A DNA stretch of 64,000 nt from Hymenobacter jeollabukensis. GTDB taxonomy: Bacteria; Bacteroidota; Bacteroidia; Cytophagales; Hymenobacteraceae. The notes beneath the pieces were generated by a model. The model was given only the letters and a program-made list of their open reading frames with translations. It made no database searches and was not told where the DNA came from. Each line of letters begins with the position of its first letter. The first letter of the stretch is position 1. Location of the stretch: NCBI RefSeq assembly GCF_005771675.1, contig NZ_VAJM01000011.1:124001-188000 (forward strand). The letters run 5' to 3'. Shown here one piece after another: positions 1-64,000 of the stretch. Made by a program: the position numbers and the translations under genes.

Positions 1-3000
1 TACTTCTGGCACTTCTACGTCGACAACGCGGCGGGCGTGAGCCTGGCCTCGAACATCTACGTGGCGGGCAACTACTACCTGTATTCGGGCTCGTTCACGC
101 CGAGCACCTACACGGTGTTTTTCAACGGCCTGGGCGGCTACGTGCAGACGGTGGGCGGCTACACCGGCCTCTCGTTCTACGGCTGGAACATAGGCAGCAA
201 TACTGAGGTGCGCATCCTGCAGAACGTAAGCTGGCTGGGCTCGTTCGTGAACAACGGCACCTTCTACGGCTACGACCTGGTGGGCGGCGTGTACACGGGC
301 TACACCTGCTTGTTCAACGGTACGGCGGCGCAGGTTATCGGCGGCGCGGGCACCTACAATTTCTGGCACGTGACCTGGAACAACCTCGTTTCGGTGACCT
401 TGCAGACGAACGTGTACGTGCTGGGCAACTGGCTGAACTCGGGCGGCTTCGCGCACGGCGGCTACACAGTGTTCTTCAACGGCACGGTGGCCCAGACCAT
501 CGGCGGCGTAGTCAACACCGTTTTCCACCATGTGAGCGTGGGCAACCTGGTGTCGGTGACCCTGGCGCAACCGATTACGGTGCTGGGCAACTGGCTGGGC
601 ACCGGCGTATTCCTGGGCGGCTCGTACCTGGTGTACTTCAACGGCTCGGCGGCCCAGACCATTACCGCCTCGGCCGATACGCGCTTCTACAACGTCCGCT
701 TCCAGAACCCGGCTTCGGTGACGCTGCTCTCGCACCTGTACCTGACCGGTAGCTGGGTGAACGACGGGGGCTTCGTAGCCGGCGGCTACGGGGTGTACTT
801 CGTGGGCTCGGTGCTGCAAACCATTGCCGGCTCGGTGCTGACGCAGTTCCACCACGTGACCATCGGCTCGGGTGCCAACGTGCGCATCGACCGGGCCATT
901 ACGGTGCTCGGCGACTGGACGGCCAACGGCACCTTCCTGCCTAACGGCTTCGTGGTGACCTTCGCCGGCACGGTGAACCAGATTATCGGCGGCACGGCGG
1001 CAGTGATACCCTTCTACGGCATCGTCATCACCAACACGGTGTCGGTGACGCTGGCCCAGGACATCCGCGTCCGCGGCGGCTGGGTCAACAACGGGGTGTT
1101 CGTGCCGGCTACCTACACAGTGTACTTCGACGGCACGGTGGCCCAGGTTATCGGCGGCTCGGCCGTGACGACCTTCCACCATTTGAACATCGTCAATACG
1201 GTGGGCGTGACGCTCGGCGGGCCGATTTTCGTGACGGGTAACTTCGTCAACGACGGCCTATTCGCGGTGGCCGGCTACCTGGTGACCTTCAACGGCACGG
1301 TGGCCCAGACCATCGGCGGCCTGGTGGTGACGGCCTTCCAGGGCATCACCTTCAACAACACGGCCGGGGTGAGCCTGCTGAACGACATCCGGGTGCGCGG
1401 CGACTTCCGCAACCTGGCTTTGTTCACGGCCGGCGGCTACACGGTGTACTTCGACGGCACGGTGGCCCAGGGCATCTACTGCCCGAGCGGCACGCTCAGC
1501 TTCCACCACGTGACCTTCGCCAACGCGGGCGGCGTGACGCTCTACAACAACGTCTTCGTGACGGGCAACTGGCTGAACAACGGCGGCTTCCTGGCCAATG
1601 GCAAGCTGGTGACCTTCAAGGGCTCGGTGCTGCAAACCATCGGCGGCTCGGTGGCTACCACCTTCCACCACCTGACCCTGGCCTCGGGCGCGAATGTCCG
1701 CATCGACCGCGCCATTACGCTGCTGGGCAACTGGCTGAACAACGGCGCGACCTTCGTCGCCAACGGCTTGGCGGTGCTCTTCAACGGCACGGTGGCCCAG
1801 ACCATCGGCGGCACGGCCCTGACGGTGTTCCACCACCTGACCATGACCAACCTGGCGGGCGTGAGTCTGGACTACGACGTGGATTTGACCGGCAACTTCG
1901 TCAACTCGGGCATCTTCTGCGGCTGCGGCAAGAAAACCCGCTTCATCGGTACCACGGCGCAGACGATTACCTGCACCTCGGGCAACACCCGCTTCCACGA
2001 CGTCACCTTCGACAACGCGGCCGGCGTGACCTTGCTCGACGCCATCGGCGTGACGGGCAACTGGGTGAACAACGCTGGGTTTATTGCCAATGGGCAGCTG
2101 GTGCTGTTCAGCGGCACGGTGCTGCAAACCATCGGCGGCACGGCGCTGAGCACGTTCTTCAACTTGCAAATCACCAACGCCGTGAACGTGCAGCTGCTCC
2201 ACGACATCGTGGTGGGCGGCTACTGGCTGAACTCGGGCATCTTCTCGGGTAACGGCTACCTGGTGACCTTCAACGGTACGAGCCAGCAGACCATTACCAC
2301 CACCGGCTCGACGGCGAAGACCACCTTCCACCACGTCACCTGGGCTAACCCCGTGGGCTGCGTGCTGGGCGGCGACATCTACGTGATGGGCAACGGGCTC
2401 TGCAACGGGCCCTTCAACCCGGCCACCTACACGGTGTACTTCAACGGCACGGTGGCGCAGACCCTCGGCGGCTCGGCCCAGATTCGCTTCTACGGGCTGA
2501 ACGTGCAGAACACCGTGGGCCTGACCTGCAACGGTCCGGTGTACCTCTACGGCAACCTCACCAACGGCGGCCTGGTGAACGTGGGCAGCTACCCCTGGTA
2601 CTGCGTGGGCACTTCCGCCCAGACGCTCGGCGGCAGCACCACCACGCCCATCCGCTTCTACGACCTGCTGATTCAGAACAGCTCGGGCGTGACGCTGGGC
2701 AGCGCCGCCGGCGTAACCCACGTGCTGACGATGACCTCGGGCAACCTGGCTTCGGCCGGCTTCCTGACCCTGCACTCGAATGCTTCGGGCACGGCCATGG
2801 TAGTCAACCCCGTGGGCGGGGGCCTGGTGACGGGCCGCAGCACGATGGAACGCTACATCAGCGGCCCGGTGAGCGGCTACCGCCACTATTCCTCGCCGAT
2901 GCAGCTGGGCTCGGCCACCGTCAGCGAGTTTGCCGACGACCTGCCGGTCTTCGAGCTGAACCCGGCCTACAACACGGTGGGCAACACCGCCAACCCGTTC

Positions 3001-4218
3001 CCGACCTTCTACCAGTACGACGAAACCCGCCTCAGCGCGGCGGCCAACGTCTTCGACCGGGGCTGGATGGTGCCCACCGCAACGGATAACCTGCTGCCGA
3101 TGCGCGGCTACTCGGCCATGACCGACCCGACGACGACCGTCGACATCAGCGGCGTGCTGCAGAACGGCGCGGTGAGCATCCCGCTCAGCCGGGGTGGGCA
3201 AACGGGCGCGGGCTGGAACCTGCTCGGCAACCCCTACCCCGCCCCCATCGACTGGGACCTGGTGCCCGGCGCGGCCGGCCTGGACAAGGCCATGTACGTG
3301 TACGTGCCCTCGGGCCGCTACACCGGGGCCTACCGCTCGTACGTGAACGGCGTGGGCCAGAACGGCGGCAGCAAGGACCTGGCCGCCATGCAGGGCTTCT
3401 TCGTGCGGGCCACGGCGGCCGCGGCCACGGTCACCCTGACCAACGCCGTGCGCCACACCGCCTACCTGAGCCCGGCCTTCGAGCGGCAGGCGCAAACGAG
3501 CCCGGCCACCGCGCCCAAGCCCCTGCTGCGCCTGGAAGCCCGCAACGCCCAGGGGGCCGCCGACGAAACGGTGCTCTACTTCGATCCGCAGGCCGGCCAG
3601 GGCTACCAGGCAGGCTACGACGCCTACAAGGTGCAGCTCAACGGCAACGGCCGCCCCAGCCTCTGGAGCAACACCGCCACCGACGCGCTGAGCATCAACG
3701 GCCTGCCCGCGCTGGCCACGGCCGGCGTGGTGCCGCTGGGCTTGCGCGTGAGCCAGAACGGGGCGCACACGCTGGTGCTGACGGCGCTGCAGCACCTGCC
3801 GGCCGGCACCCAGGTGCTGCTGGAAGACCGCCTGCTCAACCGCCGCCAGGACCTGGCCCTGGATTCGGTGTACGCCTTCACGATGCACCCCGACTCCACC
3901 CGCCAGCGCTTCTTCCTCTGGTTCCAGCCCCGCATAACCAGCACCAGCAGCGCCCAGCCGCAAGCCAGCGTGAGTTTGTTCCCGAACCCGACCCACGGCG
4001 TGGCGACGCTGACCGTGGCCGGCCTGCGGGAGACGACGGGCACGGTCCGCGCCGAAGTGCTGAACACGGTGGGCCAGGTGGTGCGCACGCTCAGCCTGCC
4101 AGTGCGCCAAGGCGTCATCACACAGGAGCTGAACCTGCGCGAGCTGCCCACCGGCGTGTACACCCTGCGCCTGCACTCGAATGGCGGCACGGTGGTGCGC
4201 CGCCTGGTGAAAGACTAA
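1..4218 (+). CDS. Giant repetitive T9SS-secreted surface protein (5' truncated by window)
   Basis: The frame is open from base 1, so the gene begins upstream; the GTG at 37 is internal to a repeat. About residues 1-900 are some 16 tandem modules of 55-60 residues. Each has a core like FNGTVAQTIGG, then FHHVT, a hydrophobic strand and GNWVNNG, and is probably a beta-strand repeat. After this comes a non-repetitive region, and the last ~75 residues are a type A T9SS sorting domain (SLFPNPTHG, then LPTGVYTLRL, ending in VKD). The protein is therefore likely exported by T9SS and held on the surface or released. The repeats are very similar at DNA level, suggesting recent duplication or conversion. 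An adhesin or surface-layer role is inference. A strong terminator follows. Confidence 0.85.
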   Translation, partial: YFWHFYVDNAAGVSLASNIYVAGNYYLYSGSFTPSTYTVFFNGLGGYVQTVGGYTGLSFYGWNIGSNTEVRILQNVSWLGSFVNNGTFYGYDLVGGVYTGYTCLFNGTAAQVIGGAGTYNFWHVTWNNLVSVTLQTNVYVLGNWLNSGGFAHGGYTVFFNGTVAQTIGGVVNTVFHHVSVGNLVSVTLAQPITVLGNWLGTGVFLGGSYLVYFNGSAAQTITASADTRFYNVRFQNPASVTLLSHLYLTGSWVNDGGFVAGGYGVYFVGSVLQTIAGSVLTQFHHVTIGSGANVRIDRAITVLGDWTANGTFLPNGFVVTFAGTVNQIIGGTAAVIPFYGIVITNTVSVTLAQDIRVRGGWVNNGVFVPATYTVYFDGTVAQVIGGSAVTTFHHLNIVNTVGVTLGGPIFVTGNFVNDGLFAVAGYLVTFNGTVAQTIGGLVVTAFQGITFNNTAGVSLLNDIRVRGDFRNLALFTAGGYTVYFDGTVAQGIYCPSGTLSFHHVTFANAGGVTLYNNVFVTGNWLNNGGFLANGKLVTFKGSVLQTIGGSVATTFHHLTLASGANVRIDRAITLLGNWLNNGATFVANGLAVLFNGTVAQTIGGTALTVFHHLTMTNLAGVSLDYDVDLTGNFVNSGIFCGCGKKTRFIGTTAQTITCTSGNTRFHDVTFDNAAGVTLLDAIGVTGNWVNNAGFIANGQLVLFSGTVLQTIGGTALSTFFNLQITNAVNVQLLHDIVVGGYWLNSGIFSGNGYLVTFNGTSQQTITTTGSTAKTTFHHVTWANPVGCVLGGDIYVMGNGLCNGPFNPATYTVYFNGTVAQTLGGSAQIRFYGLNVQNTVGLTCNGPVYLYGNLTNGGLVNVGSYPWYCVGTSAQTLGGSTTTPIRFYDLLIQNSSGVTLGSAAGVTHVLTMTSGNLASAGFLTLHSNASGTAMVVNPVGGGLVTGRSTMERYISGPVSGYRHYSSPMQLGSATVSEFADDLPVFELNPAYNTVGNTANPFPTFYQYDETRLSAAANVFDRGWMVPTATDNLLPMRGYSAMTDPTTTVDISGVLQNGAVSIPLSRGGQTGAGWNLLGNPYPAPIDWDLVPGAAGLDKAMYVYVPSGRYTGAYRSYVNGVGQNGGSKDLAAMQGFFVRATAAAATVTLTNAVRHTAYLSPAFERQAQTSPATAPKPLLRLEARNAQGAADETVLYFDPQAGQGYQAGYDAYKVQLNGNGRPSLWSNTATDALSINGLPALATAGVVPLGLRVSQNGAHTLVLTALQHLPAGTQVLLEDRLLNRRQDLALDSVYAFTMHPDSTRQRFFLWFQPRITSTSSAQPQASVSLFPNPTHGVATLTVAGLRETTGTVRAEVLNTVGQVVRTLSLPVRQGVITQELNLRELPTGVYTLRLHSNGGTVVRRLVKD

Positions 4219-4249
4219 TCACCGAAGCACCACGAGCAACTCAGTCAGA

Positions 4250-4280
4250 CACCCCGGTAGGTTTCCTGCCGGGGTGTTTT
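4250..4280 (+). terminator. Rho-independent terminator after the giant surface protein
   Basis: A 12-bp stem (4250-4261 with 4265-4276, one G-T pair) has a 3-nt loop and is followed by TTTT. It lies 31 bp after the stop codon. Confidence 0.8.
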
Positions 4281-4362
4281 CCGTTCCGCTGCTGCCGGGC
4301 CTGCGCCCGGTTCGCGGGGCTGCAACAATAGATTCCTTTTCCCTCTCCTTCCGCTTCATTCC

Positions 4363-6348
4363 ATGTTTCGCTTGCTCCTCTGGATTGGATTGGTGGGTTT
4401 GGCGCTGGCCAGCCAGGCTCAGCCCGTGCCCCGCAATGCCCGCCTCGATTCGCTGGAAGCCCGGCTGCCCCAGCTCAGCCGCCCCGATACCAACCGCGTC
4501 CGGCACCTCAACGAGCTGGTGTGGGAAAACCGCGACAGTAACCCCCGCCGCGCCCTGCGCCTGGCCGCCGAAGCCGAAGCCCTGGGCCAGCGCCTGCGCT
4601 ACCGGCGGGGCCTGGCCAAAACCTACATTCTGCGCGGCATCATCTACGCCACCACCGGCCGCTTCGCCGAGGCCATTGCCGATTTCGACCGCTGCCGCCG
4701 CGAGCGGGCCGCCCTGGGCGACTGGCAGGGCGTGGCCGGTGCCATCAACAACATTGGGGAGGTGCAGGCCAGCCAGGGCCACTACCAGCAGGCCGTGGCC
4801 ACCTACGTGCGGGCCCTGCGGCTGGAAGAAAAGTACGGCACCCCGGAGCGCATTGCCGCCGACCTGGCCAACCTCGGCGTGGTGTACTACCAGCTGGGCC
4901 GCTACGCCCAGGCCCTGCGCTACCACCGCCGCTACCTGCACCTGCCCGGTCGCACCCCCGATGCCCACAACGACGCCCAGGCTCACTACCTGCTCGGCCA
5001 GGACTTCGCCCGCCTCGGCCCGCCCGACTCGGCCCGCCACCACTACCAGCAGGCCATTGCCATCAGCCACGCCCACACCGACCTGCACACCGAAGCCCAG
5101 GCCCAGCTCGGCCTGGGCGAGCTGCTGGTGGCGCGCCGCGACTACGCGGCGGCGGCCACCGCCCTGGGCACGGCCCTGCTGCTGGCCACCCAGGTAGACG
5201 ACGCGGCCACCCGCGCCGGCGCCCTCAGCGCCCAGGGCCGGCTGCTGCTGGCGCAGCGACAGCCCGCAGCGGCGCAGGCCGCCTTCGAGCAGGCCTACGC
5301 ACTGGGGCGGCGCATTCAGGCGCGGGAAGTGGTGCGCGGCGCGTTGCAGGGCCTCAGCACCGCCCACGCCCGCCAGGGCCGCTACGCCCAGGCCCTGCGC
5401 TACAGCGAGCAGACGGCCGCGCTCAAGGATTCTTTGCTGAACGAAGCCAGCACCCGCCAGATAACCGAAATGCAGGTGCGCTACGACACCGAGCGCCAGG
5501 CCGCCCGCAACCGCCTGCAGGCCGCCCAGCTGCGGGCGCAGCAACAGCTCATCCGGCGGCGCAACACCCAGCTGATTGGCGGCCTGGTGGTGGCCGCGCT
5601 GTTGGCGGGCCTGGCTTACCTGCTCCACACCCGCCGCCGCCTGCAGCAGCGGGTGGCGTTTGAGCAGGAGCGGCAGCAGCTGGAGCGGCAGCGGGCGGCC
5701 GCCGTGCTGGAGGCCGAGGAAAACGAGCGCCGCCGCATCGGCTCCGATTTGCACGACGGCATCGGCCAGCTGCTGACGGCCGCCAAGCTCAATCTGCACG
5801 CCCTGCAGCAGCAGCTCGGCCCCGGCCGGCCCGGCCACGAAAACCTGCTCGACAACGCCCTGGCGGTGGTCGACGAGTCGTTTCGGGAAGTGCGCGGCAT
5901 CTCCCACAACCTGATGCCTAACGCCCTGATCAAGCGCGGGCTGGCCGCCGCCGTGCGCGACTTTCTCGACAAGCTGCCCTCCGACAACGGCCTGCGCGTG
6001 GAGGTGCAGGCCTACGGCATCGACGCCACGCAGCTGCCGCCCCACGCCGAAAGCGTACTGTTCCGGGTGATTCAGGAGCTGGTGCAGAACATCATCAAGC
6101 ACGCCCAGGCTACCGAAGTCACCATCCAGCTGGTGCAGAGCGCGGCCGAGCTGACGGTGACGGTGGAAGACAACGGCCGGGGCTTTGATGCGCAGGGTCT
6201 GGAAGCCGACGTGGGCATCGGGCTGCGCAACGTGGCCACGCGCATGACCTACCTCGGCGGCCGGGCCGAACTCGATACCGCCCCCGGCCGTGGCACCACC
6301 GTCACGCTGGAAGTGCCGCTGACGGCCCCGCCCGCGCCCGCGGCCTGA
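4363..6348 (+). CDS. TPR-containing sensor histidine kinase (HisKA_3 / NarX type)
   Basis: 661 residues. An N-terminal signal-like segment is followed by tetratricopeptide-type helices (about 30-370), a coiled coil, one membrane segment (about 405-423) and a cytoplasmic kinase core. The dimerisation/phosphoacceptor motif is RRIGSDLHDGIGQLL with His464; a HATPase_c domain follows, with N-box EL.QNIIKHA and G-box DNGRGFD. The sensing part is probably periplasmic TPRs, as is common in Bacteroidota. It is about 70% identical by eye to the next gene through the kinase core, so the pair arose by duplication. The likely partner is the NarL-type regulator at 8511-9185. The signal sensed is unknown. 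Confidence 0.9.
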   Translation: MFRLLLWIGLVGLALASQAQPVPRNARLDSLEARLPQLSRPDTNRVRHLNELVWENRDSNPRRALRLAAEAEALGQRLRYRRGLAKTYILRGIIYATTGRFAEAIADFDRCRRERAALGDWQGVAGAINNIGEVQASQGHYQQAVATYVRALRLEEKYGTPERIAADLANLGVVYYQLGRYAQALRYHRRYLHLPGRTPDAHNDAQAHYLLGQDFARLGPPDSARHHYQQAIAISHAHTDLHTEAQAQLGLGELLVARRDYAAAATALGTALLLATQVDDAATRAGALSAQGRLLLAQRQPAAAQAAFEQAYALGRRIQAREVVRGALQGLSTAHARQGRYAQALRYSEQTAALKDSLLNEASTRQITEMQVRYDTERQAARNRLQAAQLRAQQQLIRRRNTQLIGGLVVAALLAGLAYLLHTRRRLQQRVAFEQERQQLERQRAAAVLEAEENERRRIGSDLHDGIGQLLTAAKLNLHALQQQLGPGRPGHENLLDNALAVVDESFREVRGISHNLMPNALIKRGLAAAVRDFLDKLPSDNGLRVEVQAYGIDATQLPPHAESVLFRVIQELVQNIIKHAQATEVTIQLVQSAAELTVTVEDNGRGFDAQGLEADVGIGLRNVATRMTYLGGRAELDTAPGRGTTVTLEVPLTAPPAPAA

Positions 6349-6422
6349 GTGCCGACGGGCGGCCCTGGGCCGGCCGCCCGGCCGCCCCGGCTGAAGTAGC
6401 TGAGGCTCAAATGTCCGATGCA

Positions 6423-6452
6423 TTGTAGTGCATGCAACAATCTGTATGTTTA
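6423..6452 (+). promoter_or_regulatory. Bacteroidota-type promoter for second kinase
   Basis: TTG (6423-6425), a 19-bp spacer and TATGTTTA (6445-6452, one mismatch to TANNTTTG) lie 46 bp before the ATG at 6499. The second kinase may therefore be transcribed separately from the first. Confidence 0.4.
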
Positions 6453-6498
6453 AGCGGGGCCCACTGAAACGGTCCTCAGTCTCCGCCGCGCTCCGTCC

Positions 6499-8400
6499 AT
6501 GCTGTCTATTTTCCCCTGCTGGCGCCGGCTGCTGCCCGCCTTGCTCGTAAGCCTGCCTCTGAACGCGTGGTGCCAGTCGCCCCCGCCCGACAGCCTCGAC
6601 CAGCGCCTGGCCGCCGCCCCCGATTCGGCCCGGCTGCGGCTGCTGCTGGCCGACGGCGAGGCCCTGCGCCGTACCTCCCCCGACCGCGCCCTGCAGCGCG
6701 CCCAGGCCGCCGTGCGCCTGGCCCGGCAACAGCATCTACTCGCTCCCGAAATAACCGCCCGCCTGCTGCAGGGCCGCCTCTACAATGCGCTGGGGCAGCA
6801 TTCGGAGGCCGCCGCGCAGCTGCACGCGGCGCAGCGCCTGGCCCAAACCAGCCGCGACACGCTAAGCCTCGCCACGGCCTACCTGCTGCTGGGCACTACC
6901 TACAAAAACCTCCAGCAGTACGCGCCTTCGCTCCAGTATGCCCAACAGGCCCGCCGCTACTACGCCCGCGCCGTGCGGCAGGGCCGGCCCGAGGCCCGCC
7001 GGGGCGTGGCCGTATCCTACAACAACAGCGGCACGGTGTACCTGGAGCAGCAGCAGTACCTGCTGGCCATGGCCGATTTTCAGCAGGCGCTACGCCAGGG
7101 CCGCGCCCTCGGCGACTCGGGCGTGGTGGTGCTGGCCCTCTACAACCTCGGCGCCATTGCCCTGCAAACCAAGCAGGCCGCCGCGGCCGAGCGCTACTAC
7201 CGCCAGACCCTGGCCATCGACCAGCAGCAGGGCAACCCGCAGGGCCAGGCCGAATCGTGGCTGAACCTGGGCGACGCGCGGCTGCAGCTCAAGCGCCACC
7301 GCGACGCCGAGCAGGCCTACGGCGCGGCCCTGCGGCTGGCCCGGCAGGTGGAGGCCCGCCCGCTGATCCGGGTGATTTACGACGGCTTCGCCTCGCTCTA
7401 CGAAGCCACCGGCCGCTACCAGGACGCGCTGCGCTGGCGCACCCGCTTTCAGAACCTGAACGACTCGCTGTACCAGGCCGAAGCCGCCGAACAGGTGACG
7501 GAGATGCGCACCAAGTACGAAACCGAGCAGAAGGACGCCCAGAACCGCCTGCTGCGGCAGCAGAAGCAGCTGCAGCAGGCGCAGCTGCGGACCCAGCAGC
7601 AGGTTATCCGGCGGCGCAACACCCAGCTGCTGACCGGCCTGGCCCTGGCGGGGCTGCTGGCCGCCGTGGGCTGGCTGCTCTACACCCGCAACCGCCTGCG
7701 CCAGCAGGTGGCCTTTGCCCAGGAGCGGCAGCTGCTGGAGCGGCAGCGGGCGGCCGCCGTGCTGGAGGCCGAGGAAAACGAGCGGCGCCGCATCGGCTCC
7801 GATCTGCACGACAGCGTAGGCCAGCTGCTCACCGCCGCCAAGCTCAACCTGCACGCCCTCGGCCAGCAGCTCGGCCCCCGGCTCGATGGCCAGCAGGTGC
7901 TGCTCGACAACGCCGTGGCCACCGTCGACGAGTCGTTCCGCGAGGTGCGCGGCATTTCGCACAACCTGATGCCCACGGCCCTGCTGCGGCGCGGGCTGGC
8001 CGCCGCCGTGCGCGACTTTCTCGACAAGCTGCCCTCCGACAACGGCCTGCGCGTGGAGGTGCAGGCCTACGGGCTGGACGATATCCGCCTGCTGCCGACG
8101 GTGGAAAGCGTGCTGTTCCGGGTGATTCAGGAGCTGATGCAGAACATCATCAAGCACGCCCAGGCCACCGACGTAACCCTGCAGCTGGTGCGCGGCGCGG
8201 ACGACCTGACCGTGACGGTGGAAGACAACGGCCGGGGCTTCGACCCCGGCGCGCTGGCGTCGGATGAAGGCATCGGGCTGCGCAACGTGGTCACCCGCAT
8301 GGCCTACCTCGGCGGCCAGGCCCACTTCGACGCGGTGCCCGGGCGCGGCACCACCGTCACGCTGGAAGTGCCCCTGCAGGTGGCGGCCGTCGTCGATTAG
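6499..8400 (+). CDS. TPR-containing sensor histidine kinase, paralogue of the preceding gene
   Basis: 633 residues with the same architecture as its neighbour: signal peptide (ends near WCQS), TPR helices, a Gln-rich coiled coil, a membrane segment near 377-395, then HisKA_3 (phosphoacceptor His437 in GSDLHDSVGQLL) and HATPase_c (DNGRGFD). The kinase halves are nearly identical while the sensor halves have diverged. The two kinases therefore probably read different signals but could phosphorylate the same regulator. It converges with the response regulator across a long hairpin. Confidence 0.9.
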   Translation: MLSIFPCWRRLLPALLVSLPLNAWCQSPPPDSLDQRLAAAPDSARLRLLLADGEALRRTSPDRALQRAQAAVRLARQQHLLAPEITARLLQGRLYNALGQHSEAAAQLHAAQRLAQTSRDTLSLATAYLLLGTTYKNLQQYAPSLQYAQQARRYYARAVRQGRPEARRGVAVSYNNSGTVYLEQQQYLLAMADFQQALRQGRALGDSGVVVLALYNLGAIALQTKQAAAAERYYRQTLAIDQQQGNPQGQAESWLNLGDARLQLKRHRDAEQAYGAALRLARQVEARPLIRVIYDGFASLYEATGRYQDALRWRTRFQNLNDSLYQAEAAEQVTEMRTKYETEQKDAQNRLLRQQKQLQQAQLRTQQQVIRRRNTQLLTGLALAGLLAAVGWLLYTRNRLRQQVAFAQERQLLERQRAAAVLEAEENERRRIGSDLHDSVGQLLTAAKLNLHALGQQLGPRLDGQQVLLDNAVATVDESFREVRGISHNLMPTALLRRGLAAAVRDFLDKLPSDNGLRVEVQAYGLDDIRLLPTVESVLFRVIQELMQNIIKHAQATDVTLQLVRGADDLTVTVEDNGRGFDPGALASDEGIGLRNVVTRMAYLGGQAHFDAVPGRGTTVTLEVPLQVAAVVD

Positions 8401-8429
8401 AGGCTGGTGCGCCTGCCAGAAGCATGCCG

Positions 8430-8489
8430 AAACGAGCGGGGCCGGCTGCCTTCTCGCGTAATGCGGGAGGCGGCCGGCCCCGCTCGTTT
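8430..8489. terminator. Bidirectional terminator, 21-bp stem
   Basis: Arms 8430-8450 and 8469-8489 pair over 21 bp with one G-T pair. They begin with AAA and end with TTT, so the hairpin can stop transcription of both the kinase (+) and the response regulator (-). Confidence 0.8.
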
Positions 8490-8510
8490 GGCTGGGTACC
8501 GAACCTGCGT

Positions 8511-9185
8511 TTAGAGCAGGATGAGCTTGTGCTTGAGCGCGTACTGAATCAGGCCGATGATGGATTTGGCCTTGGTCTTGGTGAAGATGTTCTTGCGGTG
8601 CGTCTCCACGGTCCGCTCGCTGATGAAGAGCTTTTCGGCAATGGCGGCGTTGGAATACTCGCCCGCAATGAGCTGCAGGATTTCCCGCTCGCGCGTGGTG
8701 AGGGGCACGGGCCGCTCGGAGGTGTCGCGGTTGGCGGGCACGTCGAGATGGTCGAGCAGGGTGGCGCCCACTTCGGCGTTGAAGTAGGTGCGCCCGGCCG
8801 CTGCCCGCCGAATGGCCGTGCTCAGCTCGTCGGCGGTGGTGTTCTTGAGCAGGTAGCCCGAGCCGCCGGCGCCCAGCACTTCCTGCACCGAGGCGTGGTC
8901 GTGAAACATGCTCAGGGCCAGCACCCGCACCTGCGGAAACTGCTCGCGGATGGCCCGCGTGAGCTGCACGCCCGACATCTGCGGCATGTTCAGGTCGACC
9001 ACGGCCACTTCTATTTCGGGGTGTTCCCGCAGGCGTAGCAGGGCCTCGGCGCCCGAGTTGGCCATGGCCACCACGCGCAGGCCCGGGTCGTGCCCCAGCA
9101 GCACCCGCACGCCCTCCAGCACCAACTGGTGGTCGTCGACGAGCAGGAGCGGGATACTGGTGGCTGGCGGGGATGCGAAACTCAT
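8511..9185 (-). CDS. NarL/FixJ-family response regulator with LuxR-type HTH
   Basis: 224 residues from the ATG at 9185 (MSFASPPATSI). This start is chosen because the receiver domain begins at once with LLLVDDHQ; the frame is open further upstream but that part is low in family similarity. The phosphoacceptor is Asp64 in VVDLNMPQMSG. The C-terminal LuxR helix-turn-helix has LTTREREILQLIA and ISERTVETHRKNIF. It is a cytoplasmic transcription factor, most likely controlled by one or both TPR kinases encoded convergently next to it. Its targets are not evident in the window. Confidence 0.9.
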   Translation of the reverse strand: MSFASPPATSIPLLLVDDHQLVLEGVRVLLGHDPGLRVVAMANSGAEALLRLREHPEIEVAVVDLNMPQMSGVQLTRAIREQFPQVRVLALSMFHDHASVQEVLGAGGSGYLLKNTTADELSTAIRRAAAGRTYFNAEVGATLLDHLDVPANRDTSERPVPLTTREREILQLIAGEYSNAAIAEKLFISERTVETHRKNIFTKTKAKSIIGLIQYALKHKLILL

Positions 9186-9694
9186 GAAAGGCGCGGCTAG
9201 ACGGGCGGTAGCACGAAGAAACAACATTGAACGGGAAAGACAAGGTAAACAAGTGGTTAGCGCCGGCCACCCCCGAAGCAGCTCTTGGGCTACTCCCGGA
9301 CGACCGGCGCCGTAAGCGCGCCCGGTGGGCGCGGGGCATTGGGGCAAGGGTAAGTCAGCCGTGTTTTCCCGGTGCACCCGCGGGTTCTACCAGCTCCGGC
9401 AGCGGAGTGCTGGCAGCGGAATCCTTGGTTGCGGGGCGCGGAGCAGCCGGTAAACAGTGACGGGTAGAAAGCATCGGCAGCACGGGAAATCGACGAAGCG
9501 GATTTACACAAAGAAAACCCGCTGCCACACCGGCGGCAATCCGCGCTGCCGGGCAATTTGCCCTACCCTCCGCCCCTGAGTGGTTACTGCGTACTGGTAC
9601 GGATGCCCGCGCTTTTTCTCAGCCCGGGCGCCCCCCTGCCGAACTGCGGTGCTGCCGGCCGAAAACCAGTCCCCGGTTATTCTTACTTTACTCT
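9186..9694. other. 509-bp intergenic stretch without a supported gene
   Basis: Several short frames are open on both strands but none has a recognisable product. The stretch holds the 5' side of the response regulator gene and leads into the decayed AraC gene. I see no clear promoter or repeat. Confidence 0.5.
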
Positions 9695-10374
9695 ATGCTT
9701 GAGCCCGTATCATTTCTTTACTCCTTCAAACAGCACCACACGCTCCCCATCCGCCTTATCGCGCCCGGCTTCGGCCACCTCCCGGCCGAAGTTGTCGCTC
9801 AGTACGGGCTGACCCACCGCAAGTCCCACTACTTTCTCTTCTTCATGCTGGAGGGCCGGGCCCACCACGGCGTTGACCTGCAACAGTTCAACATAGCCCG
9901 CACGAACTGCTGCTGATCCTGCCGCACCAAATCAACCAGCTGCCCGCCTCCGGGCACGGCACCGACTACTTCAAGCTCGGATTCGACGACCACTGCCTGG
10001 CGCTCCTGCCCCGGCAGTACCCGTTTCTGGTCAATCCGCTGAACCAGCAGAAAATCCGGTTCGCGCCAGCGGCGGCCCGGCCCAGGGCCGTCTTCGAAAT
10101 ACCGCTTTCTGCTGTCCACTTCTCCCCTGCTGCCCTAGCTATTCCCTCTTCTGCTACCGCTGAGCTGCTGATTGCACACTGGCGGGAGGCATGTGGTGGC
10201 CGGGCACCGCAGGTCTGCCAGCCCACGGCTCTGGTTTTCAGAAAGTCCGTCCTCCGGTCCCGCACTGCTTGCTGCGCTGCATCCGTTCCGCACCTTTTGC
10301 TCGACCAGATCAGCGAAGCCCACCGGCTCATGGAGAGCAACCAAGCCGGCGGCAAGATTATCGTGACGACCTGA
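9695..10374 (+). pseudogene. Decayed locus: AraC-family N-terminal remnant joined to MDR (quinone oxidoreductase-like) C-terminal remnant
   Basis: The frame from the ATG at 9695 gives 73 residues resembling the cupin-like N-terminal half of AraC regulators (SFKQHHTLPIRL, YFLFFMLEG). It stops after a frameshift near 9895. The same protein then continues in another frame from about 9904 (ELLLILPHQINQLP, KLGFDDHCLALLPRQYPFLVNP), with no AraC DNA-binding domain. That second frame stays open to 10374 and ends in about 25 residues typical of the C-terminus of zinc-type alcohol dehydrogenases or quinone reductases (ISEAHRLMESNQAGGKIIVT). The remains suggest a lost regulator plus oxidoreductase pair joined by deletion. 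Confidence 0.55.
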
Positions 10375-10450
10375 CAACCCGCAACCTCCCGGGCGCAGCC
10401 AAGGAGCGTCTGCTGACTCCACTACCGGAGCCCGCCGGACACCAAACAAA

Positions 10451-10481
10451 GAGGGCTCTTTCCTATCTGGAAAGAGCCCTC
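10451..10481 (-). terminator. Terminator downstream of yceI-like gene
   Basis: A perfect 13-bp stem (10451-10463 and 10469-10481) with a 5-nt loop. On the minus strand it is followed by TTTGTTT. Confidence 0.85.
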
Positions 10482-10516
10482 GTGGCAGAGCAAACGATGC
10501 AGGGGGAAGCCGCGGC

Positions 10517-11176
10517 TTAGCGGGCAGCTACGCCGCCAGCCTTGGCAATGACGTTAAAATTCAGCGTGAAGTTGTCGTCGATGGCCTTGTCGGCGGCGGC
10601 GCCGAACAGGGTTGAGCCGTACTTCACATCATACTTGCTGCGGTCGATGGTGGCCGTGCCCGAGGCCGATGCCACGCCATTTTTCACGCCTACTTTGGCC
10701 GGGAAGCTCACCGGATTGGTCTTGCCCTTGATGGTCAGGTTGCCCGTGACGGTGGCGTTATTACCGTTGGCGTCGCCCTTCAGCGGCTTGATGCTGGTGA
10801 TGACGAAGGTGGCGGTGGCATATTTATCCACACCGAAGAAATCGTCGGACTTGAGGTGGCCCACCAGCTTGGCGTTGTAGTCGGCGTCGGTCAGGTCCGT
10901 GTTTTTAATCGAGGCCATGTCGGCCACGAAGGTGCCGCCCACCAGCTGGTTGCCTTTTACCTGCACCGTACCGCTTTGCAGTGCGATGGTGCCGCTGTGC
11001 TGGCCGCCGACTTTCTTGCCCACCCAGCCGAGGGTGCTCAACTGCGGCTGCACTTTGTAGGTTTCCGTAGCGGCTTTGGTTACAGCCGGTTTGCCAGCGG
11101 CCGGGCCGTTGGCAGCTTGCAGGGGAGCCGACAGCACGGTGGCGGCGAACAGCAGGGGGAAGAGGATCTTTTTCAT
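10517..11176 (-). CDS. YceI-family periplasmic protein
   Basis: 219 residues with a clear signal peptide (MKKILFPLLFAATVLSAPLQA). The rest is a YceI-like lipocalin-type beta barrel: STLGWVGKKVGGQHSGTI near the start, a LVGHLKSDDFFGVDKY segment, then NLTIKGKTNPVSFP. Family members bind isoprenoid or polyprenoid lipids in the periplasm and are often induced by stress. Its cargo here is unknown. It has its own terminator and an inverted repeat in its upstream region (11258-11282) that may bind a repressor. Confidence 0.88.
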   Translation of the reverse strand: MKKILFPLLFAATVLSAPLQAANGPAAGKPAVTKAATETYKVQPQLSTLGWVGKKVGGQHSGTIALQSGTVQVKGNQLVGGTFVADMASIKNTDLTDADYNAKLVGHLKSDDFFGVDKYATATFVITSIKPLKGDANGNNATVTGNLTIKGKTNPVSFPAKVGVKNGVASASGTATIDRSKYDVKYGSTLFGAAADKAIDDNFTLNFNVIAKAGGVAAR

Positions 11177-11257
11177 GGTTTCTGTGTGAGAGTTGACTTG
11201 GACCGAGGTTGGGCGGAAGTCGAAATCGGGAGCGGAAGCAACTGCCTGCCGTTCATA

Positions 11258-11282
11258 TGTACATACATTTAATGTATATACA
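11258..11282. promoter_or_regulatory. Inverted repeat, candidate operator of yceI-like gene
   Basis: TGTACATACATT-T-AATGTATATACA is a 12-1-12 dyad with a single mismatch. It lies 82-106 bp upstream of the yceI start in an AT-rich patch unlike the surrounding DNA. The size and symmetry fit a MarR- or TetR-type dimer; the regulator is not identified. Confidence 0.45.
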
Positions 11283-11349
11283 TAGTTTCATGGCAATGAA
11301 AATTCCTTACCCGCTCAGTAGCTGAACCGGGCGAATGAGCGTCGTTAGG

Positions 11350-12099
11350 CTATTGCTGCTGGGCGAGCCACTGGCGGACCGCGGCCAGGCTGCCGGCTGT
11401 GATTTCGTGGCCGCCCGCGCAGGGTTCGTAACGGGGCCGAATGCCGAGCGTCTGCAGGAAAGCCACGGCCTGGTCGGCGTAAAAGGCCGGCAGCTTGTCG
11501 TCGTGGCTACCGTGACTGATGAAGAACTCAACCCGCTGCACCTCGGCGGCCGGCGCGTGGTGTTGCTTCGATTCTTCCAGCAGCCGGCCGCTAAAGGCCA
11601 GTACGCCCCTCACCTGCGCCGGGTGGGTCAGGGCCAGGTCGTAGGCCATGATGGCACCCTGGCTGAAGCCGAACAGGTATACCTGACCGGCCGGAATGCC
11701 GTAGCGGGCCGTGGCCTCGCCGAGGAAACGCCGCAGCAACCGCTGCCCGTCGAGCTGCTGGGCCTGGTTGAAGACGGGCTTGCCCGTCGAGAAATCGACC
11801 TGGTAAAAGCCGAAGCTGGCCGGGCCGAACACCAGCGGGGCCCGCACGGCCAGTACCAGCGTGCGGTCATCGGCCAGTTGCTCGCCCGCCGGCAGCAGGT
11901 TCAGCTCGTTGCCGCCCACGCCGTGCAGCAGCAGCACGAGGCGGCGGGCGCCCTGCGCCTGCGCCGGGTTGACAAGGCGGTAGTCCAGGGACAAATCAGT
12001 GAGCAGCGGGGGCTGCGGCGGGTTGGCGACGGTCATGGTCGTAAAAAGCGAACAAGTGAGAAGCAAGAGCCACCAGCTCCGGCTGGGGGGCCAATTCAT
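11350..12099 (-). CDS. Alpha/beta hydrolase (carboxylesterase/phospholipase family, MhqD-like)
   Basis: 249 residues from the ATG at 12099, whose ATGA overlaps the stop of the upstream VOC gene; this overlap decides the start. A hydrophobic N-terminus (SWWLLLLTCSLFTT) may be a signal peptide. The fold shows LLLHGVGGNE (oxyanion region), the nucleophile Ser in LFGFSQGA, an acid in SHDDKLP and the base His in GGHEI, that is, a full triad. The family hydrolyses small esters. Paired with a VOC dioxygenase-like gene it resembles the mhqED operon of Bacillus, used against quinones and catechols. Translational coupling suggests equal production. Confidence 0.8.
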   Translation of the reverse strand: MNWPPSRSWWLLLLTCSLFTTMTVANPPQPPLLTDLSLDYRLVNPAQAQGARRLVLLLHGVGGNELNLLPAGEQLADDRTLVLAVRAPLVFGPASFGFYQVDFSTGKPVFNQAQQLDGQRLLRRFLGEATARYGIPAGQVYLFGFSQGAIMAYDLALTHPAQVRGVLAFSGRLLEESKQHHAPAAEVQRVEFFISHGSHDDKLPAFYADQAVAFLQTLGIRPRYEPCAGGHEITAGSLAAVRQWLAQQQ

Positions 12100-13043
12100 A
12101 CCCGGGAAGAGGCCTCGGCGCGCAGCAGCAGACGGATGCCCCAGGCGTCGGTGGCGAGGACGCCTTCGGGGAGTTGCGCCACGGTGTAGCCCGCAGCTTG
12201 CAGGCGGGCGGCGGCCGCGTCGCGGGTAGCCGTATCGGGTAGCCACATTTCCCAGCGCAGCAGGCGGGCGTCGGCCTCCGTCGCGGCGGGCGAGTCGGCC
12301 GCCCACACGTTCAGCCCCAGGTGGTGGTGGTAGCCCCCGGCGCCCACGAACAGCGCCCCCGGCAAGCTCCAGGTTTCGATGTCGAAGCCCAGGGCCTGGT
12401 GGTAAAACGCGGCCGCTTCGGGCAGGCTACCGGTGTAAAAGTGCAGGTGGCCGATGGTGGTGCCCGCCGGCAGGCCTTGCCACGTTGTGTCGCCGGCCGC
12501 TTGCAGCACCCCGGCCTCATCGAGCGGGTCGAGAGCCGACTGGATTTCGCCCTCGGCCGTCACCCACCACTCCGCGCGCGGCCGGTCGCGGTACACCTCC
12601 ACCGTGAAGCCGTCGGGGTCGGTCAGGTAGGTGGCTTCGCTGTAGCGGTGGTCGGATGCGCCCAGGTGTACTCTCTGCGCCCGTACGTGCCGCACGAAGC
12701 GGCCCAGGTCGGCGCGGGTGGGCAGCAGCAGGGCAAAGTGGTAGAGACCCAGCCGGCCCCGCCGCGGGACGGCATTCGCACCGGGCTGCTCGTGCAGACG
12801 TACCAGCACCTGCGGACTCCCGGCCACGCCCAAGTCGGCCCCGGCCGCCTGCCCTGCGCCAGCCGGCGACTGGCCGAGCAGCGCAAAGCCGAGCACGCGC
12901 TGATAAAATTCCAGCGAGCGGGCCAGACTGGCCACCGCCAGGTGCACCGTACCCAGGCGAATGGCGGCCGGCAGCGCCGTCGGCGGATGCACCCCGATGC
13001 GTTCGGCGGGCAGCGAAGAATAGGCAAGCAGGGCAGGTTTCAT
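12096..13043 (-). CDS. VOC-family protein, two-domain extradiol dioxygenase / glyoxalase type (CatE/MhqO-like)
   Basis: 315 residues from the ATG at 13043; a longer frame exists upstream but adds a poorly conserved N-terminus. There are two VOC modules: RLGTVHLAVASLARSLEFYQ near residue 30 and IGHLHFYTGSLPEAAAFYHQ near 185. Metal-ligand positions are present: HLAV, YHFALL and the VEVYRD glutamate in the first module, and HLHF, HHLGLN in the second. The family includes catechol 2,3-dioxygenases and uncharacterised quinone-detoxification proteins. It forms a two-gene operon with the hydrolase (ATGA overlap). A perfect palindrome lies upstream at 13165-13178. Confidence 0.8.
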   Translation of the reverse strand: MKPALLAYSSLPAERIGVHPPTALPAAIRLGTVHLAVASLARSLEFYQRVLGFALLGQSPAGAGQAAGADLGVAGSPQVLVRLHEQPGANAVPRRGRLGLYHFALLLPTRADLGRFVRHVRAQRVHLGASDHRYSEATYLTDPDGFTVEVYRDRPRAEWWVTAEGEIQSALDPLDEAGVLQAAGDTTWQGLPAGTTIGHLHFYTGSLPEAAAFYHQALGFDIETWSLPGALFVGAGGYHHHLGLNVWAADSPAATEADARLLRWEMWLPDTATRDAAAARLQAAGYTVAQLPEGVLATDAWGIRLLLRAEASSRV

Positions 13044-13555
13044 AAGCAGATGAAGTAGAGCGGGCAACGGCAACCAGGGCGCGGGGCAGCAGGAGCTTTT
13101 GCATGGCCGCACTTTGGCGGTGAACAAGTAAGTCAAAGGTCCGCCCCCGACCGGCCTTCGCGCATTATCCTAGGATAAGAAAGTACTGAACTGGCGCGTT
13201 TTCCGGTGCTCGATAATAGAAAGCACGGCCGCGCTGTCCGCGCTTCGGGTTTCTCGCCCGTTGCTGGTATTCGATACTCTGGAGGCTGCCATTTCACCAT
13301 TCCCGGCCTGATCCGCTGCATCCAAGATCAACCCCGCATTAGCACCCTGTCGCACAAATCCTATTTCCATGGGACACGTGGGCACGCTACCAGACAATGC
13401 GGTAACCGGCCATAACTAGTACGCCTTATCCGGAAATGACTCGCAAATAATTTTCAGCCAGCCGTGTGCAAAGGCGAAATCCGCTGCATCTGATTCACGA
13501 GCGACCAGCCCCTGGCAAGGTGCTTTCCGCTTGCTAAACTCAATCCGCTTTTCGT
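13044..13555. other. 512-bp divergent intergenic region
   Basis: It separates the VOC operon (-) from the VWA gene (+). It holds the palindrome at 13165-13178 and the 12-mer ATCCGCTGCATC twice (near 13310 and 13479). Short open frames on both strands have no recognisable product. Confidence 0.5.
13165..13178. promoter_or_regulatory. Perfect 14-bp palindrome upstream of the VOC/hydrolase operon
   Basis: TTATCCTAGGATAA is its own reverse complement. It sits 122 bp upstream of the chosen VOC start. It is a candidate operator for a dimeric redox or quinone sensor; the binding protein is unknown. Confidence 0.45.
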
Positions 13556-15379
13556 ATGAAAACACATCTGCTCATTATCCTGCTGCTGCTCCCGTGGTTG
13601 GTGCGTGCCCAGTCCTTTACCGTAAGAGGAGTTGTTCGTGCCAGCACCGACCGGGCGTTGCTGGCCGGCGCCAGCATTGTGGAGAAGGGTACCGCCAACG
13701 GGGCCGCTGCCGATGCCCAGGGCCGCTTCACGCTCGTGACCACCCGTCCCACCCCCCGCCTGGTGGTTTCGTCCATTGGCTACGTAACCAAGGAGGCCGC
13801 CATCACCCGCAACACCGATTCGTTGGTGGTGTTTCTGCAAGAAGACACGCGGGCCCTTTCCGAGGTGGTTGTCACGGGATACGCCGCCGCGCCGAAACGA
13901 AGCGTGACCGGAGCCGCCTCTGTGTTGGCGGGTAAAACGTCGGGAGTCATGATACGCGGCCTCAGCAGCGTTGCGGCGGCACCCCGCGCAGACAAAAAAG
14001 CCGCGCGTAACGAAACGCGGGTTGGAGCTGGGATTCTCACCGCCGGGGAAATAAACGATTTCAGCAAATGGAAGCTGTGGCCGGATGTTGCCCAAAAGGA
14101 TTTGAGCGAGTGGCGCCAGCGCTGGCAAATCAGCCCGCTGCAACGCTACACGGCCCAGCTGGTGACCGAAGACGGCTTTCCCGTGGTGGGGGCTACCGTA
14201 CTGCTAAAAGACAGTCGGGATTCCCTGATCTGGCAGGCCGTGAGCGACAACACCGGCAAATGCGAACTATGGAACGCCCTGTTTGCCGGGGCTGAGGCGC
14301 CAAAAGTCGCCGCCTTGCAAGCGGTAGTGGACGGAAAAATCTATTCGGTCGGCCACCCTACCCTCTTTCCCGAAGGCATCAACATCGTCCGGGTCAAGGC
14401 ACCTTGCCGGGCACCTTCAATGGTAGACATTGCGTTTGTAGTAGATGCCACCGGCTCGATGGGCGATGAAATTCAGTACCTGCAAGCTGAACTTGGAGCC
14501 GTCGTCGCCACAGTGAAGGATTCGCTGGCGTCCTCCACCGTTAACCTGGGAAGTGTTTTCTACCGGGATGCCGGGGATGAGTACGTGACCCGCACCTCCC
14601 CCATCAGCGCCACCATTCAGCAAACCCTGGACTTTATCCGCCGCCAGCAGGCCGGAGGTGGCGGGGACTTTCCCGAGGCCGTCGATGAGGCCCTTGCCGT
14701 GGCAGTAGACGAACTTGCCTGGTCCCCCCAGGCCAAGGCCCGCCTGTTGTTTTTGATTCTGGACGCGCCGCCCCATGAAAATCCGCAGGTGCTGGCCTCG
14801 CTTCAGCAGTCCATCCGCAAAGCGGCGGCCAAAGGCATCCGAATCATCCCCATTACGGCCAGCGGCATCGACAAAAGCACGGAGTACCTGATGCGGTCGA
14901 TGGCCCTGGCCACCAATGGTACCTACGTGTTTCTCACCGACGACAGCGGCGTGGGCGATGTTCACATCAAGCCGACCACGGACAAGTTCGATGTAGAATT
15001 ACTCAATTCGCTGTTGTTCAGACTCATTGTCCAGTATGCTTACTCGCCCGACTGCCAGCCCCCCAAAGCCAAGGCGCTATCCAACCAGCACCATCCGGCA
15101 CCGGATACGGCAAAGGTGACGGCCAGCGCGCCTCGACGCGGAAAAGGATATGCCTGGAAGTGTTACCCCAATCCCACCCCCGATATCCTGCACGTGGAGC
15201 TGGAAGGCGGAATAACGGAACTATTTGTCACCGATGTGACCGGCAAAATAGTGCTTCGGGAGGCTCCTGCTCACAACAAGGCTACTATTCAGCTAGGCAG
15301 CTTTCCTACCGGTATCTATTTTTTAACCTTCTACACGGGCAAAAAATGGGAAAAAGCGAAATTCCTAGTGAGTAGGTAG
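13556..15379 (+). CDS. VWA-domain protein with SusC-like carboxypeptidase-regulatory N-terminus and T9SS sorting domain
   Basis: 607 residues. A signal peptide ends near VRAQS. Residues ~20-110 are a CarboxypepD_reg-like domain ending in LSEVVVTGYA, the motif that normally precedes the plug of SusC/TonB receptors, but no receptor barrel follows. Next comes ILTAGEINDFSKWKLW, as in YfbK-type proteins, then a second beta module (RYTAQLVTEDGFPVVGATV). A von Willebrand A domain has MIDAS residues in VVDATGSMGDE (Asp297). The last ~75 residues are a type A T9SS sorting domain (YPNPTPDILHVE, FPTGIYFL). It is likely a surface-exposed ligand-binding protein; the ligand is unknown. Confidence 0.85.
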   Translation: MKTHLLIILLLLPWLVRAQSFTVRGVVRASTDRALLAGASIVEKGTANGAAADAQGRFTLVTTRPTPRLVVSSIGYVTKEAAITRNTDSLVVFLQEDTRALSEVVVTGYAAAPKRSVTGAASVLAGKTSGVMIRGLSSVAAAPRADKKAARNETRVGAGILTAGEINDFSKWKLWPDVAQKDLSEWRQRWQISPLQRYTAQLVTEDGFPVVGATVLLKDSRDSLIWQAVSDNTGKCELWNALFAGAEAPKVAALQAVVDGKIYSVGHPTLFPEGINIVRVKAPCRAPSMVDIAFVVDATGSMGDEIQYLQAELGAVVATVKDSLASSTVNLGSVFYRDAGDEYVTRTSPISATIQQTLDFIRRQQAGGGGDFPEAVDEALAVAVDELAWSPQAKARLLFLILDAPPHENPQVLASLQQSIRKAAAKGIRIIPITASGIDKSTEYLMRSMALATNGTYVFLTDDSGVGDVHIKPTTDKFDVELLNSLLFRLIVQYAYSPDCQPPKAKALSNQHHPAPDTAKVTASAPRRGKGYAWKCYPNPTPDILHVELEGGITELFVTDVTGKIVLREAPAHNKATIQLGSFPTGIYFLTFYTGKKWEKAKFLVSR

Positions 15380-15415
15380 TCGCCGAGTACTGCTGCCAGA
15401 GTACTTATGCCAAGC

Positions 15416-15437
15416 CTGGGGGCTTTCGCCCCAAAGC
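15416..15437 (+). terminator. Hairpin downstream of the VWA gene
   Basis: GGCTTT-CGCCCC-AAAGCC, overlapping an alternative TGGGG/CCCCA pairing, lies about 40 bp after the stop. No U-run follows, so terminator function is uncertain. Confidence 0.4.
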
Positions 15438-15460
15438 CGGAGTTTGCATACTCGCTAAAG

Positions 15461-15496
15461 AAAAAGCCCCACTTGCGCAGTGCAAGTGAGGCTTTC
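15461..15496 (-). terminator. Terminator of tRNA-Lys
   Basis: Arms 15463-15476 and 15482-15495 (14 bp, one G-T) are followed on the minus strand by a T-run. It lies immediately downstream of the tRNA. Confidence 0.75.
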
Positions 15497-15498
15497 AG

Positions 15499-15571
15499 TG
15501 ATTCCGCTGGGATTCGAACCCAGGACCCGTACATTAAAAGTGTACTGCTCTACCAGCTGAGCTACAGAATC
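15499..15571 (-). tRNA. tRNA-Lys (anticodon TTT)
   Basis: 73 nt. It has a 7-bp acceptor stem (GATTCTG with CGGAATC, one G-T pair), D-arm TAGCTCAGCTGGTAGAGCA, a 5-bp anticodon stem GTACA/TGTAC around loop CTTTTAA, and T-arm GGTTCGAATCC. The discriminator base is A and CCA is not encoded. The TTT anticodon reads AAA and AAG. Confidence 0.97.
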
Positions 15572-15613
15572 GTTTTCTTTGTGGTCGGCGACCTGCTGTC
15601 GTCGATTGTGGCA

Positions 15614-15644
15614 CAAAAGTAGTTGGCTGCTCATCTAATGCCAA
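15614..15644 (-). promoter_or_regulatory. Promoter of tRNA-Lys
   Basis: On the minus strand: TTG (15644-15642), a 20-bp spacer and TACTTTTG (15621-15614), a full match to TANNTTTG. It lies about 40 bp before the tRNA and overlaps the start of the divergent SH3 gene. Confidence 0.65.
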
Positions 15645-16363
15645 ATTTTCAGGCAAAAAAAATTGCAGCGTATGGGCTGCTGATTGTGTTTTTAGCGCAA
15701 TGTGCTATTCTTCAGGCAGCTCCTCCTCTCCCATCCGCCGCTGACTCGCTCTTCACCGGCGGGCGGCCGCTGGAAGCTTATCAGCAATACCGCCAACTGC
15801 TGCACCGGCGCCTGGTGAGCCGGCAGCAACTGCTGCGCATGGCCGCGGTGCAGGAAAGTCACGACCAGTACCCGGCCGCGCTCTACTACCTGAACCTGTA
15901 CCAGCAGTACTACCCCAGCCCGGCGGTGTGGCGCAAAACGGCCGAGCTGGCCGCAACCCACCGCCTGACGGGCTACCCCGACAACTGGCGGCAGCAGCTG
16001 GGTTTGTCGCTGCGGCGCTACTATCCGACCGTGCTGCAGGGCCTGCTGGCCATTGGCGTAGCCGTGGGCACACTGCTGCTGGTGCGGCGGCGCGGGCTGG
16101 CGCGCGGGTGGTGGCTCACCTACGGCTTCTATCTGCTATTCGTGCTGGCGTTCCTGAACATCTTCGATACCAGCACCGTGGGCCTGGTGTGCCGGCCCCG
16201 GGCAGCGCTGATGAGCGCGCCCAGCGCCGGCGCGGCCTGGCTGACCACGGCCGCCGCCGGTGACCGGCTGCTGGTACGCGGACAGCAGGACATCTGGTAC
16301 AAGGTGTTGTGGCGCGGCCGCACGGCCTACATCCGGCAGCACGACCTGCTACTGGTGCAATAG
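15638..16363 (+). CDS. Membrane protein with C-terminal SH3-like domain (BatE-like context unknown)
   Basis: 241 residues from the ATG at 15638 (a TTG at 15623 is also in frame). Features in order: a signal-like segment (KIAAYGLLIVFLAQCAIL), a short helical repeat region (TGGRPLEAYQQYRQLL, YPAALYYLNLYQQYYP) resembling TPRs, two membrane segments (about 135-150 and 160-180), and a C-terminal bacterial SH3-like module with GDRLLVRGQQDIWYKVLW. The order recalls BatE-type TPR/SH3 proteins, but no Bat neighbours are present, so the function is open. It converges with the SDR gene with only 7 bp between them. Confidence 0.7.
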   Translation: MPNFQAKKIAAYGLLIVFLAQCAILQAAPPLPSAADSLFTGGRPLEAYQQYRQLLHRRLVSRQQLLRMAAVQESHDQYPAALYYLNLYQQYYPSPAVWRKTAELAATHRLTGYPDNWRQQLGLSLRRYYPTVLQGLLAIGVAVGTLLLVRRRGLARGWWLTYGFYLLFVLAFLNIFDTSTVGLVCRPRAALMSAPSAGAAWLTTAAAGDRLLVRGQQDIWYKVLWRGRTAYIRQHDLLLVQ

Positions 16364-16370
16364 GCGCTGG

Positions 16371-17180
16371 CTAGCGCACCGGCGAGTCTTTCTCCTTGCG
16401 AAACTCGTTGAGCACCAGCCGGTCCATGATGCCGGCGGGCAGCCATTTGTTCAGGAACACCGTCAGCTTGCCCTTGCCCGTCAGCACCAAGGTGGGGCTG
16501 CGCTGCTGCACGGCCCGCAGAATGTGCTGGGCCACTTCCTCGCTGCTCATCATGCTGGCCTCGTCGCGGGGCGACTCGCCCTGCTGCGAGCCGTCGGCGG
16601 CCAGGGCGGTGTTGCGGATGTTGGAGGCGGTGAAGCCGGGGCAGGCCGTGAGCACGTGCACGCCCTGCGGGGCCAGCTCGGTGCGCAGGGACTCTAGGAA
16701 GCCGTTCATAGCAAACTTGGAGGCCGAATAGCCGGTGCGGCCCGGCAGGCCACGGTAGCCGGCAATGCTGGAAATGCCCGCCACGCTGCCGCGGCTGCTG
16801 AGCAGGTGCGGCAGGGCGTACTTGGTGGTGTAGACGGTGCCGAAGAAATTGGTTTGCATCAGCCGGCGAATGACGTCGAGCGAGGCATCGGCGAAAACGG
16901 CGCGCATGGAAATGCCGGCGTTGTTGATGAGCACGTCGAGGCGGCCGAAGGCCTGCACGGTTTCGGCCACGGCGCGCTGACAGTCGGCTTCTTCGCCCAC
17001 ATCGGCGCGGATGGCGAGGGCCTTGATGCCCTGGGCGGTGAGTTGGGCGAGGGTTTGCTCCAGGCGGGCGGCGTCGCGGCCGGTGATGGCGACGCGGGCA
17101 CCGGCACGGCCAAATGCGACGGCGCAGGCCTGCCCGATGCCGGAGGTGCCGCCCGTAATCAGTACTACTTTTTCGTGCAT
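16371..17180 (-). CDS. Classical short-chain dehydrogenase/reductase
   Basis: 269 residues from the ATG at 17180 (MHEKVVLITGG); ten extra in-frame codons upstream look unrelated. The Rossmann nucleotide-binding motif is TGGTSGIG. DV follows strand 3 (IRADV), the structural motif is NNAG, and the catalytic residues are Ser in GISSIAG and the YSASK tetrad motif, then PGF. The arginine in TGRDAARL after strand 2 favours NADP(H) (inference). The C-terminal 40 residues resemble membrane-associated SDR members (LVLTGKGKLTVFLNKWLP). The substrate cannot be predicted. Confidence 0.9.
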   Translation of the reverse strand: MHEKVVLITGGTSGIGQACAVAFGRAGARVAITGRDAARLEQTLAQLTAQGIKALAIRADVGEEADCQRAVAETVQAFGRLDVLINNAGISMRAVFADASLDVIRRLMQTNFFGTVYTTKYALPHLLSSRGSVAGISSIAGYRGLPGRTGYSASKFAMNGFLESLRTELAPQGVHVLTACPGFTASNIRNTALAADGSQQGESPRDEASMMSSEEVAQHILRAVQQRSPTLVLTGKGKLTVFLNKWLPAGIMDRLVLNEFRKEKDSPVR

Positions 17181-17391
17181 GTGCAAAAACGCGGAATGAA
17201 GCCGCGGCAACGGCCGGGGCTAGCGGGCAAAACTACGGGCTTTTTCGGCAGGCCCGGAACCCGCCGGGCGTTGGTCGACAAAACTGGCGGAACCGTCGAT
17301 TCCGGCGGTTAAAAGTTGGATTGAGGGGTGTTAAGCCTTGGATTTCCTCGCTACATTTAAGGCGGTGAATTCCCTCCCTACCGTCGACTTT

Positions 17392-19623
17392 ATGACGCAG
17401 CATCTACGATTTGGGCGCCTGGCGCCCTTGTTTATTGTATTGGCCGGCTGGCTATCAGCCTCATCGGCGGCGGCGCAGTGCCCGGCCACCACCAGCATCT
17501 GCACGCCGGGCTCGGCGCCCTTGTCGTCGTTTCCCTTCGCCATGGGCATTTTCAACGTGACGCTGGGCACCATCAACAGCAACACCTCGGGCGTGGCCGA
17601 CGGCTTCAAGGACTACTCCTGCACGGTGGGCACCTCGCTCACCATCGGGCAGAACTACACCATGCAGGTGCGCACCAATGCCTCGGCCGACGAGAACGTG
17701 CGCGTATGGATTGACCTGAACAACGACGGGCAGTTCAACAACACGGCGCAGAGCAACGGCGGCGAACTGGTGTTCAGCTCCTCGGGACGCGGCACGCAGT
17801 CGGGCACGGTGCGCCTCAACGCGGGGGCCACCACCGGCGTGGCCCTGCGCATGCGCGTGGCCGCCGATTACGTGAATGTGGCCGTGCCCACGCCCTGCTC
17901 GACGCCGCAGTACTCGCAGACCGAGGACTACCGCGTGACGCTGCAGGCGGCCACGGCGGCCCCGGTGGCGGCCTTCGTAGCCGACCAGACGCTGACCTGC
18001 TCGGGCTGCGTGCAGTTTACGGACCAGAGCACCAACGGCCCGACCAGCTGGCTGTGGGACTTCGGCGACGGTACGACCAGCACCCAGCAGAACCCGCGTA
18101 AGTGCTACGCCACGGCCGGCACCTACACCGTGGCGCTGACGGCCACGAACACCACCGGCTCGAACACCAGCACCCGCACTGGCTACATCACCTACAACAG
18201 CCAGGTGCCGGTGGCGGCCACCTGCACCCCGGCCACGCTCAACTACTGCTGCAACTACGGCATCACGGGCGTCACGCTGAGTACGCTCAGCAACACCTCG
18301 GCCAGCGGCACGGCCGGCTACCAGGACTTCACCTGCACCAACCGCGTGTCGCTGACGGAGGCCACCCGCTACCCGATTACCATCATCACCAGCAGCAACC
18401 GGCAGGATACGCGCGTGTGGCTGGATATGAACAACGATGGGCAGTTTGCCAGCACGGAGCAGCTGCTGCAGTCGCTCGACCAGGCTTCGCCGGTGACGGG
18501 CTTCGTGACCATTCCGAACACGGCGGTGAAAAACACGCCCCTGCGCCTGCGCATCGTGTCCGACTACGTGGGCTCGAGCTTTACGGCCTGCACCGGCGTG
18601 CAGCAGGGCCAGGCCGAGGACTACACCGTGACGGTGCTGCCCAATACCCAGCCGCCGACGGCCGATTTCACTTCCAACTACACCAGTACCTGCACCAACC
18701 CGGTGCAGTTCACGGACCAGAGCTCCAACGCCACCAGCTGGGCGTGGACTTTCGGCGACGGCGGCACCTCGACCCAGCAGAGCCCCTCGCACACTTACGC
18801 CGCCTCGGGAGTGTACGACGTGGTGCTGACGGCCACCAACGCCTACGGCAGCCAGACCATGACCAAGCGCGCGTACATCGCCGTATCGGTGCCCTGCCTG
18901 ACGTACTGCACGTCTACCGGCACCAACCTCAACACCTGGATTACCTCCGTGCAGATCAGTGGCGGCTCGCTCGCTACGCCCTTCGCCAACAATTCGGGCG
19001 CGGATGCCGGCGGCTATGGCAACTACACGAACCGCGTGGCGGAACTACGCCTGGGCACCACCTACACGATGAGCGTGGCGACGGGCAACAATTTCCAGCG
19101 CGCGACGACGGTCTGGATTGACTACAACCGCAACGGCTCCTTTACCGACGCGGGGGAACAGGTGCTGAACGTGACGGGCACCACCACCATGACCAGCCTG
19201 CTTACCCTGCCGACCACGGCCAGCGCGGTGGGCTTTACCCGCATGCGCGTACTGATGCGCCTGAACGGCAACACCCCGCAGCCCTGCCTGCAAAACCAGG
19301 TGAATGCCGAAACGGAAGACTATTCCGTCAACATTTCGCCCGCGCTGGCTACGGCCGCCGCCCGGGAGCTGCCCGGCCTGGAAGTGTACCCGAACCCCAC
19401 GGCCGACGGCCACCTGCAGCTGCGCCTGCCCGTAGCGGCGGCAGGCACCTACGAGGCTACCGTGGAGAACCTGCTGGGGGCCGTGGTGCTGCGCCAGCCG
19501 CTGCGCCTGGGCGCCGCCACTGATGCGGCCCTGAGCCTGAGCCAGCTGCCGCAGGGCGTGTACGTGCTGCGCCTGCGCGGAGCCGGGGGCGAGCAGGCCG
19601 CCCGCCGCATCGCGCGAAACTAA
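17392..19623 (+). CDS. Secreted GEVED/PKD-domain protein with T9SS type A sorting domain
   Basis: 743 residues from the ATG at 17392, with a signal peptide (APLFIVLAGWLSASSAAAQ). It has three GEVED-type beta domains marked by RVWIDLNNDGQF, RVWLDMNNDGQF and TVWIDYNRNGSF, each closed by a (T/A)EDY motif. They alternate with two PKD domains (WLWDFGDGTTSTQQNP and WAWTFGDGGTSTQQSP). The end is a type A sorting domain (LEVYPNPTADGHLQL, LPQGVYVLRL, RRIARN). It is a likely T9SS surface protein; GEVED/PKD pairs are common in adhesins and in secreted hydrolases, but no catalytic domain is visible here. Confidence 0.88.
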   Translation: MTQHLRFGRLAPLFIVLAGWLSASSAAAQCPATTSICTPGSAPLSSFPFAMGIFNVTLGTINSNTSGVADGFKDYSCTVGTSLTIGQNYTMQVRTNASADENVRVWIDLNNDGQFNNTAQSNGGELVFSSSGRGTQSGTVRLNAGATTGVALRMRVAADYVNVAVPTPCSTPQYSQTEDYRVTLQAATAAPVAAFVADQTLTCSGCVQFTDQSTNGPTSWLWDFGDGTTSTQQNPRKCYATAGTYTVALTATNTTGSNTSTRTGYITYNSQVPVAATCTPATLNYCCNYGITGVTLSTLSNTSASGTAGYQDFTCTNRVSLTEATRYPITIITSSNRQDTRVWLDMNNDGQFASTEQLLQSLDQASPVTGFVTIPNTAVKNTPLRLRIVSDYVGSSFTACTGVQQGQAEDYTVTVLPNTQPPTADFTSNYTSTCTNPVQFTDQSSNATSWAWTFGDGGTSTQQSPSHTYAASGVYDVVLTATNAYGSQTMTKRAYIAVSVPCLTYCTSTGTNLNTWITSVQISGGSLATPFANNSGADAGGYGNYTNRVAELRLGTTYTMSVATGNNFQRATTVWIDYNRNGSFTDAGEQVLNVTGTTTMTSLLTLPTTASAVGFTRMRVLMRLNGNTPQPCLQNQVNAETEDYSVNISPALATAAARELPGLEVYPNPTADGHLQLRLPVAAAGTYEATVENLLGAVVLRQPLRLGAATDAALSLSQLPQGVYVLRLRGAGGEQAARRIARN

Positions 19624-19699
19624 ATTTATCCGCCAAGATTCTCGCCCGGCCGGAACCAGCGTTTCGGCCGGGCTTCACTGCCTTTTCTCCCCCATTTAT

Positions 19700-22600
19700 A
19701 TGACCAAACTTTTCCTCCGCTACGGGTTGCTCCTGTTGCTGCTGCTGGGCCTGGCGGCTCCGCAGGCGCAGGCCTCCCACTTGCTCGGCGGCGAAATGAC
19801 GTACAGCTACCTCGGGGCCCTCGGCACTGGGACCACGCCGTTTCGCTACCGGGTAACGGTGCAGATCTACGTCAACGCGGCGCTTACCGGAGCCAACCCC
19901 TCCAGCGTGCCCGATGGCCGCCCCCAGATTACCGTCAACTTCTACAACAAGTCGCAGAACGGGGCGCTGATCCGCACGGTGAACATCAACCGGCAGAGCA
20001 ACCCACTCATCGTGCCGCCGGGCTGCACCTCGGCCGGCACGCCGGTGCCGGTGCGCCTGTGTACGTACACCACCACGGTGGACTTGCCCGTGTCGTTTGA
20101 CGGGTATTATGCCGCCTACACGGACGGCACCCGCAACCGGGGCATCACCAACCTGGCCAACCCCTCGGACTCGCAGCAGCAGACCATCTACATGGAAATG
20201 GCTCCGCCGCTGCTGCCGAATACCTCGCCCACGTTTTCCGACACGGCGGTGGTGGTTATCTGCCAGGGCGACACCAGCCTGTTTCTGAACAACGCCGTCG
20301 ACGCGGAAGGGGACCGGCTCGTGTACTCGCTGGTCACACCCTACGACCGGCTGGCCAACAACAACGTGTTTACGCCGCCGCCCGTGGCGGTGCAGTACGC
20401 GGCGGGCTACGGTCCGACGACGCCCTTCGGGACGGCGCCGGGCAACTTCGCCGCCCTGAACGCCAGCACCGGCTTGGCCACCTACGCCGTAACCCAACTG
20501 GGCAACTACGTGGTATCGGTGGAAGTCAAGGAGTTCCGCACCATCAACGGGCAGCAGGTACAGGTGGGTGCCACCCGGCGCGAGGTGCAGCTGGTAGTGC
20601 GCACCTGCCCGCCCAATAACTCCCCGCAATTCACCGCCAGCTCCGTGGCCCAGCACCTTTTCACGGTGGAGGAAGGCCAGACGCTGAACTTCACCATCGG
20701 CACCACCGACGCCGACGGCAATACCGTCACCCTGAAGGCCAACAGCGTGCTGCTCGACGGCACCGGGGGCTACAACGCGACCTTTGGCGGGCAGGCGGGC
20801 ACGGTGCTTCCGGGTGCCCTCACCGGCAGCGCCTCGGTGGTGGGCGCGGGCGGCAACGCCAGCGCGGCGTTCCGCTTCACCCCCCGCTGCGGCGACGCCC
20901 GCGCCAACCCCTACGACGTGGCCATTACGGCCACGGACCAGGTGAACTGCAATTCCAAAACCATTGCCGACGTATTCCAGATTCAGGTCACGCGTACAGC
21001 GGCGCCCACGGCGCTGAGCGGCGACAGCGTGGTGTGCGACGCCTCGCAGGTGCGCACCTACACCGCCACCGGCCCTACGCCGGCCGGCGGCTACAACTGG
21101 CGCGTGCAGGGCGGCACCATCCAGGGCTCGGCCACCGGCTCGGCCATCCAGGTGCGGTGGAACAGCACCGGCCAGGGCCGCGTGACGGTGCGCAACATCT
21201 CGGCCTTCGGCTGCCAGAGCGACTCTGTAAGCCGCAGTATCAACATCCGCCCGGCCAGCACCCTGGCCGTGACGGCGTCCGCGCCCAGCATCTGCGTGGG
21301 GCAATCGGTGACGCTGACGGCGACGAACGGCACGACCTATACCTGGACCGGCGGCACCGGCACGCTGCCCAGCGGCGGCAGCATCACCGTCTCGCCGACG
21401 CAGACCACCACCTATTCGGTAACCTCCAGCGACGGCGTGTGCACCACCACGCGCACCATCACGGTGACGGTAAACCCCTTGCCGCAGGCCAACGTCGGCG
21501 CGACGGCCACCCCGAGCGTGTGCTCGGGTGAGTCCATCATCCTGGGCGCGGCACCGGTCGCCGGGCTGACCTACCAGTGGAGCCCGGCGACGGGGCTGAG
21601 CAGCACCACGGTGGCCAATCCGACCCTGACGCTCACCAACGCCAGCGGCAACTCTATCGCCCAGACGTATACACTGACGGTTACCACCACCAGCACCGGC
21701 TGCACCAGCACGGGCACCGTGACGGTGAGCGTGAAGCCCGGCGCTACGGCCAACGCGGGCACGGCGCCCACCTTCTGCTCAGGCGAATCGGCCCAGCTGG
21801 GGACGGCGGCCGTGACGGGGCTGACCTACCAGTGGAGCCCGGCGACGGGCCTGAGCAGCGCCACGGTGGCCCAGCCGACGGTGACGCTGACCAACACCAC
21901 CGGCGCCCCCATCACCCAGACCTACACCGTAACGGCCACCACGGCCCTCGGCTGCCAGGCGACCAGCCAGGTGGTGGTGACGGTGAATCCGCTCATCGAG
22001 GCCCTGCCCGGCAACAATGTGGCCATCTGCTCGGGCGCTTCGTCCCAACTGGGCGCGGCGGCCGTGACGGGTTTGACGTACCAGTGGAGTCCCGCCACGG
22101 GCCTGAGCAGCGCCACGGTGGCGAATCCTACCGTCACGCTGACCAACACCACCGGCGCCCCCATCACTCAGACCTACACGCTGACGACGACCTCGACCAG
22201 CACCACCTGCTCGGGCACCGCCACCGTGACGGTGACGGTGAACCCGCGGCCGCAGGTGAATAGTCCCGGCACCCCGATTACCTGCTCAGGCACGGCGATA
22301 GTGCTGAACGGGGCCACGGCCACCCCCGGCGTAACCTACGCCTGGACTTCGGCCACCCTCAGCGACCTGAACAACCCCAACTCCCCCACCCCGGTGGCCC
22401 TGGTCACTAATACGGGCACGGCGCCCATCGTGCGCACCTACACGCTAACGGCCACTAATCCGGCTGCCGTGGGAGGTTGCACCAGCACCACGGTCTTTAC
22501 CCTGACGGTCAACCCCGCGCCGATTGTGCCGCCCGGTACCACCGTGACCGTGTGCTCGGGCAGCACTCCGCCGCAGTTGGGCGCCGCTCCCCAACCGGGC

Positions 22601-25387
22601 TACACTTACCAGTGGGTACCCGCCACGGGCCTGAGCAGCGCCACCGTGGCCAACCCCACCTACATCCAAACGCTGGCCCCAGGTGCCGGACCGCTGATTA
22701 CGACGTATACGCTGACGGCCACCACCCCGCAGGGTTGCGCCGGGTTCAGCCAAACGACCGTGACGCTGAACCCGGCCGCCCGCGCCGTAGCTGGCAACGA
22801 CACGACCGTCTGCACGGGCAATATTGCCCGGATCGGCCGGCCGGCCGTGGCGGGCTACACCTACCAGTGGAGCCCGGCCACCGGCCTGAGCAGCGCCACC
22901 GTGGCCAACCCCACCGTGACGCTCCCGAACCCGAGCACCACGGCCCTTCTTACCCAGCGCTACATCCTGACTGTGCGCAACAGCTTCGACTGCCAGGACC
23001 GCGACACGGTAGTGGTGACGGTGAATCCGACCGTACTGGTGACGCCCGGTGCCTCGCCCCGGAGCGTGTGCTCGGGTGACCCGATTACGCTAGGGGCCCC
23101 GGCCGTGGCGGGCTACACCTACCAGTGGAGCCCGGCCACCGGCCTGAGCAGCGCTACCGTGGCCAATCCTGTGTTCAACCAGACGCTGGCCCCTGGCTCG
23201 GCCCCGCTGACCATTACGTATACGCTGACGGCTACTTCGCCGCAAGGCTGCCCGGCCACCGCGCAGGTGGTGGTGACCCTGAACCCCGGCGTGGACGTGC
23301 AGGCTGGTCCGGACGTGGCCATCTGCGCGGGCAAATCGACGCGCCTGGGCACGCCGGCCCGCACCGGCTACCAGTACCAGTGGACGCCGGCTACCAACCT
23401 GAGCAGCGCCACCGCCGCCCAGCCCACCTTCAGCACCCCGCTCAACAGCGCCGCCCAGACGCTGCGCTACGTGCTGCGGGCTACCACGCTGCAGGGCTGC
23501 TCGCTCACCGATACGGTAGTGGTGACGGTGAACCCGCGCCCGGCCAACGACAGCATCCAGGGCACGGCTTCGGTGTGCCCCACGGTGCAGGGCGTGGCCT
23601 ACAGCATCCGCAACCCGCGCAACACGGCCTACCAGTGGATTGTCAACGGCGGCACCATTGCCAGCGGGCAGGGTACGCCGAGCATCACCGTGAACTGGGG
23701 CGCCGCCAGCAGCACGGCCAACGTGCGCGCCTTCCAGCTGAACGCCGCCACCGGCTGCTCGTCCGACACGGTGACTTTCCCGGTACGCATCAACTCAATT
23801 CTGCTCACGCAGAAGCCCACGGGCCCGCTGCGCGTGTGCCAGGCCGATGGCCCCTACACGTACCAGACCCTGCTGACTGCCGGCTCGGTGTACGGCTGGC
23901 AGATCATCGGCGGCACGCAGGTGAGCACCAGCGGCGCCGCGGTGGTGGTGAACTGGACGCGCGCCGGCATCGGCAAAATCGTGGTGACGGAATCGAGCAA
24001 CCCGGCCGGGGGCCGCTGCCTCGGCACTTCCGATACCCTGTTCGTGACGGTGCTACCCTCGCCGGCCGCCCTGACCGTCAACGGTCCGGCCCGCGTCTGC
24101 ACGGGCACCGCGGCCACGTTCCAGGTGCCTTCAATTGCCTCCCCAACTTACCAGTGGACCCTGAACGGCACGGTGGTGCCCGGCGTGGTGACCAACAGCG
24201 TCACCTTCCCGACGCTGGCTCCCGGCCCGTACACGCTGTCGGTAGTGGCCACCAGCAGCGGCGGCTGCGCCAGCCCCGCGGCCACGCGCACCTTCACCGT
24301 CGATCCGCTGCCGGGGGCGCCCACCGTCACGGGCCCGCGCTCGGTGTGCCCCGAGGGCCTCACCGGCGTGACGTACAGCATCGGCAGCGCCAGCAGCACC
24401 AGCACTTACCAGTGGACGGTCGTGGGCGGTACGGTCGCCAGCGGCCAGGGCACCGGCACCGTGCAGGTGAACTTCTCGGCCACGGCTACTACTCGCAGCG
24501 TGGCGGTGACGGAAACCTCGCAGTTTGGCTGCGCCGGCCCGGCCACCACCATCATCCTGCCGCTCGACAACGCGACGGTGGCCCTGAACGCGGCGTCGGT
24601 GGACCAGACCACGGACCGCAAAATCACGCTGGCCCTCAGCGTAGCCGACCGCACCAACAACGCGGGCCAGGTGCGCATCCTGCGCCGCAACGCGGGCAGC
24701 ACGGCCGCCTTTGCGCAAGTGGCCACCGTGGCCAACGCGGCCACCAGCTACGATGACACCAGCGCCGATGCCGACGCCACCGCCTACGAGTACCGCCTGG
24801 AGCTGCTCAACAGCTGCGGCACGGTGCTCAACAGCGCCAACCACACCACCATGCGCCTGGAGGTGACGGGCACCCAAGCCGGCGCGGGCCGCGCCCAGGA
24901 TGCGGTGAGCCTGCGCTGGAATGCCTACCAGGGCTTCGCGGTGCAGCGCTACGAGGTGTACCGCCAGGCCGACGGCGGCGCGGCCGAACTGGTGCAGACG
25001 ATGACGCCCACCACGGCCCCGGACTACACCGTGAGCTTTGCCACCAGCGCCGCCGGCTTCGACCAGCACTACCGCGTGAAAGCCGTGGGCGCTTCGCAGG
25101 TGTCCTTCTCCAACGAAGCCGGCCGGGCCTTCACCAACGAGCTGGAGTTCTACAACGTGATGACGCCCAACGGGGACAACCTCAACGACCAGTTCACCAT
25201 CAAGAACGTGGCGCTGTACCCGGGCAACGCGCTGGGCATCTTCAACCGCTGGGGCAAGCAGGTGTACCAGACCCGCAACTACCAGAACACCTGGACCGGC
25301 GACACCCAGCCCGCCGGCACCTACTATTTCCTCTTCACCGACGGCAATGGCAAGGTGACCAAAGGGTGGTTTGAAATCATCCGGTAA
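19700..25387 (+). CDS. Giant gliding-motility-associated C-terminal (CHU_C / T9SS type B) repeat protein
   Basis: 1895 residues; signal peptide ends near PQAQA. Residues ~25-420 form a large N-terminal region with HLLGGEMTYSYLG. The centre carries about 8 tandem Ig-like modules of roughly 85 residues, each with CSG...LGAA...YQWSPATGLSSATVANP and VTVNP. Several more PKD/Ig-like units (YQWTVVGGTVASGQGTG) follow, then a fibronectin-like stretch. The C-terminus is a CHU_C domain (FYNVMTPNGDNLND, IFNRWGKQVYQT, GTYYFLFTDGNG), the type B T9SS signal. SprB-like cell-surface filaments have similar ends, so adhesion or gliding is plausible (inference). It lies 76 bp after the GEVED gene and may be co-transcribed. 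Confidence 0.88.
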   Translation: MTKLFLRYGLLLLLLLGLAAPQAQASHLLGGEMTYSYLGALGTGTTPFRYRVTVQIYVNAALTGANPSSVPDGRPQITVNFYNKSQNGALIRTVNINRQSNPLIVPPGCTSAGTPVPVRLCTYTTTVDLPVSFDGYYAAYTDGTRNRGITNLANPSDSQQQTIYMEMAPPLLPNTSPTFSDTAVVVICQGDTSLFLNNAVDAEGDRLVYSLVTPYDRLANNNVFTPPPVAVQYAAGYGPTTPFGTAPGNFAALNASTGLATYAVTQLGNYVVSVEVKEFRTINGQQVQVGATRREVQLVVRTCPPNNSPQFTASSVAQHLFTVEEGQTLNFTIGTTDADGNTVTLKANSVLLDGTGGYNATFGGQAGTVLPGALTGSASVVGAGGNASAAFRFTPRCGDARANPYDVAITATDQVNCNSKTIADVFQIQVTRTAAPTALSGDSVVCDASQVRTYTATGPTPAGGYNWRVQGGTIQGSATGSAIQVRWNSTGQGRVTVRNISAFGCQSDSVSRSINIRPASTLAVTASAPSICVGQSVTLTATNGTTYTWTGGTGTLPSGGSITVSPTQTTTYSVTSSDGVCTTTRTITVTVNPLPQANVGATATPSVCSGESIILGAAPVAGLTYQWSPATGLSSTTVANPTLTLTNASGNSIAQTYTLTVTTTSTGCTSTGTVTVSVKPGATANAGTAPTFCSGESAQLGTAAVTGLTYQWSPATGLSSATVAQPTVTLTNTTGAPITQTYTVTATTALGCQATSQVVVTVNPLIEALPGNNVAICSGASSQLGAAAVTGLTYQWSPATGLSSATVANPTVTLTNTTGAPITQTYTLTTTSTSTTCSGTATVTVTVNPRPQVNSPGTPITCSGTAIVLNGATATPGVTYAWTSATLSDLNNPNSPTPVALVTNTGTAPIVRTYTLTATNPAAVGGCTSTTVFTLTVNPAPIVPPGTTVTVCSGSTPPQLGAAPQPGYTYQWVPATGLSSATVANPTYIQTLAPGAGPLITTYTLTATTPQGCAGFSQTTVTLNPAARAVAGNDTTVCTGNIARIGRPAVAGYTYQWSPATGLSSATVANPTVTLPNPSTTALLTQRYILTVRNSFDCQDRDTVVVTVNPTVLVTPGASPRSVCSGDPITLGAPAVAGYTYQWSPATGLSSATVANPVFNQTLAPGSAPLTITYTLTATSPQGCPATAQVVVTLNPGVDVQAGPDVAICAGKSTRLGTPARTGYQYQWTPATNLSSATAAQPTFSTPLNSAAQTLRYVLRATTLQGCSLTDTVVVTVNPRPANDSIQGTASVCPTVQGVAYSIRNPRNTAYQWIVNGGTIASGQGTPSITVNWGAASSTANVRAFQLNAATGCSSDTVTFPVRINSILLTQKPTGPLRVCQADGPYTYQTLLTAGSVYGWQIIGGTQVSTSGAAVVVNWTRAGIGKIVVTESSNPAGGRCLGTSDTLFVTVLPSPAALTVNGPARVCTGTAATFQVPSIASPTYQWTLNGTVVPGVVTNSVTFPTLAPGPYTLSVVATSSGGCASPAATRTFTVDPLPGAPTVTGPRSVCPEGLTGVTYSIGSASSTSTYQWTVVGGTVASGQGTGTVQVNFSATATTRSVAVTETSQFGCAGPATTIILPLDNATVALNAASVDQTTDRKITLALSVADRTNNAGQVRILRRNAGSTAAFAQVATVANAATSYDDTSADADATAYEYRLELLNSCGTVLNSANHTTMRLEVTGTQAGAGRAQDAVSLRWNAYQGFAVQRYEVYRQADGGAAELVQTMTPTTAPDYTVSFATSAAGFDQHYRVKAVGASQVSFSNEAGRAFTNELEFYNVMTPNGDNLNDQFTIKNVALYPGNALGIFNRWGKQVYQTRNYQNTWTGDTQPAGTYYFLFTDGNGKVTKGWFEIIR

Positions 25388-25408
25388 CCACCGCGTACGA
25401 TTCGCTGC

Positions 25409-25446
25409 AAACGGCCGTTCGGAGCACATCCGGGCGGCCGTTTTGC
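25409..25446 (+). terminator. Terminator after the CHU_C protein
   Basis: Arms AAACGGCCG (25409-25417) and CGGCCGTTT (25435-25443) enclose a 17-nt loop and end in TTTT. Confidence 0.7.
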
Positions 25447-25480
25447 GTTACCTTCCGGCCGCTTTATTTCCCTTGTCGTT

Positions 25481-27832
25481 ATGCGTTTTCTATCGATTCT
25501 GGTCCTGCTGCTGGCCAGCCTGACCGCCCACGGCCAGGCCATTCTCAACCTCGACTTCGAGCCCGAAGCCAACCACCGCCGCCCGCTGCTGCTCTGGTCC
25601 CGCCGCCAGCACCCCGACGACCTGCTCATCCGCCTCGACACCACCAGCCGGGCCCAGCACGGCCGCGGCAGCCTGCTCATCGATGCCTCGCGGGCCGAAG
25701 AGCCGGAGGGCACTTTCGTTTCGGCCTCCTTTCCCGTCACCGATTCGCTGCGCGGGCAGATTGTCACCTTCACCGTTTGGGTCCGCACGGAGGAGTTTGT
25801 GGGCCACGCCTCGTTCCAGGGGTATTCCGGGCGCCAGAACGAAAACCTCTCCAGCAACCGCAACGACGTAGCCGCGCTGACGCCCACGGCCGACTGGCAG
25901 CCGCTGCGCACGCAGGTACCTGTGAGCCGGGAAGCCGAGTCGGTATCGGTTTCGCTGTACGTGAACGGGCGCGGCCGCATCTGGCTCGACAACTACCAAA
26001 TGCACCGGCGCGGCCAGCCCTACGTGGATGCGCCCCTGCCCGGCACCGAGGCCCTGCTGCTGCCGCCCGGCACGCCCCTGCCCGACTGGGACTTCGAGCG
26101 CCGCGGCCCGGCCGAAGTGCGCGGCCCCCAGGCCTGGCCCCGCCGCTGGCAGCTCGATTCGGCCGTGGTACAGCACGGCCGGCGCAGCCTGCGCGTGCCG
26201 GCCGCCAGCCCTGATGCCGCGCCGGTGTACCTGGGCGTGGTGCCCCTCGATTCGCTGCAGGACAAGACGCTGACCATCCGCGGCTACGTGCGCTACGCGG
26301 CGGCGGCGGGCGCGCCGGCGCAGCTGCGCTACCGGCTCATCAGCAATAGCGACCGGCTGGCCTTTCCCTACGACCGGTTTAAGTGGATCGGCCAGCTCGC
26401 CGCCGCGCCCCTACCCGCCCCCGCCGCCACGCCCGGCTGGCAGCCCTTCGAGCTGAAAATCCCCGTTGCCGAGAAGTACAACCTCTCCGAGCTGACGCTG
26501 TTGCTGCAGCCCGGCGCCACCGCCGTGTGGCTCGACCACCTGGAGCTGCTCGTCAACGGCCACGGCTTCACCCCCACGGCCCCGCCCACGCCCGGCCTGC
26601 CCACGGCCGCCGAGCTGGCCTGGCTGCGTAAAGCCGCCGTGCCGCTGCGCACCACCGCCCCCGACGGCGGCGACCAGAAAGACCTGGCCGCCTTCGGGCA
26701 GCTGGTGGGCACGAGCAAGGTCATCGGGCTGGGCGAAGTCACGCTGGGCTCCCACGAGCAGATGCAGCTCAAGCACCGCCTCTTCCGCTACTTGGTGGAG
26801 CAGAAGGGCGTGCGCCTGCTGGCCCTCGAAGCCGACCTGGGCCCCTGCCTCGCCCTGAACGACTACCTGCAAACCGGCCAGGGCGACCCGAAAGCCCTGG
26901 TGGCCGAGCTGCCCGCCTGGGATACCGCCGAAATGCTGGCCCTGGTGCAGTGGATGCGCAGCTACAACCAGCGCGCCCCCGGCCCCAAGCTGCAGCTGCT
27001 GGGCCTCGACCTACAGGAAGCCCCCGCCGGCCTGCGCTACCTGCGCCCGCACCTGCCCGCCAGCCCCAACTACCGCACCGACAAGCTAACCGAGCTACAG
27101 GCCCGCCTGCGCGAGCTGGAAGCGGCCAACGTCCGCCTGCACCTGCTCAAGCAGCCCGACGCCCCCGCGCCCCTGCTTACCGACGTGCGCCGGCTGCTGG
27201 CCGAGCTGCGCACCGCCTACGAGTTGCCGGCCAAGCTCAGCAGCCGCTACCAGCCCTTCCCCGGCGAAGCCGTGCTGCTGCCCCAGCTGCTGCGCGTGGC
27301 CGAGCAATTCAGCCTCTACCACACCCTCGCCGCCAGCCTGCGCCCCTCCTACCGCGCCGCCTGCCTGGCCGAAAACCTGCAGTGGGCCCGGCAGCAGACG
27401 GCCGGCGGCAAGGCGGTGGTCTGGTCGCACAACGAAAGCCTCACCACCTACAACCGCGACGACGAAACCCTGGGCATGCAGCTGCGCCGCCAGTACGGCC
27501 CCGACTTCCTCGCCGTGGGCCTGGCCTTCCACGAAGGCACCTTCCGCGCCCTGCGCGCTGAGGAGCCGCCCGCCTTCGTCACCGCCACGGCCGCGCCTTC
27601 CGCCGTGGGCAGCTACGAGCATTACTTCCGGGCCGCCGCCCTGCCCGCCGCCCTGCTCGATATCCGCACGCCCGAGCTACTGCCCGGCACGCAATGGCTG
27701 TATGAAAATCTGCAGTTCCGGGAAGGCACCCTGAAAGCCTACATCCAGCCCTTCGGCCGCCACAGCCTCCGCCGCGAATTCGACGCCTTGCTGTACCTGC
27801 CGAAGTCGACGCCGGCCCAGGCGGTGCAGTAG
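25481..27832 (+). CDS. Erythromycin-esterase-like secreted protein with two N-terminal carbohydrate-binding-like domains
   Basis: 783 residues with signal peptide MRFLSILVLLLASLTAHGQ. Residues ~20-165 and ~185-355 are two jelly-roll modules (each with IWLDNYQ or VWLDHLE near the end). The C-terminal ~400 residues match the erythromycin esterase family (VIGLGEVTLGSHEQMQLKHR, LALEADLGPCLALNDYL, AVVWSHNESLTTY). In EreB the family motif is GExTH with catalytic His46, and a later HNxH motif. Here the first His is Leu and the second motif reads HNES, so usual esterase chemistry may be lost. There is no evidence for antibiotic resistance. It is probably periplasmic or exported. Confidence 0.75.
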   Translation: MRFLSILVLLLASLTAHGQAILNLDFEPEANHRRPLLLWSRRQHPDDLLIRLDTTSRAQHGRGSLLIDASRAEEPEGTFVSASFPVTDSLRGQIVTFTVWVRTEEFVGHASFQGYSGRQNENLSSNRNDVAALTPTADWQPLRTQVPVSREAESVSVSLYVNGRGRIWLDNYQMHRRGQPYVDAPLPGTEALLLPPGTPLPDWDFERRGPAEVRGPQAWPRRWQLDSAVVQHGRRSLRVPAASPDAAPVYLGVVPLDSLQDKTLTIRGYVRYAAAAGAPAQLRYRLISNSDRLAFPYDRFKWIGQLAAAPLPAPAATPGWQPFELKIPVAEKYNLSELTLLLQPGATAVWLDHLELLVNGHGFTPTAPPTPGLPTAAELAWLRKAAVPLRTTAPDGGDQKDLAAFGQLVGTSKVIGLGEVTLGSHEQMQLKHRLFRYLVEQKGVRLLALEADLGPCLALNDYLQTGQGDPKALVAELPAWDTAEMLALVQWMRSYNQRAPGPKLQLLGLDLQEAPAGLRYLRPHLPASPNYRTDKLTELQARLRELEAANVRLHLLKQPDAPAPLLTDVRRLLAELRTAYELPAKLSSRYQPFPGEAVLLPQLLRVAEQFSLYHTLAASLRPSYRAACLAENLQWARQQTAGGKAVVWSHNESLTTYNRDDETLGMQLRRQYGPDFLAVGLAFHEGTFRALRAEEPPAFVTATAAPSAVGSYEHYFRAAALPAALLDIRTPELLPGTQWLYENLQFREGTLKAYIQPFGRHSLRREFDALLYLPKSTPAQAVQ

Positions 27833-27854
27833 GTAGCCGGCCAGGCCCCACCAA

Positions 27855-27891
27855 TGCCCGTACCCGTTGCGCTGCAGCAGCGGGCACGGGC
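27855..27891 (+). terminator. Terminator after the erythromycin-esterase-like gene
   Basis: A 15-bp stem GCCCGTACCCGTTGC / GCAGCGGGCACGGGC (two G-T pairs) lies just downstream of the stop codon and is followed by GTTT. Confidence 0.6.
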
Positions 27892-27946
27892 GTTTCCAAT
27901 CACCGCTGGCCCGGTTGTATCAGCTACCGTCCCCGAATACACTACT

Positions 27947-28240
27947 CGACTTCGCTCCAACACCTCCCGACTTCGCTTCAACACTACCCGACTTCGCCCC
28001 AACGCCTCCCGACTTCGCTCCGACACTACTCGACTTCGCTCCGACACCTCCCGGCTTCGCCTCAACACCTCCCGACTTCGATTCAACGCCTCCCGACTTC
28101 GCCCCAACGCCTCCTGACTTCGATCCAACCCCATCAGACTTCGATTCAACGCTTCCCGACTTCGCTCCAACGCTACTTGACGGCGTCCAAACAGGTCTTG
28201 ACTACGGCAAAACACCTCCCGGCTTCAGCAAAACCCTGCC
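27947..28240. repeat. 21-bp tandem repeat array A, about 14 copies
   Basis: Unit CGACTTCGCTCCAACACCTCC is repeated without any indel from 27947; copies 1-11 are clear and 12-14 (28178-28240) are degenerate but in register. Copies differ at positions 9-12 and 16-21, while GACTTCG is constant. All units are in one orientation. Three frames stay open through it because 21 is a multiple of three, but none has a credible start or homologue, so I do not call a gene. Confidence 0.9.
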
Positions 28241-28323
28241 CGCCAGCTACATCACGGCACCGCTCCACCCCGCGCCGTCCACAAAATCCGTGACATCCGA
28301 AAAATCCGCACGAATCCGTGGTC

Positions 28324-28331
28324 TATCTTTG
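28324..28331 (+). promoter_or_regulatory. -7 promoter element of rlmD
   Basis: TATCTTTG is a full match to TANNTTTG, 17 bp before the ATG. A start site about 7 bp downstream would leave a leader of roughly 10 nt. No TTG -33 element is evident. Confidence 0.55.
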
Positions 28332-28348
28332 CGCCCGTGAATCCCGTC

Positions 28349-29761
28349 ATGCCGAACCCCAAGAAAATCCCGGCGGAAGACCTCCGCCACGTGGAAATCC
28401 AGGATATGGTCGCCGAAGGCAAGTGCCTGGTGCGCCACAACAACCTCGTCATTTTCGTGTCCGGCGTCGCGCCCGGCGACGTGGTGGACCTGCGCATCAC
28501 CAAGTCGAAGAAAAGCTACCTGGAGGCCGAGCCGGTGTTCTTCCACAAGTACTCGGACCTGCGCGTGGAGCCGTTCTGCCAGCACTTCGGCACCTGCGGG
28601 GGCTGCAAGTGGCAGCACCTGGGCTACGAAACCCAGTTGCTGTACAAGCAGCAGCAGGTCAACGATACGCTGCAGCGCATCGGCAAGGTGGAGCTGCCCG
28701 AAATCCAGCCCATCATGGGCTCCAAGGAGACGACCTACTACCGCAACAAGCTGGAGTACACCTTCAGCTACCAGGGCTGGCTGACCTCGGAGCAGATCAA
28801 GGACGAGACCAAGCAGTACGACCGGCGCGTGCTGGGCTACCACCTGCCCGGCCGCTTCGACAAGATCATCGACATCGAGCACTGCTGGCTGCAGCCCGAC
28901 CCGTCCAACCAGATTCGCCTGGCTTTCCGCGACTACGCCCGCGAAAACAACCTGCGCTTCGGCAACCTCTTCAAGCACACCGGCCTGCTGCGCACGCTCA
29001 CCATCCGCACCGCCAAGAGCACCGGCGAGCTGATGGTGGTGGCCATGTTCTACCGCCAGCACCAGCTCATCCCGGTCATCCTGGATTACCTGCTGGAGCA
29101 GTTCCCCGGCGTCACGTCGATGAACTACGTGCTCAACGACAAGGGCAACGACTCGCTCGACGGGCTGGAGGTAATCTGCCACCACGGCCTGCCCTACATC
29201 CACGAGGAGATGGAGGGGCTGCGCTTCCGAGTGGGGCCGAAGTCGTTCTACCAGACCAACTCCGAGCAGGCCTACGAGCTGTACAAAGTCGCCCGCGAAT
29301 TTGCCGGCCTCACCGGCCAGGAGCTGGTGTACGACCTCTACACCGGCGCCGGCACCATTGCCAACTTCGTGGCCCGGCAGGCCCGCGAGGTTATCGGCGT
29401 GGAATACGTGGAGCAGGCCATCGAGGACGCCAAGCTGAACTCGGAAATCAACGGCGTGCAGAACACCAAATTCTACGCAGGCGACATGAAGGACGTGCTC
29501 ACCAAGGACTTCACCGCCGAGCACGGCCGCCCCGACGTCATCATCACCGACCCGCCCCGCGCCGGCATGCACGTCGACGTGGTGAACCGCCTCATCGAGC
29601 TGCGCGCCCCGCGCGTGGTGTACGTGAGCTGCAACCCCGCCACCCAGGCCCGCGACCTGGAGCTGCTGGCCGATACCTACCGCGTAACCCGCGTGCAGCC
29701 GGTGGATATGTTCCCGCACACCCACCACGTGGAGAATGTGGTGCTGCTGGAGCTGAAGTAA
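28349..29761 (+). CDS. rlmD: 23S rRNA (uracil-C5)-methyltransferase, RlmD/RumA family
   Basis: 470 residues from the ATG at 28349 (a GTG at 28337 is also in frame). The order is an N-terminal TRAM-like OB fold (GKCLVRHNNLVIFVSGVAPGD), cysteines of the family iron-sulfur site (FCQHFGTCGGCKWQHL), then the SAM-binding domain with VYDLYTGAGTIANFVA and the TDPPRAGMH motif. The catalytic nucleophile is Cys428 in VSCNPATQARDLELL. The family methylates C5 of uracil in 23S rRNA or tRNA; RlmD (U1939) is the likely assignment, though RlmCD-type specificity cannot be excluded. It has its own promoter. Confidence 0.9.
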   Translation: MPNPKKIPAEDLRHVEIQDMVAEGKCLVRHNNLVIFVSGVAPGDVVDLRITKSKKSYLEAEPVFFHKYSDLRVEPFCQHFGTCGGCKWQHLGYETQLLYKQQQVNDTLQRIGKVELPEIQPIMGSKETTYYRNKLEYTFSYQGWLTSEQIKDETKQYDRRVLGYHLPGRFDKIIDIEHCWLQPDPSNQIRLAFRDYARENNLRFGNLFKHTGLLRTLTIRTAKSTGELMVVAMFYRQHQLIPVILDYLLEQFPGVTSMNYVLNDKGNDSLDGLEVICHHGLPYIHEEMEGLRFRVGPKSFYQTNSEQAYELYKVAREFAGLTGQELVYDLYTGAGTIANFVARQAREVIGVEYVEQAIEDAKLNSEINGVQNTKFYAGDMKDVLTKDFTAEHGRPDVIITDPPRAGMHVDVVNRLIELRAPRVVYVSCNPATQARDLELLADTYRVTRVQPVDMFPHTHHVENVVLLELK

Positions 29762-29782
29762 CGACGGTAGTTGAAATTGTCT

Positions 29783-29871
29783 GTCATGCTGAGCAAAGCG
29801 AAGGACCTTATCACGGTATATAGTAACCTTAGGTCACCTATCGTTCAAACTTGGTAAGGTCCTTCGCTTTG
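29783..29871. repeat. REP-like inverted repeat between rlmD and the DUF4288 gene
   Basis: A 17-bp perfect inverted repeat (29794-29810 with 29855-29871) encloses 44 bp. The left end reads TGTCATGCTGAGCAAAGCGA, which shares TGTCAT...GAGCNAAGCGA with the element at 39722. It could also act as the rlmD terminator. Confidence 0.75.
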
Positions 29872-29921
29872 TGTATGCCAGATGAAAGCCGACACGTTAA
29901 ACAACGATATCCTAACCAAAT

Positions 29922-30347
29922 ATGGACCAAGCCAGCGTAAAAGAGCCGAAAGACAGAAAATGGTTTGGCGTCCGAATCATTTACCGATTCATCATTTCCG
30001 GTGAACCAGTCCCATCAACTATTGACGCCTTCTATACAGCCGATTACGCGGCCTATGAGGAGAGTATCATTCTCGTCCAGGCCAGCTCCTTTGACGAGGC
30101 CTATGCTGCAGCCGAGCATATAGGCCGTCAAAACGAATCGACCTATTTGAACCGCTACCACCAAACCGTTACGCAGTCATACTACGATTACATTGATTGC
30201 TTCTGGCTGCCGAATTCGACGATAAAATCCGGCACAGAAGTATACTCGAATATTGTAAGTACCACCCGGAGCATAACCGCAGAGGCGTTTATTGAGTCTA
30301 TCCCGCTGTCTGCTGAAGGCCCCAAACACATGCTCATGCACAAATAG
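29922..30347 (+). CDS. DUF4288 family protein
   Basis: 141 residues. The WFGVRIIYRFIISGE start, a YEESIILVQASSFDEAYAAAE core and a late GTEVYSNI motif fit the DUF4288 family of small uncharacterised cytoplasmic proteins. Codon use is visibly more AT-rich than in its neighbours and the gene lies between a REP element and a transposase unit, suggesting acquisition. No catalytic residues are apparent. The function is unknown. Confidence 0.7.
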   Translation: MDQASVKEPKDRKWFGVRIIYRFIISGEPVPSTIDAFYTADYAAYEESIILVQASSFDEAYAAAEHIGRQNESTYLNRYHQTVTQSYYDYIDCFWLPNSTIKSGTEVYSNIVSTTRSITAEAFIESIPLSAEGPKHMLMHK

Positions 30348-30375
30348 GCGGAGCTGCTTAACTCATCCCTTTCAC

Positions 30376-30747
30376 ATGGACTACGCCAACGACCCCGAGC
30401 TGAGCGGCAAGTACCTCGGCACCATCACCAAGGACTTCGCCATTGTGGCCGATACGCTGAAGGAAGCCTCCTACCAGATCCGCCGCAACGACATCAAGTA
30501 CCCCATTTTCATCTTCTCCCGCGTCCCGGTGCCCTTCGGCTCCCTGCTCCTCTCCCCCGAGGAAGTAGCCACCGAGTGGTACGTGCTGGCCTCCTACCTC
30601 GACGTGTTCGTGCAGCAGGGCCTGGTGGCCGAGGAATTGGTCGAAGATTTCCAGCGCGCCTACAAAGACCCCGACGAGTTCTGCTGCCTCTTCGTGGTCG
30701 ACGGCGAGTTTACCAAGTTCGTCTTCGTGCCCTACCCGGAGGACTAG
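30376..30747 (+). CDS. Conserved hypothetical protein, 123 residues
   Basis: The start is the ATG at 30376 (MDYANDPELSGKYLGTITKD). It is an acidic, soluble alpha/beta protein with no signal peptide or membrane segment, GC-rich with codon use like core genes. I do not recognise a named domain. It starts 28 bp after the DUF4288 gene on the same strand, so the two may be co-transcribed. The REP-associated transposase element begins 6 bp after its stop. Confidence 0.65.
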   Translation: MDYANDPELSGKYLGTITKDFAIVADTLKEASYQIRRNDIKYPIFIFSRVPVPFGSLLLSPEEVATEWYVLASYLDVFVQQGLVAEELVEDFQRAYKDPDEFCCLFVVDGEFTKFVFVPYPED

Positions 30748-30752
30748 GCCGA

Positions 30753-31516
30753 AGTGGTACTACGACTCAAAAGTCGTAGTACCACTATCGTTGCTGACGT
30801 TGAACGGTTATATTGGCTCAATAACAGAGGTAGTACCAAGCCTTCGGCAATTGGTACTACCTCTGCGCTAACTACCCTTATCGATTATGTCAGCTCTCAA
30901 TCTACAGCCGCACAAGCTGTATCATATCTACAATCGAGGCAACAACCGCGAAGCTATTTTCTACTCGCCGGAGAACTATCGGTATTTCCTCACCAAGCTC
31001 CGCCGCTACCTCACGCCTCACCTGCGCATCCTGGCCTGGTGCCTAATGCCGAATCACTTCCATTTGCTGGTGCAGGTGCGCGAGCGAGCCGATCTGCCCC
31101 GCTGCAGCATTGACTTACGTCTGCTGCTTAGTTCGTATACCCGAGCCATTCAAAGCCAATATGGCCGCACCGGTTCGTTGTTTCAGCAGCACACCAAAGC
31201 CAAGGAACTGGACAACAACGAATACGCGCTGGCCTGCTTTTGCTACATCCACCAGAATCCGCTGCGGGCTGAGCTGGTCAGGGAGCCGGCACAATGGGTC
31301 TGGTCTTCGTACCAGGATTACGCCGGCCTGCGTAGCGGCACATTATGCGACCGGGCAGCCGCAATAGAGGTGCTGAATTTGCCGACTGAAGCGGCGCAAA
31401 TAGCATAGCTTATCCGGCAAACGCTGCCAGCTGATGTAGCGGCAGCGCTGTATTGATCCGGATTGTTCAACGTCAGCAACGACAGCGGTACTACGACTTT
31501 AAAGTCGTAGTACCGC
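30753..31516. mobile_element. RAYT/REP element: transposase gene between inverted hairpin repeats
   Basis: Each end is a hairpin followed inward by the same 17-mer. Left: 15-bp stem 30753-30767/30772-30786, then CGTTGCTGACGTTGAAC at 30789-30805. Right: its reverse complement at 31465-31481, then a perfect 16+16 palindrome at 31485-31516. Stem sequences at both ends share GGTACTACGACT. A further 15-bp hairpin (30825-30839/30851-30865), also with GGTAGTACC, lies before the transposase start. The element sits between a hypothetical gene and the 3' end of thiL. Confidence 0.8.
30887..31408 (+). CDS. REP-associated tyrosine transposase (Y1_Tnp / RAYT)
   Basis: 173 residues. The single-stranded-DNA HUH transposase fold is marked by KLYHIYNRGNNREAIFY at the start, the metal-binding histidines in MPNHFHLLVQV, and the single catalytic tyrosine expected in the helix near ALACFCYIHQNPLRAEL. 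Such proteins cut REP hairpins on single-stranded DNA. Here the gene lies inside matching hairpin repeats, which supports an intact self-mobile or REP-maintaining unit. A second element with the same core sequence lies at 56156-56342. Confidence 0.92.
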   Translation: MSALNLQPHKLYHIYNRGNNREAIFYSPENYRYFLTKLRRYLTPHLRILAWCLMPNHFHLLVQVRERADLPRCSIDLRLLLSSYTRAIQSQYGRTGSLFQQHTKAKELDNNEYALACFCYIHQNPLRAELVREPAQWVWSSYQDYAGLRSGTLCDRAAAIEVLNLPTEAAQIA

Positions 31517-31525
31517 CCCACTTCA

Positions 31526-32563
31526 CTACCGCCCGAAGTGCGACCAGCCCTGGGCCCGCAGCGGCACGGCGTTGCCGCCTTTCGTCGCCAAAATAGCGCC
31601 GTCCGCGGCCTCGGTGATTTTGCCGATGATGGTCACGTCGGGGTGGTTCTTGAGCTTGTCGAAGTCCGACAAGGGCACCGTGAACAGCAGCTCGTAGTCC
31701 TCGCCGCCGTTGAGGATGCACATCACCGGATCGAGCCGGAACTCGTCGGCCACGTCGTACACCTGCTGGTCGGCGGGCAGGCGGTCGGAGAAGATGGTGG
31801 CGCCCACGCCCGAGGCGGCGCACAGGTGCATCACCTCCGAGGCCAGCCCGTCCGATACGTCAATCATGCTGGTGGGCGTCACGCCCAGGTCGCGCAGCAT
31901 GTGCACCACGTCCATGCGGGCCTCGGGGCGCAGCTGGCGCTGCACCACGTAGTCGTAGGCTTCCAGGTTGGGCTGGGTTTCGGGGTCGGCCAGGTAAGCC
32001 TGCTTTTCGCGCTCCAGGATCTGCAGGCCCAGGTAAGCCGCGCCTAGGTCGCCCGTCACGCAGATCAAATCATTCACCTGCGCGCCGGAGCGCCGCGCCG
32101 CCTGCCCGCGGGCCACCGTGCCCAGGGCCGTGACGGACACCACCAGCCCGCCGCGCGAAGCGGTGGTGTCGCCGCCCACCACGTCGACGCGGTAAGCTTC
32201 CGAGGCCAGGCGCACGCCGTCGTAGAATTCCTGCACCGCCTCCACCGAAAAGCGGCTGGGCAGGGCCAGGCTCACGGTAATCTGGGTGGGCAAGGCGTTC
32301 ATGGCGGCAATGTCGGAGACGTTGACGGCCACGGCCTTGTAGCCCAAATGGCGCAGGGGGCAGAACGCGAGGTCGAAATGCACGCCTTCCACCAACAGGT
32401 CGGTGCTGACGACGATTTCGTGCTCGGCGGGCGGGGCCAGGATGGCCGCGTCGTCGCCGATGCCGAGCACGGTGCTGGGCTGGTGCAGGGTGACGGTATC
32501 CTGAATCAGGCGAATCAGGCCGATTTCGCCGACTTGATTGAGCGGAGTTACTTGTTCGGACAT
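31526..32563 (-). CDS. thiL: Thiamine-monophosphate kinase
   Basis: 345 residues from the ATG at 32563 (MSEQVTPLNQVGEIGLI). The ATP-binding and magnesium motifs of the PurM/ThiL fold are present: GIGDDAAIL, STDLLVEGVHFDL, AVNVSDIAAMNA, VGGDTTAS, VTGDLG, SMIDVSDGLASE and NGGEDYELLF. The enzyme phosphorylates thiamine monophosphate to the active cofactor thiamine diphosphate in the cytoplasm. Length is normal for the family. A promoter (TACCTTTG) lies 29-36 bp upstream. No thiamine riboswitch is visible. Confidence 0.95.
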   Translation of the reverse strand: MSEQVTPLNQVGEIGLIRLIQDTVTLHQPSTVLGIGDDAAILAPPAEHEIVVSTDLLVEGVHFDLAFCPLRHLGYKAVAVNVSDIAAMNALPTQITVSLALPSRFSVEAVQEFYDGVRLASEAYRVDVVGGDTTASRGGLVVSVTALGTVARGQAARRSGAQVNDLICVTGDLGAAYLGLQILEREKQAYLADPETQPNLEAYDYVVQRQLRPEARMDVVHMLRDLGVTPTSMIDVSDGLASEVMHLCAASGVGATIFSDRLPADQQVYDVADEFRLDPVMCILNGGEDYELLFTVPLSDFDKLKNHPDVTIIGKITEAADGAILATKGGNAVPLRAQGWSHFGR

Positions 32564-32591
32564 AGCAGTAGGCACTACGGTGCGCGGGCCG

Positions 32592-32599
32592 CAAAGGTA
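32592..32599 (-). promoter_or_regulatory. -7 element of thiL
   Basis: TACCTTTG on the minus strand, a full match to TANNTTTG. Predicted leader is about 20 nt. The same TACCTTTGCGGCCCG string occurs at the CCA transferase promoter. Confidence 0.55.
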
Positions 32600-32624
32600 G
32601 CGCCCCGCAGCCCCGAATCCATGA

Positions 32625-33245
32625 TTACTCTGCCTGCTCGATGCCGTCGGGGTAAATGGTTTCAAGGCGGGCCGAATCCTTGGCGGCCACCCAATCCAGC
32701 ACCAGCCGGCCGTTGCCGGGCAGCTGCACCCGCGCCTGCCACTGCCCCGCGCCGGTTTCGGTGGCCGTAATGCGGCCGGTGGCCAGCGCCGCCGCCACTA
32801 CCTTTTCGGGCTGCGGGGTGTATAGAATCCAACCGAAGCCGAAGCCCACTGGCGGTCCGTAAGCCTGGCGGGTGCGGCGAAAATCGGCGTCACGGCGCCG
32901 GAACTGCTGGGCCTGGTCGCGCACGAACTGCGGCGTAAACCAGCCGGCTTTGGTCAGGTAGTCGAGGTAGCGCTGCGCCCGGGCATAATCCACCTGGTAA
33001 TGCGCGGTGTCGCCGCGGCCCTGCTTGCTGACGGTGGCAGTCAGCAGCCGGTCCAGCTCGGCCTGGTGGCCCTGGTACCACCGCAGAAAATGCCGCACGG
33101 AGCCCGCGTAGCGTGCCGCTTCCGGTGAGTTTGGTGTTGCCGCTGCCACGGGAGTCTGGGTCTCCTCCGAAACCGAGGGCGCCTGTTCGCCGCCACAGCT
33201 ACTTAGCAGGAGCAGCAAAGCCCCCAAACGTTTGCGAAAAACCAT
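32625..33245 (-). CDS. Putative lipoprotein of unknown function
   Basis: 206 residues from the ATG at 33243-33245. The N-terminus is a lipoprotein signal (RLGALLLLLSSCGGEQ, lipidated Cys expected in SSCGG), followed by a Pro/Thr/Ala-rich linker and a helical domain (FLRWYQGHQAELDRLLTA, YLDYLTKAGWFTPQFV) with a C-terminal beta part. I do not recognise the domain. It is probably anchored in the outer or inner membrane. It lies upstream of thiL on the same strand, but thiL appears to have its own promoter. Confidence 0.7.
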   Translation of the reverse strand: MVFRKRLGALLLLLSSCGGEQAPSVSEETQTPVAAATPNSPEAARYAGSVRHFLRWYQGHQAELDRLLTATVSKQGRGDTAHYQVDYARAQRYLDYLTKAGWFTPQFVRDQAQQFRRRDADFRRTRQAYGPPVGFGFGWILYTPQPEKVVAAALATGRITATETGAGQWQARVQLPGNGRLVLDWVAAKDSARLETIYPDGIEQAE

Positions 33246-33318
33246 ATGAGAATGAAAAAGATAGTCGTAATATCGACCACCAAACTTCGGCAACGCGAAA
33301 GAAAACCACAACCATTGC

Positions 33319-33350
33319 TTGCTAACGAACGTTAGGAACCAGTATATTTG
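33319..33350 (+). promoter_or_regulatory. Promoter and operator of tetR-family gene
   Basis: TTG (33319-33321), a 21-bp spacer and TATATTTG (33343-33350). The dyad CTAACGAACGTTAG (33322-33335) lies inside the spacer, where a bound TetR dimer would block RNA polymerase: a layout for autorepression. Confidence 0.55.
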
Positions 33351-33368
33351 TTTGCCGTTACGCCCCTT

Positions 33369-33974
33369 ATGGAATCTACGACGCCCACCCTCTCCCGCAA
33401 AGCCCAGATCGACCAGACGGCCACCGCGCTGTTTCGGCGGCGCGGCTACGCGGCCACCAGCATGCGCGAGCTGGCGGCGGCATTGGGCATCGAGGCCGGC
33501 AGCATTTATTCCCACATCCGCTCCAAGGAAGAGCTGCTGCACCGCATCTGCTTCCGGGTAGCCGACGAGTTCATGGCCGGCCTGCGCGCCGCCACCGCCG
33601 ACGACCTGGCACCCGCCGCCGTGCACCTGCGCCTGGCCATCGACAGCCACGTGCGCGTGCTCATCCGCGACACCGACGCCTCGGCCGTGTTTCTGCACGA
33701 GTGGCGCCACCTGAGCGAGCCGGCCCTGTCGGAATTCGTGCAGCTGCAGCGCGGCTACGAGGCCGCCTTCCGCGACATGATTGCCCGGGGCGTGGCCGAT
33801 GGCGCCCTGCGCACCCCCGACCCGGCCTTTGCCACTCTGACCTTGTTTGCCAGCCTGACCTGGCTGCCCAACTGGTACCGCCCCGACGGCAAGCTGAACC
33901 CCGACCAGATTGCCGAGCGTCTCACCGACCAGCTGCTGGGCGGTCTGGCTACCGACTACAATCCCACAACCTGA
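33369..33974 (+). CDS. TetR/AcrR-family transcriptional regulator
   Basis: 201 residues from the ATG at 33369 (MESTTPTLSRKAQ). The N-terminal TetR helix-turn-helix is clear: ATALFRRRGYAATSMRELAAALGIEAGSIYSHIRSKEELL. The C-terminal ligand and dimer domain (about 70-200) resembles the TetR class often tied to fatty-acid or aromatic-acid degradation, but no such genes adjoin. A dyad in its own promoter suggests autoregulation; it may also control the divergent lipoprotein gene at 32625. Confidence 0.9.
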   Translation: MESTTPTLSRKAQIDQTATALFRRRGYAATSMRELAAALGIEAGSIYSHIRSKEELLHRICFRVADEFMAGLRAATADDLAPAAVHLRLAIDSHVRVLIRDTDASAVFLHEWRHLSEPALSEFVQLQRGYEAAFRDMIARGVADGALRTPDPAFATLTLFASLTWLPNWYRPDGKLNPDQIAERLTDQLLGGLATDYNPTT

Positions 33975-34069
33975 GCGCAGCGGGGCCCTCGGATGAGCAT
34001 TCCCCCCTGCTTTTCCCCGTTATCCGGGTGCCCTGCTGCTGCTCTCGTTTTCTTCCCTGCTTCCCGCCC

Positions 34070-34109
34070 CATGCCGCCCCGCTCTCCTGCGTGGGGCGGC
34101 ATGTTTTTT
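34070..34109 (+). terminator. Terminator downstream of tetR-family gene
   Basis: Perfect 11-bp stem CATGCCGCCCC/GGGGCGGCATG (34070-34080, 34093-34103) followed by TTTTTT. Confidence 0.85.
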
Positions 34110-34228
34110 CCCTCGTTGCCATACTGTTCGCGGGCGCGGCACCACTTTAGCGGCAAGCGGGCCTGAAATTTGTGGTTTTTCGGTTTCCGCGGGAATATCC
34201 CGCGCCGCTCCTGCGTTTGAAGGTTGTC

Positions 34229-34819
34229 ATGCGAAAACTGCTGTTATACTTCCCGCTGCTAGTCCTGCTGGCCGCGGCTTCCTGCCGCAAAACCGGCGAC
34301 AACGCCGTCGTCGACCCTACTTCTCCTACCGCCGCTAAGGCCCAGCTCGCCGTGCTGCGCGACACCGTCGACGGGCGCTGGCAGCGGATGATTGACAGCG
34401 ACAATCAGAAGCTGGTGGCCACTACCGCCGTGCTCCAGACGCTCAAGCAGCTGCCGGGCACCGACAAAACCCAGGCCGACCAGCTGCGCCAGGCCAACGA
34501 CCAGCTGCTTGGCCTGCGCTACGACCAGAAAAGCATGGGCGAATCAACAAAAATCGATGCCTACGACAACGCCCAGACCCAGGTGCTCAACGCCGTGTAT
34601 GACCTGGCTCGCCCGCAGCTGGAGCGCAGCCAGGACGTGGAAGCGCTGACGGAAACCATCAAGGAGGCCGACAGCCAGGTTATCGGCTTCCGGGTGCGCT
34701 ACGACCAGGCGGCCAAGAAATACAACCAGTACCTGCAGCTGCATGCCGCCACGCTGAAAAAGGCCGGCCGCAAATATTCCAAGCTGCAGCCGCTGCCCCT
34801 GTTTGAGCTGCAGCCCTGA
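34229..34819 (+). CDS. Helical lipoprotein of unknown function
   Basis: 196 residues from the ATG at 34229. Lipoprotein signal LLLYFPLLVLLAAASCRK (lipobox AASC), then an almost all-helical protein rich in Gln, Asp and Leu with two long helix stretches (about 45-120 and 125-180). It recalls the LemA-type helical bundle in composition only; I see no family motif. A strong terminator follows, so it is probably monocistronic. Confidence 0.7.
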   Translation: MRKLLLYFPLLVLLAAASCRKTGDNAVVDPTSPTAAKAQLAVLRDTVDGRWQRMIDSDNQKLVATTAVLQTLKQLPGTDKTQADQLRQANDQLLGLRYDQKSMGESTKIDAYDNAQTQVLNAVYDLARPQLERSQDVEALTETIKEADSQVIGFRVRYDQAAKKYNQYLQLHAATLKKAGRKYSKLQPLPLFELQP

Positions 34820-34841
34820 TCTGAAACGGCCCTGCTCACTG

Positions 34842-34873
34842 ACGCCCGCGGAGATTTCCGCGGGCGTTTTTTT
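34842..34873 (+). terminator. Terminator after helical lipoprotein gene
   Basis: CGCCCGCGGA / TCCGCGGGCG stem with a 4-nt loop, followed by seven T. Confidence 0.9.
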
Positions 34874-34950
34874 GTGCCTTCTGCTGCCGATGCCTGCAAC
34901 CTCCGGCGGCTATCGGCGCTCTGCCTTCTATACGCTAACCCGCCTGCCCT

Positions 34951-35304
34951 ATGACGCGCCGCCTACTCTCGCTGCTTGCTGCCGTGGCCCTGCTCCCGCT
35001 GGCCTTCGGCTGCCAGGACTCCCAGAACGAGCCCAACCCCGATTGCAAGACCTACGCCACCATCCGCGACCTGACGGGGCTGGACGGCTGCGGCTTCGTG
35101 CTGGAGCTGGCTGATGGCAAGCGCCTGGAGCCCCACGGCGAGCTGTGGCAGAAATACGCCAAGCACGACGGCGAGCGGGTGACCATCAGCTACGTGAGCG
35201 AGCCGGCTGCCGGCATCTGCATGGTAGGCGAAGGCGTCAAGCTCACCTGCATTCAGCTTCAGGTCGGTTGGTGCGGCACGCCGGCGGCCAACCAGGGCCG
35301 TTAA
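34951..35304 (+). CDS. Small Cys-rich lipoprotein (first of a tandem pair)
   Basis: 117 residues. Lipoprotein signal LLSLLAAVALLPLAFGCQD. The mature part has five further cysteines and a core LELADGKRLEPHGELWQKYAKHDGERVTISYVSE, ending with GICMVGEGVKLTCIQ. The pattern is shared with the next gene: DG(K/R)xLxPxG, then V.ISY, then TCI. The two are diverged duplicates. Probably periplasmic-facing and disulfide-stabilised; function unknown. Confidence 0.75.
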   Translation: MTRRLLSLLAAVALLPLAFGCQDSQNEPNPDCKTYATIRDLTGLDGCGFVLELADGKRLEPHGELWQKYAKHDGERVTISYVSEPAAGICMVGEGVKLTCIQLQVGWCGTPAANQGR

Positions 35305-35327
35305 TCCTACTGACTTCACTGTCTCTT

Positions 35328-35672
35328 ATGCGCCCACTCCTGCTATTTCTCGCCACCGCTACCACTGGTTTACTGACTGGCTGCTCCACGCTCTGGTGCA
35401 CCGACCCGGACGAGCCCGAACCGGCCTGCAGCACTCCTGCCACCGTGCGCTACCCGATGTGCAATGTGGCCAACTGCCCCGAGCACCCGATCCTGCTTGT
35501 GCTCAACGACGGGCGGGAGCTGCGCCCCTTCGGCACGGACTGGGATGCCTTTCAGACGACCAATGCCAGCGCCCTGCCCGATCAGGTTATGATTTCCTAC
35601 ACGCCCGAGGCCACGCCGGCCATCCACACCTGGCAGAACGCCACCATCACCTGTATCAGCGCCGCGCAGTAG
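35328..35672 (+). CDS. Small Cys-rich lipoprotein (second of a tandem pair)
   Basis: 114 residues from the ATG at 35328, 23 bp after the previous gene, likely one operon. Lipoprotein signal LLLFLATATTGLLTGCST. The core LVLNDGRELRPFGTDWDAF, VMISYTPEATPA and ATITCIS align with the preceding protein. Six or seven cysteines remain in the mature part. Function unknown. Confidence 0.75.
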   Translation: MRPLLLFLATATTGLLTGCSTLWCTDPDEPEPACSTPATVRYPMCNVANCPEHPILLVLNDGRELRPFGTDWDAFQTTNASALPDQVMISYTPEATPAIHTWQNATITCISAAQ

Positions 35673-35694
35673 GCCGCAGGATTGTTTTTAAGCC

Positions 35695-35739
35695 CAACGG
35701 CCCGACTGGTTTGTCACCAGCCGGGCCGTTGCCTTTTGG
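35695..35739 (+). terminator. Terminator between the lipoprotein pair and the M3 peptidase
   Basis: CAACGGCCCGACTGGT / ACCAGCCGGGCCGTTG (one mismatch), loop TTGTC, then CCTTTT on the plus strand. It also lies at the 3' end of the convergent peptidase gene. Confidence 0.75.
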
Positions 35740-35751
35740 GGCTTTATCAGT

Positions 35752-37494
35752 TTATAGCTGCGCCATTTCCGTGCGCACGAAGTCGGCGAGGCTACGCAGG
35801 TAGTCGGTGCTGAAATCGAAGCGGATGCCGGCGGCTTCGTAAATCTCGCCGATGGTGGCGGTGTAGCCCAGGGCCAGGGCGCGCTTATAGGCATCCAGAC
35901 CGGCCTGCGGGTTCTGGCGGAAGTTGCGCCACACGGCAATGGCGCCGAGCTGGGCCATGGCGTACTCGATATAGTAGAAGGGCACTTCGTAGAGGTGCAG
36001 CTGCTTCTGCCACAGCCAGGGCTTGTAGTTTTCCAGCCCCTGCCAGCTCACGGTGCGCTGGTTGAACTCGTCGAAGACCTCCGTCCAACGCTGCTGCCGC
36101 TCCGTGGAGTTGTGCTCGGGGTTTTCGTACACCCAGTGCTGGAATTTGTCGATGGTGGCCACCCAGGGGAAGGTTTCCAGCACCGATTCCAGGTGGGTTT
36201 TCTTGGCCCGGCGCAGCTCGTCGGCGTCGGCGAAGAACACGTCCCAGTGGTCCATGGAAATCAGTTCCATCGACATCGAGGCCAGCTCGGCTACCTCGCT
36301 CGGCGGGTGCTTGTCGGCGCCCATGGGCAGGCGGCGGGTGAGGAAGGAATGCACCGCGTGCCCGCCCTCGTGCAGCATCGTAATGACGTCGCGCAGCGAG
36401 GAAGTGGCGTTCATGAAGATGAACGGTACGCCGGTTTCGTCGAGCGGGTAGTTGTAGCCGCCGGGCGCCTTGCCCTTGCGCGACTCCAGGTCCAGGTGGC
36501 CCATGTCGCGCATGGTGGTCAGGCAGTCCCCGAGGAAGGGGCTGAGGCGCTGGAAGACGGTAATGGTCTTGGTCAGCAGCTCCTGCCCGGTTTCGAAGGG
36601 GCGCATGGGCGCTTTGCCGGAGGGGTCCACGTCGAGGTCCCAGGGGCGCAGCTCGGGCAAGGCCAGGTCCTGGCGCCGCTCCAGGTCCAGCTCGTCGATG
36701 AGCGGCACCACGGTTTCGCGGATGGCGCGGTGGAAGGCGAAGCAGTCCTCGGGCGTGTAGTCGAAGCGGCCGAGGGCGGCGAACATGTAGTCGCGGAAGT
36801 TGGCAAAATCCGCATTCCGGGCCATTTGGTGGCGCAGGCCGATGAGCTGAGTAAAGAGCACATCCAGCTTCTGCGAATCCTGCAAGCGACGGTCCTGAAT
36901 GGCGCGCCAGGCCTGCTCGCGCTTGGCGCGGTCGGTGTCCTTGAGGCGGTCGGCGGCGCGCTGCAGGGTCATTTCCTCGCCGTCGAGGGTCACCGTCATG
37001 GCGCCCACCGTGGCGGCGTACTCCTGCTGCTTGGTGCTGATTTCCGTTTTGAGCGGAATGTTCTCGGCCCGGTAGATTTCCAGGGCCCGGCGCACCGAGC
37101 GGAGGAAAATGCGGTATTTCTGCTGGTCCAATTCGCCGGCATAGGGCGAGGCCACCAGCTTCTCGTTCAGGGCGTGGTCGTGGGGCGCCACCTGGGGCTC
37201 AATCTCGCTCACGAAGTACTGAAACGCCTCGGCGCGCTGCTGGTCCTGGGTGTCGCAGGTCATGCGGATGTAGCGCCACGCGAGGTCTTCGCTGAGCACC
37301 GCTTCCAGCTCGGAGCGGTCGAGCAGCCACTGCTCCAGCTCGGCGCCGGAGCCGATGGCCCGGTCGCGCAGCTCGACGAAGTACGGCTCAATCTGCGCCC
37401 AATCGGTGACGGTGAAGGCCTCGGGCAGGTAGTGCCGGGCCGGCCGTTGGGACGACGTCACGTCGGCGGAAATTTCCAGAGGAGAATGAAGCAT
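35752..37494 (-). CDS. M3-family oligoendopeptidase (PepF-like)
   Basis: 580 residues. Zinc metallopeptidase motif HEGGH at 375-379, followed by the third-ligand helix PSEVAELASMSMEL (Glu), as in M3 peptidases. The N-terminal half is the usual helical cap (LSEDLAWRYIRMTCDTQDQQ). The C-terminus has FYYIEYAMAQLGAIAVWRN with the conserved substrate-binding Tyr cluster. It degrades short peptides in the cytoplasm; no signal peptide is seen. The upstream PaaE-like gene ends 86 bp before it on the same strand. Confidence 0.92.
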   Translation of the reverse strand: MLHSPLEISADVTSSQRPARHYLPEAFTVTDWAQIEPYFVELRDRAIGSGAELEQWLLDRSELEAVLSEDLAWRYIRMTCDTQDQQRAEAFQYFVSEIEPQVAPHDHALNEKLVASPYAGELDQQKYRIFLRSVRRALEIYRAENIPLKTEISTKQQEYAATVGAMTVTLDGEEMTLQRAADRLKDTDRAKREQAWRAIQDRRLQDSQKLDVLFTQLIGLRHQMARNADFANFRDYMFAALGRFDYTPEDCFAFHRAIRETVVPLIDELDLERRQDLALPELRPWDLDVDPSGKAPMRPFETGQELLTKTITVFQRLSPFLGDCLTTMRDMGHLDLESRKGKAPGGYNYPLDETGVPFIFMNATSSLRDVITMLHEGGHAVHSFLTRRLPMGADKHPPSEVAELASMSMELISMDHWDVFFADADELRRAKKTHLESVLETFPWVATIDKFQHWVYENPEHNSTERQQRWTEVFDEFNQRTVSWQGLENYKPWLWQKQLHLYEVPFYYIEYAMAQLGAIAVWRNFRQNPQAGLDAYKRALALGYTATIGEIYEAAGIRFDFSTDYLRSLADFVRTEMAQL

Positions 37495-37580
37495 GGACTA
37501 GGGTGCGGCGGGCGGAAAGGTTGGAACCACTATGCTACGCAGCAGCGCGCAGAAAGGCAGAACGTACTGGCAAAAAAGGG

Positions 37581-38753
37581 TTAATCAATTTCAATGACCA
37601 CGTCGTCGGTGAGCGGGTGGCCCACGCACATGAGCACGTAGCCCTGCTGCAGCTCGCGGTCCGACAGGCCTTCGCGCTCATCCAGGTGCACCTTGCCGGT
37701 GAGGCACTTGCCGCGGCAGGCGGTGCAGAGGCCGGCCTGGCAGCTGTAGGGCAGGTCGATGTCCTGGTCGAGGGCGGCCTCCAGCATGGTCTGGTTGGGC
37801 TGCACTTCCACCACGTACTCGGTGCCTTCGTACTGAATAGTGACCTTGCGGGCCGAAATTTCGTCTTTGTCGTCGGCCAGCACGGTGCCGTGGCCGTCGG
37901 GCTGGGCGGCGGCGGCTTCAGCCGAGTCGGCGGAGGCCACGAAACTCTCGCGGCGGATGCGGTCGGCGGGCACGCCCAGCAGCTCCAGGGCGGCTTTGGC
38001 CTCGGCCATCATGCCCTCGGGGCCGCACATGAAGTATTCGGCCTGCGCGGCCGGCGCCGGGTGGCGCTGCTCGAGCACGCGCAGCAGCATGGTGCGGTTC
38101 AGGCGGCCAGTGTGTTGGTGCTCGGCCGCTGGCTGCGGGGCCGGCGTGCCGCCCCCGAACAGGCGCGAGAACATGCCGCCGCTGGGCTTAGCGGCCTGCT
38201 TGGGCTGGCTGAACACGTGCTCGACCTGGAAGCGGCCGGCGTACTGCTGCTCCAGCCGCTGCAGCTGCTCGCGGAAAATGGTGGTTTCCTCGTTGCGGTT
38301 GCCGTAAATCAGCAGCACCTGGCTGCCGGGCTCCTGCTGCAGCACCGTCTTCAGGATGGACATCAGCGGGGTAATGCCCGAGCCGGCGCCGATGAGCACC
38401 AAAGAGCGGGCCGCCTGCGGGTTGGTGTCGGTGGTGAAGTTGCCCAGCGGGGCCAAGGCCTCGATGGTCTGCCCCACGCGCACGGTGTCGAGCAGGTGGT
38501 TGCTGACTAGGCCGCCGGGCACGCGCTTCACCGTCACGGAGAGGCGCGGGGCGTCGGCGGGGGTGCTGCTGAGCGAGTACGAGCGGCGCTCGGGGCGCTT
38601 GCCGCTGCCGCAGGGCACGATGAGTGTCAGGAACTGGCCGGGCTGGCTGGGCACGGGCTGCCGGTCGGCGCGTTCGAGGTGGATGGTGATGGCGTCGGCG
38701 GTTTCGCGGGTCAGCTCGACGACGTTCAGCGTCAGGTAAGGGCTGTTGCTCAT
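37581..38753 (-). CDS. PaaE-like flavin/2Fe-2S oxidoreductase (phenylacetyl-CoA epoxidase reductase type)
   Basis: 390 residues from the ATG at 38753. The order is an FAD-binding barrel (RRSYSLSSTPA), an NAD(P)-binding domain (LVLIGAGSGITPLMSIL, FMCGPEGMM) and a C-terminal plant-type 2Fe-2S ferredoxin with PYSCQAGLCTACRGKC and a distant LMCVG cysteine. It passes electrons from NADPH to an oxygenase. Members are near 350 residues; the extra length is an insertion (SGGMFSRLFGGGTPAPQP) between NAD subdomains. The epoxidase subunits PaaABC are not in the window, so the partner may lie elsewhere or differ. Confidence 0.85.
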   Translation of the reverse strand: MSNSPYLTLNVVELTRETADAITIHLERADRQPVPSQPGQFLTLIVPCGSGKRPERRSYSLSSTPADAPRLSVTVKRVPGGLVSNHLLDTVRVGQTIEALAPLGNFTTDTNPQAARSLVLIGAGSGITPLMSILKTVLQQEPGSQVLLIYGNRNEETTIFREQLQRLEQQYAGRFQVEHVFSQPKQAAKPSGGMFSRLFGGGTPAPQPAAEHQHTGRLNRTMLLRVLEQRHPAPAAQAEYFMCGPEGMMAEAKAALELLGVPADRIRRESFVASADSAEAAAAQPDGHGTVLADDKDEISARKVTIQYEGTEYVVEVQPNQTMLEAALDQDIDLPYSCQAGLCTACRGKCLTGKVHLDEREGLSDRELQQGYVLMCVGHPLTDDVVIEID

Positions 38754-38889
38754 GCGGTTCTCGGCCGGCCGCAGCCGGCGCACGAAAACTTAAGGTTCGG
38801 GGTGGGAAAAACGGGCCCGGCCGCCTAGGCAGCAACGGGTCTGCAAAATACGGCAAAACCGAGGGAAAGGGTAAATCCGCTGCATCTTC

Positions 38890-38985
38890 GCGGCTGATAG
38901 TTGTCAGTTGGGAGTCACGGGCTGTCAGGCCGTTGGGCCGAAGCCCTGATTTGACACTCTAACCTGACAACCGGCTACCAACCAT
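38890..38985. repeat. Imperfect inverted repeat with TTGTCAG words before the M23 gene
   Basis: Left GTTGTCAGTTGGGAGTCACGG and a right arm containing CTGACAACC pair with gaps. It ends 13 bp before the ATG at 38999. The words match those at 58757-58846 and near 59820. Confidence 0.5.
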
Positions 38986-38998
38986 TGACCACCAACGA

Positions 38999-39700
38999 AT
39001 GTCTGCTTCTCCCCTCGCCGAGCTGCTGCGCCGCCACGCGGCCGATTTCGGCCCGGTGCTGCCCGTCGACCTGAACGCCGCCGACGTAACCCGCCTGGAC
39101 TTCACCGCCGCCAACCCGCGCCTGGCCACCGCCGACCTGCGCGACACTGTGGCCTTCGACCAGCTGGTGCAGGAACTGCTGACGGCCCAACAGGCCCGCA
39201 TCGGCGTGGGCGGCTACCTCGAAAACCGCGTCATCTACCGCCGCAGCCCCGGCCTGTTTGGCGACCCGGCCGTGCCCGCCCGCTCCCTGCACCTGGGCGT
39301 GGACGTGTGGCTGCCCGCCGGCACGCCGGTGCTGGCTCCGCTGGCCGCCACCGTGCATAGCCTGGCCGACAACGACAACTTCGGCGACTACGGCCCCACG
39401 GTGATTCTGCAGCACGAATTAGAAGGCGTTACGTTCTACTCGCTCTACGGCCACCTCAGCCGTGCCGGCTTCGGCGACCTGCAGGCCGGGCTGCCGCTGG
39501 AAAAAGGCCAGGCCTTTGCCACCGTCGGGCCGTGGCCGGAGAATGGCGACTGGCCGCCGCACCTGCACTTTCAGCTCATGGCCGACCTGCAGGGCCGCCG
39601 CGGCGACTTCCCCGGCGTGGCCCTGCCCGGGGAGCGGGACTACTGGGCCGCCTTGTGCCCCGACCCGAACCTGGTGCTGCAGAGCCGCTGGCTTAGTTAG
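38999..39700 (+). CDS. M23-family peptidoglycan metallopeptidase (LytM-like)
   Basis: 233 residues. The zinc-binding motifs of M23 are present: SLHLGVDVW (HxxxD) and HLHFQL (HxH). A YGHLSRAG motif (catalytic His) and a GDWPPHLHF context support an active enzyme that cuts peptide crosslinks of peptidoglycan. There is no signal peptide at this start, so it is either cytoplasmic or exported by an unusual route; the best upstream start is the one used because the repeat element ends just before it. Confidence 0.88.
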   Translation: MSASPLAELLRRHAADFGPVLPVDLNAADVTRLDFTAANPRLATADLRDTVAFDQLVQELLTAQQARIGVGGYLENRVIYRRSPGLFGDPAVPARSLHLGVDVWLPAGTPVLAPLAATVHSLADNDNFGDYGPTVILQHELEGVTFYSLYGHLSRAGFGDLQAGLPLEKGQAFATVGPWPENGDWPPHLHFQLMADLQGRRGDFPGVALPGERDYWAALCPDPNLVLQSRWLS

Positions 39701-39714
39701 CCTGCTGACGATGA

Positions 39715-39916
39715 CACCAGCTGTCATTGCGAGCGAAGCGACGCAATCTTTCCTCTAGTAGTACCACCGACGCAATACTTACAAACTAAAAACAGCCCCG
39801 CCCAAAACTGGTATCTGCAGTTTCGAGCGGGGCTGTTTTTGGGCAGTGCCAGTTGGGCCGTCGTGCCGCGAGGGGAAAGATTGCGTCGTCGTGCCTCCTC
39901 GCAATGACAGCTGGTG
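39715..39916. repeat. REP-like inverted pair bracketing a terminator
   Basis: CACCAGCTGTCATTGCGAG (39715-39733) recurs inverted at 39898-39916, and GATTGCGTCG near 39879 is the inverse of CGACGCAATC. Between them lies a long terminator hairpin. The arm matches the REP words at 29783 (TGTCAT...GAGCNAAGCGA). Confidence 0.75.
39788..39840. terminator. Bidirectional terminator between M23 and permease genes
   Basis: AAAAACAGCCCCGC (39788-39801) and GCGGGGCTGTTTTT (39827-39840) are perfectly complementary, with an inner CAAAACTG/CAGTTTCG pairing. Confidence 0.85.
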
Positions 39917-39923
39917 CTGCCGC

Positions 39924-41138
39924 TTAGTCGAACTTGATGGCTACCACCGGCTTGATGCGGGCAATCAGGTAGGTGGGCACCAGCACGGCCAGCTGGGAGG
40001 TGATGAACACGGCCAGGTTGATGAGCAGGATGACCTGCCAGTCCCAGTGAATCGGCACCCGGTCCATGTAGTAGTTCTCGGGGTCGAGGGGGATGGGGTG
40101 GAAGTAGTACTGGATGGCGCAGAAGCCCAGGGCCACCACGTTGCCCCAGAGCATGCCTTTCAGGGTCAGGTTCAGGCCGCGGAAAAAGAACATGCGGCGG
40201 ATTTGGTTGTCCGTGGCGCCCAGGGCCTTGAGCACCCCGATCATGTTGGTGCGCTCCAGGATCATGATAAAAATCGTGGCGACCATGTTGAACGTGGCCA
40301 CGAAGATGATCAGGATCAGGAAGATGATGACGTTGCGGTTGAGCAGCTGCAGCCAGTCGAACAGCTGGGCGTACTGATCAGTAATCTTGTCCAGCTTCAG
40401 GTCGTAGGGCAGGCTGCCGAGCACGTTGTCGTACACCGGGTCGAGCTGGCGGAAGTCGCGCAGCACCACCTCGTAGCCGCCCACCAAGGAGTCGGGCCAG
40501 GCGTTCAGCTCCCGAATCTGGCGGATGTCGCCCATCACGTACACCTCGTCGAACTCGTCGAGGCCCGTCTGGTAGATGCCGGCCACGTTGAAGCGGCGGA
40601 TGCGCGGCGGGTTCTGGATGAAGTAGAACAGGGCCTCCTCACCGACTTTCAGGCGCAGCTTGTCGGCCATCTTGCGCGAAATCAGAATGTCGTTGGAGGC
40701 CGCCGAGTCGGGGAAGCTCAGGAACTTGCCCGCCACCAGGTTGGTGCGCATGGGCGAGCGGCCGTTGTGCTCGTCGATGCCCTTGAGCACCACGCCCATC
40801 ACCTCGTCCTTGGTCTTGATGATGGCCGTTTTGCGGGCAAAGGGCTGCATGCTTAGCACCTGCGGGTAGTGGCGCATCTCCTGGCTGAGCTTGGGCCCGT
40901 TGATGGGCTCCACCTCCAGGGAGTTGTTGTTGTCGTACTTGCTGACCGTCAGGTGCGCCCCGAAGGAAAAAATCTTGGCCTGGATTTCGTTACGAAACCC
41001 TTCCAGAATGGCGAACGAGACAACCATAACGGCCAGACCCATCGCGATGCTGATGATGGCAATTTTGGTTACCGACGAAGTAAAGGACCCCGAATCGGAG
41101 CCTGCAATCTTCTGGGATATGTACCGCGAAACGTTCAC
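39924..41138 (-). CDS. FtsX-type ABC transporter permease (LolC/E-like)
   Basis: 404 residues from a GTG at 41138 (VNVSRYISQKIAG); a TAGCTTTA -7 element ends about 8 bp before, implying a nearly leaderless message. One membrane segment near 25-45 (KIAIISIAMGLAVMVVSFAI) is followed by a periplasmic MacB-like domain, then three C-terminal segments (about 275-400), including VIIFLILIIFVATFNMVATI and ERTNMIGVLKALGAT, the conserved FtsX motif. It probably acts with a separate ATPase in lipoprotein release; no ATPase gene is adjacent. Confidence 0.88.
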   Translation of the reverse strand: MNVSRYISQKIAGSDSGSFTSSVTKIAIISIAMGLAVMVVSFAILEGFRNEIQAKIFSFGAHLTVSKYDNNNSLEVEPINGPKLSQEMRHYPQVLSMQPFARKTAIIKTKDEVMGVVLKGIDEHNGRSPMRTNLVAGKFLSFPDSAASNDILISRKMADKLRLKVGEEALFYFIQNPPRIRRFNVAGIYQTGLDEFDEVYVMGDIRQIRELNAWPDSLVGGYEVVLRDFRQLDPVYDNVLGSLPYDLKLDKITDQYAQLFDWLQLLNRNVIIFLILIIFVATFNMVATIFIMILERTNMIGVLKALGATDNQIRRMFFFRGLNLTLKGMLWGNVVALGFCAIQYYFHPIPLDPENYYMDRVPIHWDWQVILLINLAVFITSQLAVLVPTYLIARIKPVVAIKFD

Positions 41139-41164
41139 TGGGCGTAAAGCTACGCGAAGCCGGC

Positions 41165-41172
41165 TAGTTTTG
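41165..41172 (+). promoter_or_regulatory. -7 element for the NamZ-like gene, divergent promoter zone
   Basis: TAGTTTTG (full match to TANNTTTG) lies 20 bp before the ATG at 41193. The permease -7 TAGCTTTA is on the other strand at 41147-41154, so two divergent start points lie within about 25 bp. Confidence 0.45.
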
Positions 41173-41192
41173 TGAATCTCCCACCCTCTCGG

Positions 41193-42449
41193 ATGACAAC
41201 TATGATTTCCCTTGCTCTGCCCGTGCTCGGCACGCTGCTGTTGCTGCAAGATGCGGGCTGTACGCGCCCGCAGCCGGCAACGTTGCCACCTGCTCCTACC
41301 GCGACCGTAACTTCTTCACCGGCCGCATCTTCCAGTTCCCCGGCCGCAGCGGCCCAGTTACAGGTCGGGGCCGCGCAGTTCGATAAGTACCTGCCGCTGC
41401 TCAAGGGCAAGCGCGTGGGCGTGGTAGTCAATCAGACTTCCACCGTGGGCCGCGCCCTGCTGCCCGATACGCTGCTGAGCCGGGGCGTCAACATCACCGC
41501 CATCTTCGGGCCCGAGCACGGCTTTCGGGGCGAGGCGGCCGACGGGGCTACCATCAAGGACGGCAAGGACGCGCGCACGGGCAAGCCGGTGCGCAGCCTC
41601 TACGGGGCCACCAAAAAGCCCACCGCCGAGATGCTGCGGGACGTGGACGTGCTCATTTTCGACATCCAGGACGTGGGCACGCGTTTCTACACCTACATCA
41701 GCACCATGCACTACGTGATGGAGGCCGCCGCCGAGCAGGGCAAGTCCGTCATCGTGCTCGACCGGCCCAACCCCAACGGCTGGTACGTCGACGGGCCGGT
41801 GCTGGAGCCGGCGCACAAGTCGTTCGTGGGCATGCACCCGATTCCGGTGGTCCACGGCCTGACGGTGGGCGAGCTGGCGAAGATGATCAACGGTGAAAAG
41901 TGGCTGGCGGGCGGCAAGCAGTGCCCGCTCACGGTGGTGCCCGTGGCGGGCTACACCCACAGTACCCGCTACAACCTGCCGGTGCGCCCCTCCCCCAACC
42001 TGCCCAACCCGCACGCCGTGTCGCTCTACCCCACCATGTGCCTGTTCGAGGGCACCGACGTGAGCGTGGGCCGCGGCACCGATACGCCCTTCGAGGTCAT
42101 TGGCGCGCCCACCCAGCCCAGCACCCGGCCCTACTCCTTCACGCCCCGCCCCAACGCGGGTTCGACTTCGCCGCCCCAGAACGGCAAGCTCTGCTACGGC
42201 CAGGATTTGCGCCAGACCGGCAACGACGTGGGCTTCACGCTGAAGTACCTCATCGATTACTACCAGCAAAGCACGGCCAAGGACAAGTTTTTCGGCAAGT
42301 ACTTCGAGGAGCTGACCGGCACGCCCACCGTGCGGCAAATGATTGTGGCCGGCAAGTCGGAACCGGAAATCCGGGCCGCCTGGGAGCCGAAGCTGGGCCA
42401 GTACAAGCTCATGCGCAAGAAGTATCTGCTGTACCCGGATTTCAAGTAG
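41193..42449 (+). CDS. DUF1343 / NamZ-like exo-beta-N-acetylmuramidase family protein
   Basis: 418 residues from the ATG at 41193. The N-terminus is hydrophobic and may be a signal (SLALPVLGTLLLLQDAGC), then a low-complexity Ala/Pro/Ser linker. The catalytic family core follows: GKRVGVVVNQTS, IFGPEHGFRG, VLIFDIQDVGTRFYTYI, VLDRPNP and FEGTDVSVGRGTDTPFE. NamZ family members remove N-acetylmuramic acid from muropeptides, a recycling or scavenging step. Length and motifs are complete. It is exported by prediction. Confidence 0.85.
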   Translation: MTTMISLALPVLGTLLLLQDAGCTRPQPATLPPAPTATVTSSPAASSSSPAAAAQLQVGAAQFDKYLPLLKGKRVGVVVNQTSTVGRALLPDTLLSRGVNITAIFGPEHGFRGEAADGATIKDGKDARTGKPVRSLYGATKKPTAEMLRDVDVLIFDIQDVGTRFYTYISTMHYVMEAAAEQGKSVIVLDRPNPNGWYVDGPVLEPAHKSFVGMHPIPVVHGLTVGELAKMINGEKWLAGGKQCPLTVVPVAGYTHSTRYNLPVRPSPNLPNPHAVSLYPTMCLFEGTDVSVGRGTDTPFEVIGAPTQPSTRPYSFTPRPNAGSTSPPQNGKLCYGQDLRQTGNDVGFTLKYLIDYYQQSTAKDKFFGKYFEELTGTPTVRQMIVAGKSEPEIRAAWEPKLGQYKLMRKKYLLYPDFK

Positions 42450-42461
42450 ATAGAAGAGTCA

Positions 42462-42800
42462 GTGAGTGAGTTTCTTGACATCTTAGCTGACCGCCAGCTC
42501 AGCGCGGTGGTGTTCGTGCAGGACTACTTGCAGCTGCAATTCGACGGTGACTGCATGACGCTGTATGTGTGGCCAACTTTGCTGCTGCCGCAAGGCAACT
42601 GCGGCTTCGGCGAAGTTGCCTACCGGAACGAACTGTGTTCGTTCATAGCGCGAATAGTACAGAGCGTTGAATTGCTGGATCAGCAACACCTGCTGCTGCA
42701 TTTTCAAGACACCAGCGCCGTCATTCGTATTCCGCTGGATACCGGCCGAGAGGCTGTGTATTTTACTGAGTACGACAAAACTTCCTGGCTTACTCTCTAG
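42462..42800 (+). CDS. Small hypothetical protein
   Basis: 112 residues if the GTG at 42462 is used (other GTG/TTG codons follow within the repeat AGTGAGTGAG, so the start is uncertain). Mixed alpha/beta with a hydrophobic core (QLQFDGDCMTLYVWPTLLLP, HLLLHFQDTSAVIRIPL). No signal or family motif recognised. It is AT-richer than its neighbours. Its start overlaps a simple-sequence repeat similar to the one before the gene at 59364. Confidence 0.55.
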   Translation: MSEFLDILADRQLSAVVFVQDYLQLQFDGDCMTLYVWPTLLLPQGNCGFGEVAYRNELCSFIARIVQSVELLDQQHLLLHFQDTSAVIRIPLDTGREAVYFTEYDKTSWLTL

Positions 42801-42857
42801 GCTGGCCCCACTCAATTGTAGCTTCTGGCTAGTTTTGCCTGCTCTACCTCGACTCTC

Positions 42858-43811
42858 ATGCCCGAAACCGCCCCCCTCCGCATCGTCTTCATGGGTACGC
42901 CCGAGTTTGCCGTGCCTACCCTCGAAGCCCTGCTCACCTGGCCCGGCTGCCAGGTGGTGGCCGTGGTGACGGCGGCCGACAAGCCGGCGGGGCGCGGGCA
43001 GAAGCTGGCCGAATCGGCAGTGAAGCAGGCGGCGGTGCGGCACGGGCTGCCGGTGCTGCAGCCGACCAACCTGAAGGCCCCGGAGTTTCAGCAGGAGCTA
43101 CGCGGCTACGGGGCCGATCTGCAGGTGATTGTGGCCTTCCGGATGCTGCCCGAGGCGGTGTGGAACATGCCGCGCCTGGGCTCCATCAACATTCACGCCT
43201 CCCTGCTGCCCCAGTACCGCGGCGCGGCGCCTATCAACTGGGCCATCATCCACGGCGACCGGGTCACCGGCGTCACCTCGTTTTTCCTGCAGCACGAAAT
43301 CGACACGGGCAACCTGATCTTCCAGGACGAGGTGCCTATTGAGGACGCCGACGACTTCGGCGCGGTGTACCTGAAGCTGCAGCACGCCGGCGCTGCCCTG
43401 GCCCTGCGCACGGTGCAGGCCATTGCCGCCGGCATCGCCCCCAGCATTCCGCAGCCCGACCGCGGCGACCTGCGCCCCGCCCCCAAGCTGCAGAAGGAAA
43501 CCGGCCGCCTCGACTTCCGGCAGCCCGCCGCCGCCCTGGCCAACCTGGTGCGCGGCCTCTCGCCCTGGCCCACGGCCTTCACCCAGCTGCCCGATGGCCG
43601 GGGCCTGAAGGTATTCCGCGCCCACGCCCTGCCCGGCGCCCCCACGGCCGAGGCACCCACCGGCAGCTGGCTCAGCGACGGCCGCACGTACCTGCGCGTA
43701 CAAACCCCCGATGGCCAGCTCGACCTCGTCGACCTGCAGCTCGAAGGCAAAAAGCGCATGCCCGTAGCGGACTTCCTGCGCGGGTTTAATGTTTCATTGC
43801 TAAATGGTTGA
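42858..43811 (+). CDS. fmt: Methionyl-tRNA formyltransferase
   Basis: 317 residues. The N-terminal formyl-transferase domain has GTPEFAVPTLEALL. The catalytic triad is Asn111 and His113 in SINIHASLLPQYRGAAPIN and Asp149 in HEIDTGNL. The C-terminal tRNA-binding domain holds LPDGRGLKVFRA. It formylates Met-tRNAi for translation initiation. Length is normal for the family. Adjacent to, but probably not co-transcribed with, the dihydrofolate reductase gene, which follows a repeat hairpin. Confidence 0.96.
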   Translation: MPETAPLRIVFMGTPEFAVPTLEALLTWPGCQVVAVVTAADKPAGRGQKLAESAVKQAAVRHGLPVLQPTNLKAPEFQQELRGYGADLQVIVAFRMLPEAVWNMPRLGSINIHASLLPQYRGAAPINWAIIHGDRVTGVTSFFLQHEIDTGNLIFQDEVPIEDADDFGAVYLKLQHAGAALALRTVQAIAAGIAPSIPQPDRGDLRPAPKLQKETGRLDFRQPAAALANLVRGLSPWPTAFTQLPDGRGLKVFRAHALPGAPTAEAPTGSWLSDGRTYLRVQTPDGQLDLVDLQLEGKKRMPVADFLRGFNVSLLNG

Positions 43812-43894
43812 ATGGCTAAATGGTCGAATGGCTGATCGGTTTGACAAACAGTGAACTGTCAGCCATTTGACCATTTAGCAATTTGACAATTACT
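43801..43894. repeat. Word-repeat inverted repeat before the DHFR gene
   Basis: The left arm starts with AAATGGTTGAATGG and contains GGCTAAATGGTCGAATGGCT; the right arm contains TCAGCCATTTGACCATTTAG. Over 22 bp the arms pair at 20 positions. Each arm repeats the word AATGG. The element ends about 6 bp before the ATG at 43900 and overlaps the fmt stop. Confidence 0.8.
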
Positions 43895-43899
43895 CTTCC

Positions 43900-44385
43900 A
43901 TGACTGCCATCGTAGTAGCCCGGGCCGACAACGGCGTGATTGGGCGCGACAACCAATTGCCCTGGCACCTGCCGGCCGATTTGCGCCACTTCAAGCAGCT
44001 CACCAGCGGGCACCCCGTGGTGATGGGCCGCCGCACCTTCGAGAGCATCGGCCGGCCGCTGCCCAACCGCCGCAACATCGTGGTAACGCGGCAGGTCGAC
44101 TGGCGGGCCGAGGGAGTGGAAACCGCCCACTCGGTGCTGGCGGCGCTGGAAGCCGCCCGCGCATCGGACGCGGAGGTGTTCGTCATCGGCGGGGCCGAAA
44201 TCTACCGCGAAGCCCTGCCGGCCGTGGATACGGTGTACCTCACCGAAGTGCACCACGCCCCCGCCGGCGACGCCGTGCTGCCCGACTTCCCAGCCGAAAC
44301 CTGGCGCGAGGAAAGCCGGGAGCGGCACGAGCCCGACGAGAAACACGCCTACGCCTTTAGCTTCGTGACGCTAAGGCGGCGGTAA
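43900..44385 (+). CDS. folA: Dihydrofolate reductase
   Basis: 161 residues. Substrate and NADPH motifs: IGRDNQLPWHLPADL with the catalytic Asp27, VVMGRRTFESIGRPLPNR, and FVIGGAEIYREALP. Reduces dihydrofolate to tetrahydrofolate with NADPH, supplying one-carbon units for thymidylate and formyl-Met. Placed next to fmt, which uses a tetrahydrofolate cofactor. The start is the first ATG after a hairpin of AATGG repeats. Confidence 0.95.
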   Translation: MTAIVVARADNGVIGRDNQLPWHLPADLRHFKQLTSGHPVVMGRRTFESIGRPLPNRRNIVVTRQVDWRAEGVETAHSVLAALEAARASDAEVFVIGGAEIYREALPAVDTVYLTEVHHAPAGDAVLPDFPAETWREESRERHEPDEKHAYAFSFVTLRRR

Positions 44386-44406
44386 GCGGCCACTCGCGTT
44401 TGGCCC

Positions 44407-44448
44407 CAACAAAAAAGCCTGGTCCGTCTGAACCAGGCTTTTTTGTTG
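44407..44448. terminator. Bidirectional terminator between DHFR and porU2
   Basis: A perfect 17-bp stem (CAACAAAAAAGCCTGGT / ACCAGGCTTTTTTGTTG) with an 8-nt loop. Confidence 0.9.
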
Positions 44449-44461
44449 AGCATAAGCAGCG

Positions 44462-47400
44462 TTAGCGCAGCAGCACCAGCTTGCCCCAGCCTTTCTTGAA
44501 GGCCTGGTCGGCGGCGGTGCGGCGGTGCTCGTACTGGCCGTCGGGGTCATCGAGCACCACGCGGTAGAGGTAGGTGCCGTTGGCCAGCCGGTCACCGTAT
44601 TCGTCGGTGCCGTCCCAGGCGTAGCTGCTCACGTTGTTGCCGATGCGCAGCGGGCCCAGCTCGCTCTGCATGATTTCGCGCACCACCTTGCCCGTCACCG
44701 TCAGGATCTGAATCTTCATGTTGCGCGGCGGGGTCGAGCCGGTGAGCGTGAACACGAAGCGGGCCTTGCTGGTGATGGGGTTCGGGTACGGGAAGACGTT
44801 GGTGATACTGGTCTTGTTCACCACCTCAAACGTGACGCCGTAACGCTGCGCCGCCACCTGGTTGTCGCCCATGTCTTTGGCCTGCACTTCCAGCTTGTAG
44901 ACCCCGTCCGGGAGCGTGCCGGGGGTGTAGTACACGCGGGTGCGGCCGGCCGAGGAGTCGTTCACGAAGCGAATCAGCGCGCTGTTCGTCATCGGCACTA
45001 CTTCTGGGGCAGCGTTGGGCCGGGTGAGCAGTAGCTGCACTTTAGTCGGATCGATGAGCGGACGGCGCTTGTCCTCGTAGCGCACGTCCACGAGCACCTC
45101 CGGATTGGGCGACACGATGTCGCCGTTGAGGATGTGGGTGCCGTCGAAGGCCACGTCAAGCACTGGCGGCACGCTGATGTCGGGCGCGGTAAAGCTTAGG
45201 TTCAGCTCGTTGTTGTAGTACACCTGCTCGGGCAGCTCCTGCGAGTTGGCAATCAGGCGCAGGGTGGCCGGTCCGCGCACCCCCGCCACGTTCAGGCGGA
45301 AGTTGTAGACGGCCGTCGAGTCGGCCCTGGGGCGCAGGGAGAAGCCCGCCGCCCGCGTGGCCCGGATGGAAACCGTATCGACGCGCCCGCCGTTGCGCGT
45401 TTCGGTGATAATGGCCTTGGCGCGCGTCCGGGCCAAAAAGTCAACATCCGATACGTTTTCGAAGTACACCGGAATGGTCAGGATGCCCGTATTGGCGGCT
45501 GCGCTCAGCGTGGCAGCGTCGTAGGCCCCGGCCGGGATGCCGGGGTGGTCACGGCGCACCACACCCTCCGGCACGCCCCGGTAGGTCACCAGCCACTGCT
45601 TCAGCTGCGGGGCCGTGAGGTTCACCGTGTCGCGCAGTTCGGCTTCCAACTGCAGGTAGGGATACTGCTGGGCGCTGACGGCCGTCAGCGCCTGAGCCGG
45701 GTTAGTTACGTTCGGCAGGAGCACCTGGCGCTGGTTGTTCGCGTCGTAGCCGATCAGGCGCAGGGTGTAGGCGTCGCTGGCTTCCGGCCGCTTGATGGTG
45801 TGGTACAGGGTCTGCCACTCCTGGGCCGGGCCGATACGGGTGCTGACCACCGTGCCGGCGCCTTCGCGGCTGCGCAGGGTGTAGTTCAGCGCCACCACCT
45901 GGCTGTCGCGCGGCGTGGGGCTGGCGGGCGAGAAGGTGGCCTCCTGGGCTTGGGCCGGGAAGCCCTTGCGCAACACCATCACCAGCGGGTCGCCGTCCTG
46001 GGCCGAATTGATGAGCTGGGAGCCCATGGCCGCCAGTTGGGCTTTCAGGTCGGCGCGGAAGGAGCTGAAGTGCACCCGGTTCATCGATACGAGCGCCACG
46101 TACGCCCCGTTGGGAACGTTTTGCAGCAATGCCAGCAACTGCCCCTGCCGCCGGCTGGTGTTGATATTGTCCAAGCCGAGGCTGTCGCGACGATTGGCAG
46201 TGGTGGCAAAGTGAAAATACGTATCTCGGCCCACGTCGCCGCAGCGCGAGTAATTGCCGCCGGGAATCGTGTTCAGCTGCCGCAGGCGTTTGCCCTCAAA
46301 CACGGCGACCATGATATTGGCCGGGGAAATCGTATTAGCGTTGGTCGGGTTGAGCCCGGGCCGGCCGCAGTTGTCGCCCTGAATGAGCCTGCCGTCCACA
46401 GTCATGCCGTACGCCGTCAGAAAAGTATTCTGCGACAAGTCATCCGTGGGGGCGCCGACCGTTTGTAGCCGCAACGACCGGGTAATTTCGTTGAACTCCC
46501 AGCGTCCACCCGGCACCGTCTGGGATACTTTGGTTTTGGCAGCGCTGGCCATCTGGCCGTAGTGGCTCTGCGACCAGCCCTTGGGACTACCATTGATGAA
46601 GCGGAAGGAACTGTTCACCCAGGTGGTATCGAGCCCTGCCGGCGCTCCTGCCGGCGAAAAGCGCACGCGCCAGTAGTACACCACCGAGTCGCGGCCGGCC
46701 ACGGGGGCAGGCAGACCCGGCGTCCAGGTGACCAGGTCACGGGCCTGCACGGTGTAGGTGCGCGCGAAGCGCGAGCTGAACGCGGGGATGGTATCCAGTT
46801 GGAACTGGTAGTTGAGCGGCTGAGACAACGGGCTGTTGCTCTGCCCCACCAATCGGACGTTGGCGCGGCTAGCAATGGCGTACTCGTTGGGCGCCAGAAT
46901 CGTGATGCCCCCGTTGAGGAAATTATAGTTGAGCGTCGCTACGTTGTTGGTTTCGTCCCGCTCGTCGATAACGTTCGGGTTGTCGAGCGTCACCGTGAAG
47001 GTGTTGTTGCCGAACGCCGCACCGCTCACCGGATTGGTCATGGCCACGACGATGGTGGTGTCGCGGCGGTAATACGGGATGGTCACCACCGTTTGGGGCA
47101 ACGCGGTGGTCGAGCCGGCGGCCGTGGCCGTGCGCCCGATGGTGATGCGCAGGGGAGTGCGCACGATCTTGCCGTAATTACTCAGCTGCAGACGCAGATT
47201 GAAGCGCTGCGACGACGCCAGGATGGGGCCCGGGCTCACGGCTTCGATGCTAACCTGCGCCGTGGCCGGCGTAAACTGGTAGTCCGGCTTGTCGGGCGAG
47301 AACATGGCCAGGGCCGGGTCGCCCTGCCAAGTGATGTTCATGAGCATGGACACGCGGTAAGCCGTCAGGCCTTGCGCCCACTGCGCCTGCAGGCGCTGGA

Positions 47401-49735
47401 GCACTTCGCCCTGCACGGCGGCAATGGGCTTGCCGTACCAAGTCGCATCGTTGAACATCAACTCGTACACGCGCCGCAGGTAGTTGTCCTGGTCGCTTTC
47501 AAGGCCAAAGTCCGAATCGGCCATCCAACCCACGGCACCCTTGTCGGGCAGCAGCAACCAGTTTTCCCCGATGGAGCCAAAACCGCCGTACGTGTTGCCA
47601 ATGGCGCAGCCGCCGGCCATGAATACGGGGTACTTATTGATGTTGCGGTAGTTGCTACTCGACAATTCGATAGGCAACGGATTGAGTTCGAGCACGGAAT
47701 TTGAGCCGTGGCCGAAGTACGTAATCAAGGCCAGCCCGGCATTGACCTGCGGGCTGATATCTACCGTTGACGTCCCGTCGACTGTGTTGTTAACGGTATC
47801 AACGTGGCCCCCGAAGAAAGGCTTTTCGGCCAAGCGTTGGTATTCGCGCAAGTAGCCCCGAAACCATTGGTGTTCCATGGCATTCTGGCCACCTTCCATG
47901 TGCAATACATTCTTACGCCAAGGGGCCAGGGTGGGCACTTCGTGGGCCTGCAGTTTTTTCAGGTAGTTGACCACCTGCTCGGGCGTTTGGGCCGGCACCC
48001 GGCCGGTAACCATGCGCGGCACGTAGCTGCCGCTGGGCCAGTCGGCGGTAAAGAAGACGTCGGAACCGCTACGGGTAGTGGCCGGTACCAAATCGGGTAC
48101 TGACGCGCGCTCCGTTGCCGAAGCCTGCCGGTAGAAGCCGTACTGGCCTTTGTCTTCCGAGAGCATCACCCCTTTACCAAGCAGCAGCAGGTAGCGGTCG
48201 GCGCGGGGAGCCGTGCGCATGTACTGGGCGAAGTGCCGCACCGCCAGCGGCGACCGTTCGCCGTAGTGAAACTGGTCGTATAGCAGGTCGGAGGTTACGA
48301 CCAGCGTGTCGTAGGCCAGCCGACCGGGGGCCGCTGTTGCCCGATAGGTGGCGTAATCACGCACCGGATTGGCCACTGCGCCCGCCGGCCGCATCAATGC
48401 TTTGCTGGTGACAATCAGAAAGTTGTAACTAGCTGGATTCAAAGCTCGGAAGTACACGCGCTGCGCCCGGCCGGGAACCAGGGCCCGTGCGCCGTCGGCC
48501 AGCAAGAGGCGGCGCGTGCTTCCTGCGGCACTAGCAAAGCCGTAGGCCCGCTGCTGCCCGCTCAGGGCCACGCCGGCCGTGCGGCGGACGTTGGCTGGGT
48601 CGGTCACGTCGTAGCCGCCGACGGTGGCCGGAATACTATCGAGGACGTAATAGGCCGGGCCCGCCTGCGTGGAGTCGTTCCAGAATTGCAGTGCCCGCTG
48701 GCCGCTACGCCACCGGGTAGCCTGCGAGCTAACCACGCGGATGTAGCCAATGCGGAACCGGTCCGTTACCGGATTGGTGGGGGATGGCACGGCAGCCCGG
48801 ATGCCCACGCGTCCGTTGGCCCCAATGTCGCCTGGCTGCAAACGGACAACGACCTTACGGCTGGAAAACTGCGGGTAGTTAACCGTGGTCAACTGCCGCG
48901 GCGCTCCCGTACCGCCCGGCAGCACCGACAAGGTGGTCGAATGCGTAACGGCCAAGCGCGAGGAACCAATCAGTAGGATTTCCAGCCAGGTCTGCGCCCC
49001 GCTGCCACCGGAGCGGTTGAACAGCGAGTCCATCACGAAGGTAAAGCTGTCTTCAATGCCGTGCGTGGCAAACCCTTCGCCTTTGTCGGCCCACGGGAAG
49101 TATACCCCTTGCTCAGCGCCTTGGCCGTAAAAATAGCCCCGGCCCCCAAAGCTGTTTACCGGCTGGGCACTCCAGGGTACCGTGAAGCTGTAATTCTGCA
49201 ATTCGGGGTTGACCATCAGCCGCAACCGCGGTTGCAGCCACTGCGGATGCACGGTGCCGGTGGCGGCGGTAGCGGTTTCGGTCATCCGCTTGCCGTTGGT
49301 CGTGGCCGACACGGTGAGAAAGTAAGCCGCCGTATCGGTGAAAAGACTGTAGAGCTTGTGCGGCTGGTCGCCGGCGGCCTTATACATTTCCTGGTCCAGC
49401 TGCCCATCGTTGCGCTGTCCGAAGAATTCAAAGTACGTGGACTGGTCCAGTTGTACCTGGTTACCTCCGCCGTAGAGGGCCACCTGCTGCCCACGCCGCC
49501 ACAATTGCAGGCGCTGTGGGTTGGTGCTGGCACTCAGGCCCGCCTGCGTCAGGTAAGCCTGATCGAGACGGTAGATGCCGTCCCTGGTGATTTTGATTTT
49601 GTAGTATGTCTGCGTGGGCACAATCCACTCGTTGCCGTACGGCCCCGATTGGGCCCGTACGGCCGAAGTGCCAGCCAGCAGTGCCAGCAGCAGCCCCAGA
49701 AGTCGACCTAATAGCCGGGTATATCGTTGTGTCAT
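44462..49735 (-). CDS. porU2: C25-family peptidase, putative T9SS sortase PorU2-like
   Basis: 1757 residues from the ATG at 49735. Signal peptide LLGLLLALLAGTSAVRAQ. The peptidase core is gingipain/PorU type with catalytic His676 (ALITYFGHGSNS) and Cys710 (VFMAGGCAIGN). Several Ig-like domains follow, and the end is a FlgD-like module (TVTGKVVREIMQ, YAWDGTDEYGDRLANGTYLYRV, QAFKKGWGKLVLLR) with no sorting domain. It is longer than canonical PorU and paired with a PorV/PorQ-family barrel, the arrangement described for PorU2/PorV2. Predicted to trim T9SS cargo at the surface; specificity is inference. Confidence 0.82.
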   Translation of the reverse strand: MTQRYTRLLGRLLGLLLALLAGTSAVRAQSGPYGNEWIVPTQTYYKIKITRDGIYRLDQAYLTQAGLSASTNPQRLQLWRRGQQVALYGGGNQVQLDQSTYFEFFGQRNDGQLDQEMYKAAGDQPHKLYSLFTDTAAYFLTVSATTNGKRMTETATAATGTVHPQWLQPRLRLMVNPELQNYSFTVPWSAQPVNSFGGRGYFYGQGAEQGVYFPWADKGEGFATHGIEDSFTFVMDSLFNRSGGSGAQTWLEILLIGSSRLAVTHSTTLSVLPGGTGAPRQLTTVNYPQFSSRKVVVRLQPGDIGANGRVGIRAAVPSPTNPVTDRFRIGYIRVVSSQATRWRSGQRALQFWNDSTQAGPAYYVLDSIPATVGGYDVTDPANVRRTAGVALSGQQRAYGFASAAGSTRRLLLADGARALVPGRAQRVYFRALNPASYNFLIVTSKALMRPAGAVANPVRDYATYRATAAPGRLAYDTLVVTSDLLYDQFHYGERSPLAVRHFAQYMRTAPRADRYLLLLGKGVMLSEDKGQYGFYRQASATERASVPDLVPATTRSGSDVFFTADWPSGSYVPRMVTGRVPAQTPEQVVNYLKKLQAHEVPTLAPWRKNVLHMEGGQNAMEHQWFRGYLREYQRLAEKPFFGGHVDTVNNTVDGTSTVDISPQVNAGLALITYFGHGSNSVLELNPLPIELSSSNYRNINKYPVFMAGGCAIGNTYGGFGSIGENWLLLPDKGAVGWMADSDFGLESDQDNYLRRVYELMFNDATWYGKPIAAVQGEVLQRLQAQWAQGLTAYRVSMLMNITWQGDPALAMFSPDKPDYQFTPATAQVSIEAVSPGPILASSQRFNLRLQLSNYGKIVRTPLRITIGRTATAAGSTTALPQTVVTIPYYRRDTTIVVAMTNPVSGAAFGNNTFTVTLDNPNVIDERDETNNVATLNYNFLNGGITILAPNEYAIASRANVRLVGQSNSPLSQPLNYQFQLDTIPAFSSRFARTYTVQARDLVTWTPGLPAPVAGRDSVVYYWRVRFSPAGAPAGLDTTWVNSSFRFINGSPKGWSQSHYGQMASAAKTKVSQTVPGGRWEFNEITRSLRLQTVGAPTDDLSQNTFLTAYGMTVDGRLIQGDNCGRPGLNPTNANTISPANIMVAVFEGKRLRQLNTIPGGNYSRCGDVGRDTYFHFATTANRRDSLGLDNINTSRRQGQLLALLQNVPNGAYVALVSMNRVHFSSFRADLKAQLAAMGSQLINSAQDGDPLVMVLRKGFPAQAQEATFSPASPTPRDSQVVALNYTLRSREGAGTVVSTRIGPAQEWQTLYHTIKRPEASDAYTLRLIGYDANNQRQVLLPNVTNPAQALTAVSAQQYPYLQLEAELRDTVNLTAPQLKQWLVTYRGVPEGVVRRDHPGIPAGAYDAATLSAAANTGILTIPVYFENVSDVDFLARTRAKAIITETRNGGRVDTVSIRATRAAGFSLRPRADSTAVYNFRLNVAGVRGPATLRLIANSQELPEQVYYNNELNLSFTAPDISVPPVLDVAFDGTHILNGDIVSPNPEVLVDVRYEDKRRPLIDPTKVQLLLTRPNAAPEVVPMTNSALIRFVNDSSAGRTRVYYTPGTLPDGVYKLEVQAKDMGDNQVAAQRYGVTFEVVNKTSITNVFPYPNPITSKARFVFTLTGSTPPRNMKIQILTVTGKVVREIMQSELGPLRIGNNVSSYAWDGTDEYGDRLANGTYLYRVVLDDPDGQYEHRRTAADQAFKKGWGKLVLLR

Positions 49736-49795
49736 AGTAAATCTGCTTAGTACCAAGTCAGTACGCATCAATTCCGTTTCGCGTTAATACACGCT

Positions 49796-50908
49796 TTATT
49801 TAAAGCCGTAGCCCAGAGACACCATGATGGAGTTGGCCTGCGAGCTGGCGCCCAGCCGCTCGATGGCCAGGCGCGAAAGGGCCAGGTCGAGGCGCAGGCC
49901 GCTCAGGGCCACGCCCACGCCCAGCGTCGGCTGCACCTTCCACTCGTCCTTGCCGTCGAAGGCCTGGATTTTTTGCACGTTGGTGGCCCCGCCGCGCAAA
50001 AACAACAGGTTCTTGTAGCCGATTTCGGCGCCCACGTGCGGGGCAATGCTCACGAAGTTGCTCGACACCGGGGTGTTGCGCTTGCCGTCGGTGGTCATTT
50101 CCAGGTCGAGGGCGGCTACGGCGGTCAGGTCGGCGGGCAGCTTAAACGAGCGGCTCACCCCGAGCACGAAGCGCGGCAGGGTAATTTCGGTACTGTTCTT
50201 CGGGATAAAGTCCAGCGTGTCCTGGGTGGGCTTGAACTTATCGGTGTTCACCGACCACGCGTTGAACGTGGTGGTGATGTCGCGCGCCATCAGGGCCAGG
50301 CGCCAGTTGCCGCGCTGGTACTGCGCCCCCGCGTCGATGCCGAAGCCCCAGGCGTTGGCGTAGTCGCCCACGTTGCGGTACACGATTTTGGCGTTGGCGC
50401 CCACGTTCAGGCCTTCCACCGCTTCCAGCTTGCGGGCGTAGGAAAGTAGCAGGCCGTAATCGGCCACCGAGAAGTAGGTAATCCGGTCGTAGCTGATCTG
50501 GTTGTACTCGTTGACCAGCGCCCGGGTGTCGGGAATGTCGTCGACGCCGACGCGGATGAGGCTGGCCCCGATGGCGCTGCGCTCATCCAGCGGCATGGAA
50601 AAGGCCGCGTAGTCGTTCTTGACGATGCCCGAAAACAGCTCGGAGTGCATCAGCACCGCGTCGTACTTGGTTTTCTGCCCGATCAGGCCGGCCGGGTTCC
50701 AGTAGCCGGCGGTGGCATCCTGGGCCAGGCTCACCTGCGTGCCGCCCATGGCCAGGGCGCGCCCCCCCACCCCGATGGAGAGGAAGTCGTTGCTGTACTT
50801 CGGGGTGTTGTCCTTCGCGGGCGTGGTGGTCTGGGCCAGCGCGGCGCCGGTTCCGACCAGGGAAACCGTCGAGAAGGCGAGGATACTGCGGCGGAAAAAG
50901 TGTGGCAT
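49796..50908 (-). CDS. porV2: PorV/PorQ-family outer-membrane protein, PorV2-like
   Basis: 370 residues from the ATG at 50908. Signal peptide SILAFSTVSLVGTGAALAQ. The early motif DFLSIGVGGRALAMGGTQVSLAQDATAGYWNPAGL is the family signature, followed by beta-barrel strands ending in VSLGYGFK with a C-terminal aromatic-basic pair. It lies 60 bp upstream of porU2 on the same strand, so the two probably form an operon. It likely carries substrate or the sortase in the outer membrane, by analogy with PorV/PorU. Confidence 0.85.
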   Translation of the reverse strand: MPHFFRRSILAFSTVSLVGTGAALAQTTTPAKDNTPKYSNDFLSIGVGGRALAMGGTQVSLAQDATAGYWNPAGLIGQKTKYDAVLMHSELFSGIVKNDYAAFSMPLDERSAIGASLIRVGVDDIPDTRALVNEYNQISYDRITYFSVADYGLLLSYARKLEAVEGLNVGANAKIVYRNVGDYANAWGFGIDAGAQYQRGNWRLALMARDITTTFNAWSVNTDKFKPTQDTLDFIPKNSTEITLPRFVLGVSRSFKLPADLTAVAALDLEMTTDGKRNTPVSSNFVSIAPHVGAEIGYKNLLFLRGGATNVQKIQAFDGKDEWKVQPTLGVGVALSGLRLDLALSRLAIERLGASSQANSIMVSLGYGFK

Positions 50909-51201
50909 AGAGTAATGGAGTAGAAACCGGGCGTTGTAAGCAGGCTTCACAACGCAAGTTACTTATTAATAGTGCGGCGAGCGGCGGCGAATTCTCCCGC
51001 GAACATAATGCCAGACCGCAAAACGGTCCGCGGGGTTGCGAGGCGTCCCAAATCTTCTCGTCGCGCTCCTGCCGCTGGCCCAGAGGCATCACATGATTGG
51101 GTGAGGCCACTTCGACCGGCGCACAGCCAATCATTGATTATCAACCATTTGTTTTCGCGGACTTTCTTCCAATATCCCGCAACCAAAATTATTCTAACCA
51201 A
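50909..51201. other. Divergent intergenic region porV2 / padR
   Basis: About 290 bp before the padR promoter. It contains no supported gene. An AT-rich stretch near 51150-51200 leads into the PadR promoter. I see no clear -7 element for porV2. Confidence 0.5.
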
Positions 51202-51237
51202 GTACCTTGCTTTACAAAGTACCTGCTTTTATATTTG
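51202..51237 (+). promoter_or_regulatory. padR promoter with overlapping inverted repeat
   Basis: TTG (51207-51209), 20-bp spacer, TATATTTG (51230-51237). An inverted repeat GTACCTTG-N5-CAAAGTAC (51202-51222) covers the -33 element and part of the spacer. This suggests autorepression by the PadR protein. Confidence 0.6.
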
Positions 51238-51270
51238 TACCATTCTTCACCGACTACCGCCCGCAAGCCC

Positions 51271-51678
51271 ATGAAAGTCGAAAACACCCAAGTGCAGATG
51301 CGGAAAGGCATCCTGGAGTTCTGCATTCTGGAAATCATTGCGCGGGGCGAGGTGTATGCCTCCGACATGCTGGAGGAGCTGACCCAGGCCCGCATGATCG
51401 TGGTCGAGGGGACGCTGTACCCCCTGCTCACCCGCCTCAAGAATGCCGGATTACTCGATTACACCTGGAAGGAATCGAGCAGCGGCCCGCCCCGCAAGTA
51501 CTACACCCTCACCGCCGTGGGGCAGGATTTCCTGCACGAGCTGCGCCTGACCTGGGAGGAAATCGAAGATTCCCTGCAGATCATCCGCAACAAACCCCAG
51601 GGCCTGGCGCCGGCCCCGCCGGCCGCCTACCCGCCGCCCACGCCCGCCCCGTCGTCCGACGAAGACGCGCTTATCTAG
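51271..51678 (+). CDS. PadR-family transcriptional regulator
   Basis: 135 residues from the ATG at 51271 (MKVENTQVQMRKG). Winged-helix domain: GILEFCILEIIARGEVYASD, EGTLYPLLTRLKNAGLLDYT, SSSGPPRKYYTLTAVG. The tail is Pro-rich and acidic (PAPPAAYPPPTPAPSSDEDA). It sits 25 bp upstream of the PspC gene, a pairing frequent in Bacteroidota, and likely controls that operon through the inverted repeat in its promoter. Confidence 0.92.
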   Translation: MKVENTQVQMRKGILEFCILEIIARGEVYASDMLEELTQARMIVVEGTLYPLLTRLKNAGLLDYTWKESSSGPPRKYYTLTAVGQDFLHELRLTWEEIEDSLQIIRNKPQGLAPAPPAAYPPPTPAPSSDEDALI

Positions 51679-51703
51679 CCACCGCTTTAGTTGCAGCACT
51701 GCG

Positions 51704-54310
51704 ATGAAAAAGAATATCAGCATCAACCTGCAGGGCCTCATCTTCCACATCGAGGAAGACGGCTATGAAGTCCTCCAACGTTACTTGCAGGACGTAAAGG
51801 CGCACTTCAACACCTTCCGCGGGCACGAGGAAATCGTGGCCGACATCGAGGGGCGCATTGCCGAAATCTTCGCCGCCCGCACCTCCGCCCTCAAGCAGGT
51901 CATCACCTACGAGGACGTGGAGGCCATGATGAGCAAGATGGGCCGGGTGCAGGACTTCCAGAACGACGGCACCCTCGACGAGGATGACGACGCGGCCGAC
52001 CTCGGCAGCTACGGCCAGCCCCTAGGCAGCCAGCAGGCCTACGCCGGCAGCACCGGCACCGCCCGCCCCGCCACCGAAACGGTGCCGCCCCTCGTGGAGG
52101 AGCCCCGCCGCCTCTACCGCGACATGAGCAACCGCCGGGTGGCCGGCGTGGCCGCCGGCCTCGCCCGCTACTTCAACGTGAACCCGCTCTGGATTCGCCT
52201 GGCCTTCGTGCTCACGCTGCTCTCGCCCATCGTCGGCGACTTCGTGGGCGCCCTGCCGGCCGTCAGCTTCCTGACCTACGTGATACTCTGGATTTCCTTG
52301 CCCAAGCGCTACGACAACGACAGCCCGATGCCGGACGACGACGTGACGCGCAAGCTCTACCGCGACACCGACAACGGTTCGGTGGGCGGCGTGGCCAGCG
52401 GCCTGGCCCATTACCTGGGCATCGAGGTGGCCATCGTGCGCATCGTGTTCGTGCTGCTGGTGCTCTTCGGCGGCAGCGGCCTGCTGCTCTACCTCATCCT
52501 CTGGATGGTGGTGCCCCCGGCCCTCACGCTCAGCCAGAAAGCGCAGATGCGCGGCGAGGCCGTGACCTTGTCGGGCCTGGAAAACAGCCTGCGCAACCCC
52601 TCACAGCCCGCTAACCGCCCCGTGGGCGCCTTTCTGGAGGAAGTAGCCCGCGCCGTGCGCCCTATTGCCAAAGCCGTGGGCACCGTAGCGCGCATCTTCG
52701 TGGGCCTGATGTTCCTGCTGACGGGCTTCGCGCTGCTGATGGGCCTGCTGGTGCTGGTCGGCGTAGCTTTGGGTTTGCTGCCTGAGTCGCAAAACATTCA
52801 CCTGGGCGACGCGCCGGCCTACACCGTGCTGGCCGGGGTCCCGAGCTGGTTCGTGGTGAGCGGCTTCCTCGCCGCCGGCGTGCCGGTATTGCTGCTGCTC
52901 TTCTCGGGCGTGGGCCTCATCGTGCGGCGCTGGCTGCTGGGCCGCACCCTTACGCTGGTGCTGCTGGGCCTCTGGATGCTGGGCATCGTGGGCTCCATCA
53001 TGGGCGGGGTGCGCTACTCGCAGGAATTCCAGGAGGAAGGCTACTTCACCGCCACCCGCAACCTGGGCGCCGTAGCCGGCCCCACCGTCACCCTCGACGT
53101 ACGCACCTTCGACTACGACGGCTGGGACATGCGCCCCGACCTGAACCTGGCCGCCGCCGATAGCGGCAACGCCATCACGCTGGTGGAAGACTACTCGGCC
53201 CACGGCCGCACCGAAGCCGCCGGCGCCGCCCTGGCCCGCACCAGCATGAGCTACCGCGCCGTGGTGCGCGACTCCACCGTGCTCCTCGATGACCGCTTCA
53301 CCTTCAAGCCCGGCGCCGTGTTCCGCGGCCAGGGCCTCGATCTGACGCTGCGCCTGCCCCGCAACAAGCGCATCCGCCTCTCCCGCGACATTGAACGCCT
53401 GCTCGATGACGACGACTTCGTGAACGACCAACGCCCCAACGACCCGGAAAAGCACACCTACGAGCTGGTGGGCCGCCAGCTGCGCTGCCTCGACTGCACC
53501 GCCGCCGACCTACCCGAAAGTGACGACGAAGACTACAGCGACGACGACGTGCAGATCGGCGACATGAAAGTCCACGTCGACACGGATAACGACGACGAAG
53601 TGCGCGTATCGGTGGACTACGACGGCGACGTGAACTTCTCGACTGAGCCCGCCGACTATGGCTCCGGCACCCGTGAGTTCCGCTACGTTGACTTCGATGA
53701 CGTGGCCGTGTCCGGCGCCTACCGCGTGCTCATCCGCCAGGCCGAGGGCTACAGCGTGAAGGCCTACGGCGAGGAACGCGCCCTGCGCGAGCTGGACGCC
53801 GAAAGCCCCGGCGACGAGCTGCACCTGCGCCCCAACCGCCGCGGCTTCTTCAACTTCGGCACCCGCGACGACGCCCGCAACCGCGTGCTCATCGTAGTGG
53901 AAACGCCCGACCTGAAGCAGCTCAACCTGAGCGGCGCCGTGCAGGCCAAAGTCACCGGCTTCAACGACCTGGACGACCTGAACGTGGACCAGTCGGGCGC
54001 CAGCCACCTCTCCTTTGAGGGCAGCTGCCGCAGCCTGGCCGTGGACATGAGCGGAGCCTGCCGCACCAACCTCAAGGGCCGCGCCGACCGCCTCGAAATC
54101 GACGGCTCGGGCGTGTGCCAGGTACAGGCCGCCGGCTTTGCCGTGCAGAGCGCCGACGTGGAGCTCAGCGGCGCCAGCAAGGCCCGCCTGAACGTAGAGA
54201 ACCAGCTGCGCACCGACATTTCGGGCGCCAGCCAGGTCGACTACAGCGGCAACCCCAGCAACGTGCGCAACCAGAAATCGGGCGCTTCCCGCGTGCGGCG
54301 CGTGGAATAG
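51704..54310 (+). CDS. PspC-domain membrane protein with C-terminal GIN/adhesin-like beta domain
   Basis: 868 residues. Order: a short N-terminal domain (SINLQGLIFHIEEDGYEVLQ, about 1-90), two PspC domains with membrane helices (RLYRDMSNRRVAGVAAGLAR near 138; KLYRDTDNGSVGGVASGLAH near 220), a further set of three or four membrane segments (about 325-450), a long linker rich in Asp (DDEDYSDDDVQIGD), then a C-terminal beta-helix-like GIN (DUF2807) domain with LNLSGAVQAKV, DQSGASHL, DMSGACR, ELSGASKA. Likely a cell-envelope stress sensor with an extracytoplasmic beta domain. Regulated with the PadR gene. Confidence 0.85.
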   Translation: MKKNISINLQGLIFHIEEDGYEVLQRYLQDVKAHFNTFRGHEEIVADIEGRIAEIFAARTSALKQVITYEDVEAMMSKMGRVQDFQNDGTLDEDDDAADLGSYGQPLGSQQAYAGSTGTARPATETVPPLVEEPRRLYRDMSNRRVAGVAAGLARYFNVNPLWIRLAFVLTLLSPIVGDFVGALPAVSFLTYVILWISLPKRYDNDSPMPDDDVTRKLYRDTDNGSVGGVASGLAHYLGIEVAIVRIVFVLLVLFGGSGLLLYLILWMVVPPALTLSQKAQMRGEAVTLSGLENSLRNPSQPANRPVGAFLEEVARAVRPIAKAVGTVARIFVGLMFLLTGFALLMGLLVLVGVALGLLPESQNIHLGDAPAYTVLAGVPSWFVVSGFLAAGVPVLLLLFSGVGLIVRRWLLGRTLTLVLLGLWMLGIVGSIMGGVRYSQEFQEEGYFTATRNLGAVAGPTVTLDVRTFDYDGWDMRPDLNLAAADSGNAITLVEDYSAHGRTEAAGAALARTSMSYRAVVRDSTVLLDDRFTFKPGAVFRGQGLDLTLRLPRNKRIRLSRDIERLLDDDDFVNDQRPNDPEKHTYELVGRQLRCLDCTAADLPESDDEDYSDDDVQIGDMKVHVDTDNDDEVRVSVDYDGDVNFSTEPADYGSGTREFRYVDFDDVAVSGAYRVLIRQAEGYSVKAYGEERALRELDAESPGDELHLRPNRRGFFNFGTRDDARNRVLIVVETPDLKQLNLSGAVQAKVTGFNDLDDLNVDQSGASHLSFEGSCRSLAVDMSGACRTNLKGRADRLEIDGSGVCQVQAAGFAVQSADVELSGASKARLNVENQLRTDISGASQVDYSGNPSNVRNQKSGASRVRRVE

Positions 54311-54655
54311 GCTTTTGCGATAAAAAGCTGCCATTCCACATCTTACCAAGCGAACTTATCCCTATATTGGGATGAATCCTTACTTGGTTGCCTGCGTAAG
54401 CACCTCCAAGTACGGCTTGTTCGCATCTACCTCTGACTGCTACGAGATTAGGGGCCCTTGGTGAGTGAATGGTTGCCCCCGAGGGAACCCGCGCTTTTCC
54501 GAGCTGCAACAGGAAGGCAACGGTTTCCTCGAACTCGCAGTGACGGGCGTAGTTCGACCCCGCCTAACGACAAAGCCGGTCTGCTCCCTGAGCAGGCCGG
54601 CTTTGTCTGTTTTACCGATGGGCCTATGGGCGGCTGATTCGCGCCCCCGCTGCCG
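54311..54655. other. 345-bp intergenic stretch after the PspC gene
   Basis: No supported gene. It holds one clear terminator at 54569-54615. A short open frame (54465 onward) runs into the CCA gene on the opposite strand and looks non-coding. Confidence 0.5.
54569..54615 (+). terminator. Terminator between PspC and CCA transferase genes
   Basis: GACAAAGCCGGTCTGCT / AGCAGGCCGGCTTTGTC (one mismatch), loop CCCTG, then TGTTTTA. It can serve both convergent genes. Confidence 0.8.
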
Positions 54656-56101
54656 CTACGCGCCCGGTTGGGGCGCGGGCACTTCGGTTTTCACTTCCAG
54701 CCCCTTGCGCTGGCCCAGGGCTAGCAGGAACGGGTACGCTTCGGGGTACTCGTTGCGCACCTGCCCGTCGAGGATGGCTTCGAGCACGGCGTCCTTCAGC
54801 TCGCCCACCGCCTTGGAGGGCGCGAGGCCGAAAGTCTGCATGATGACTTCGCCGGTAATGACGGGCTTGAAGTTGCGCAGGTGGTCCTTTTCCTCCACTT
54901 CCTTCAGCTTCTGCTCCACTACGTCGAAGTTGCGCAGGTAGCGCGCCACCCGCTGGTGGTCTTTGCTGGTAATGTCGGCCCGGCACAGCTTCATCAGCAG
55001 GTCGATTTCCTCACCGGCCTCGAACAGCAGCCGGCGCACGGCCGAGTCGGTCACGGTTTCCTTCACCAGCGCGATGGGGCGCAGGTGCAGCCGCACCAGC
55101 TTCTGCACCATGCGCATTTCCTCGCCCAGGGGCAGCTTCAGGTCGGCGAAGATGTTGGGCGTCCAGCGCGCCCCCTTGTCCTCGTGGCCGTGAAAGGTCC
55201 AGCCCACTTTCGGGTCGAAGCGCTTGGTGGCGGGCTTGGCAATGTCGTGCAGAATGGCGGCCCAGCGCAGCCAGAGGTCGGCGCCGGCCTCCACCACGTT
55301 GTCGAGCACCTGCAGGGTGTGGTAGAAGTTGTCCTTGTGGGCGTGCTGCCCGCGCTTCTCCACGCCCTGTAGCAGGGCCATCTTGGGGAAGATGAGCGGC
55401 AGCAGTCCCGAAGTAAACAGCAGCTTGAAGCCATAGCTGGGCTTCGGCGCCATGATAATCTTGTTCAACTCCGTCGTAATACGCTCCTGCGACACGATGC
55501 GAATCCGCTCCTTGTTGCGGCTGATGGCGTCGAAAGTATCCGGATCAATATCGAAGTTCAGCTGGGTGGCGAAACGGATGGCCCGCATCATGCGCAGCGG
55601 GTCGTCCGAAAAGGTGATGTCCGGGTCGAGCGGGGTGCGGATAATGCGGTCCTGCAAGTCCTGAATGCCGTTGAATCGGTCCACCAGCGTACCAAAGTCC
55701 TCGGCATTGAGGCTCAGGCCCAGGGCATTGATAGTAAAGTCGCGGCGGGCTAGGTCTTCTTCCAGCGTACCGGCTTCCACCTCGGGCTTGCGGCTTTCGG
55801 CGCGGTAGCTTTCCTTGCGCGCCCCCACAAACTCCAGCTCGATGTCGGGCGTGGGCAGCATGGCCGTGCCGAAGTTCTTGAACACCGTCACGCGCGGGCG
55901 GTTGGGCAGCCGCCGGCCCACGGCCTGCGCCAGCTGAATTCCGTCGCCCACGCACACCACGTCCACATCCTTGCTGGGCCGCTGCAGCGCCAAATCCCGC
56001 ACGTAGCCGCCGATGACGTAAGCCGGGTAGCCCAGCTCCTGGGCCGCGTCGGCAATGGTACGAAACAGGGGCAGGTCGGGCAGCTGGGGCAGCGGGTTCA
56101 T
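54656..56101 (-). CDS. cca: CCA tRNA nucleotidyltransferase with HD domain
   Basis: 481 residues from the ATG at 56101. Nucleotidyltransferase head YVIGGYVRDLALQRPSKDVDVV with the DxD magnesium ligands, followed by the EFVGARKESYR and RRDFTINALGLSL motifs of class II poly(A)/CCA enzymes and the neck RMMRAIRFATQL. A C-terminal HD phosphohydrolase-like domain reads WAAILHDIAKP. It adds or repairs the 3' CCA of tRNAs, needed because the tRNA-Lys gene here has no encoded CCA. Confidence 0.93.
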   Translation of the reverse strand: MNPLPQLPDLPLFRTIADAAQELGYPAYVIGGYVRDLALQRPSKDVDVVCVGDGIQLAQAVGRRLPNRPRVTVFKNFGTAMLPTPDIELEFVGARKESYRAESRKPEVEAGTLEEDLARRDFTINALGLSLNAEDFGTLVDRFNGIQDLQDRIIRTPLDPDITFSDDPLRMMRAIRFATQLNFDIDPDTFDAISRNKERIRIVSQERITTELNKIIMAPKPSYGFKLLFTSGLLPLIFPKMALLQGVEKRGQHAHKDNFYHTLQVLDNVVEAGADLWLRWAAILHDIAKPATKRFDPKVGWTFHGHEDKGARWTPNIFADLKLPLGEEMRMVQKLVRLHLRPIALVKETVTDSAVRRLLFEAGEEIDLLMKLCRADITSKDHQRVARYLRNFDVVEQKLKEVEEKDHLRNFKPVITGEVIMQTFGLAPSKAVGELKDAVLEAILDGQVRNEYPEAYPFLLALGQRKGLEVKTEVPAPQPGA

Positions 56102-56125
56102 GCGAAAACGGGATGATTCGGGCCG

Positions 56126-56133
56126 CAAAGGTA
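56126..56133 (-). promoter_or_regulatory. -7 element of cca
   Basis: TACCTTTG on the minus strand, 25-32 bp before the ATG at 56101. Flanked by the same GCGGCCCG as the thiL promoter. Confidence 0.55.
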
Positions 56134-56155
56134 CGATATGGCCGCAGGCCAAGCT

Positions 56156-56342
56156 CCCCTCCTTTTTAAAGGAGGGGATGCTGCCGCTTTAGCGGCGGCT
56201 GGGGTGGTTCGGCCGTTGCTGATGTTGTTTAGCCCGAAAAAAGACGCAAAGAGGTCCTAACGCCAGTCGTTCAACGTCAGCAACGACCAAACCACCCCAG
56301 CCAAGCCTGCGGCTTGGCGTCCCCTCCTTCATAAAGGAGGGG
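56156..56342. mobile_element. MITE-like REP pair (BIME) with RAYT core sequence
   Basis: A 187-bp symmetric element without a gene. Each end is a hairpin CCCCTCCTTT/AAAGGAGGGG (56156-56177; 56321-56342). Next inward are GCCGCTTTAGCGGC (left) and CCAAGCCTGCGGCTTGG (right), then TGGGGTGGTT and its inverse AACCACCCCA. Innermost is CGTTGCTGATGTTG (left) and GTTCAACGTCAGCAACG (56269-56285), the exact 17-mer that flanks the RAYT gene. It separates the promoter side of cca from the 3' end of tsaC. Confidence 0.85.
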
Positions 56343-56353
56343 AGTCGACCCAA

Positions 56354-56935
56354 CTAATCCCGCAGCACTTCCAGCCCGCCATCGGGCAGCACCCGCACCA
56401 CCCGCGAGGGCGCGTGGCGGGTTTCATCGTCCTGCCGCCAGCTTACCACGTAGTCGACGCCGCGCACGATTTCCGGCGTGACCTCCTTGTAAATGGCCGG
56501 CGCCGGCTCCCCGCTGATGTTGGCCGAGGTCGACACCAGGCCGTGGCCCAGGCGGCGCAGCACTTTGAAGGTAAACTCGTCGCCTCGCACCACGCGCAGG
56601 CCGATGGTACCGTCGGCGGCCAGCAGGTTGGGGGCCAGCAGGCGGCTGCCTTGCACCACGTAGGTGGTAGGTTTTTCCTGAGTGGCCAGCAGTTCCGCAA
56701 GGTTGTCGGGCACCTGCTCGGCGTAGCGGGCAAACATGGCTTCGTCGGCCACCAGCACGATGCAGGCCTTTTCGGCCGCCCGCTGCTTGAGCTTGTAAAT
56801 CTTCTCCACGGCCCGCGGCACCTCGGCATCGCAGCCCAGGCCCCACACGGTATCGGTGGGATACAGAATGACTTGCTGCAGCAGCAGTGCGTCTACGGCG
56901 GCGTCGACTTCCTGCAGGAAAAACTTCTGGCTCAT
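56354..56935 (-). CDS. tsaC: L-threonylcarbamoyladenylate synthase (Sua5/YciO/YrdC family)
   Basis: 193 residues. YrdC fold: ILYPTDTVWGLGCDAEV (substrate/ATP motif), IYKLKQR, then RVV and LVSTSANISGEP (the S-x-N motif). It makes the threonylcarbamoyl-AMP intermediate for t6A37 modification of ANN-decoding tRNAs, including tRNA-Lys. Length matches YrdC rather than longer Sua5. It lies 3 bp downstream of the epimerase gene on the same strand; the two are likely translated from one message. Confidence 0.88.
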   Translation of the reverse strand: MSQKFFLQEVDAAVDALLLQQVILYPTDTVWGLGCDAEVPRAVEKIYKLKQRAAEKACIVLVADEAMFARYAEQVPDNLAELLATQEKPTTYVVQGSRLLAPNLLAADGTIGLRVVRGDEFTFKVLRRLGHGLVSTSANISGEPAPAIYKEVTPEIVRGVDYVVSWRQDDETRHAPSRVVRVLPDGGLEVLRD

Positions 56936-56938
56936 GAT

Positions 56939-57346
56939 TTACTCCTTAATGGATTGGCACAGCTCCACCAATACGCCGTGGGCCGATTTGGGGTGTACGA
57001 AGCACACGAGTTTATTGTCGGCCCCGCGCTTGGGTTCCTCGTTCAGCAGCACGAAGCCCTCGGCCCGCAGCCGCTGCATCTCGGCCCGGATGTCGTCGAC
57101 TTCGAAGGCCACGTGGTGAATTCCCTCCCCTTTCTTGGCCACGAACTTGGTGATGGCGCTGTCGGGGGTGGTGCCGCCCAGCAGCTCGATCTTCGAGCCG
57201 CCGACCTGGAAGAAAACCGTATCCACGCCCTCACTTTCCACGGTTTCACGCTTGTAAGGCGGCATGCCCAACAGCGTAGTGTAGAGCGAGGTAGCGGCTT
57301 CCAGGTCCTGTACGGCCAGGCCGAGGTGTTCGAGGTTGGTGAACAT
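56939..57346 (-). CDS. mce: Methylmalonyl-CoA epimerase
   Basis: 135 residues. VOC fold with metal ligands: EHLGLAVQDLEAATSLY (His), KIELLGGTTPDSAI (Glu), GIHHVAFEVDDI (His), HGVLVELCQ (Glu). The motifs fit methylmalonyl-CoA epimerase, which interconverts R and S methylmalonyl-CoA in propionate metabolism. Neighbouring mutase genes are not in the window. Transcription may start from the inverted promoter-like palindrome at 57405-57426. Confidence 0.88.
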   Translation of the reverse strand: MFTNLEHLGLAVQDLEAATSLYTTLLGMPPYKRETVESEGVDTVFFQVGGSKIELLGGTTPDSAITKFVAKKGEGIHHVAFEVDDIRAEMQRLRAEGFVLLNEEPKRGADNKLVCFVHPKSAHGVLVELCQSIKE

Positions 57347-57404
57347 ATAATAAGGAGTGCAACGACGTCCGGCGCGCGGGCGCCCACGTTATTTGGATTG
57401 TGTC

Positions 57405-57426
57405 TACTTTTGTGCGAACAAAAGTA
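57405..57426. promoter_or_regulatory. Palindromic double -7 element
   Basis: TACTTTTG on the plus strand (57405-57412) and TACTTTTG on the minus strand (57426-57419) face each other across 6 bp. Both match TANNTTTG. One would serve mce, the other reads toward iscS. Confidence 0.5.
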
Positions 57427-57504
57427 AACCTCCGGCCTCTTTTCGCTGTTCTACCCGCGAATCATTCTCCGCTGGATTCCTCGTGGTATCCGCGGCCCAG
57501 TGGT

Positions 57505-57512
57505 TACCTTTG
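57505..57512 (+). promoter_or_regulatory. -7 element of iscS
   Basis: TACCTTTG, 22 bp before the ATG at 57534; predicted leader about 15 nt. Confidence 0.55.
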
Positions 57513-57533
57513 CCCGCGACAACACTAAGCCCC

Positions 57534-58748
57534 ATGCTCAAGCTGCCCATTTACCTCGACAACAATGCCACCACGCCGATGGACCCGCGCGTGCTGGAGG
57601 CGATGTTGCCTTATTTCACCGAGCAATTCGGTAACGCCGCCTCGCGCAACCACCCGTTTGGCTGGCAGGCCGAAGAAGCCGTGGATTACGCCCGCGAGCA
57701 AATTGCGCAGCTGATCAACTGCGACCCGAAGGAAATTATCTTCACCTCGGGCGCTACCGAGTCGGATAACCTCGCCATCAAGGGCGTGTATGAGATGTAC
57801 GCCCAGAAGGGCAACCATATCATCACCGCCACCACCGAGCACAAAGCCGTGCTCGATACCTGCAAGCACCTCGAAAAGCAGGGCGCCCGCGTGACCTACC
57901 TGCAGGTCAACGAGGAAGGCCTCATCAACCTGGAAGAGCTGGAAGCCGCCATGACGCCGCAGACCATCTTGGTCGCCATCATGTACGGCAACAACGAAAT
58001 CGGCGTGCTGCAGGACATTCGCGCTATTTCGGCCATTGCCAAGAAGCACGGCGCCCTCTTCTTCTCCGATGCCACTCAGGCCGTGGGTAAGGTGCCCGTC
58101 GACGTCATTGCCGACGGCATCGACCTGATGGCCTTCACCGGCCACAAGATGTACGGCCCGAAAGGTATCGGCGCGCTGTACGTGCGCCGCAAGAACCCGC
58201 GGGTGAAAGTAACCGCCCAGATGGACGGCGGCGGCCACGAGCGCGGCATGCGCTCCGGCACCCTGAACGTGCCCGGCATCGTGGGCCTGGGCAAAGCCTG
58301 CGAACTGGCCCGCCTGGAAATGGAGTCCGACACGGCCCGTATTTCGGTGATGCGCGACCGGCTGGAAAAGGAGCTGCTGACCCTGGAAGAAAGCTACGTG
58401 AACGGCTCCCGGGAGCACCGTCTGCCGCACGTAACCAACATTTCCTTTAAGTACGTGGAGGGCGAAGGCCTGATGATGGGCGTGAAGGACCTGGCGGTGT
58501 CGTCGGGCTCGGCCTGTACCTCGGCTTCGCTGGAGCCTTCGTACGTGCTCAAGGCCCTGGGTTTGAGCGACGACCTGGCGCACTCTTCGCTGCGCTTCGG
58601 CCTCTCCCGCTTCACCACCGACGAGCAGATCGACTACGCCATCAATCACGTAAAAGAAGCCGTGACCAAGCTCCGCGAAATGTCCCCGCTGTGGGAGATG
58701 TTCAAGGAAGGCATCGACCTGAACTCCATCGAGTGGGCCGAACACTAA
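57534..58748 (+). CDS. iscS: Cysteine desulfurase IscS
   Basis: 404 residues from the ATG at 57534 ([20 protein letters not shown]). PLP-binding Lys205 in [11 protein letters not shown]; substrate Cys328 in [17 protein letters not shown], the mobile-loop cysteine of IscS. Supporting motifs: [15 protein letters not shown] and TEHKAVLDT. It takes sulfur from cysteine for Fe-S assembly on IscU and for tRNA thiolation. Position numbers equal E. coli IscS, so it is of the group I type. First gene of the cluster. Confidence 0.96.
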
Positions 58749-58756
58749 GATTTAGG

Positions 58757-58846
58757 GTTGTCAGCTGCGAGTTGTCAGTTGTCAGATACTGACTTCAAAC
58801 TGCAGCTCATTCAGACTGATAACTCGTAACTGACAACTGACAACTC
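58757..58846. repeat. Inverted repeat of TTGTCAG words before iscU
   Basis: GAGTTGTCAGTTGTCAG (58769-58785) and CTGACAACTGACAACTC (58830-58846) are perfectly complementary. The element ends 10 bp before the iscU ATG at 58857. Confidence 0.85.
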
Positions 58847-58856
58847 ATCAAAAGCC

Positions 58857-59273
58857 ATGGCTTACTCCGATAAAGTAATCGACCACTACAGCAACCCGCG
58901 CAACGTGGGTACGCTGGACAAGAGCAAGAAAAACGTAGGTACCGGCTTGGTCGGCGCCCCCGAGTGCGGCGACGTAATGCGCCTGCAGATCGAGGTGGAC
59001 GAAGCCACCAACGTCATCACCGACGCTAAGTTCAAGACCTTCGGCTGCGGCTCGGCCATTGCCTCCTCGTCGCTGGCGACGGAGTGGCTGAAGGGCAAGT
59101 CGGTCGATGAGGCCCTGAACATCGACAACATGGAGATTGTGGAAGAGCTGGCCCTGCCGCCGGTGAAAATCCACTGCTCGGTGCTGGCCGAAGACGCCAT
59201 CAAGGCCGCCATAAACGATTACCGCGTGAAAAACGGCCTGCCCGAGCTGGAAGCCGCCAAGTCGCACCACTAA
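58857..59273 (+). CDS. iscU: Fe-S cluster scaffold IscU
   Basis: 138 residues. The three scaffold cysteines are Cys37 (GAPECGDV), Cys64 (TFGCGSA) and Cys107 (KIHCSVL), with Asp39 beside the first. The chaperone-binding LPPVK motif is conserved at 100-104. It accepts sulfur from IscS and builds 2Fe-2S clusters. HscA and HscB are not in the cluster, so if the motif is used the chaperone lies elsewhere. Confidence 0.96.
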   Translation: MAYSDKVIDHYSNPRNVGTLDKSKKNVGTGLVGAPECGDVMRLQIEVDEATNVITDAKFKTFGCGSAIASSSLATEWLKGKSVDEALNIDNMEIVEELALPPVKIHCSVLAEDAIKAAINDYRVKNGLPELEAAKSHH

Positions 59274-59283
59274 ATCATTGGCG

Positions 59284-59356
59284 AATGAGCGAGTGAGTGA
59301 ATGAGTGATTTTCGTTCTGACAATCACTCATTCACTCATTCACTCATTCACTCATT
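59284..59356. repeat. Inverted repeat of AATGAGTG words before the gene at 59364
   Basis: The left arm 59284-59310 and the right arm 59322-59356 are built from the 8-mer AATGAGTG; the 27-nt left arm pairs with the right at 25 positions. It ends 7 bp before the ATG. Confidence 0.85.
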
Positions 59357-59363
59357 GCCCCCG

Positions 59364-59771
59364 ATGGACGTTTCCCCCGATGTGCACGTAGAGAGTGCGC
59401 GTATGCAGCGGCAGATTGCGGAAGCCCTGGGCTTGCCGGCCGATCAGCTGGTGTTTGATTTCCGCCAGATTGACGGGCAGACGCGGCTGGATCTGATTAC
59501 CGTCAACCCGCGCCACCAGCAGAGCTTTCTGTTTCGCTACGAGTTGGGCCACGACAAGCTGGACGCGCTACGCAAGATGCTCGGCTACGTGCAGACCTCG
59601 CGCGACGCGGAAGCCTCCTACACCATTCAGTGGCGGGCCCGTGGCGAGAAGGAGCTGCAAACCTCCTACTTCCGCGCCCACAACGCCTACGAAGCCCTCG
59701 ACAAACTTTACTACGGCCGCGACCTGAACACCATCACCGTGTTCAGCGTGGTGCTGAATCCTTCTTCGTAG
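59364..59771 (+). CDS. Hypothetical protein inside the isc cluster
   Basis: 135 residues from the ATG at 59364 (MDVSPDVHVESARMQRQIAEAL). Soluble, alpha/beta, with no cysteine and hence no direct Fe-S role. Motifs such as LVFDFRQIDGQTRLDLITVNP and NAYEALDKLYYGRDLNTITV are not assigned to a family by me. Placed between iscU and iscA on the same strand, it may be co-transcribed with the Isc genes. Confidence 0.7.
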   Translation: MDVSPDVHVESARMQRQIAEALGLPADQLVFDFRQIDGQTRLDLITVNPRHQQSFLFRYELGHDKLDALRKMLGYVQTSRDAEASYTIQWRARGEKELQTSYFRAHNAYEALDKLYYGRDLNTITVFSVVLNPSS

Positions 59772-59850
59772 TTGTATGTTATCAGTCCGGACGCGCCGCT
59801 TCGGTGCTGACGCCTCCGCCTGACAACTCGCAACCGACAACTGACAACCC
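59772..59850. repeat. Imperfect TTGTCAG-type element before iscA
   Basis: GTTGTATGTTATCAG near 59771 and TGACAACTCGCAACCGACAACTGACAAC at 59821-59848 carry inverted copies of the word found before iscU. It ends 2-5 bp before the iscA ATG at 59853. Confidence 0.55.
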
Positions 59851-59852
59851 AG

Positions 59853-60179
59853 ATGATTACCGTTTCTGACAAGGCCAAAGAGAAAGTAGCTGTGCTGCGC
59901 GCCGACGCGGGCCTGACCGACGCTTTCCGCCTGCGCGCCTCGGTGGCCGGCGGCGGCTGCTCGGGCCTGAGCTACAAGCTCGACTTCGACGACGAGGTGA
60001 AACCCATGGACCAGGAGTTCGAGGACAAGGGCGTGCGCGTGGTGGTCGACATGAAGAGCTTCCTGTACCTGGCCGGCACCGAGCTGGATTTCTCGGACGG
60101 GCTGAACGGCAAGGGCTTCTTCTTCAACAACCCCAACGCCTCGCGCACTTGCGGCTGCGGCGAGAGTTTCTCGGTGTAG
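59853..60179 (+). CDS. iscA: A-type Fe-S carrier protein (IscA/HesB family)
   Basis: 108 residues. The three conserved cysteines are Cys36 (GGGCSGLSY), Cys100 and Cys102 (RTCGCGESF). It carries clusters from IscU to target enzymes. Whether it is IscA, ErpA or SufA by function cannot be told from sequence; position in the isc cluster favours IscA. A terminator-like hairpin follows (CCCCT...AGGGG, TTTTT). Confidence 0.92.
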   Translation: MITVSDKAKEKVAVLRADAGLTDAFRLRASVAGGGCSGLSYKLDFDDEVKPMDQEFEDKGVRVVVDMKSFLYLAGTELDFSDGLNGKGFFFNNPNASRTCGCGESFSV

Positions 60180-60208
60180 CCCCGCTCCTACCGCGCTTCG
60201 ATACCGAA

Positions 60209-60240
60209 CCCCTTCTGCCCTGCGGCGGGAGGGGTTTTTC
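60209..60240 (+). terminator. Terminator after iscA
   Basis: CCCCTTCTGCCC with GGCGGGAGGGG forms a GC-rich stem closed by TTTTT. Confidence 0.6.
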
Positions 60241-60318
60241 GTTTGCACGGGGTGGTTTGCGTGACAATGACAGGTTCGGGCCAAAATGCTCGGTTAGGCC
60301 CTGCAACGGCCGGATCGG

Positions 60319-60528
60319 CTGACAACGCCGCGCGCACGGCCCACAATGCGGCGGGCATGGCTGACAACGACTGGCGCATGCCTTACAATGCGGTGGCTAA
60401 GACTCACAACGCCCGCCGCATGGCTCGCAACGCGCCGGGTAGGGCTGACAACGGCCAGGGTACAGGTGACAACGCCCCGCCCACGGCCCCCAACGCGGGG
60501 CGCAGGGTTGACAACGGCTGGATTGGGC
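60319..60528. repeat. 21-bp tandem repeat array B, ten in-register copies
   Basis: Unit CTGACAACGCCGCGCGCACGG repeated ten times without indel; the invariant part is ACAA(C/T)G, the rest varies. The start shows degenerate copies with indels back to about 60261. One frame gives heptapeptides such as ADNAART and THNARRM, but there is no credible start and all frames are open, so no gene is called. It differs completely in sequence from array A but has the same 21-bp period. Confidence 0.85.
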
Positions 60529-60600
60529 CGCGTCACGCGGGCTGACCACGCGTTTTGGCTACCTTCACGGCCTTTCTCACCCCCTTATGCTATCCGGAGT

Positions 60601-61281
60601 ATGAAAAACGACCTGATTGAGGCCCGCCTGCGCCGCGACGAAGCCTTGAGCACCTTCCTCAGCGCCGAAAAAAGTGCCTACGCCGACATCGAAGCCGACG
60701 TGGCCCCGCTGCGCCAGCAGCTCGCCGGCGCGCTGACGCAGGCCCAGGCCACGGCCCAGGACGTGCTGACGGCCGACAACGACGGCAACGCCGACCGCAA
60801 GAAAGGCCAGCGCAACCAGCTGACGCAGCTCTTGCGCCGCCTCATCGTGGGGCTGCAGGCCATTGCCACCAGCACCAACGATGCCCGCCTGCTGGCCCTG
60901 TCGGGACAGGTAAGCCGCCTGTCGCGCCTGCCCGAAACGGCCTTCATCGACGAAGCCCGCCGCCTGCTGAGCCTGGCCCCCGAGCGCAGCGAGGCCCTGA
61001 CGAAGCGCCGCTTCACCCCCGAGCATTACCGCGAGGCCATGACGCTGACCGCCGACCTGCGCCGCAACATCAGCGAAGGCCGCCTGAGCGACACCGAGGG
61101 CAGCACTGGCCGCCAGAGCCTGGAGCGCCTCATCAAGCAGAACGCCCGTGCCATCGAGCAGCTGCGCACCTACTTCCGCGTGTACGAGCTGGACGAGCCC
61201 GATCTGTGGGCCCGCTTCGAGGCGGCGGCGCGGGTGGTAAACCGCGGCGGCAACCCCGGCAGCGGCCACGCCGCGCAATAG
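60601..61281 (+). CDS. Hypothetical helical protein, 226 residues
   Basis: Start at the ATG at 60601 (MKNDLIEARLRRDEAL). Soluble, strongly helical, charged (Arg/Ala/Leu/Glu-rich), with no signal or membrane segment. Repeated RxLxxxLxxxR patterns suggest a helical bundle. I recognise no family. TACCTTCA 30 bp upstream is a poor match to the -7 consensus. Ends in a very long perfect terminator. Confidence 0.7.
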   Translation: MKNDLIEARLRRDEALSTFLSAEKSAYADIEADVAPLRQQLAGALTQAQATAQDVLTADNDGNADRKKGQRNQLTQLLRRLIVGLQAIATSTNDARLLALSGQVSRLSRLPETAFIDEARRLLSLAPERSEALTKRRFTPEHYREAMTLTADLRRNISEGRLSDTEGSTGRQSLERLIKQNARAIEQLRTYFRVYELDEPDLWARFEAAARVVNRGGNPGSGHAAQ

Positions 61282-61288
61282 TCGACAG

Positions 61289-61350
61289 CCCGTTCAGCAA
61301 CGAAAAGCCCCGCCAGGCATACCTGGCGGGGCTTTTCGTTGCTGAACGGG
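61289..61350. terminator. Terminator with a perfect 29-bp stem
   Basis: Arms 61289-61317 and 61322-61350 are exact reverse complements over 29 bp with a 4-nt loop. An internal AAAAGCCCCGCC/GGCGGGGCTTTT makes the core terminator, and T-runs on both strands allow use by both convergent genes. Confidence 0.9.
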
Positions 61351-61365
61351 GGCCAGAACCGGACC

Positions 61366-62058
61366 TCACTCGGCGGGAGCGTACTTCAGGAAGGTGCGCG
61401 TGGCGCGCAGGTTGCCCATGCGCATCTCCAGGGTGTGGTTGCCGTTGCGCAGGCGGCGCACGTCGATGCGCTGCCCGGCCACGAGGCGGCCGGTGAGGAC
61501 GGTGCGGCCGGCCGCGTCCATAATGCGGTAGTCGCCGCTGGCCGGGCCGCAGCTGAGCCAGTCCGTGGCCGGGTTGGGGCTGGGCTGCCAGGCGTTGGTA
61601 TCCGGGGTGTAGGTGAGTACGGCCGAGGTGCCGCTGCCGCCCGCCACGGGCTGGCGCAGGCGGTAATATACCGTGGTGGCACCGGCGCCGGCATCGAGGA
61701 AGCGGTAGCCGGCCGCCTCGGCCGCCAGCACCACGCCCACCGAGCGAAACGTCACCCCGTCGGAGGAGCGCTCCACCTCGAAGCGCAGGGGCGTTTTGGC
61801 GGCCGGGGCAGTCCACGTCAGCACCACGCCCTGGGGAGTGGCGGCGGCGGCCAGGCTGGTGGCCGCCGTGGCTGCGGCGGGGCGGGCCGCGCCAGGGGCA
61901 GCCGTGGGCGATGATCCGGCGGACGGGTTATTGGCCGCCATGTCGCGCGGCGTGGGCGGCTGGGCCAGGCCAAGGAAGGGCACAAACCACAGGGCCCAGA
62001 GGCCGCGCGCAGCGCCGCGCAAGGCCAGGCGGCTGCTATGGGTGAGCAAGGGGTGCAT
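61366..62058 (-). CDS. Small T9SS-sorted protein
   Basis: 230 residues. N-terminal signal-like segment (GLWALWFVPFLGLAQ), then a low-complexity Ala/Pro/Ser/Thr linker (about 45-75), a fibronectin-III-like beta domain (GVVLTWTAPAAKTPLRFEVE, YYRLRQ), and a type A sorting domain (QPSPNPATDWLSC, NGNHTLEMRMG). Its end RTFLKYAPAE is atypical for the Lys-rich close. Likely surface-exposed or secreted; function unknown. Confidence 0.75.
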   Translation of the reverse strand: MHPLLTHSSRLALRGAARGLWALWFVPFLGLAQPPTPRDMAANNPSAGSSPTAAPGAARPAAATAATSLAAAATPQGVVLTWTAPAAKTPLRFEVERSSDGVTFRSVGVVLAAEAAGYRFLDAGAGATTVYYRLRQPVAGGSGTSAVLTYTPDTNAWQPSPNPATDWLSCGPASGDYRIMDAAGRTVLTGRLVAGQRIDVRRLRNGNHTLEMRMGNLRATRTFLKYAPAE

Positions 62059-62158
62059 GGTTATGGTGGTAAGAAGGAGTAGCGGGTTGAAGGCGTCGAG
62101 AGGAGCGGCAATATACTATTTATTATATCTTTATTTATATAAAATACCGCATTAGCGC
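62059..62158. other. AT-rich intergenic between the two T9SS genes
   Basis: About 100 bp containing ATATACTATTTATTATATCT and ATTTATATAAAATA, the most AT-rich stretch noticed in the window. It is the probable promoter zone of the 61366 gene, though no clear TANNTTTG is present. Confidence 0.5.
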
Positions 62159-62192
62159 AAAAAAAACGGCCACTGCCTCGGGCAGTGGCCGT
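62159..62192 (-). terminator. Terminator of the partial T9SS gene
   Basis: ACGGCCACTGCC (62166-62177) and GGCAGTGGCCGT (62181-62192) form a perfect 12-bp stem followed, on the minus strand, by eight T. Confidence 0.9.
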
Positions 62193-62219
62193 CGTAACCG
62201 GCTGGGGCGTTGGCCGCGG

Positions 62220-64000
62220 CTAGTTGGATTTGATCAGGGGGCGAATCACGCGCTGGGTGCCGCTGCGCACCTCCAGCTGGTAGCTGCCGGCGGGCAGGGC
62301 GGCCAGGTCGATAGTGGCCGAGCCGAGGGCTTTGCCCTGGCGCAGGGGCTGGCCCAGCAGGCTCAGCACCCGCCACTGCACCGGGCCTTCGCCCAGCTGC
62401 AGGTGCAACTCGTGCTGTACCGGGTTGGGGTAGGCCGCCACCAGCAGCTCGCTGGTGCCGCCCAGCGCCACGATGCGCGAGTCGGTAGCCGTGCCGTCGA
62501 GGTCGACCTGGTGCAGGCGGTAGTACACCGTGCCCGTGGCGGCCTTGTCGAGGAAGCTGTAGCTGCTGGCGCGGGTGCTGTTGCCCTGGGCCTGCACCCG
62601 GCCCACCGAGCGGAACTCCAGGCCGTCCAGGCTGCGCTGCACCTCAAAATAGGCGCTGTTCTTTTCCTGGGCGGTGGTCCACTTCAGCAGCGCGTCGGCC
62701 CCGCGCCGCTCGGCCGTGAAGCTCGTCAGCGCCACCGGCAGCGGGTTGTTGCCGGGAGCGTTGCTCAGATTGGTCGTGGCCAGCGCAAAGTCCGTTGAGG
62801 AGGTAATGGTCAAGGCAGTGGTGCTGGTGACGGTGCCGGCCAGAAACGCAGCCCCATCAGCCTGGGCGCCGCTCACCGCTCCGCCGACATCCGTCCAGCG
62901 GCCAAAGGCGCTCTGGGCGATGCGCAGCGTGCTGGGGGCGTCCACCTGGTCGATGTTGATAAAGCCAAAGGAAATTTGGGCCGTGTTAAACGCCGCATTG
63001 GTGGAGGCATTGTAGTAGCGCACCCCCGACACGCGCTGCAGCGCGTTGGGCCCGGTAGGCAACGTGTAAAGCGGGGCCCGGTCAGCAATCGGATCGAACT
63101 GGTAGGTACCCGAAGCGCTGGTTTGCGTCAACGCCAACGTAACCGGACCGTAGCCATTGGGGGTGCCAATGGGGAAGAACAAGCCGGTGCTCGTTGAAGC
63201 AGGGTATACCCCGGCTCCCGCCGAGGCCCGTACCAGAATGCCTTCAATATAGCTGGTGCGGTTGGCACCCGTTACGGAGGCCGTGGTCGGCATCGTCAGG
63301 TAGTTGGTCGTGCTGGTGAAGAAGTGGCCGCTACCCGCCGCAAAACGCAGGGCATTGGGAATATCGAGCGGCTTTAGCAGCCGCAGGCCCAACGGGTTGG
63401 CCAAGACCAGCGTGGTGGTGGCCCCGAGGGCCACGACGCCCGCTCCTCCGATGGTTTGTACTGCGCCCGTGCCGTTGAAAGTGACGTCAGCCGCCGAAGA
63501 CGGGTTCACATTTAGTTGGGCTCCGCTGCCGGTATCGACGTTGCCGCCGATGGTTACGCCCCCGGTGTTGTTCAGGCTTACAACGATGGCCCCGGTCAGC
63601 GTCAGGTTGTTGAGGATGGTAGTGGCGAAGGAGCCGGTCGTAGCGTAATTGGCGCGGAAGTCCAGGTTGCCGTAGGTGCGCGCGGCATTCGAGAACGTGC
63701 CGCCGGCAAAGATATAGGTGCTACCGGCGCTGAACGAGGCCGCACCGGAGCCGTTGGGCCCGAACGGGTCCAGACCCGACTCCTGCCGGAACGTCGAGCC
63801 CGACTGGAAGGCGGCAATGGAGTTGTTGGTGCCGAAAGGGTTGCCCAGGGCGCCCGGCGCCATTTGGAAAGTAGAGCCGTTGCGGAAAATAACCGAGTTG
63901 CTTGACCCCGTAAGCCGGTGGTTCGACTCTTTCTGGCCGGGTGCCCCGGAAGTATTTTCAAAGACGAGCGTACCGTTGATTTCAGCGGTAGCCGATCCGT
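62220..64000 (-). CDS. Large T9SS-sorted surface protein (5' end beyond window)
   Basis: The frame is open to the window edge (about 592 residues visible) and continues upstream with INGTLVFENTSGAPGQ; the ATG at 63863 is internal. The visible part has a repetitive beta region (FRNGSTFQMAPG, FQSGSTFRQESG, FSAGSTYIFAGGTFSNA), then LNNTGGVTIGGNVDTGSGAQLNV, and a fibronectin-like region with VALTSFTAERRGADALLKWTTAQEKNSAYFEVQRS typical of Bacteroidota surface proteins. It ends in a type A sorting domain (VAAYPNPVQHELHLQL, LPAGSYQLEVRSG). A T9SS substrate. Confidence 0.85.
   Translation of the reverse strand, partial: GSATAEINGTLVFENTSGAPGQKESNHRLTGSSNSVIFRNGSTFQMAPGALGNPFGTNNSIAAFQSGSTFRQESGLDPFGPNGSGAASFSAGSTYIFAGGTFSNAARTYGNLDFRANYATTGSFATTILNNLTLTGAIVVSLNNTGGVTIGGNVDTGSGAQLNVNPSSAADVTFNGTGAVQTIGGAGVVALGATTTLVLANPLGLRLLKPLDIPNALRFAAGSGHFFTSTTNYLTMPTTASVTGANRTSYIEGILVRASAGAGVYPASTSTGLFFPIGTPNGYGPVTLALTQTSASGTYQFDPIADRAPLYTLPTGPNALQRVSGVRYYNASTNAAFNTAQISFGFINIDQVDAPSTLRIAQSAFGRWTDVGGAVSGAQADGAAFLAGTVTSTTALTITSSTDFALATTNLSNAPGNNPLPVALTSFTAERRGADALLKWTTAQEKNSAYFEVQRSLDGLEFRSVGRVQAQGNSTRASSYSFLDKAATGTVYYRLHQVDLDGTATDSRIVALGGTSELLVAAYPNPVQHELHLQLGEGPVQWRVLSLLGQPLRQGKALGSATIDLAALPAGSYQLEVRSGTQRVIRPLIKSN

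Follow-up and report, generated by a model that had tools for sequence, protein, structure and literature searches.

An inner module shared by a RAYT gene with its hairpin repeats and a gene-less repeat of a different family in Hymenobacter jeollabukensis

The window analyzed here, a stretch of 64,000 nucleotides from contig NZ_VAJM01000011.1 of Hymenobacter jeollabukensis, contains an open reading frame at 30887-31408 (+), which codes for a protein of 173 amino acids and represents a REP-associated tyrosine transposase (RAYT/TnpA_REP). The product scores 28.7 bits against the Pfam profile Y1_Tnp (cut-off 23), which marks it as a Y1 HUH domain protein, and 70.8 bits (E 1e-19) against the NCBIfam profile REP_Tyr_transpos (NF047646), below the cut-off of 80. 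The histidines of its HUH motif (H57-F-H59) and Y120 are conserved in all of 23 aligned sequences. A profile of these sequences matched the structure of E. coli TnpA_REP in the PDB (4er8, E 6.2e-6), which was also the top fold match of an AlphaFold model of the protein (pLDDT 94.4); a phmmer search of the PDB with the single RAYT protein gave no match. No other Y1 transposase was found in the genome (6.18 Mb searched). Two genes, both ending towards the RAYT gene, are its neighbors, and a search for RNA families in the window returned nothing but a tRNA. Compared with a published table of TnpA_Y1 subclass motifs, the protein shows NHFH, FQ, and YIHQNP. According to the available text of PMC6006769, subclass 2.6 (Bertels group 5) is characterized by NH[LIV]H, WQ, and YIH[QN]NP, and its YIHQNP motif and flanking atypical structures in Bacteroidetes fit the window RAYT, while the second pattern of subclass 2.1 in the same text fits NHFH and FQ better.

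The gene is enclosed by two inverted hairpins, both of them perfect inverted repeats: one at 30753-30786 (+) with 15-nt arms and the GT[AG]G-type foot GTGG, the other at 31485-31516 (-) with 16-nt arms and the foot GCGG, which is still paired. Just inside them, exact copies of the 17-mer CGTTGCTGACGTTGAAC are found at 30789-30805 (+) and 31465-31481 (-), as had been described in an earlier reading made from the sequence alone (referred to below as the sequence-only reading); on the left side, a head module TCGTTGCTGAYGTTG starts one base before the 17-mer. With the cores included, the ends of the RAYT element form a 50-nt inverted repeat of 92% complementarity, and single-strand DNA folding of the ends gave z values of -6.3 and -6.9. 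A further hairpin is located in the leader of the gene (30825-30865, +), ending 21 nt upstream of the start codon. It is also present in the RAYT orthologue of H. gummosus, in which both arms are altered in matching fashion. Because of these changes and because its 3' arm GGTACTACC is similar to the REP arm, the RAYT may bind its own leader.

The 17-mer occurs once more in the window, at 56269-56285 (-) in a gene-less element, where it is opposed by a degenerate copy CGTTGCTGATGTTG at 56214-56227 (+), which deviates in one base over 14; the sequence-only reading was correct on both copies. The element (56155-56343) belongs to a repeat type termed class P here and consists on either side of an outer CCCCTCC hairpin (56155-56178, +; 56320-56343, -), a second hairpin varying by locus (56183-56196, +; 56300-56318, -), and the GCTGGGGTGGTT motif typical of class P (56198-56209, +; 56290-56301, -). 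The second hairpin and GCTGGGGTGGTT intervene between the CCCCTCC hairpin and the core, so that the two are not in direct contact, which corrects the sequence-only reading. These compound hairpins do not fit the definition of a REPIN by GTRG-foot REPs cognate to a RAYT, and the inclusion of class P among the REPIN-like elements relies on the core, because class P lacks both a known transposase and a GTRG foot. No class P flanks were seen around Y1 genes among the part of the Y1 loci displayed. A candidate class P transposase was considered in genome G107, where two class P elements flank one gene (L401), and was dismissed, since the 482-aa product does not look Y1-like by eye. The core sites are spaced by 1618 bases both there (G107:C2:142300-144400) and in G113:C1:3846400-3848500 (L400).

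The proposal that the window unites an autonomous unit with its non-autonomous derivative had to be abandoned. The 56-kb element belongs to another, commoner family, and core elements also occur in genomes without a Y1_Tnp match (for example G005 and G085, the latter with 29 cores). The gene-less relative of the window RAYT is, as judged from its stem sequences, a class A REPIN outside the window (G000:C3:3884-3993), which consists of two inverted cognate REPs around a short spacer and folds as a long single-stranded DNA hairpin (-36.2 kcal/mol, z -9.5). The window comprises a RAYT REPtron with GTGG-type hairpins and, separately, a repeat without a gene that belongs to a different family.

Allowing up to three mismatches, the 17-mer has three matches in the window against 0.23 expected, a number reached in none of 100 shuffles. 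The genome-wide count proposed with the sequence-only reading gave 4 exact copies of the 17-mer in 6.18 Mb and, at up to three mismatches, 125 matches against 56 for the reversed pattern; the 14-mer CGTTGCTGAYGTTG has 26 matches vs 1 for the reversed control. The contexts of all 26 genomic 14-mer sites were read, and 24 of them adjoin repeats, which fall into five hairpin classes: class P (a CCCCTCC hairpin, then another of variable sequence and GGGGTGGTT) with 16 sites, class A (GTGGTACTACGACT, the type of the window RAYT) and class C (GTAGAGACGC..GCGTCTC) with three each, class B (GTAGCGCGAAC) and class G (GTAGGCCCGCG) with one each; two sites have no hairpin. Since core-first searches start from the core itself, the search was also run from the hairpins. 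TCGTTG was then found on one side at four of six class A places (TCGTG at the other two), and CGTTG follows 9 of 11 class C hairpins and 21 of 25 class P hairpins, compared with 223 of 12300 random 13-nt windows. At GCTGGGGTGGTT sites without a hairpin, CGTTG follows in none of five cases; a 31st match of this motif, which had no locus, was left out of the count. The most constant part of the module is CGTTGCTGA, present in 20 of the 25 class P flanks obtained in this way.

The same picture extends to related bacteria. The 14-mer is present in all of eight genomes examined from the genus (75 matches vs 2 for the control), although the single match in G006 is not beside a hairpin, and 480 matches are distributed over 77 of 120 genomes of the family. 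Most of them fall into genera g1 and g5 (447 vs 31 in 51 genomes), with 33 vs 8 matches in the 69 genomes of the other four genera. A part of the sites found, 186 distinct ones from 38 genomes, was classified by regular expressions, with 13 loci relabelled by hand. Repeats of eight hairpin classes adjoin 156 of these sites (C 85, P 51, A 8, D 4, E 3, B 2, F 2, G 1), and 30 have none; the additional classes D (GGGGCCGCCGAAC), E (GTAGGGGCGC), and F (GTAACGCGAAGC) have few members each. A stem of at least 7 bp lies directly upstream of the core at 118 of the 186 sites, as compared to 86 of 3240 random places. In agreement with the hairpin-first searches, these counts bear out the earlier statement that the core is kept while hairpins are exchanged. 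Among the hairpin-free sites with 3-kb loci, 23 of 25 lie within open frames of at least 250 codons and at most two look like lone intergenic cores, a weak test, which 26 of 56 element sites pass as well. Core counts do not follow the number of Y1 genes, the correlation being weak (Spearman 0.31, p 0.15, 24 genomes). Five genomes without a Y1_Tnp match (G085, G073, G061, G113, and G101) contain 9 to 29 core matches, as if the transposases had been lost and the repeats left behind.

The module is not symmetrical within an element. Among 43 full class C elements, the head CGTTGCTGA occurs at one end in 41, at both ends in one, and at neither in one; its two ends can thus be told apart as head and tail, and the usual form is GTAG-hairpin-(A)(A/G)T-CGTTGCTGAYGTTG ... 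GTTCAACGA-hairpin. The tail of classes A and C, TCGTTGAACGR, lies just inside the hairpin opposite the head TCGTTGCTGAYGTTG, and the class A REPINs of G000, G001, G002, and G115 have the same head and tail. In a sample of 119 class C hairpins from fetched loci, which is biased since most of the loci were fetched by the core, 60 are followed by the head, 48 by a tail-like flank, and 11 by neither. The spacers of four elements (L186, L195, L210, and L263) contain other repeats of the GTCATGCTGAGC..GCATCTC and CATCCTGACGAAGGAAGGACC types and therefore seem to host further insertions. A second common interior string, similar to CAGATAGTAACTTC, was noticed at L145, L158, L162, L164, and L214, both in class P elements and, in the form CAGATAGTATTCTCC, near GTAGCGCGGACT-type repeats adjoining a gene for another RAYT, RAYT-B; it is perhaps another module common to several families.

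Two further RAYTs adjoin repeats of these classes. RAYT-C (G016) lies between two class C GTAGAGACGC REPINs, each with head and tail. It reaches 23.2 bits against Y1_Tnp (cut-off 23) and 56.1 bits against REP_Tyr_transpos (E 3.8e-15, cut-off 80) and is barely alignable with the window RAYT, the best BLASTP matches being of 10 and 9 amino acids (E 0.13 and 1.3). RAYT-B (G003) shares 31% identity with the window RAYT over 103 amino acids, and upstream of its gene (L217) lies a GTAGCGCGAAC REPIN that has TATCGTTGAA on both inner sides. The 14-mer occurs within 700 nt at only two of 51 Y1 loci, those of the window RAYT and of RAYT-C (L393), and the link of the two RAYT subclasses to the module thus amounts to one locus each; at this extent, unrelated stems adjoining different transposases meet one inner module. 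The 9-mer CGTTGAACG is found within 700 nt of 8 of the 51 Y1 loci, with 12 copies in the 71 kb near Y1 genes vs none in the other 85 kb of these loci. We infer that the stems next to a RAYT are the ones it serves.

The sequence-only reading had suggested the core rather than the stem as the part recognized by the protein. Among ten inspected relatives of the window RAYT (RAYT-A), eight (from six Hymenobacter, Arsenicibacter, and Cesiribacter) retain GTGG-type 12-bp stems with up to two mismatches, and two from Dyadobacter have other stems; the variable stem positions are mostly paired and show matching changes. The 14-mer was present in the flanks of none of the 30 RAYT relatives checked (of 80 fetched), and TCGTTGC is kept in three of six Hymenobacter RAYT-A relatives. 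The GTGG hairpin is thus better retained among the relatives than the core, and recognition of the core is not supported by these comparisons. By analogy to the available text of the work on TnpA_REP (PMC8266576, PMC3686654), the foot and hairpin are likely to be what the RAYT reads.

The stems themselves appear to undergo turnover. In a REPIN with aligned flanks in G000 (C3) and G001 (C7), all four stem arms differ (ACT/AGT vs AGT/ACT); the spacer differs at two places, the loops differ, and one arm carries a further difference. The H. gummosus RAYT orthologue, which by eye lies in the same neighborhood, differs in the hairpin top at either end. In 26 of 57 class C elements, the left hairpin is identical to the right one, while random pairing within genomes gave a mean of 10.3 and never reached 26 in 2000 shuffles. 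The two ends of an element mostly belong to one class (C-C 75, P-P 28, A-A 4, B-B 2, F-F 2, mixed 8), with 37 of the 156 elements lacking a recognized right end. Six of the eight mixed calls were found by eye to be regular-expression matches in other repeats, one (L238) is undecided, and one (L280) was kept as a hybrid with a class P left and a class D right end. Out of 50 flagged site pairs, five sets were aligned; the pair L036/L360 was dropped, as its flanks do not align. One intergenic slot is occupied by class P in G000 and by class C in G085, with the core in the same direction in both, and at the position of the class P right half of L278, the orthologous locus L189 carries a GTAGCGCTGAG repeat. 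These cases of stem replacement (L280, the P/C slot, and L189/L278) are few in number, and another explanation is conceivable for each of them.

RAYT/REP pairs, REPINs, and orthologous RAYTs with different REPs are already known. The REPtrons and REPINs or BIMEs of E. coli, Pseudomonas, and Stenotrophomonas resemble the elements described here in the HUH Y1 protein with its TnpA_REP-like fold, in the inverted GTRG-foot hairpins around the gene, and in the gene-less doublets folding as a long single-stranded DNA hairpin. For the REPINs of P. fluorescens, the available text of PMC3116915 describes the spacer as less conserved than the REPs and as mattering by its length and pairing, whereas the spacer ends are constant across stem families here. 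Orthologous RAYTs with different hairpins, as in the window and H. gummosus, are also reported for the REP orthogroups of Nunvar 2013 (PMC3686654), and unlike here, no inner flank common to several REP classes or RAYT subclasses is mentioned in the portion of that article at hand. The repeats with GTAG/CGTC tags and the TIRtrons of the Di Nocera group (2013, PMC3733652) are similar in that, as far as the accessible part of the paper goes, they comprise GTAG families, dimers whose spacers are in some cases conserved, and composites of a degenerate REP with an unrelated stem-loop; the conservation described there is within families, and none across families with different stems was seen. An inner module common to several REP families was not found in the literature searched, nor was any Hymenobacter work on extragenic palindromic repeats or RAYTs; the matches listed for Hymenobacter MITEs and transposases included none on these repeats, and those listed for the core sequence were unrelated papers.

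Both elements of the window thus belong to a REPIN-like set in Hymenobacter-like bacteria with a common inner module, which suggests that the repeats are assembled from interchangeable parts. The interpretation we favor, to which we give an even chance of being right, is that the stems of these REPIN-like elements change in concert or get replaced, while an inherited inner module persists. In the mechanism we infer from the sequence comparisons, each RAYT would read the GTRG foot and stem of its own family, and the element would move as folded single-stranded DNA. Given the long palindrome that the element forms, template switching or conversion might carry an alteration of one stem over to its partner, and stems might sometimes be swapped for those of another family. 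The inner module would outlive stem replacement and hence appear uniform among families with different stems. A further reason for its retention may be that it supplies something needed, for example if the CT in GCTGA were the cleavage dinucleotide. Weak points are the two RAYT loci alone that have the 14-mer nearby, the rarity of hybrids, the core counts that do not follow Y1 gene counts, and the dependence of class P on the core for its inclusion. In addition, the P/C slot pair could represent two independent insertions into a short gap, matching hairpins at the two ends might mean that a copy is young and not that conversion took place, and passive inheritance alone hardly explains an exact 14-base identity over such divergence.

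The main rival is a functional site under selection in all families with exchangeable hairpins and a fixed core, either the cleavage or strand-transfer site of several RAYTs or a binding site of a host protein, which we regard as possible but rather improbable. The CT of GCTGA is placed by eye about 7-9 nt inside GTRG-type hairpins, and TnpA_REP of E. coli and S. maltophilia cuts at CT near the REP, with support for cut-site choice by the GTAG guide in a Marinomonas TnpA_REP (both in the available text of PMC8266576); however, the CT is seen at the head end only and the tail has none. The constancy of CGTTGCTGA would also fit, as would the difference between head and tail, which makes the element directional, in line with the needs of single-strand transposition. 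The loss of the core next to RAYT relatives that keep their GTGG-type stem stands against it, as do the many cores retained without a Y1_Tnp match, such as the 29 of G085. The module might instead be a directional 14-nt adaptor used by several unrelated RAYT subclasses, for example as their cut site, with the stems as swappable address tags, and families could then change their transposase by an in-place stem swap; with the full module at only two RAYT loci, we consider this doubtful. An unlikely view is that REPs of different families inserted beside a core that was there before them as a repeat, or that serves as a favored insertion site: the interiors of some elements do contain other repeats (L186, L195, L210), but recognized right ends mostly match the left family, with only eight mixed calls, and at most two of the 25 hairpin-free sites look like lone intergenic ones in the weak test mentioned. 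A single RAYT acting in trans on all families through recognition of the core would account for the one Y1 transposase in a genome with five core-bearing hairpin classes. This is very improbable given that class C and B repeats adjoin other RAYTs elsewhere, that none of the 30 RAYT relatives has the 14-mer in its flanks, and that cores remain in genomes without Y1_Tnp matches. Finally, 30 of the 186 sites have no recognized hairpin and are mostly in long open frames, as for a chance or common protein-coding motif, which the matches over the reversed control (26 vs 1) and in g1 and g5 (447 vs 31), with a weaker excess of only 33 vs 8 in the other four genera, reduce to a negligible prospect overall and refute for the hairpin-borne sites.

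To our knowledge, how REP families gain new stems while their RAYTs stay specific is an open question. The Hymenobacter elements provide a single unchanging inner module as the reference for comparing several stem families and two unrelated RAYTs. Orthologous loci with a changed stem and an unchanged spacer make stem turnover, palindrome correction, and RAYT recognition testable in environmental bacteria.
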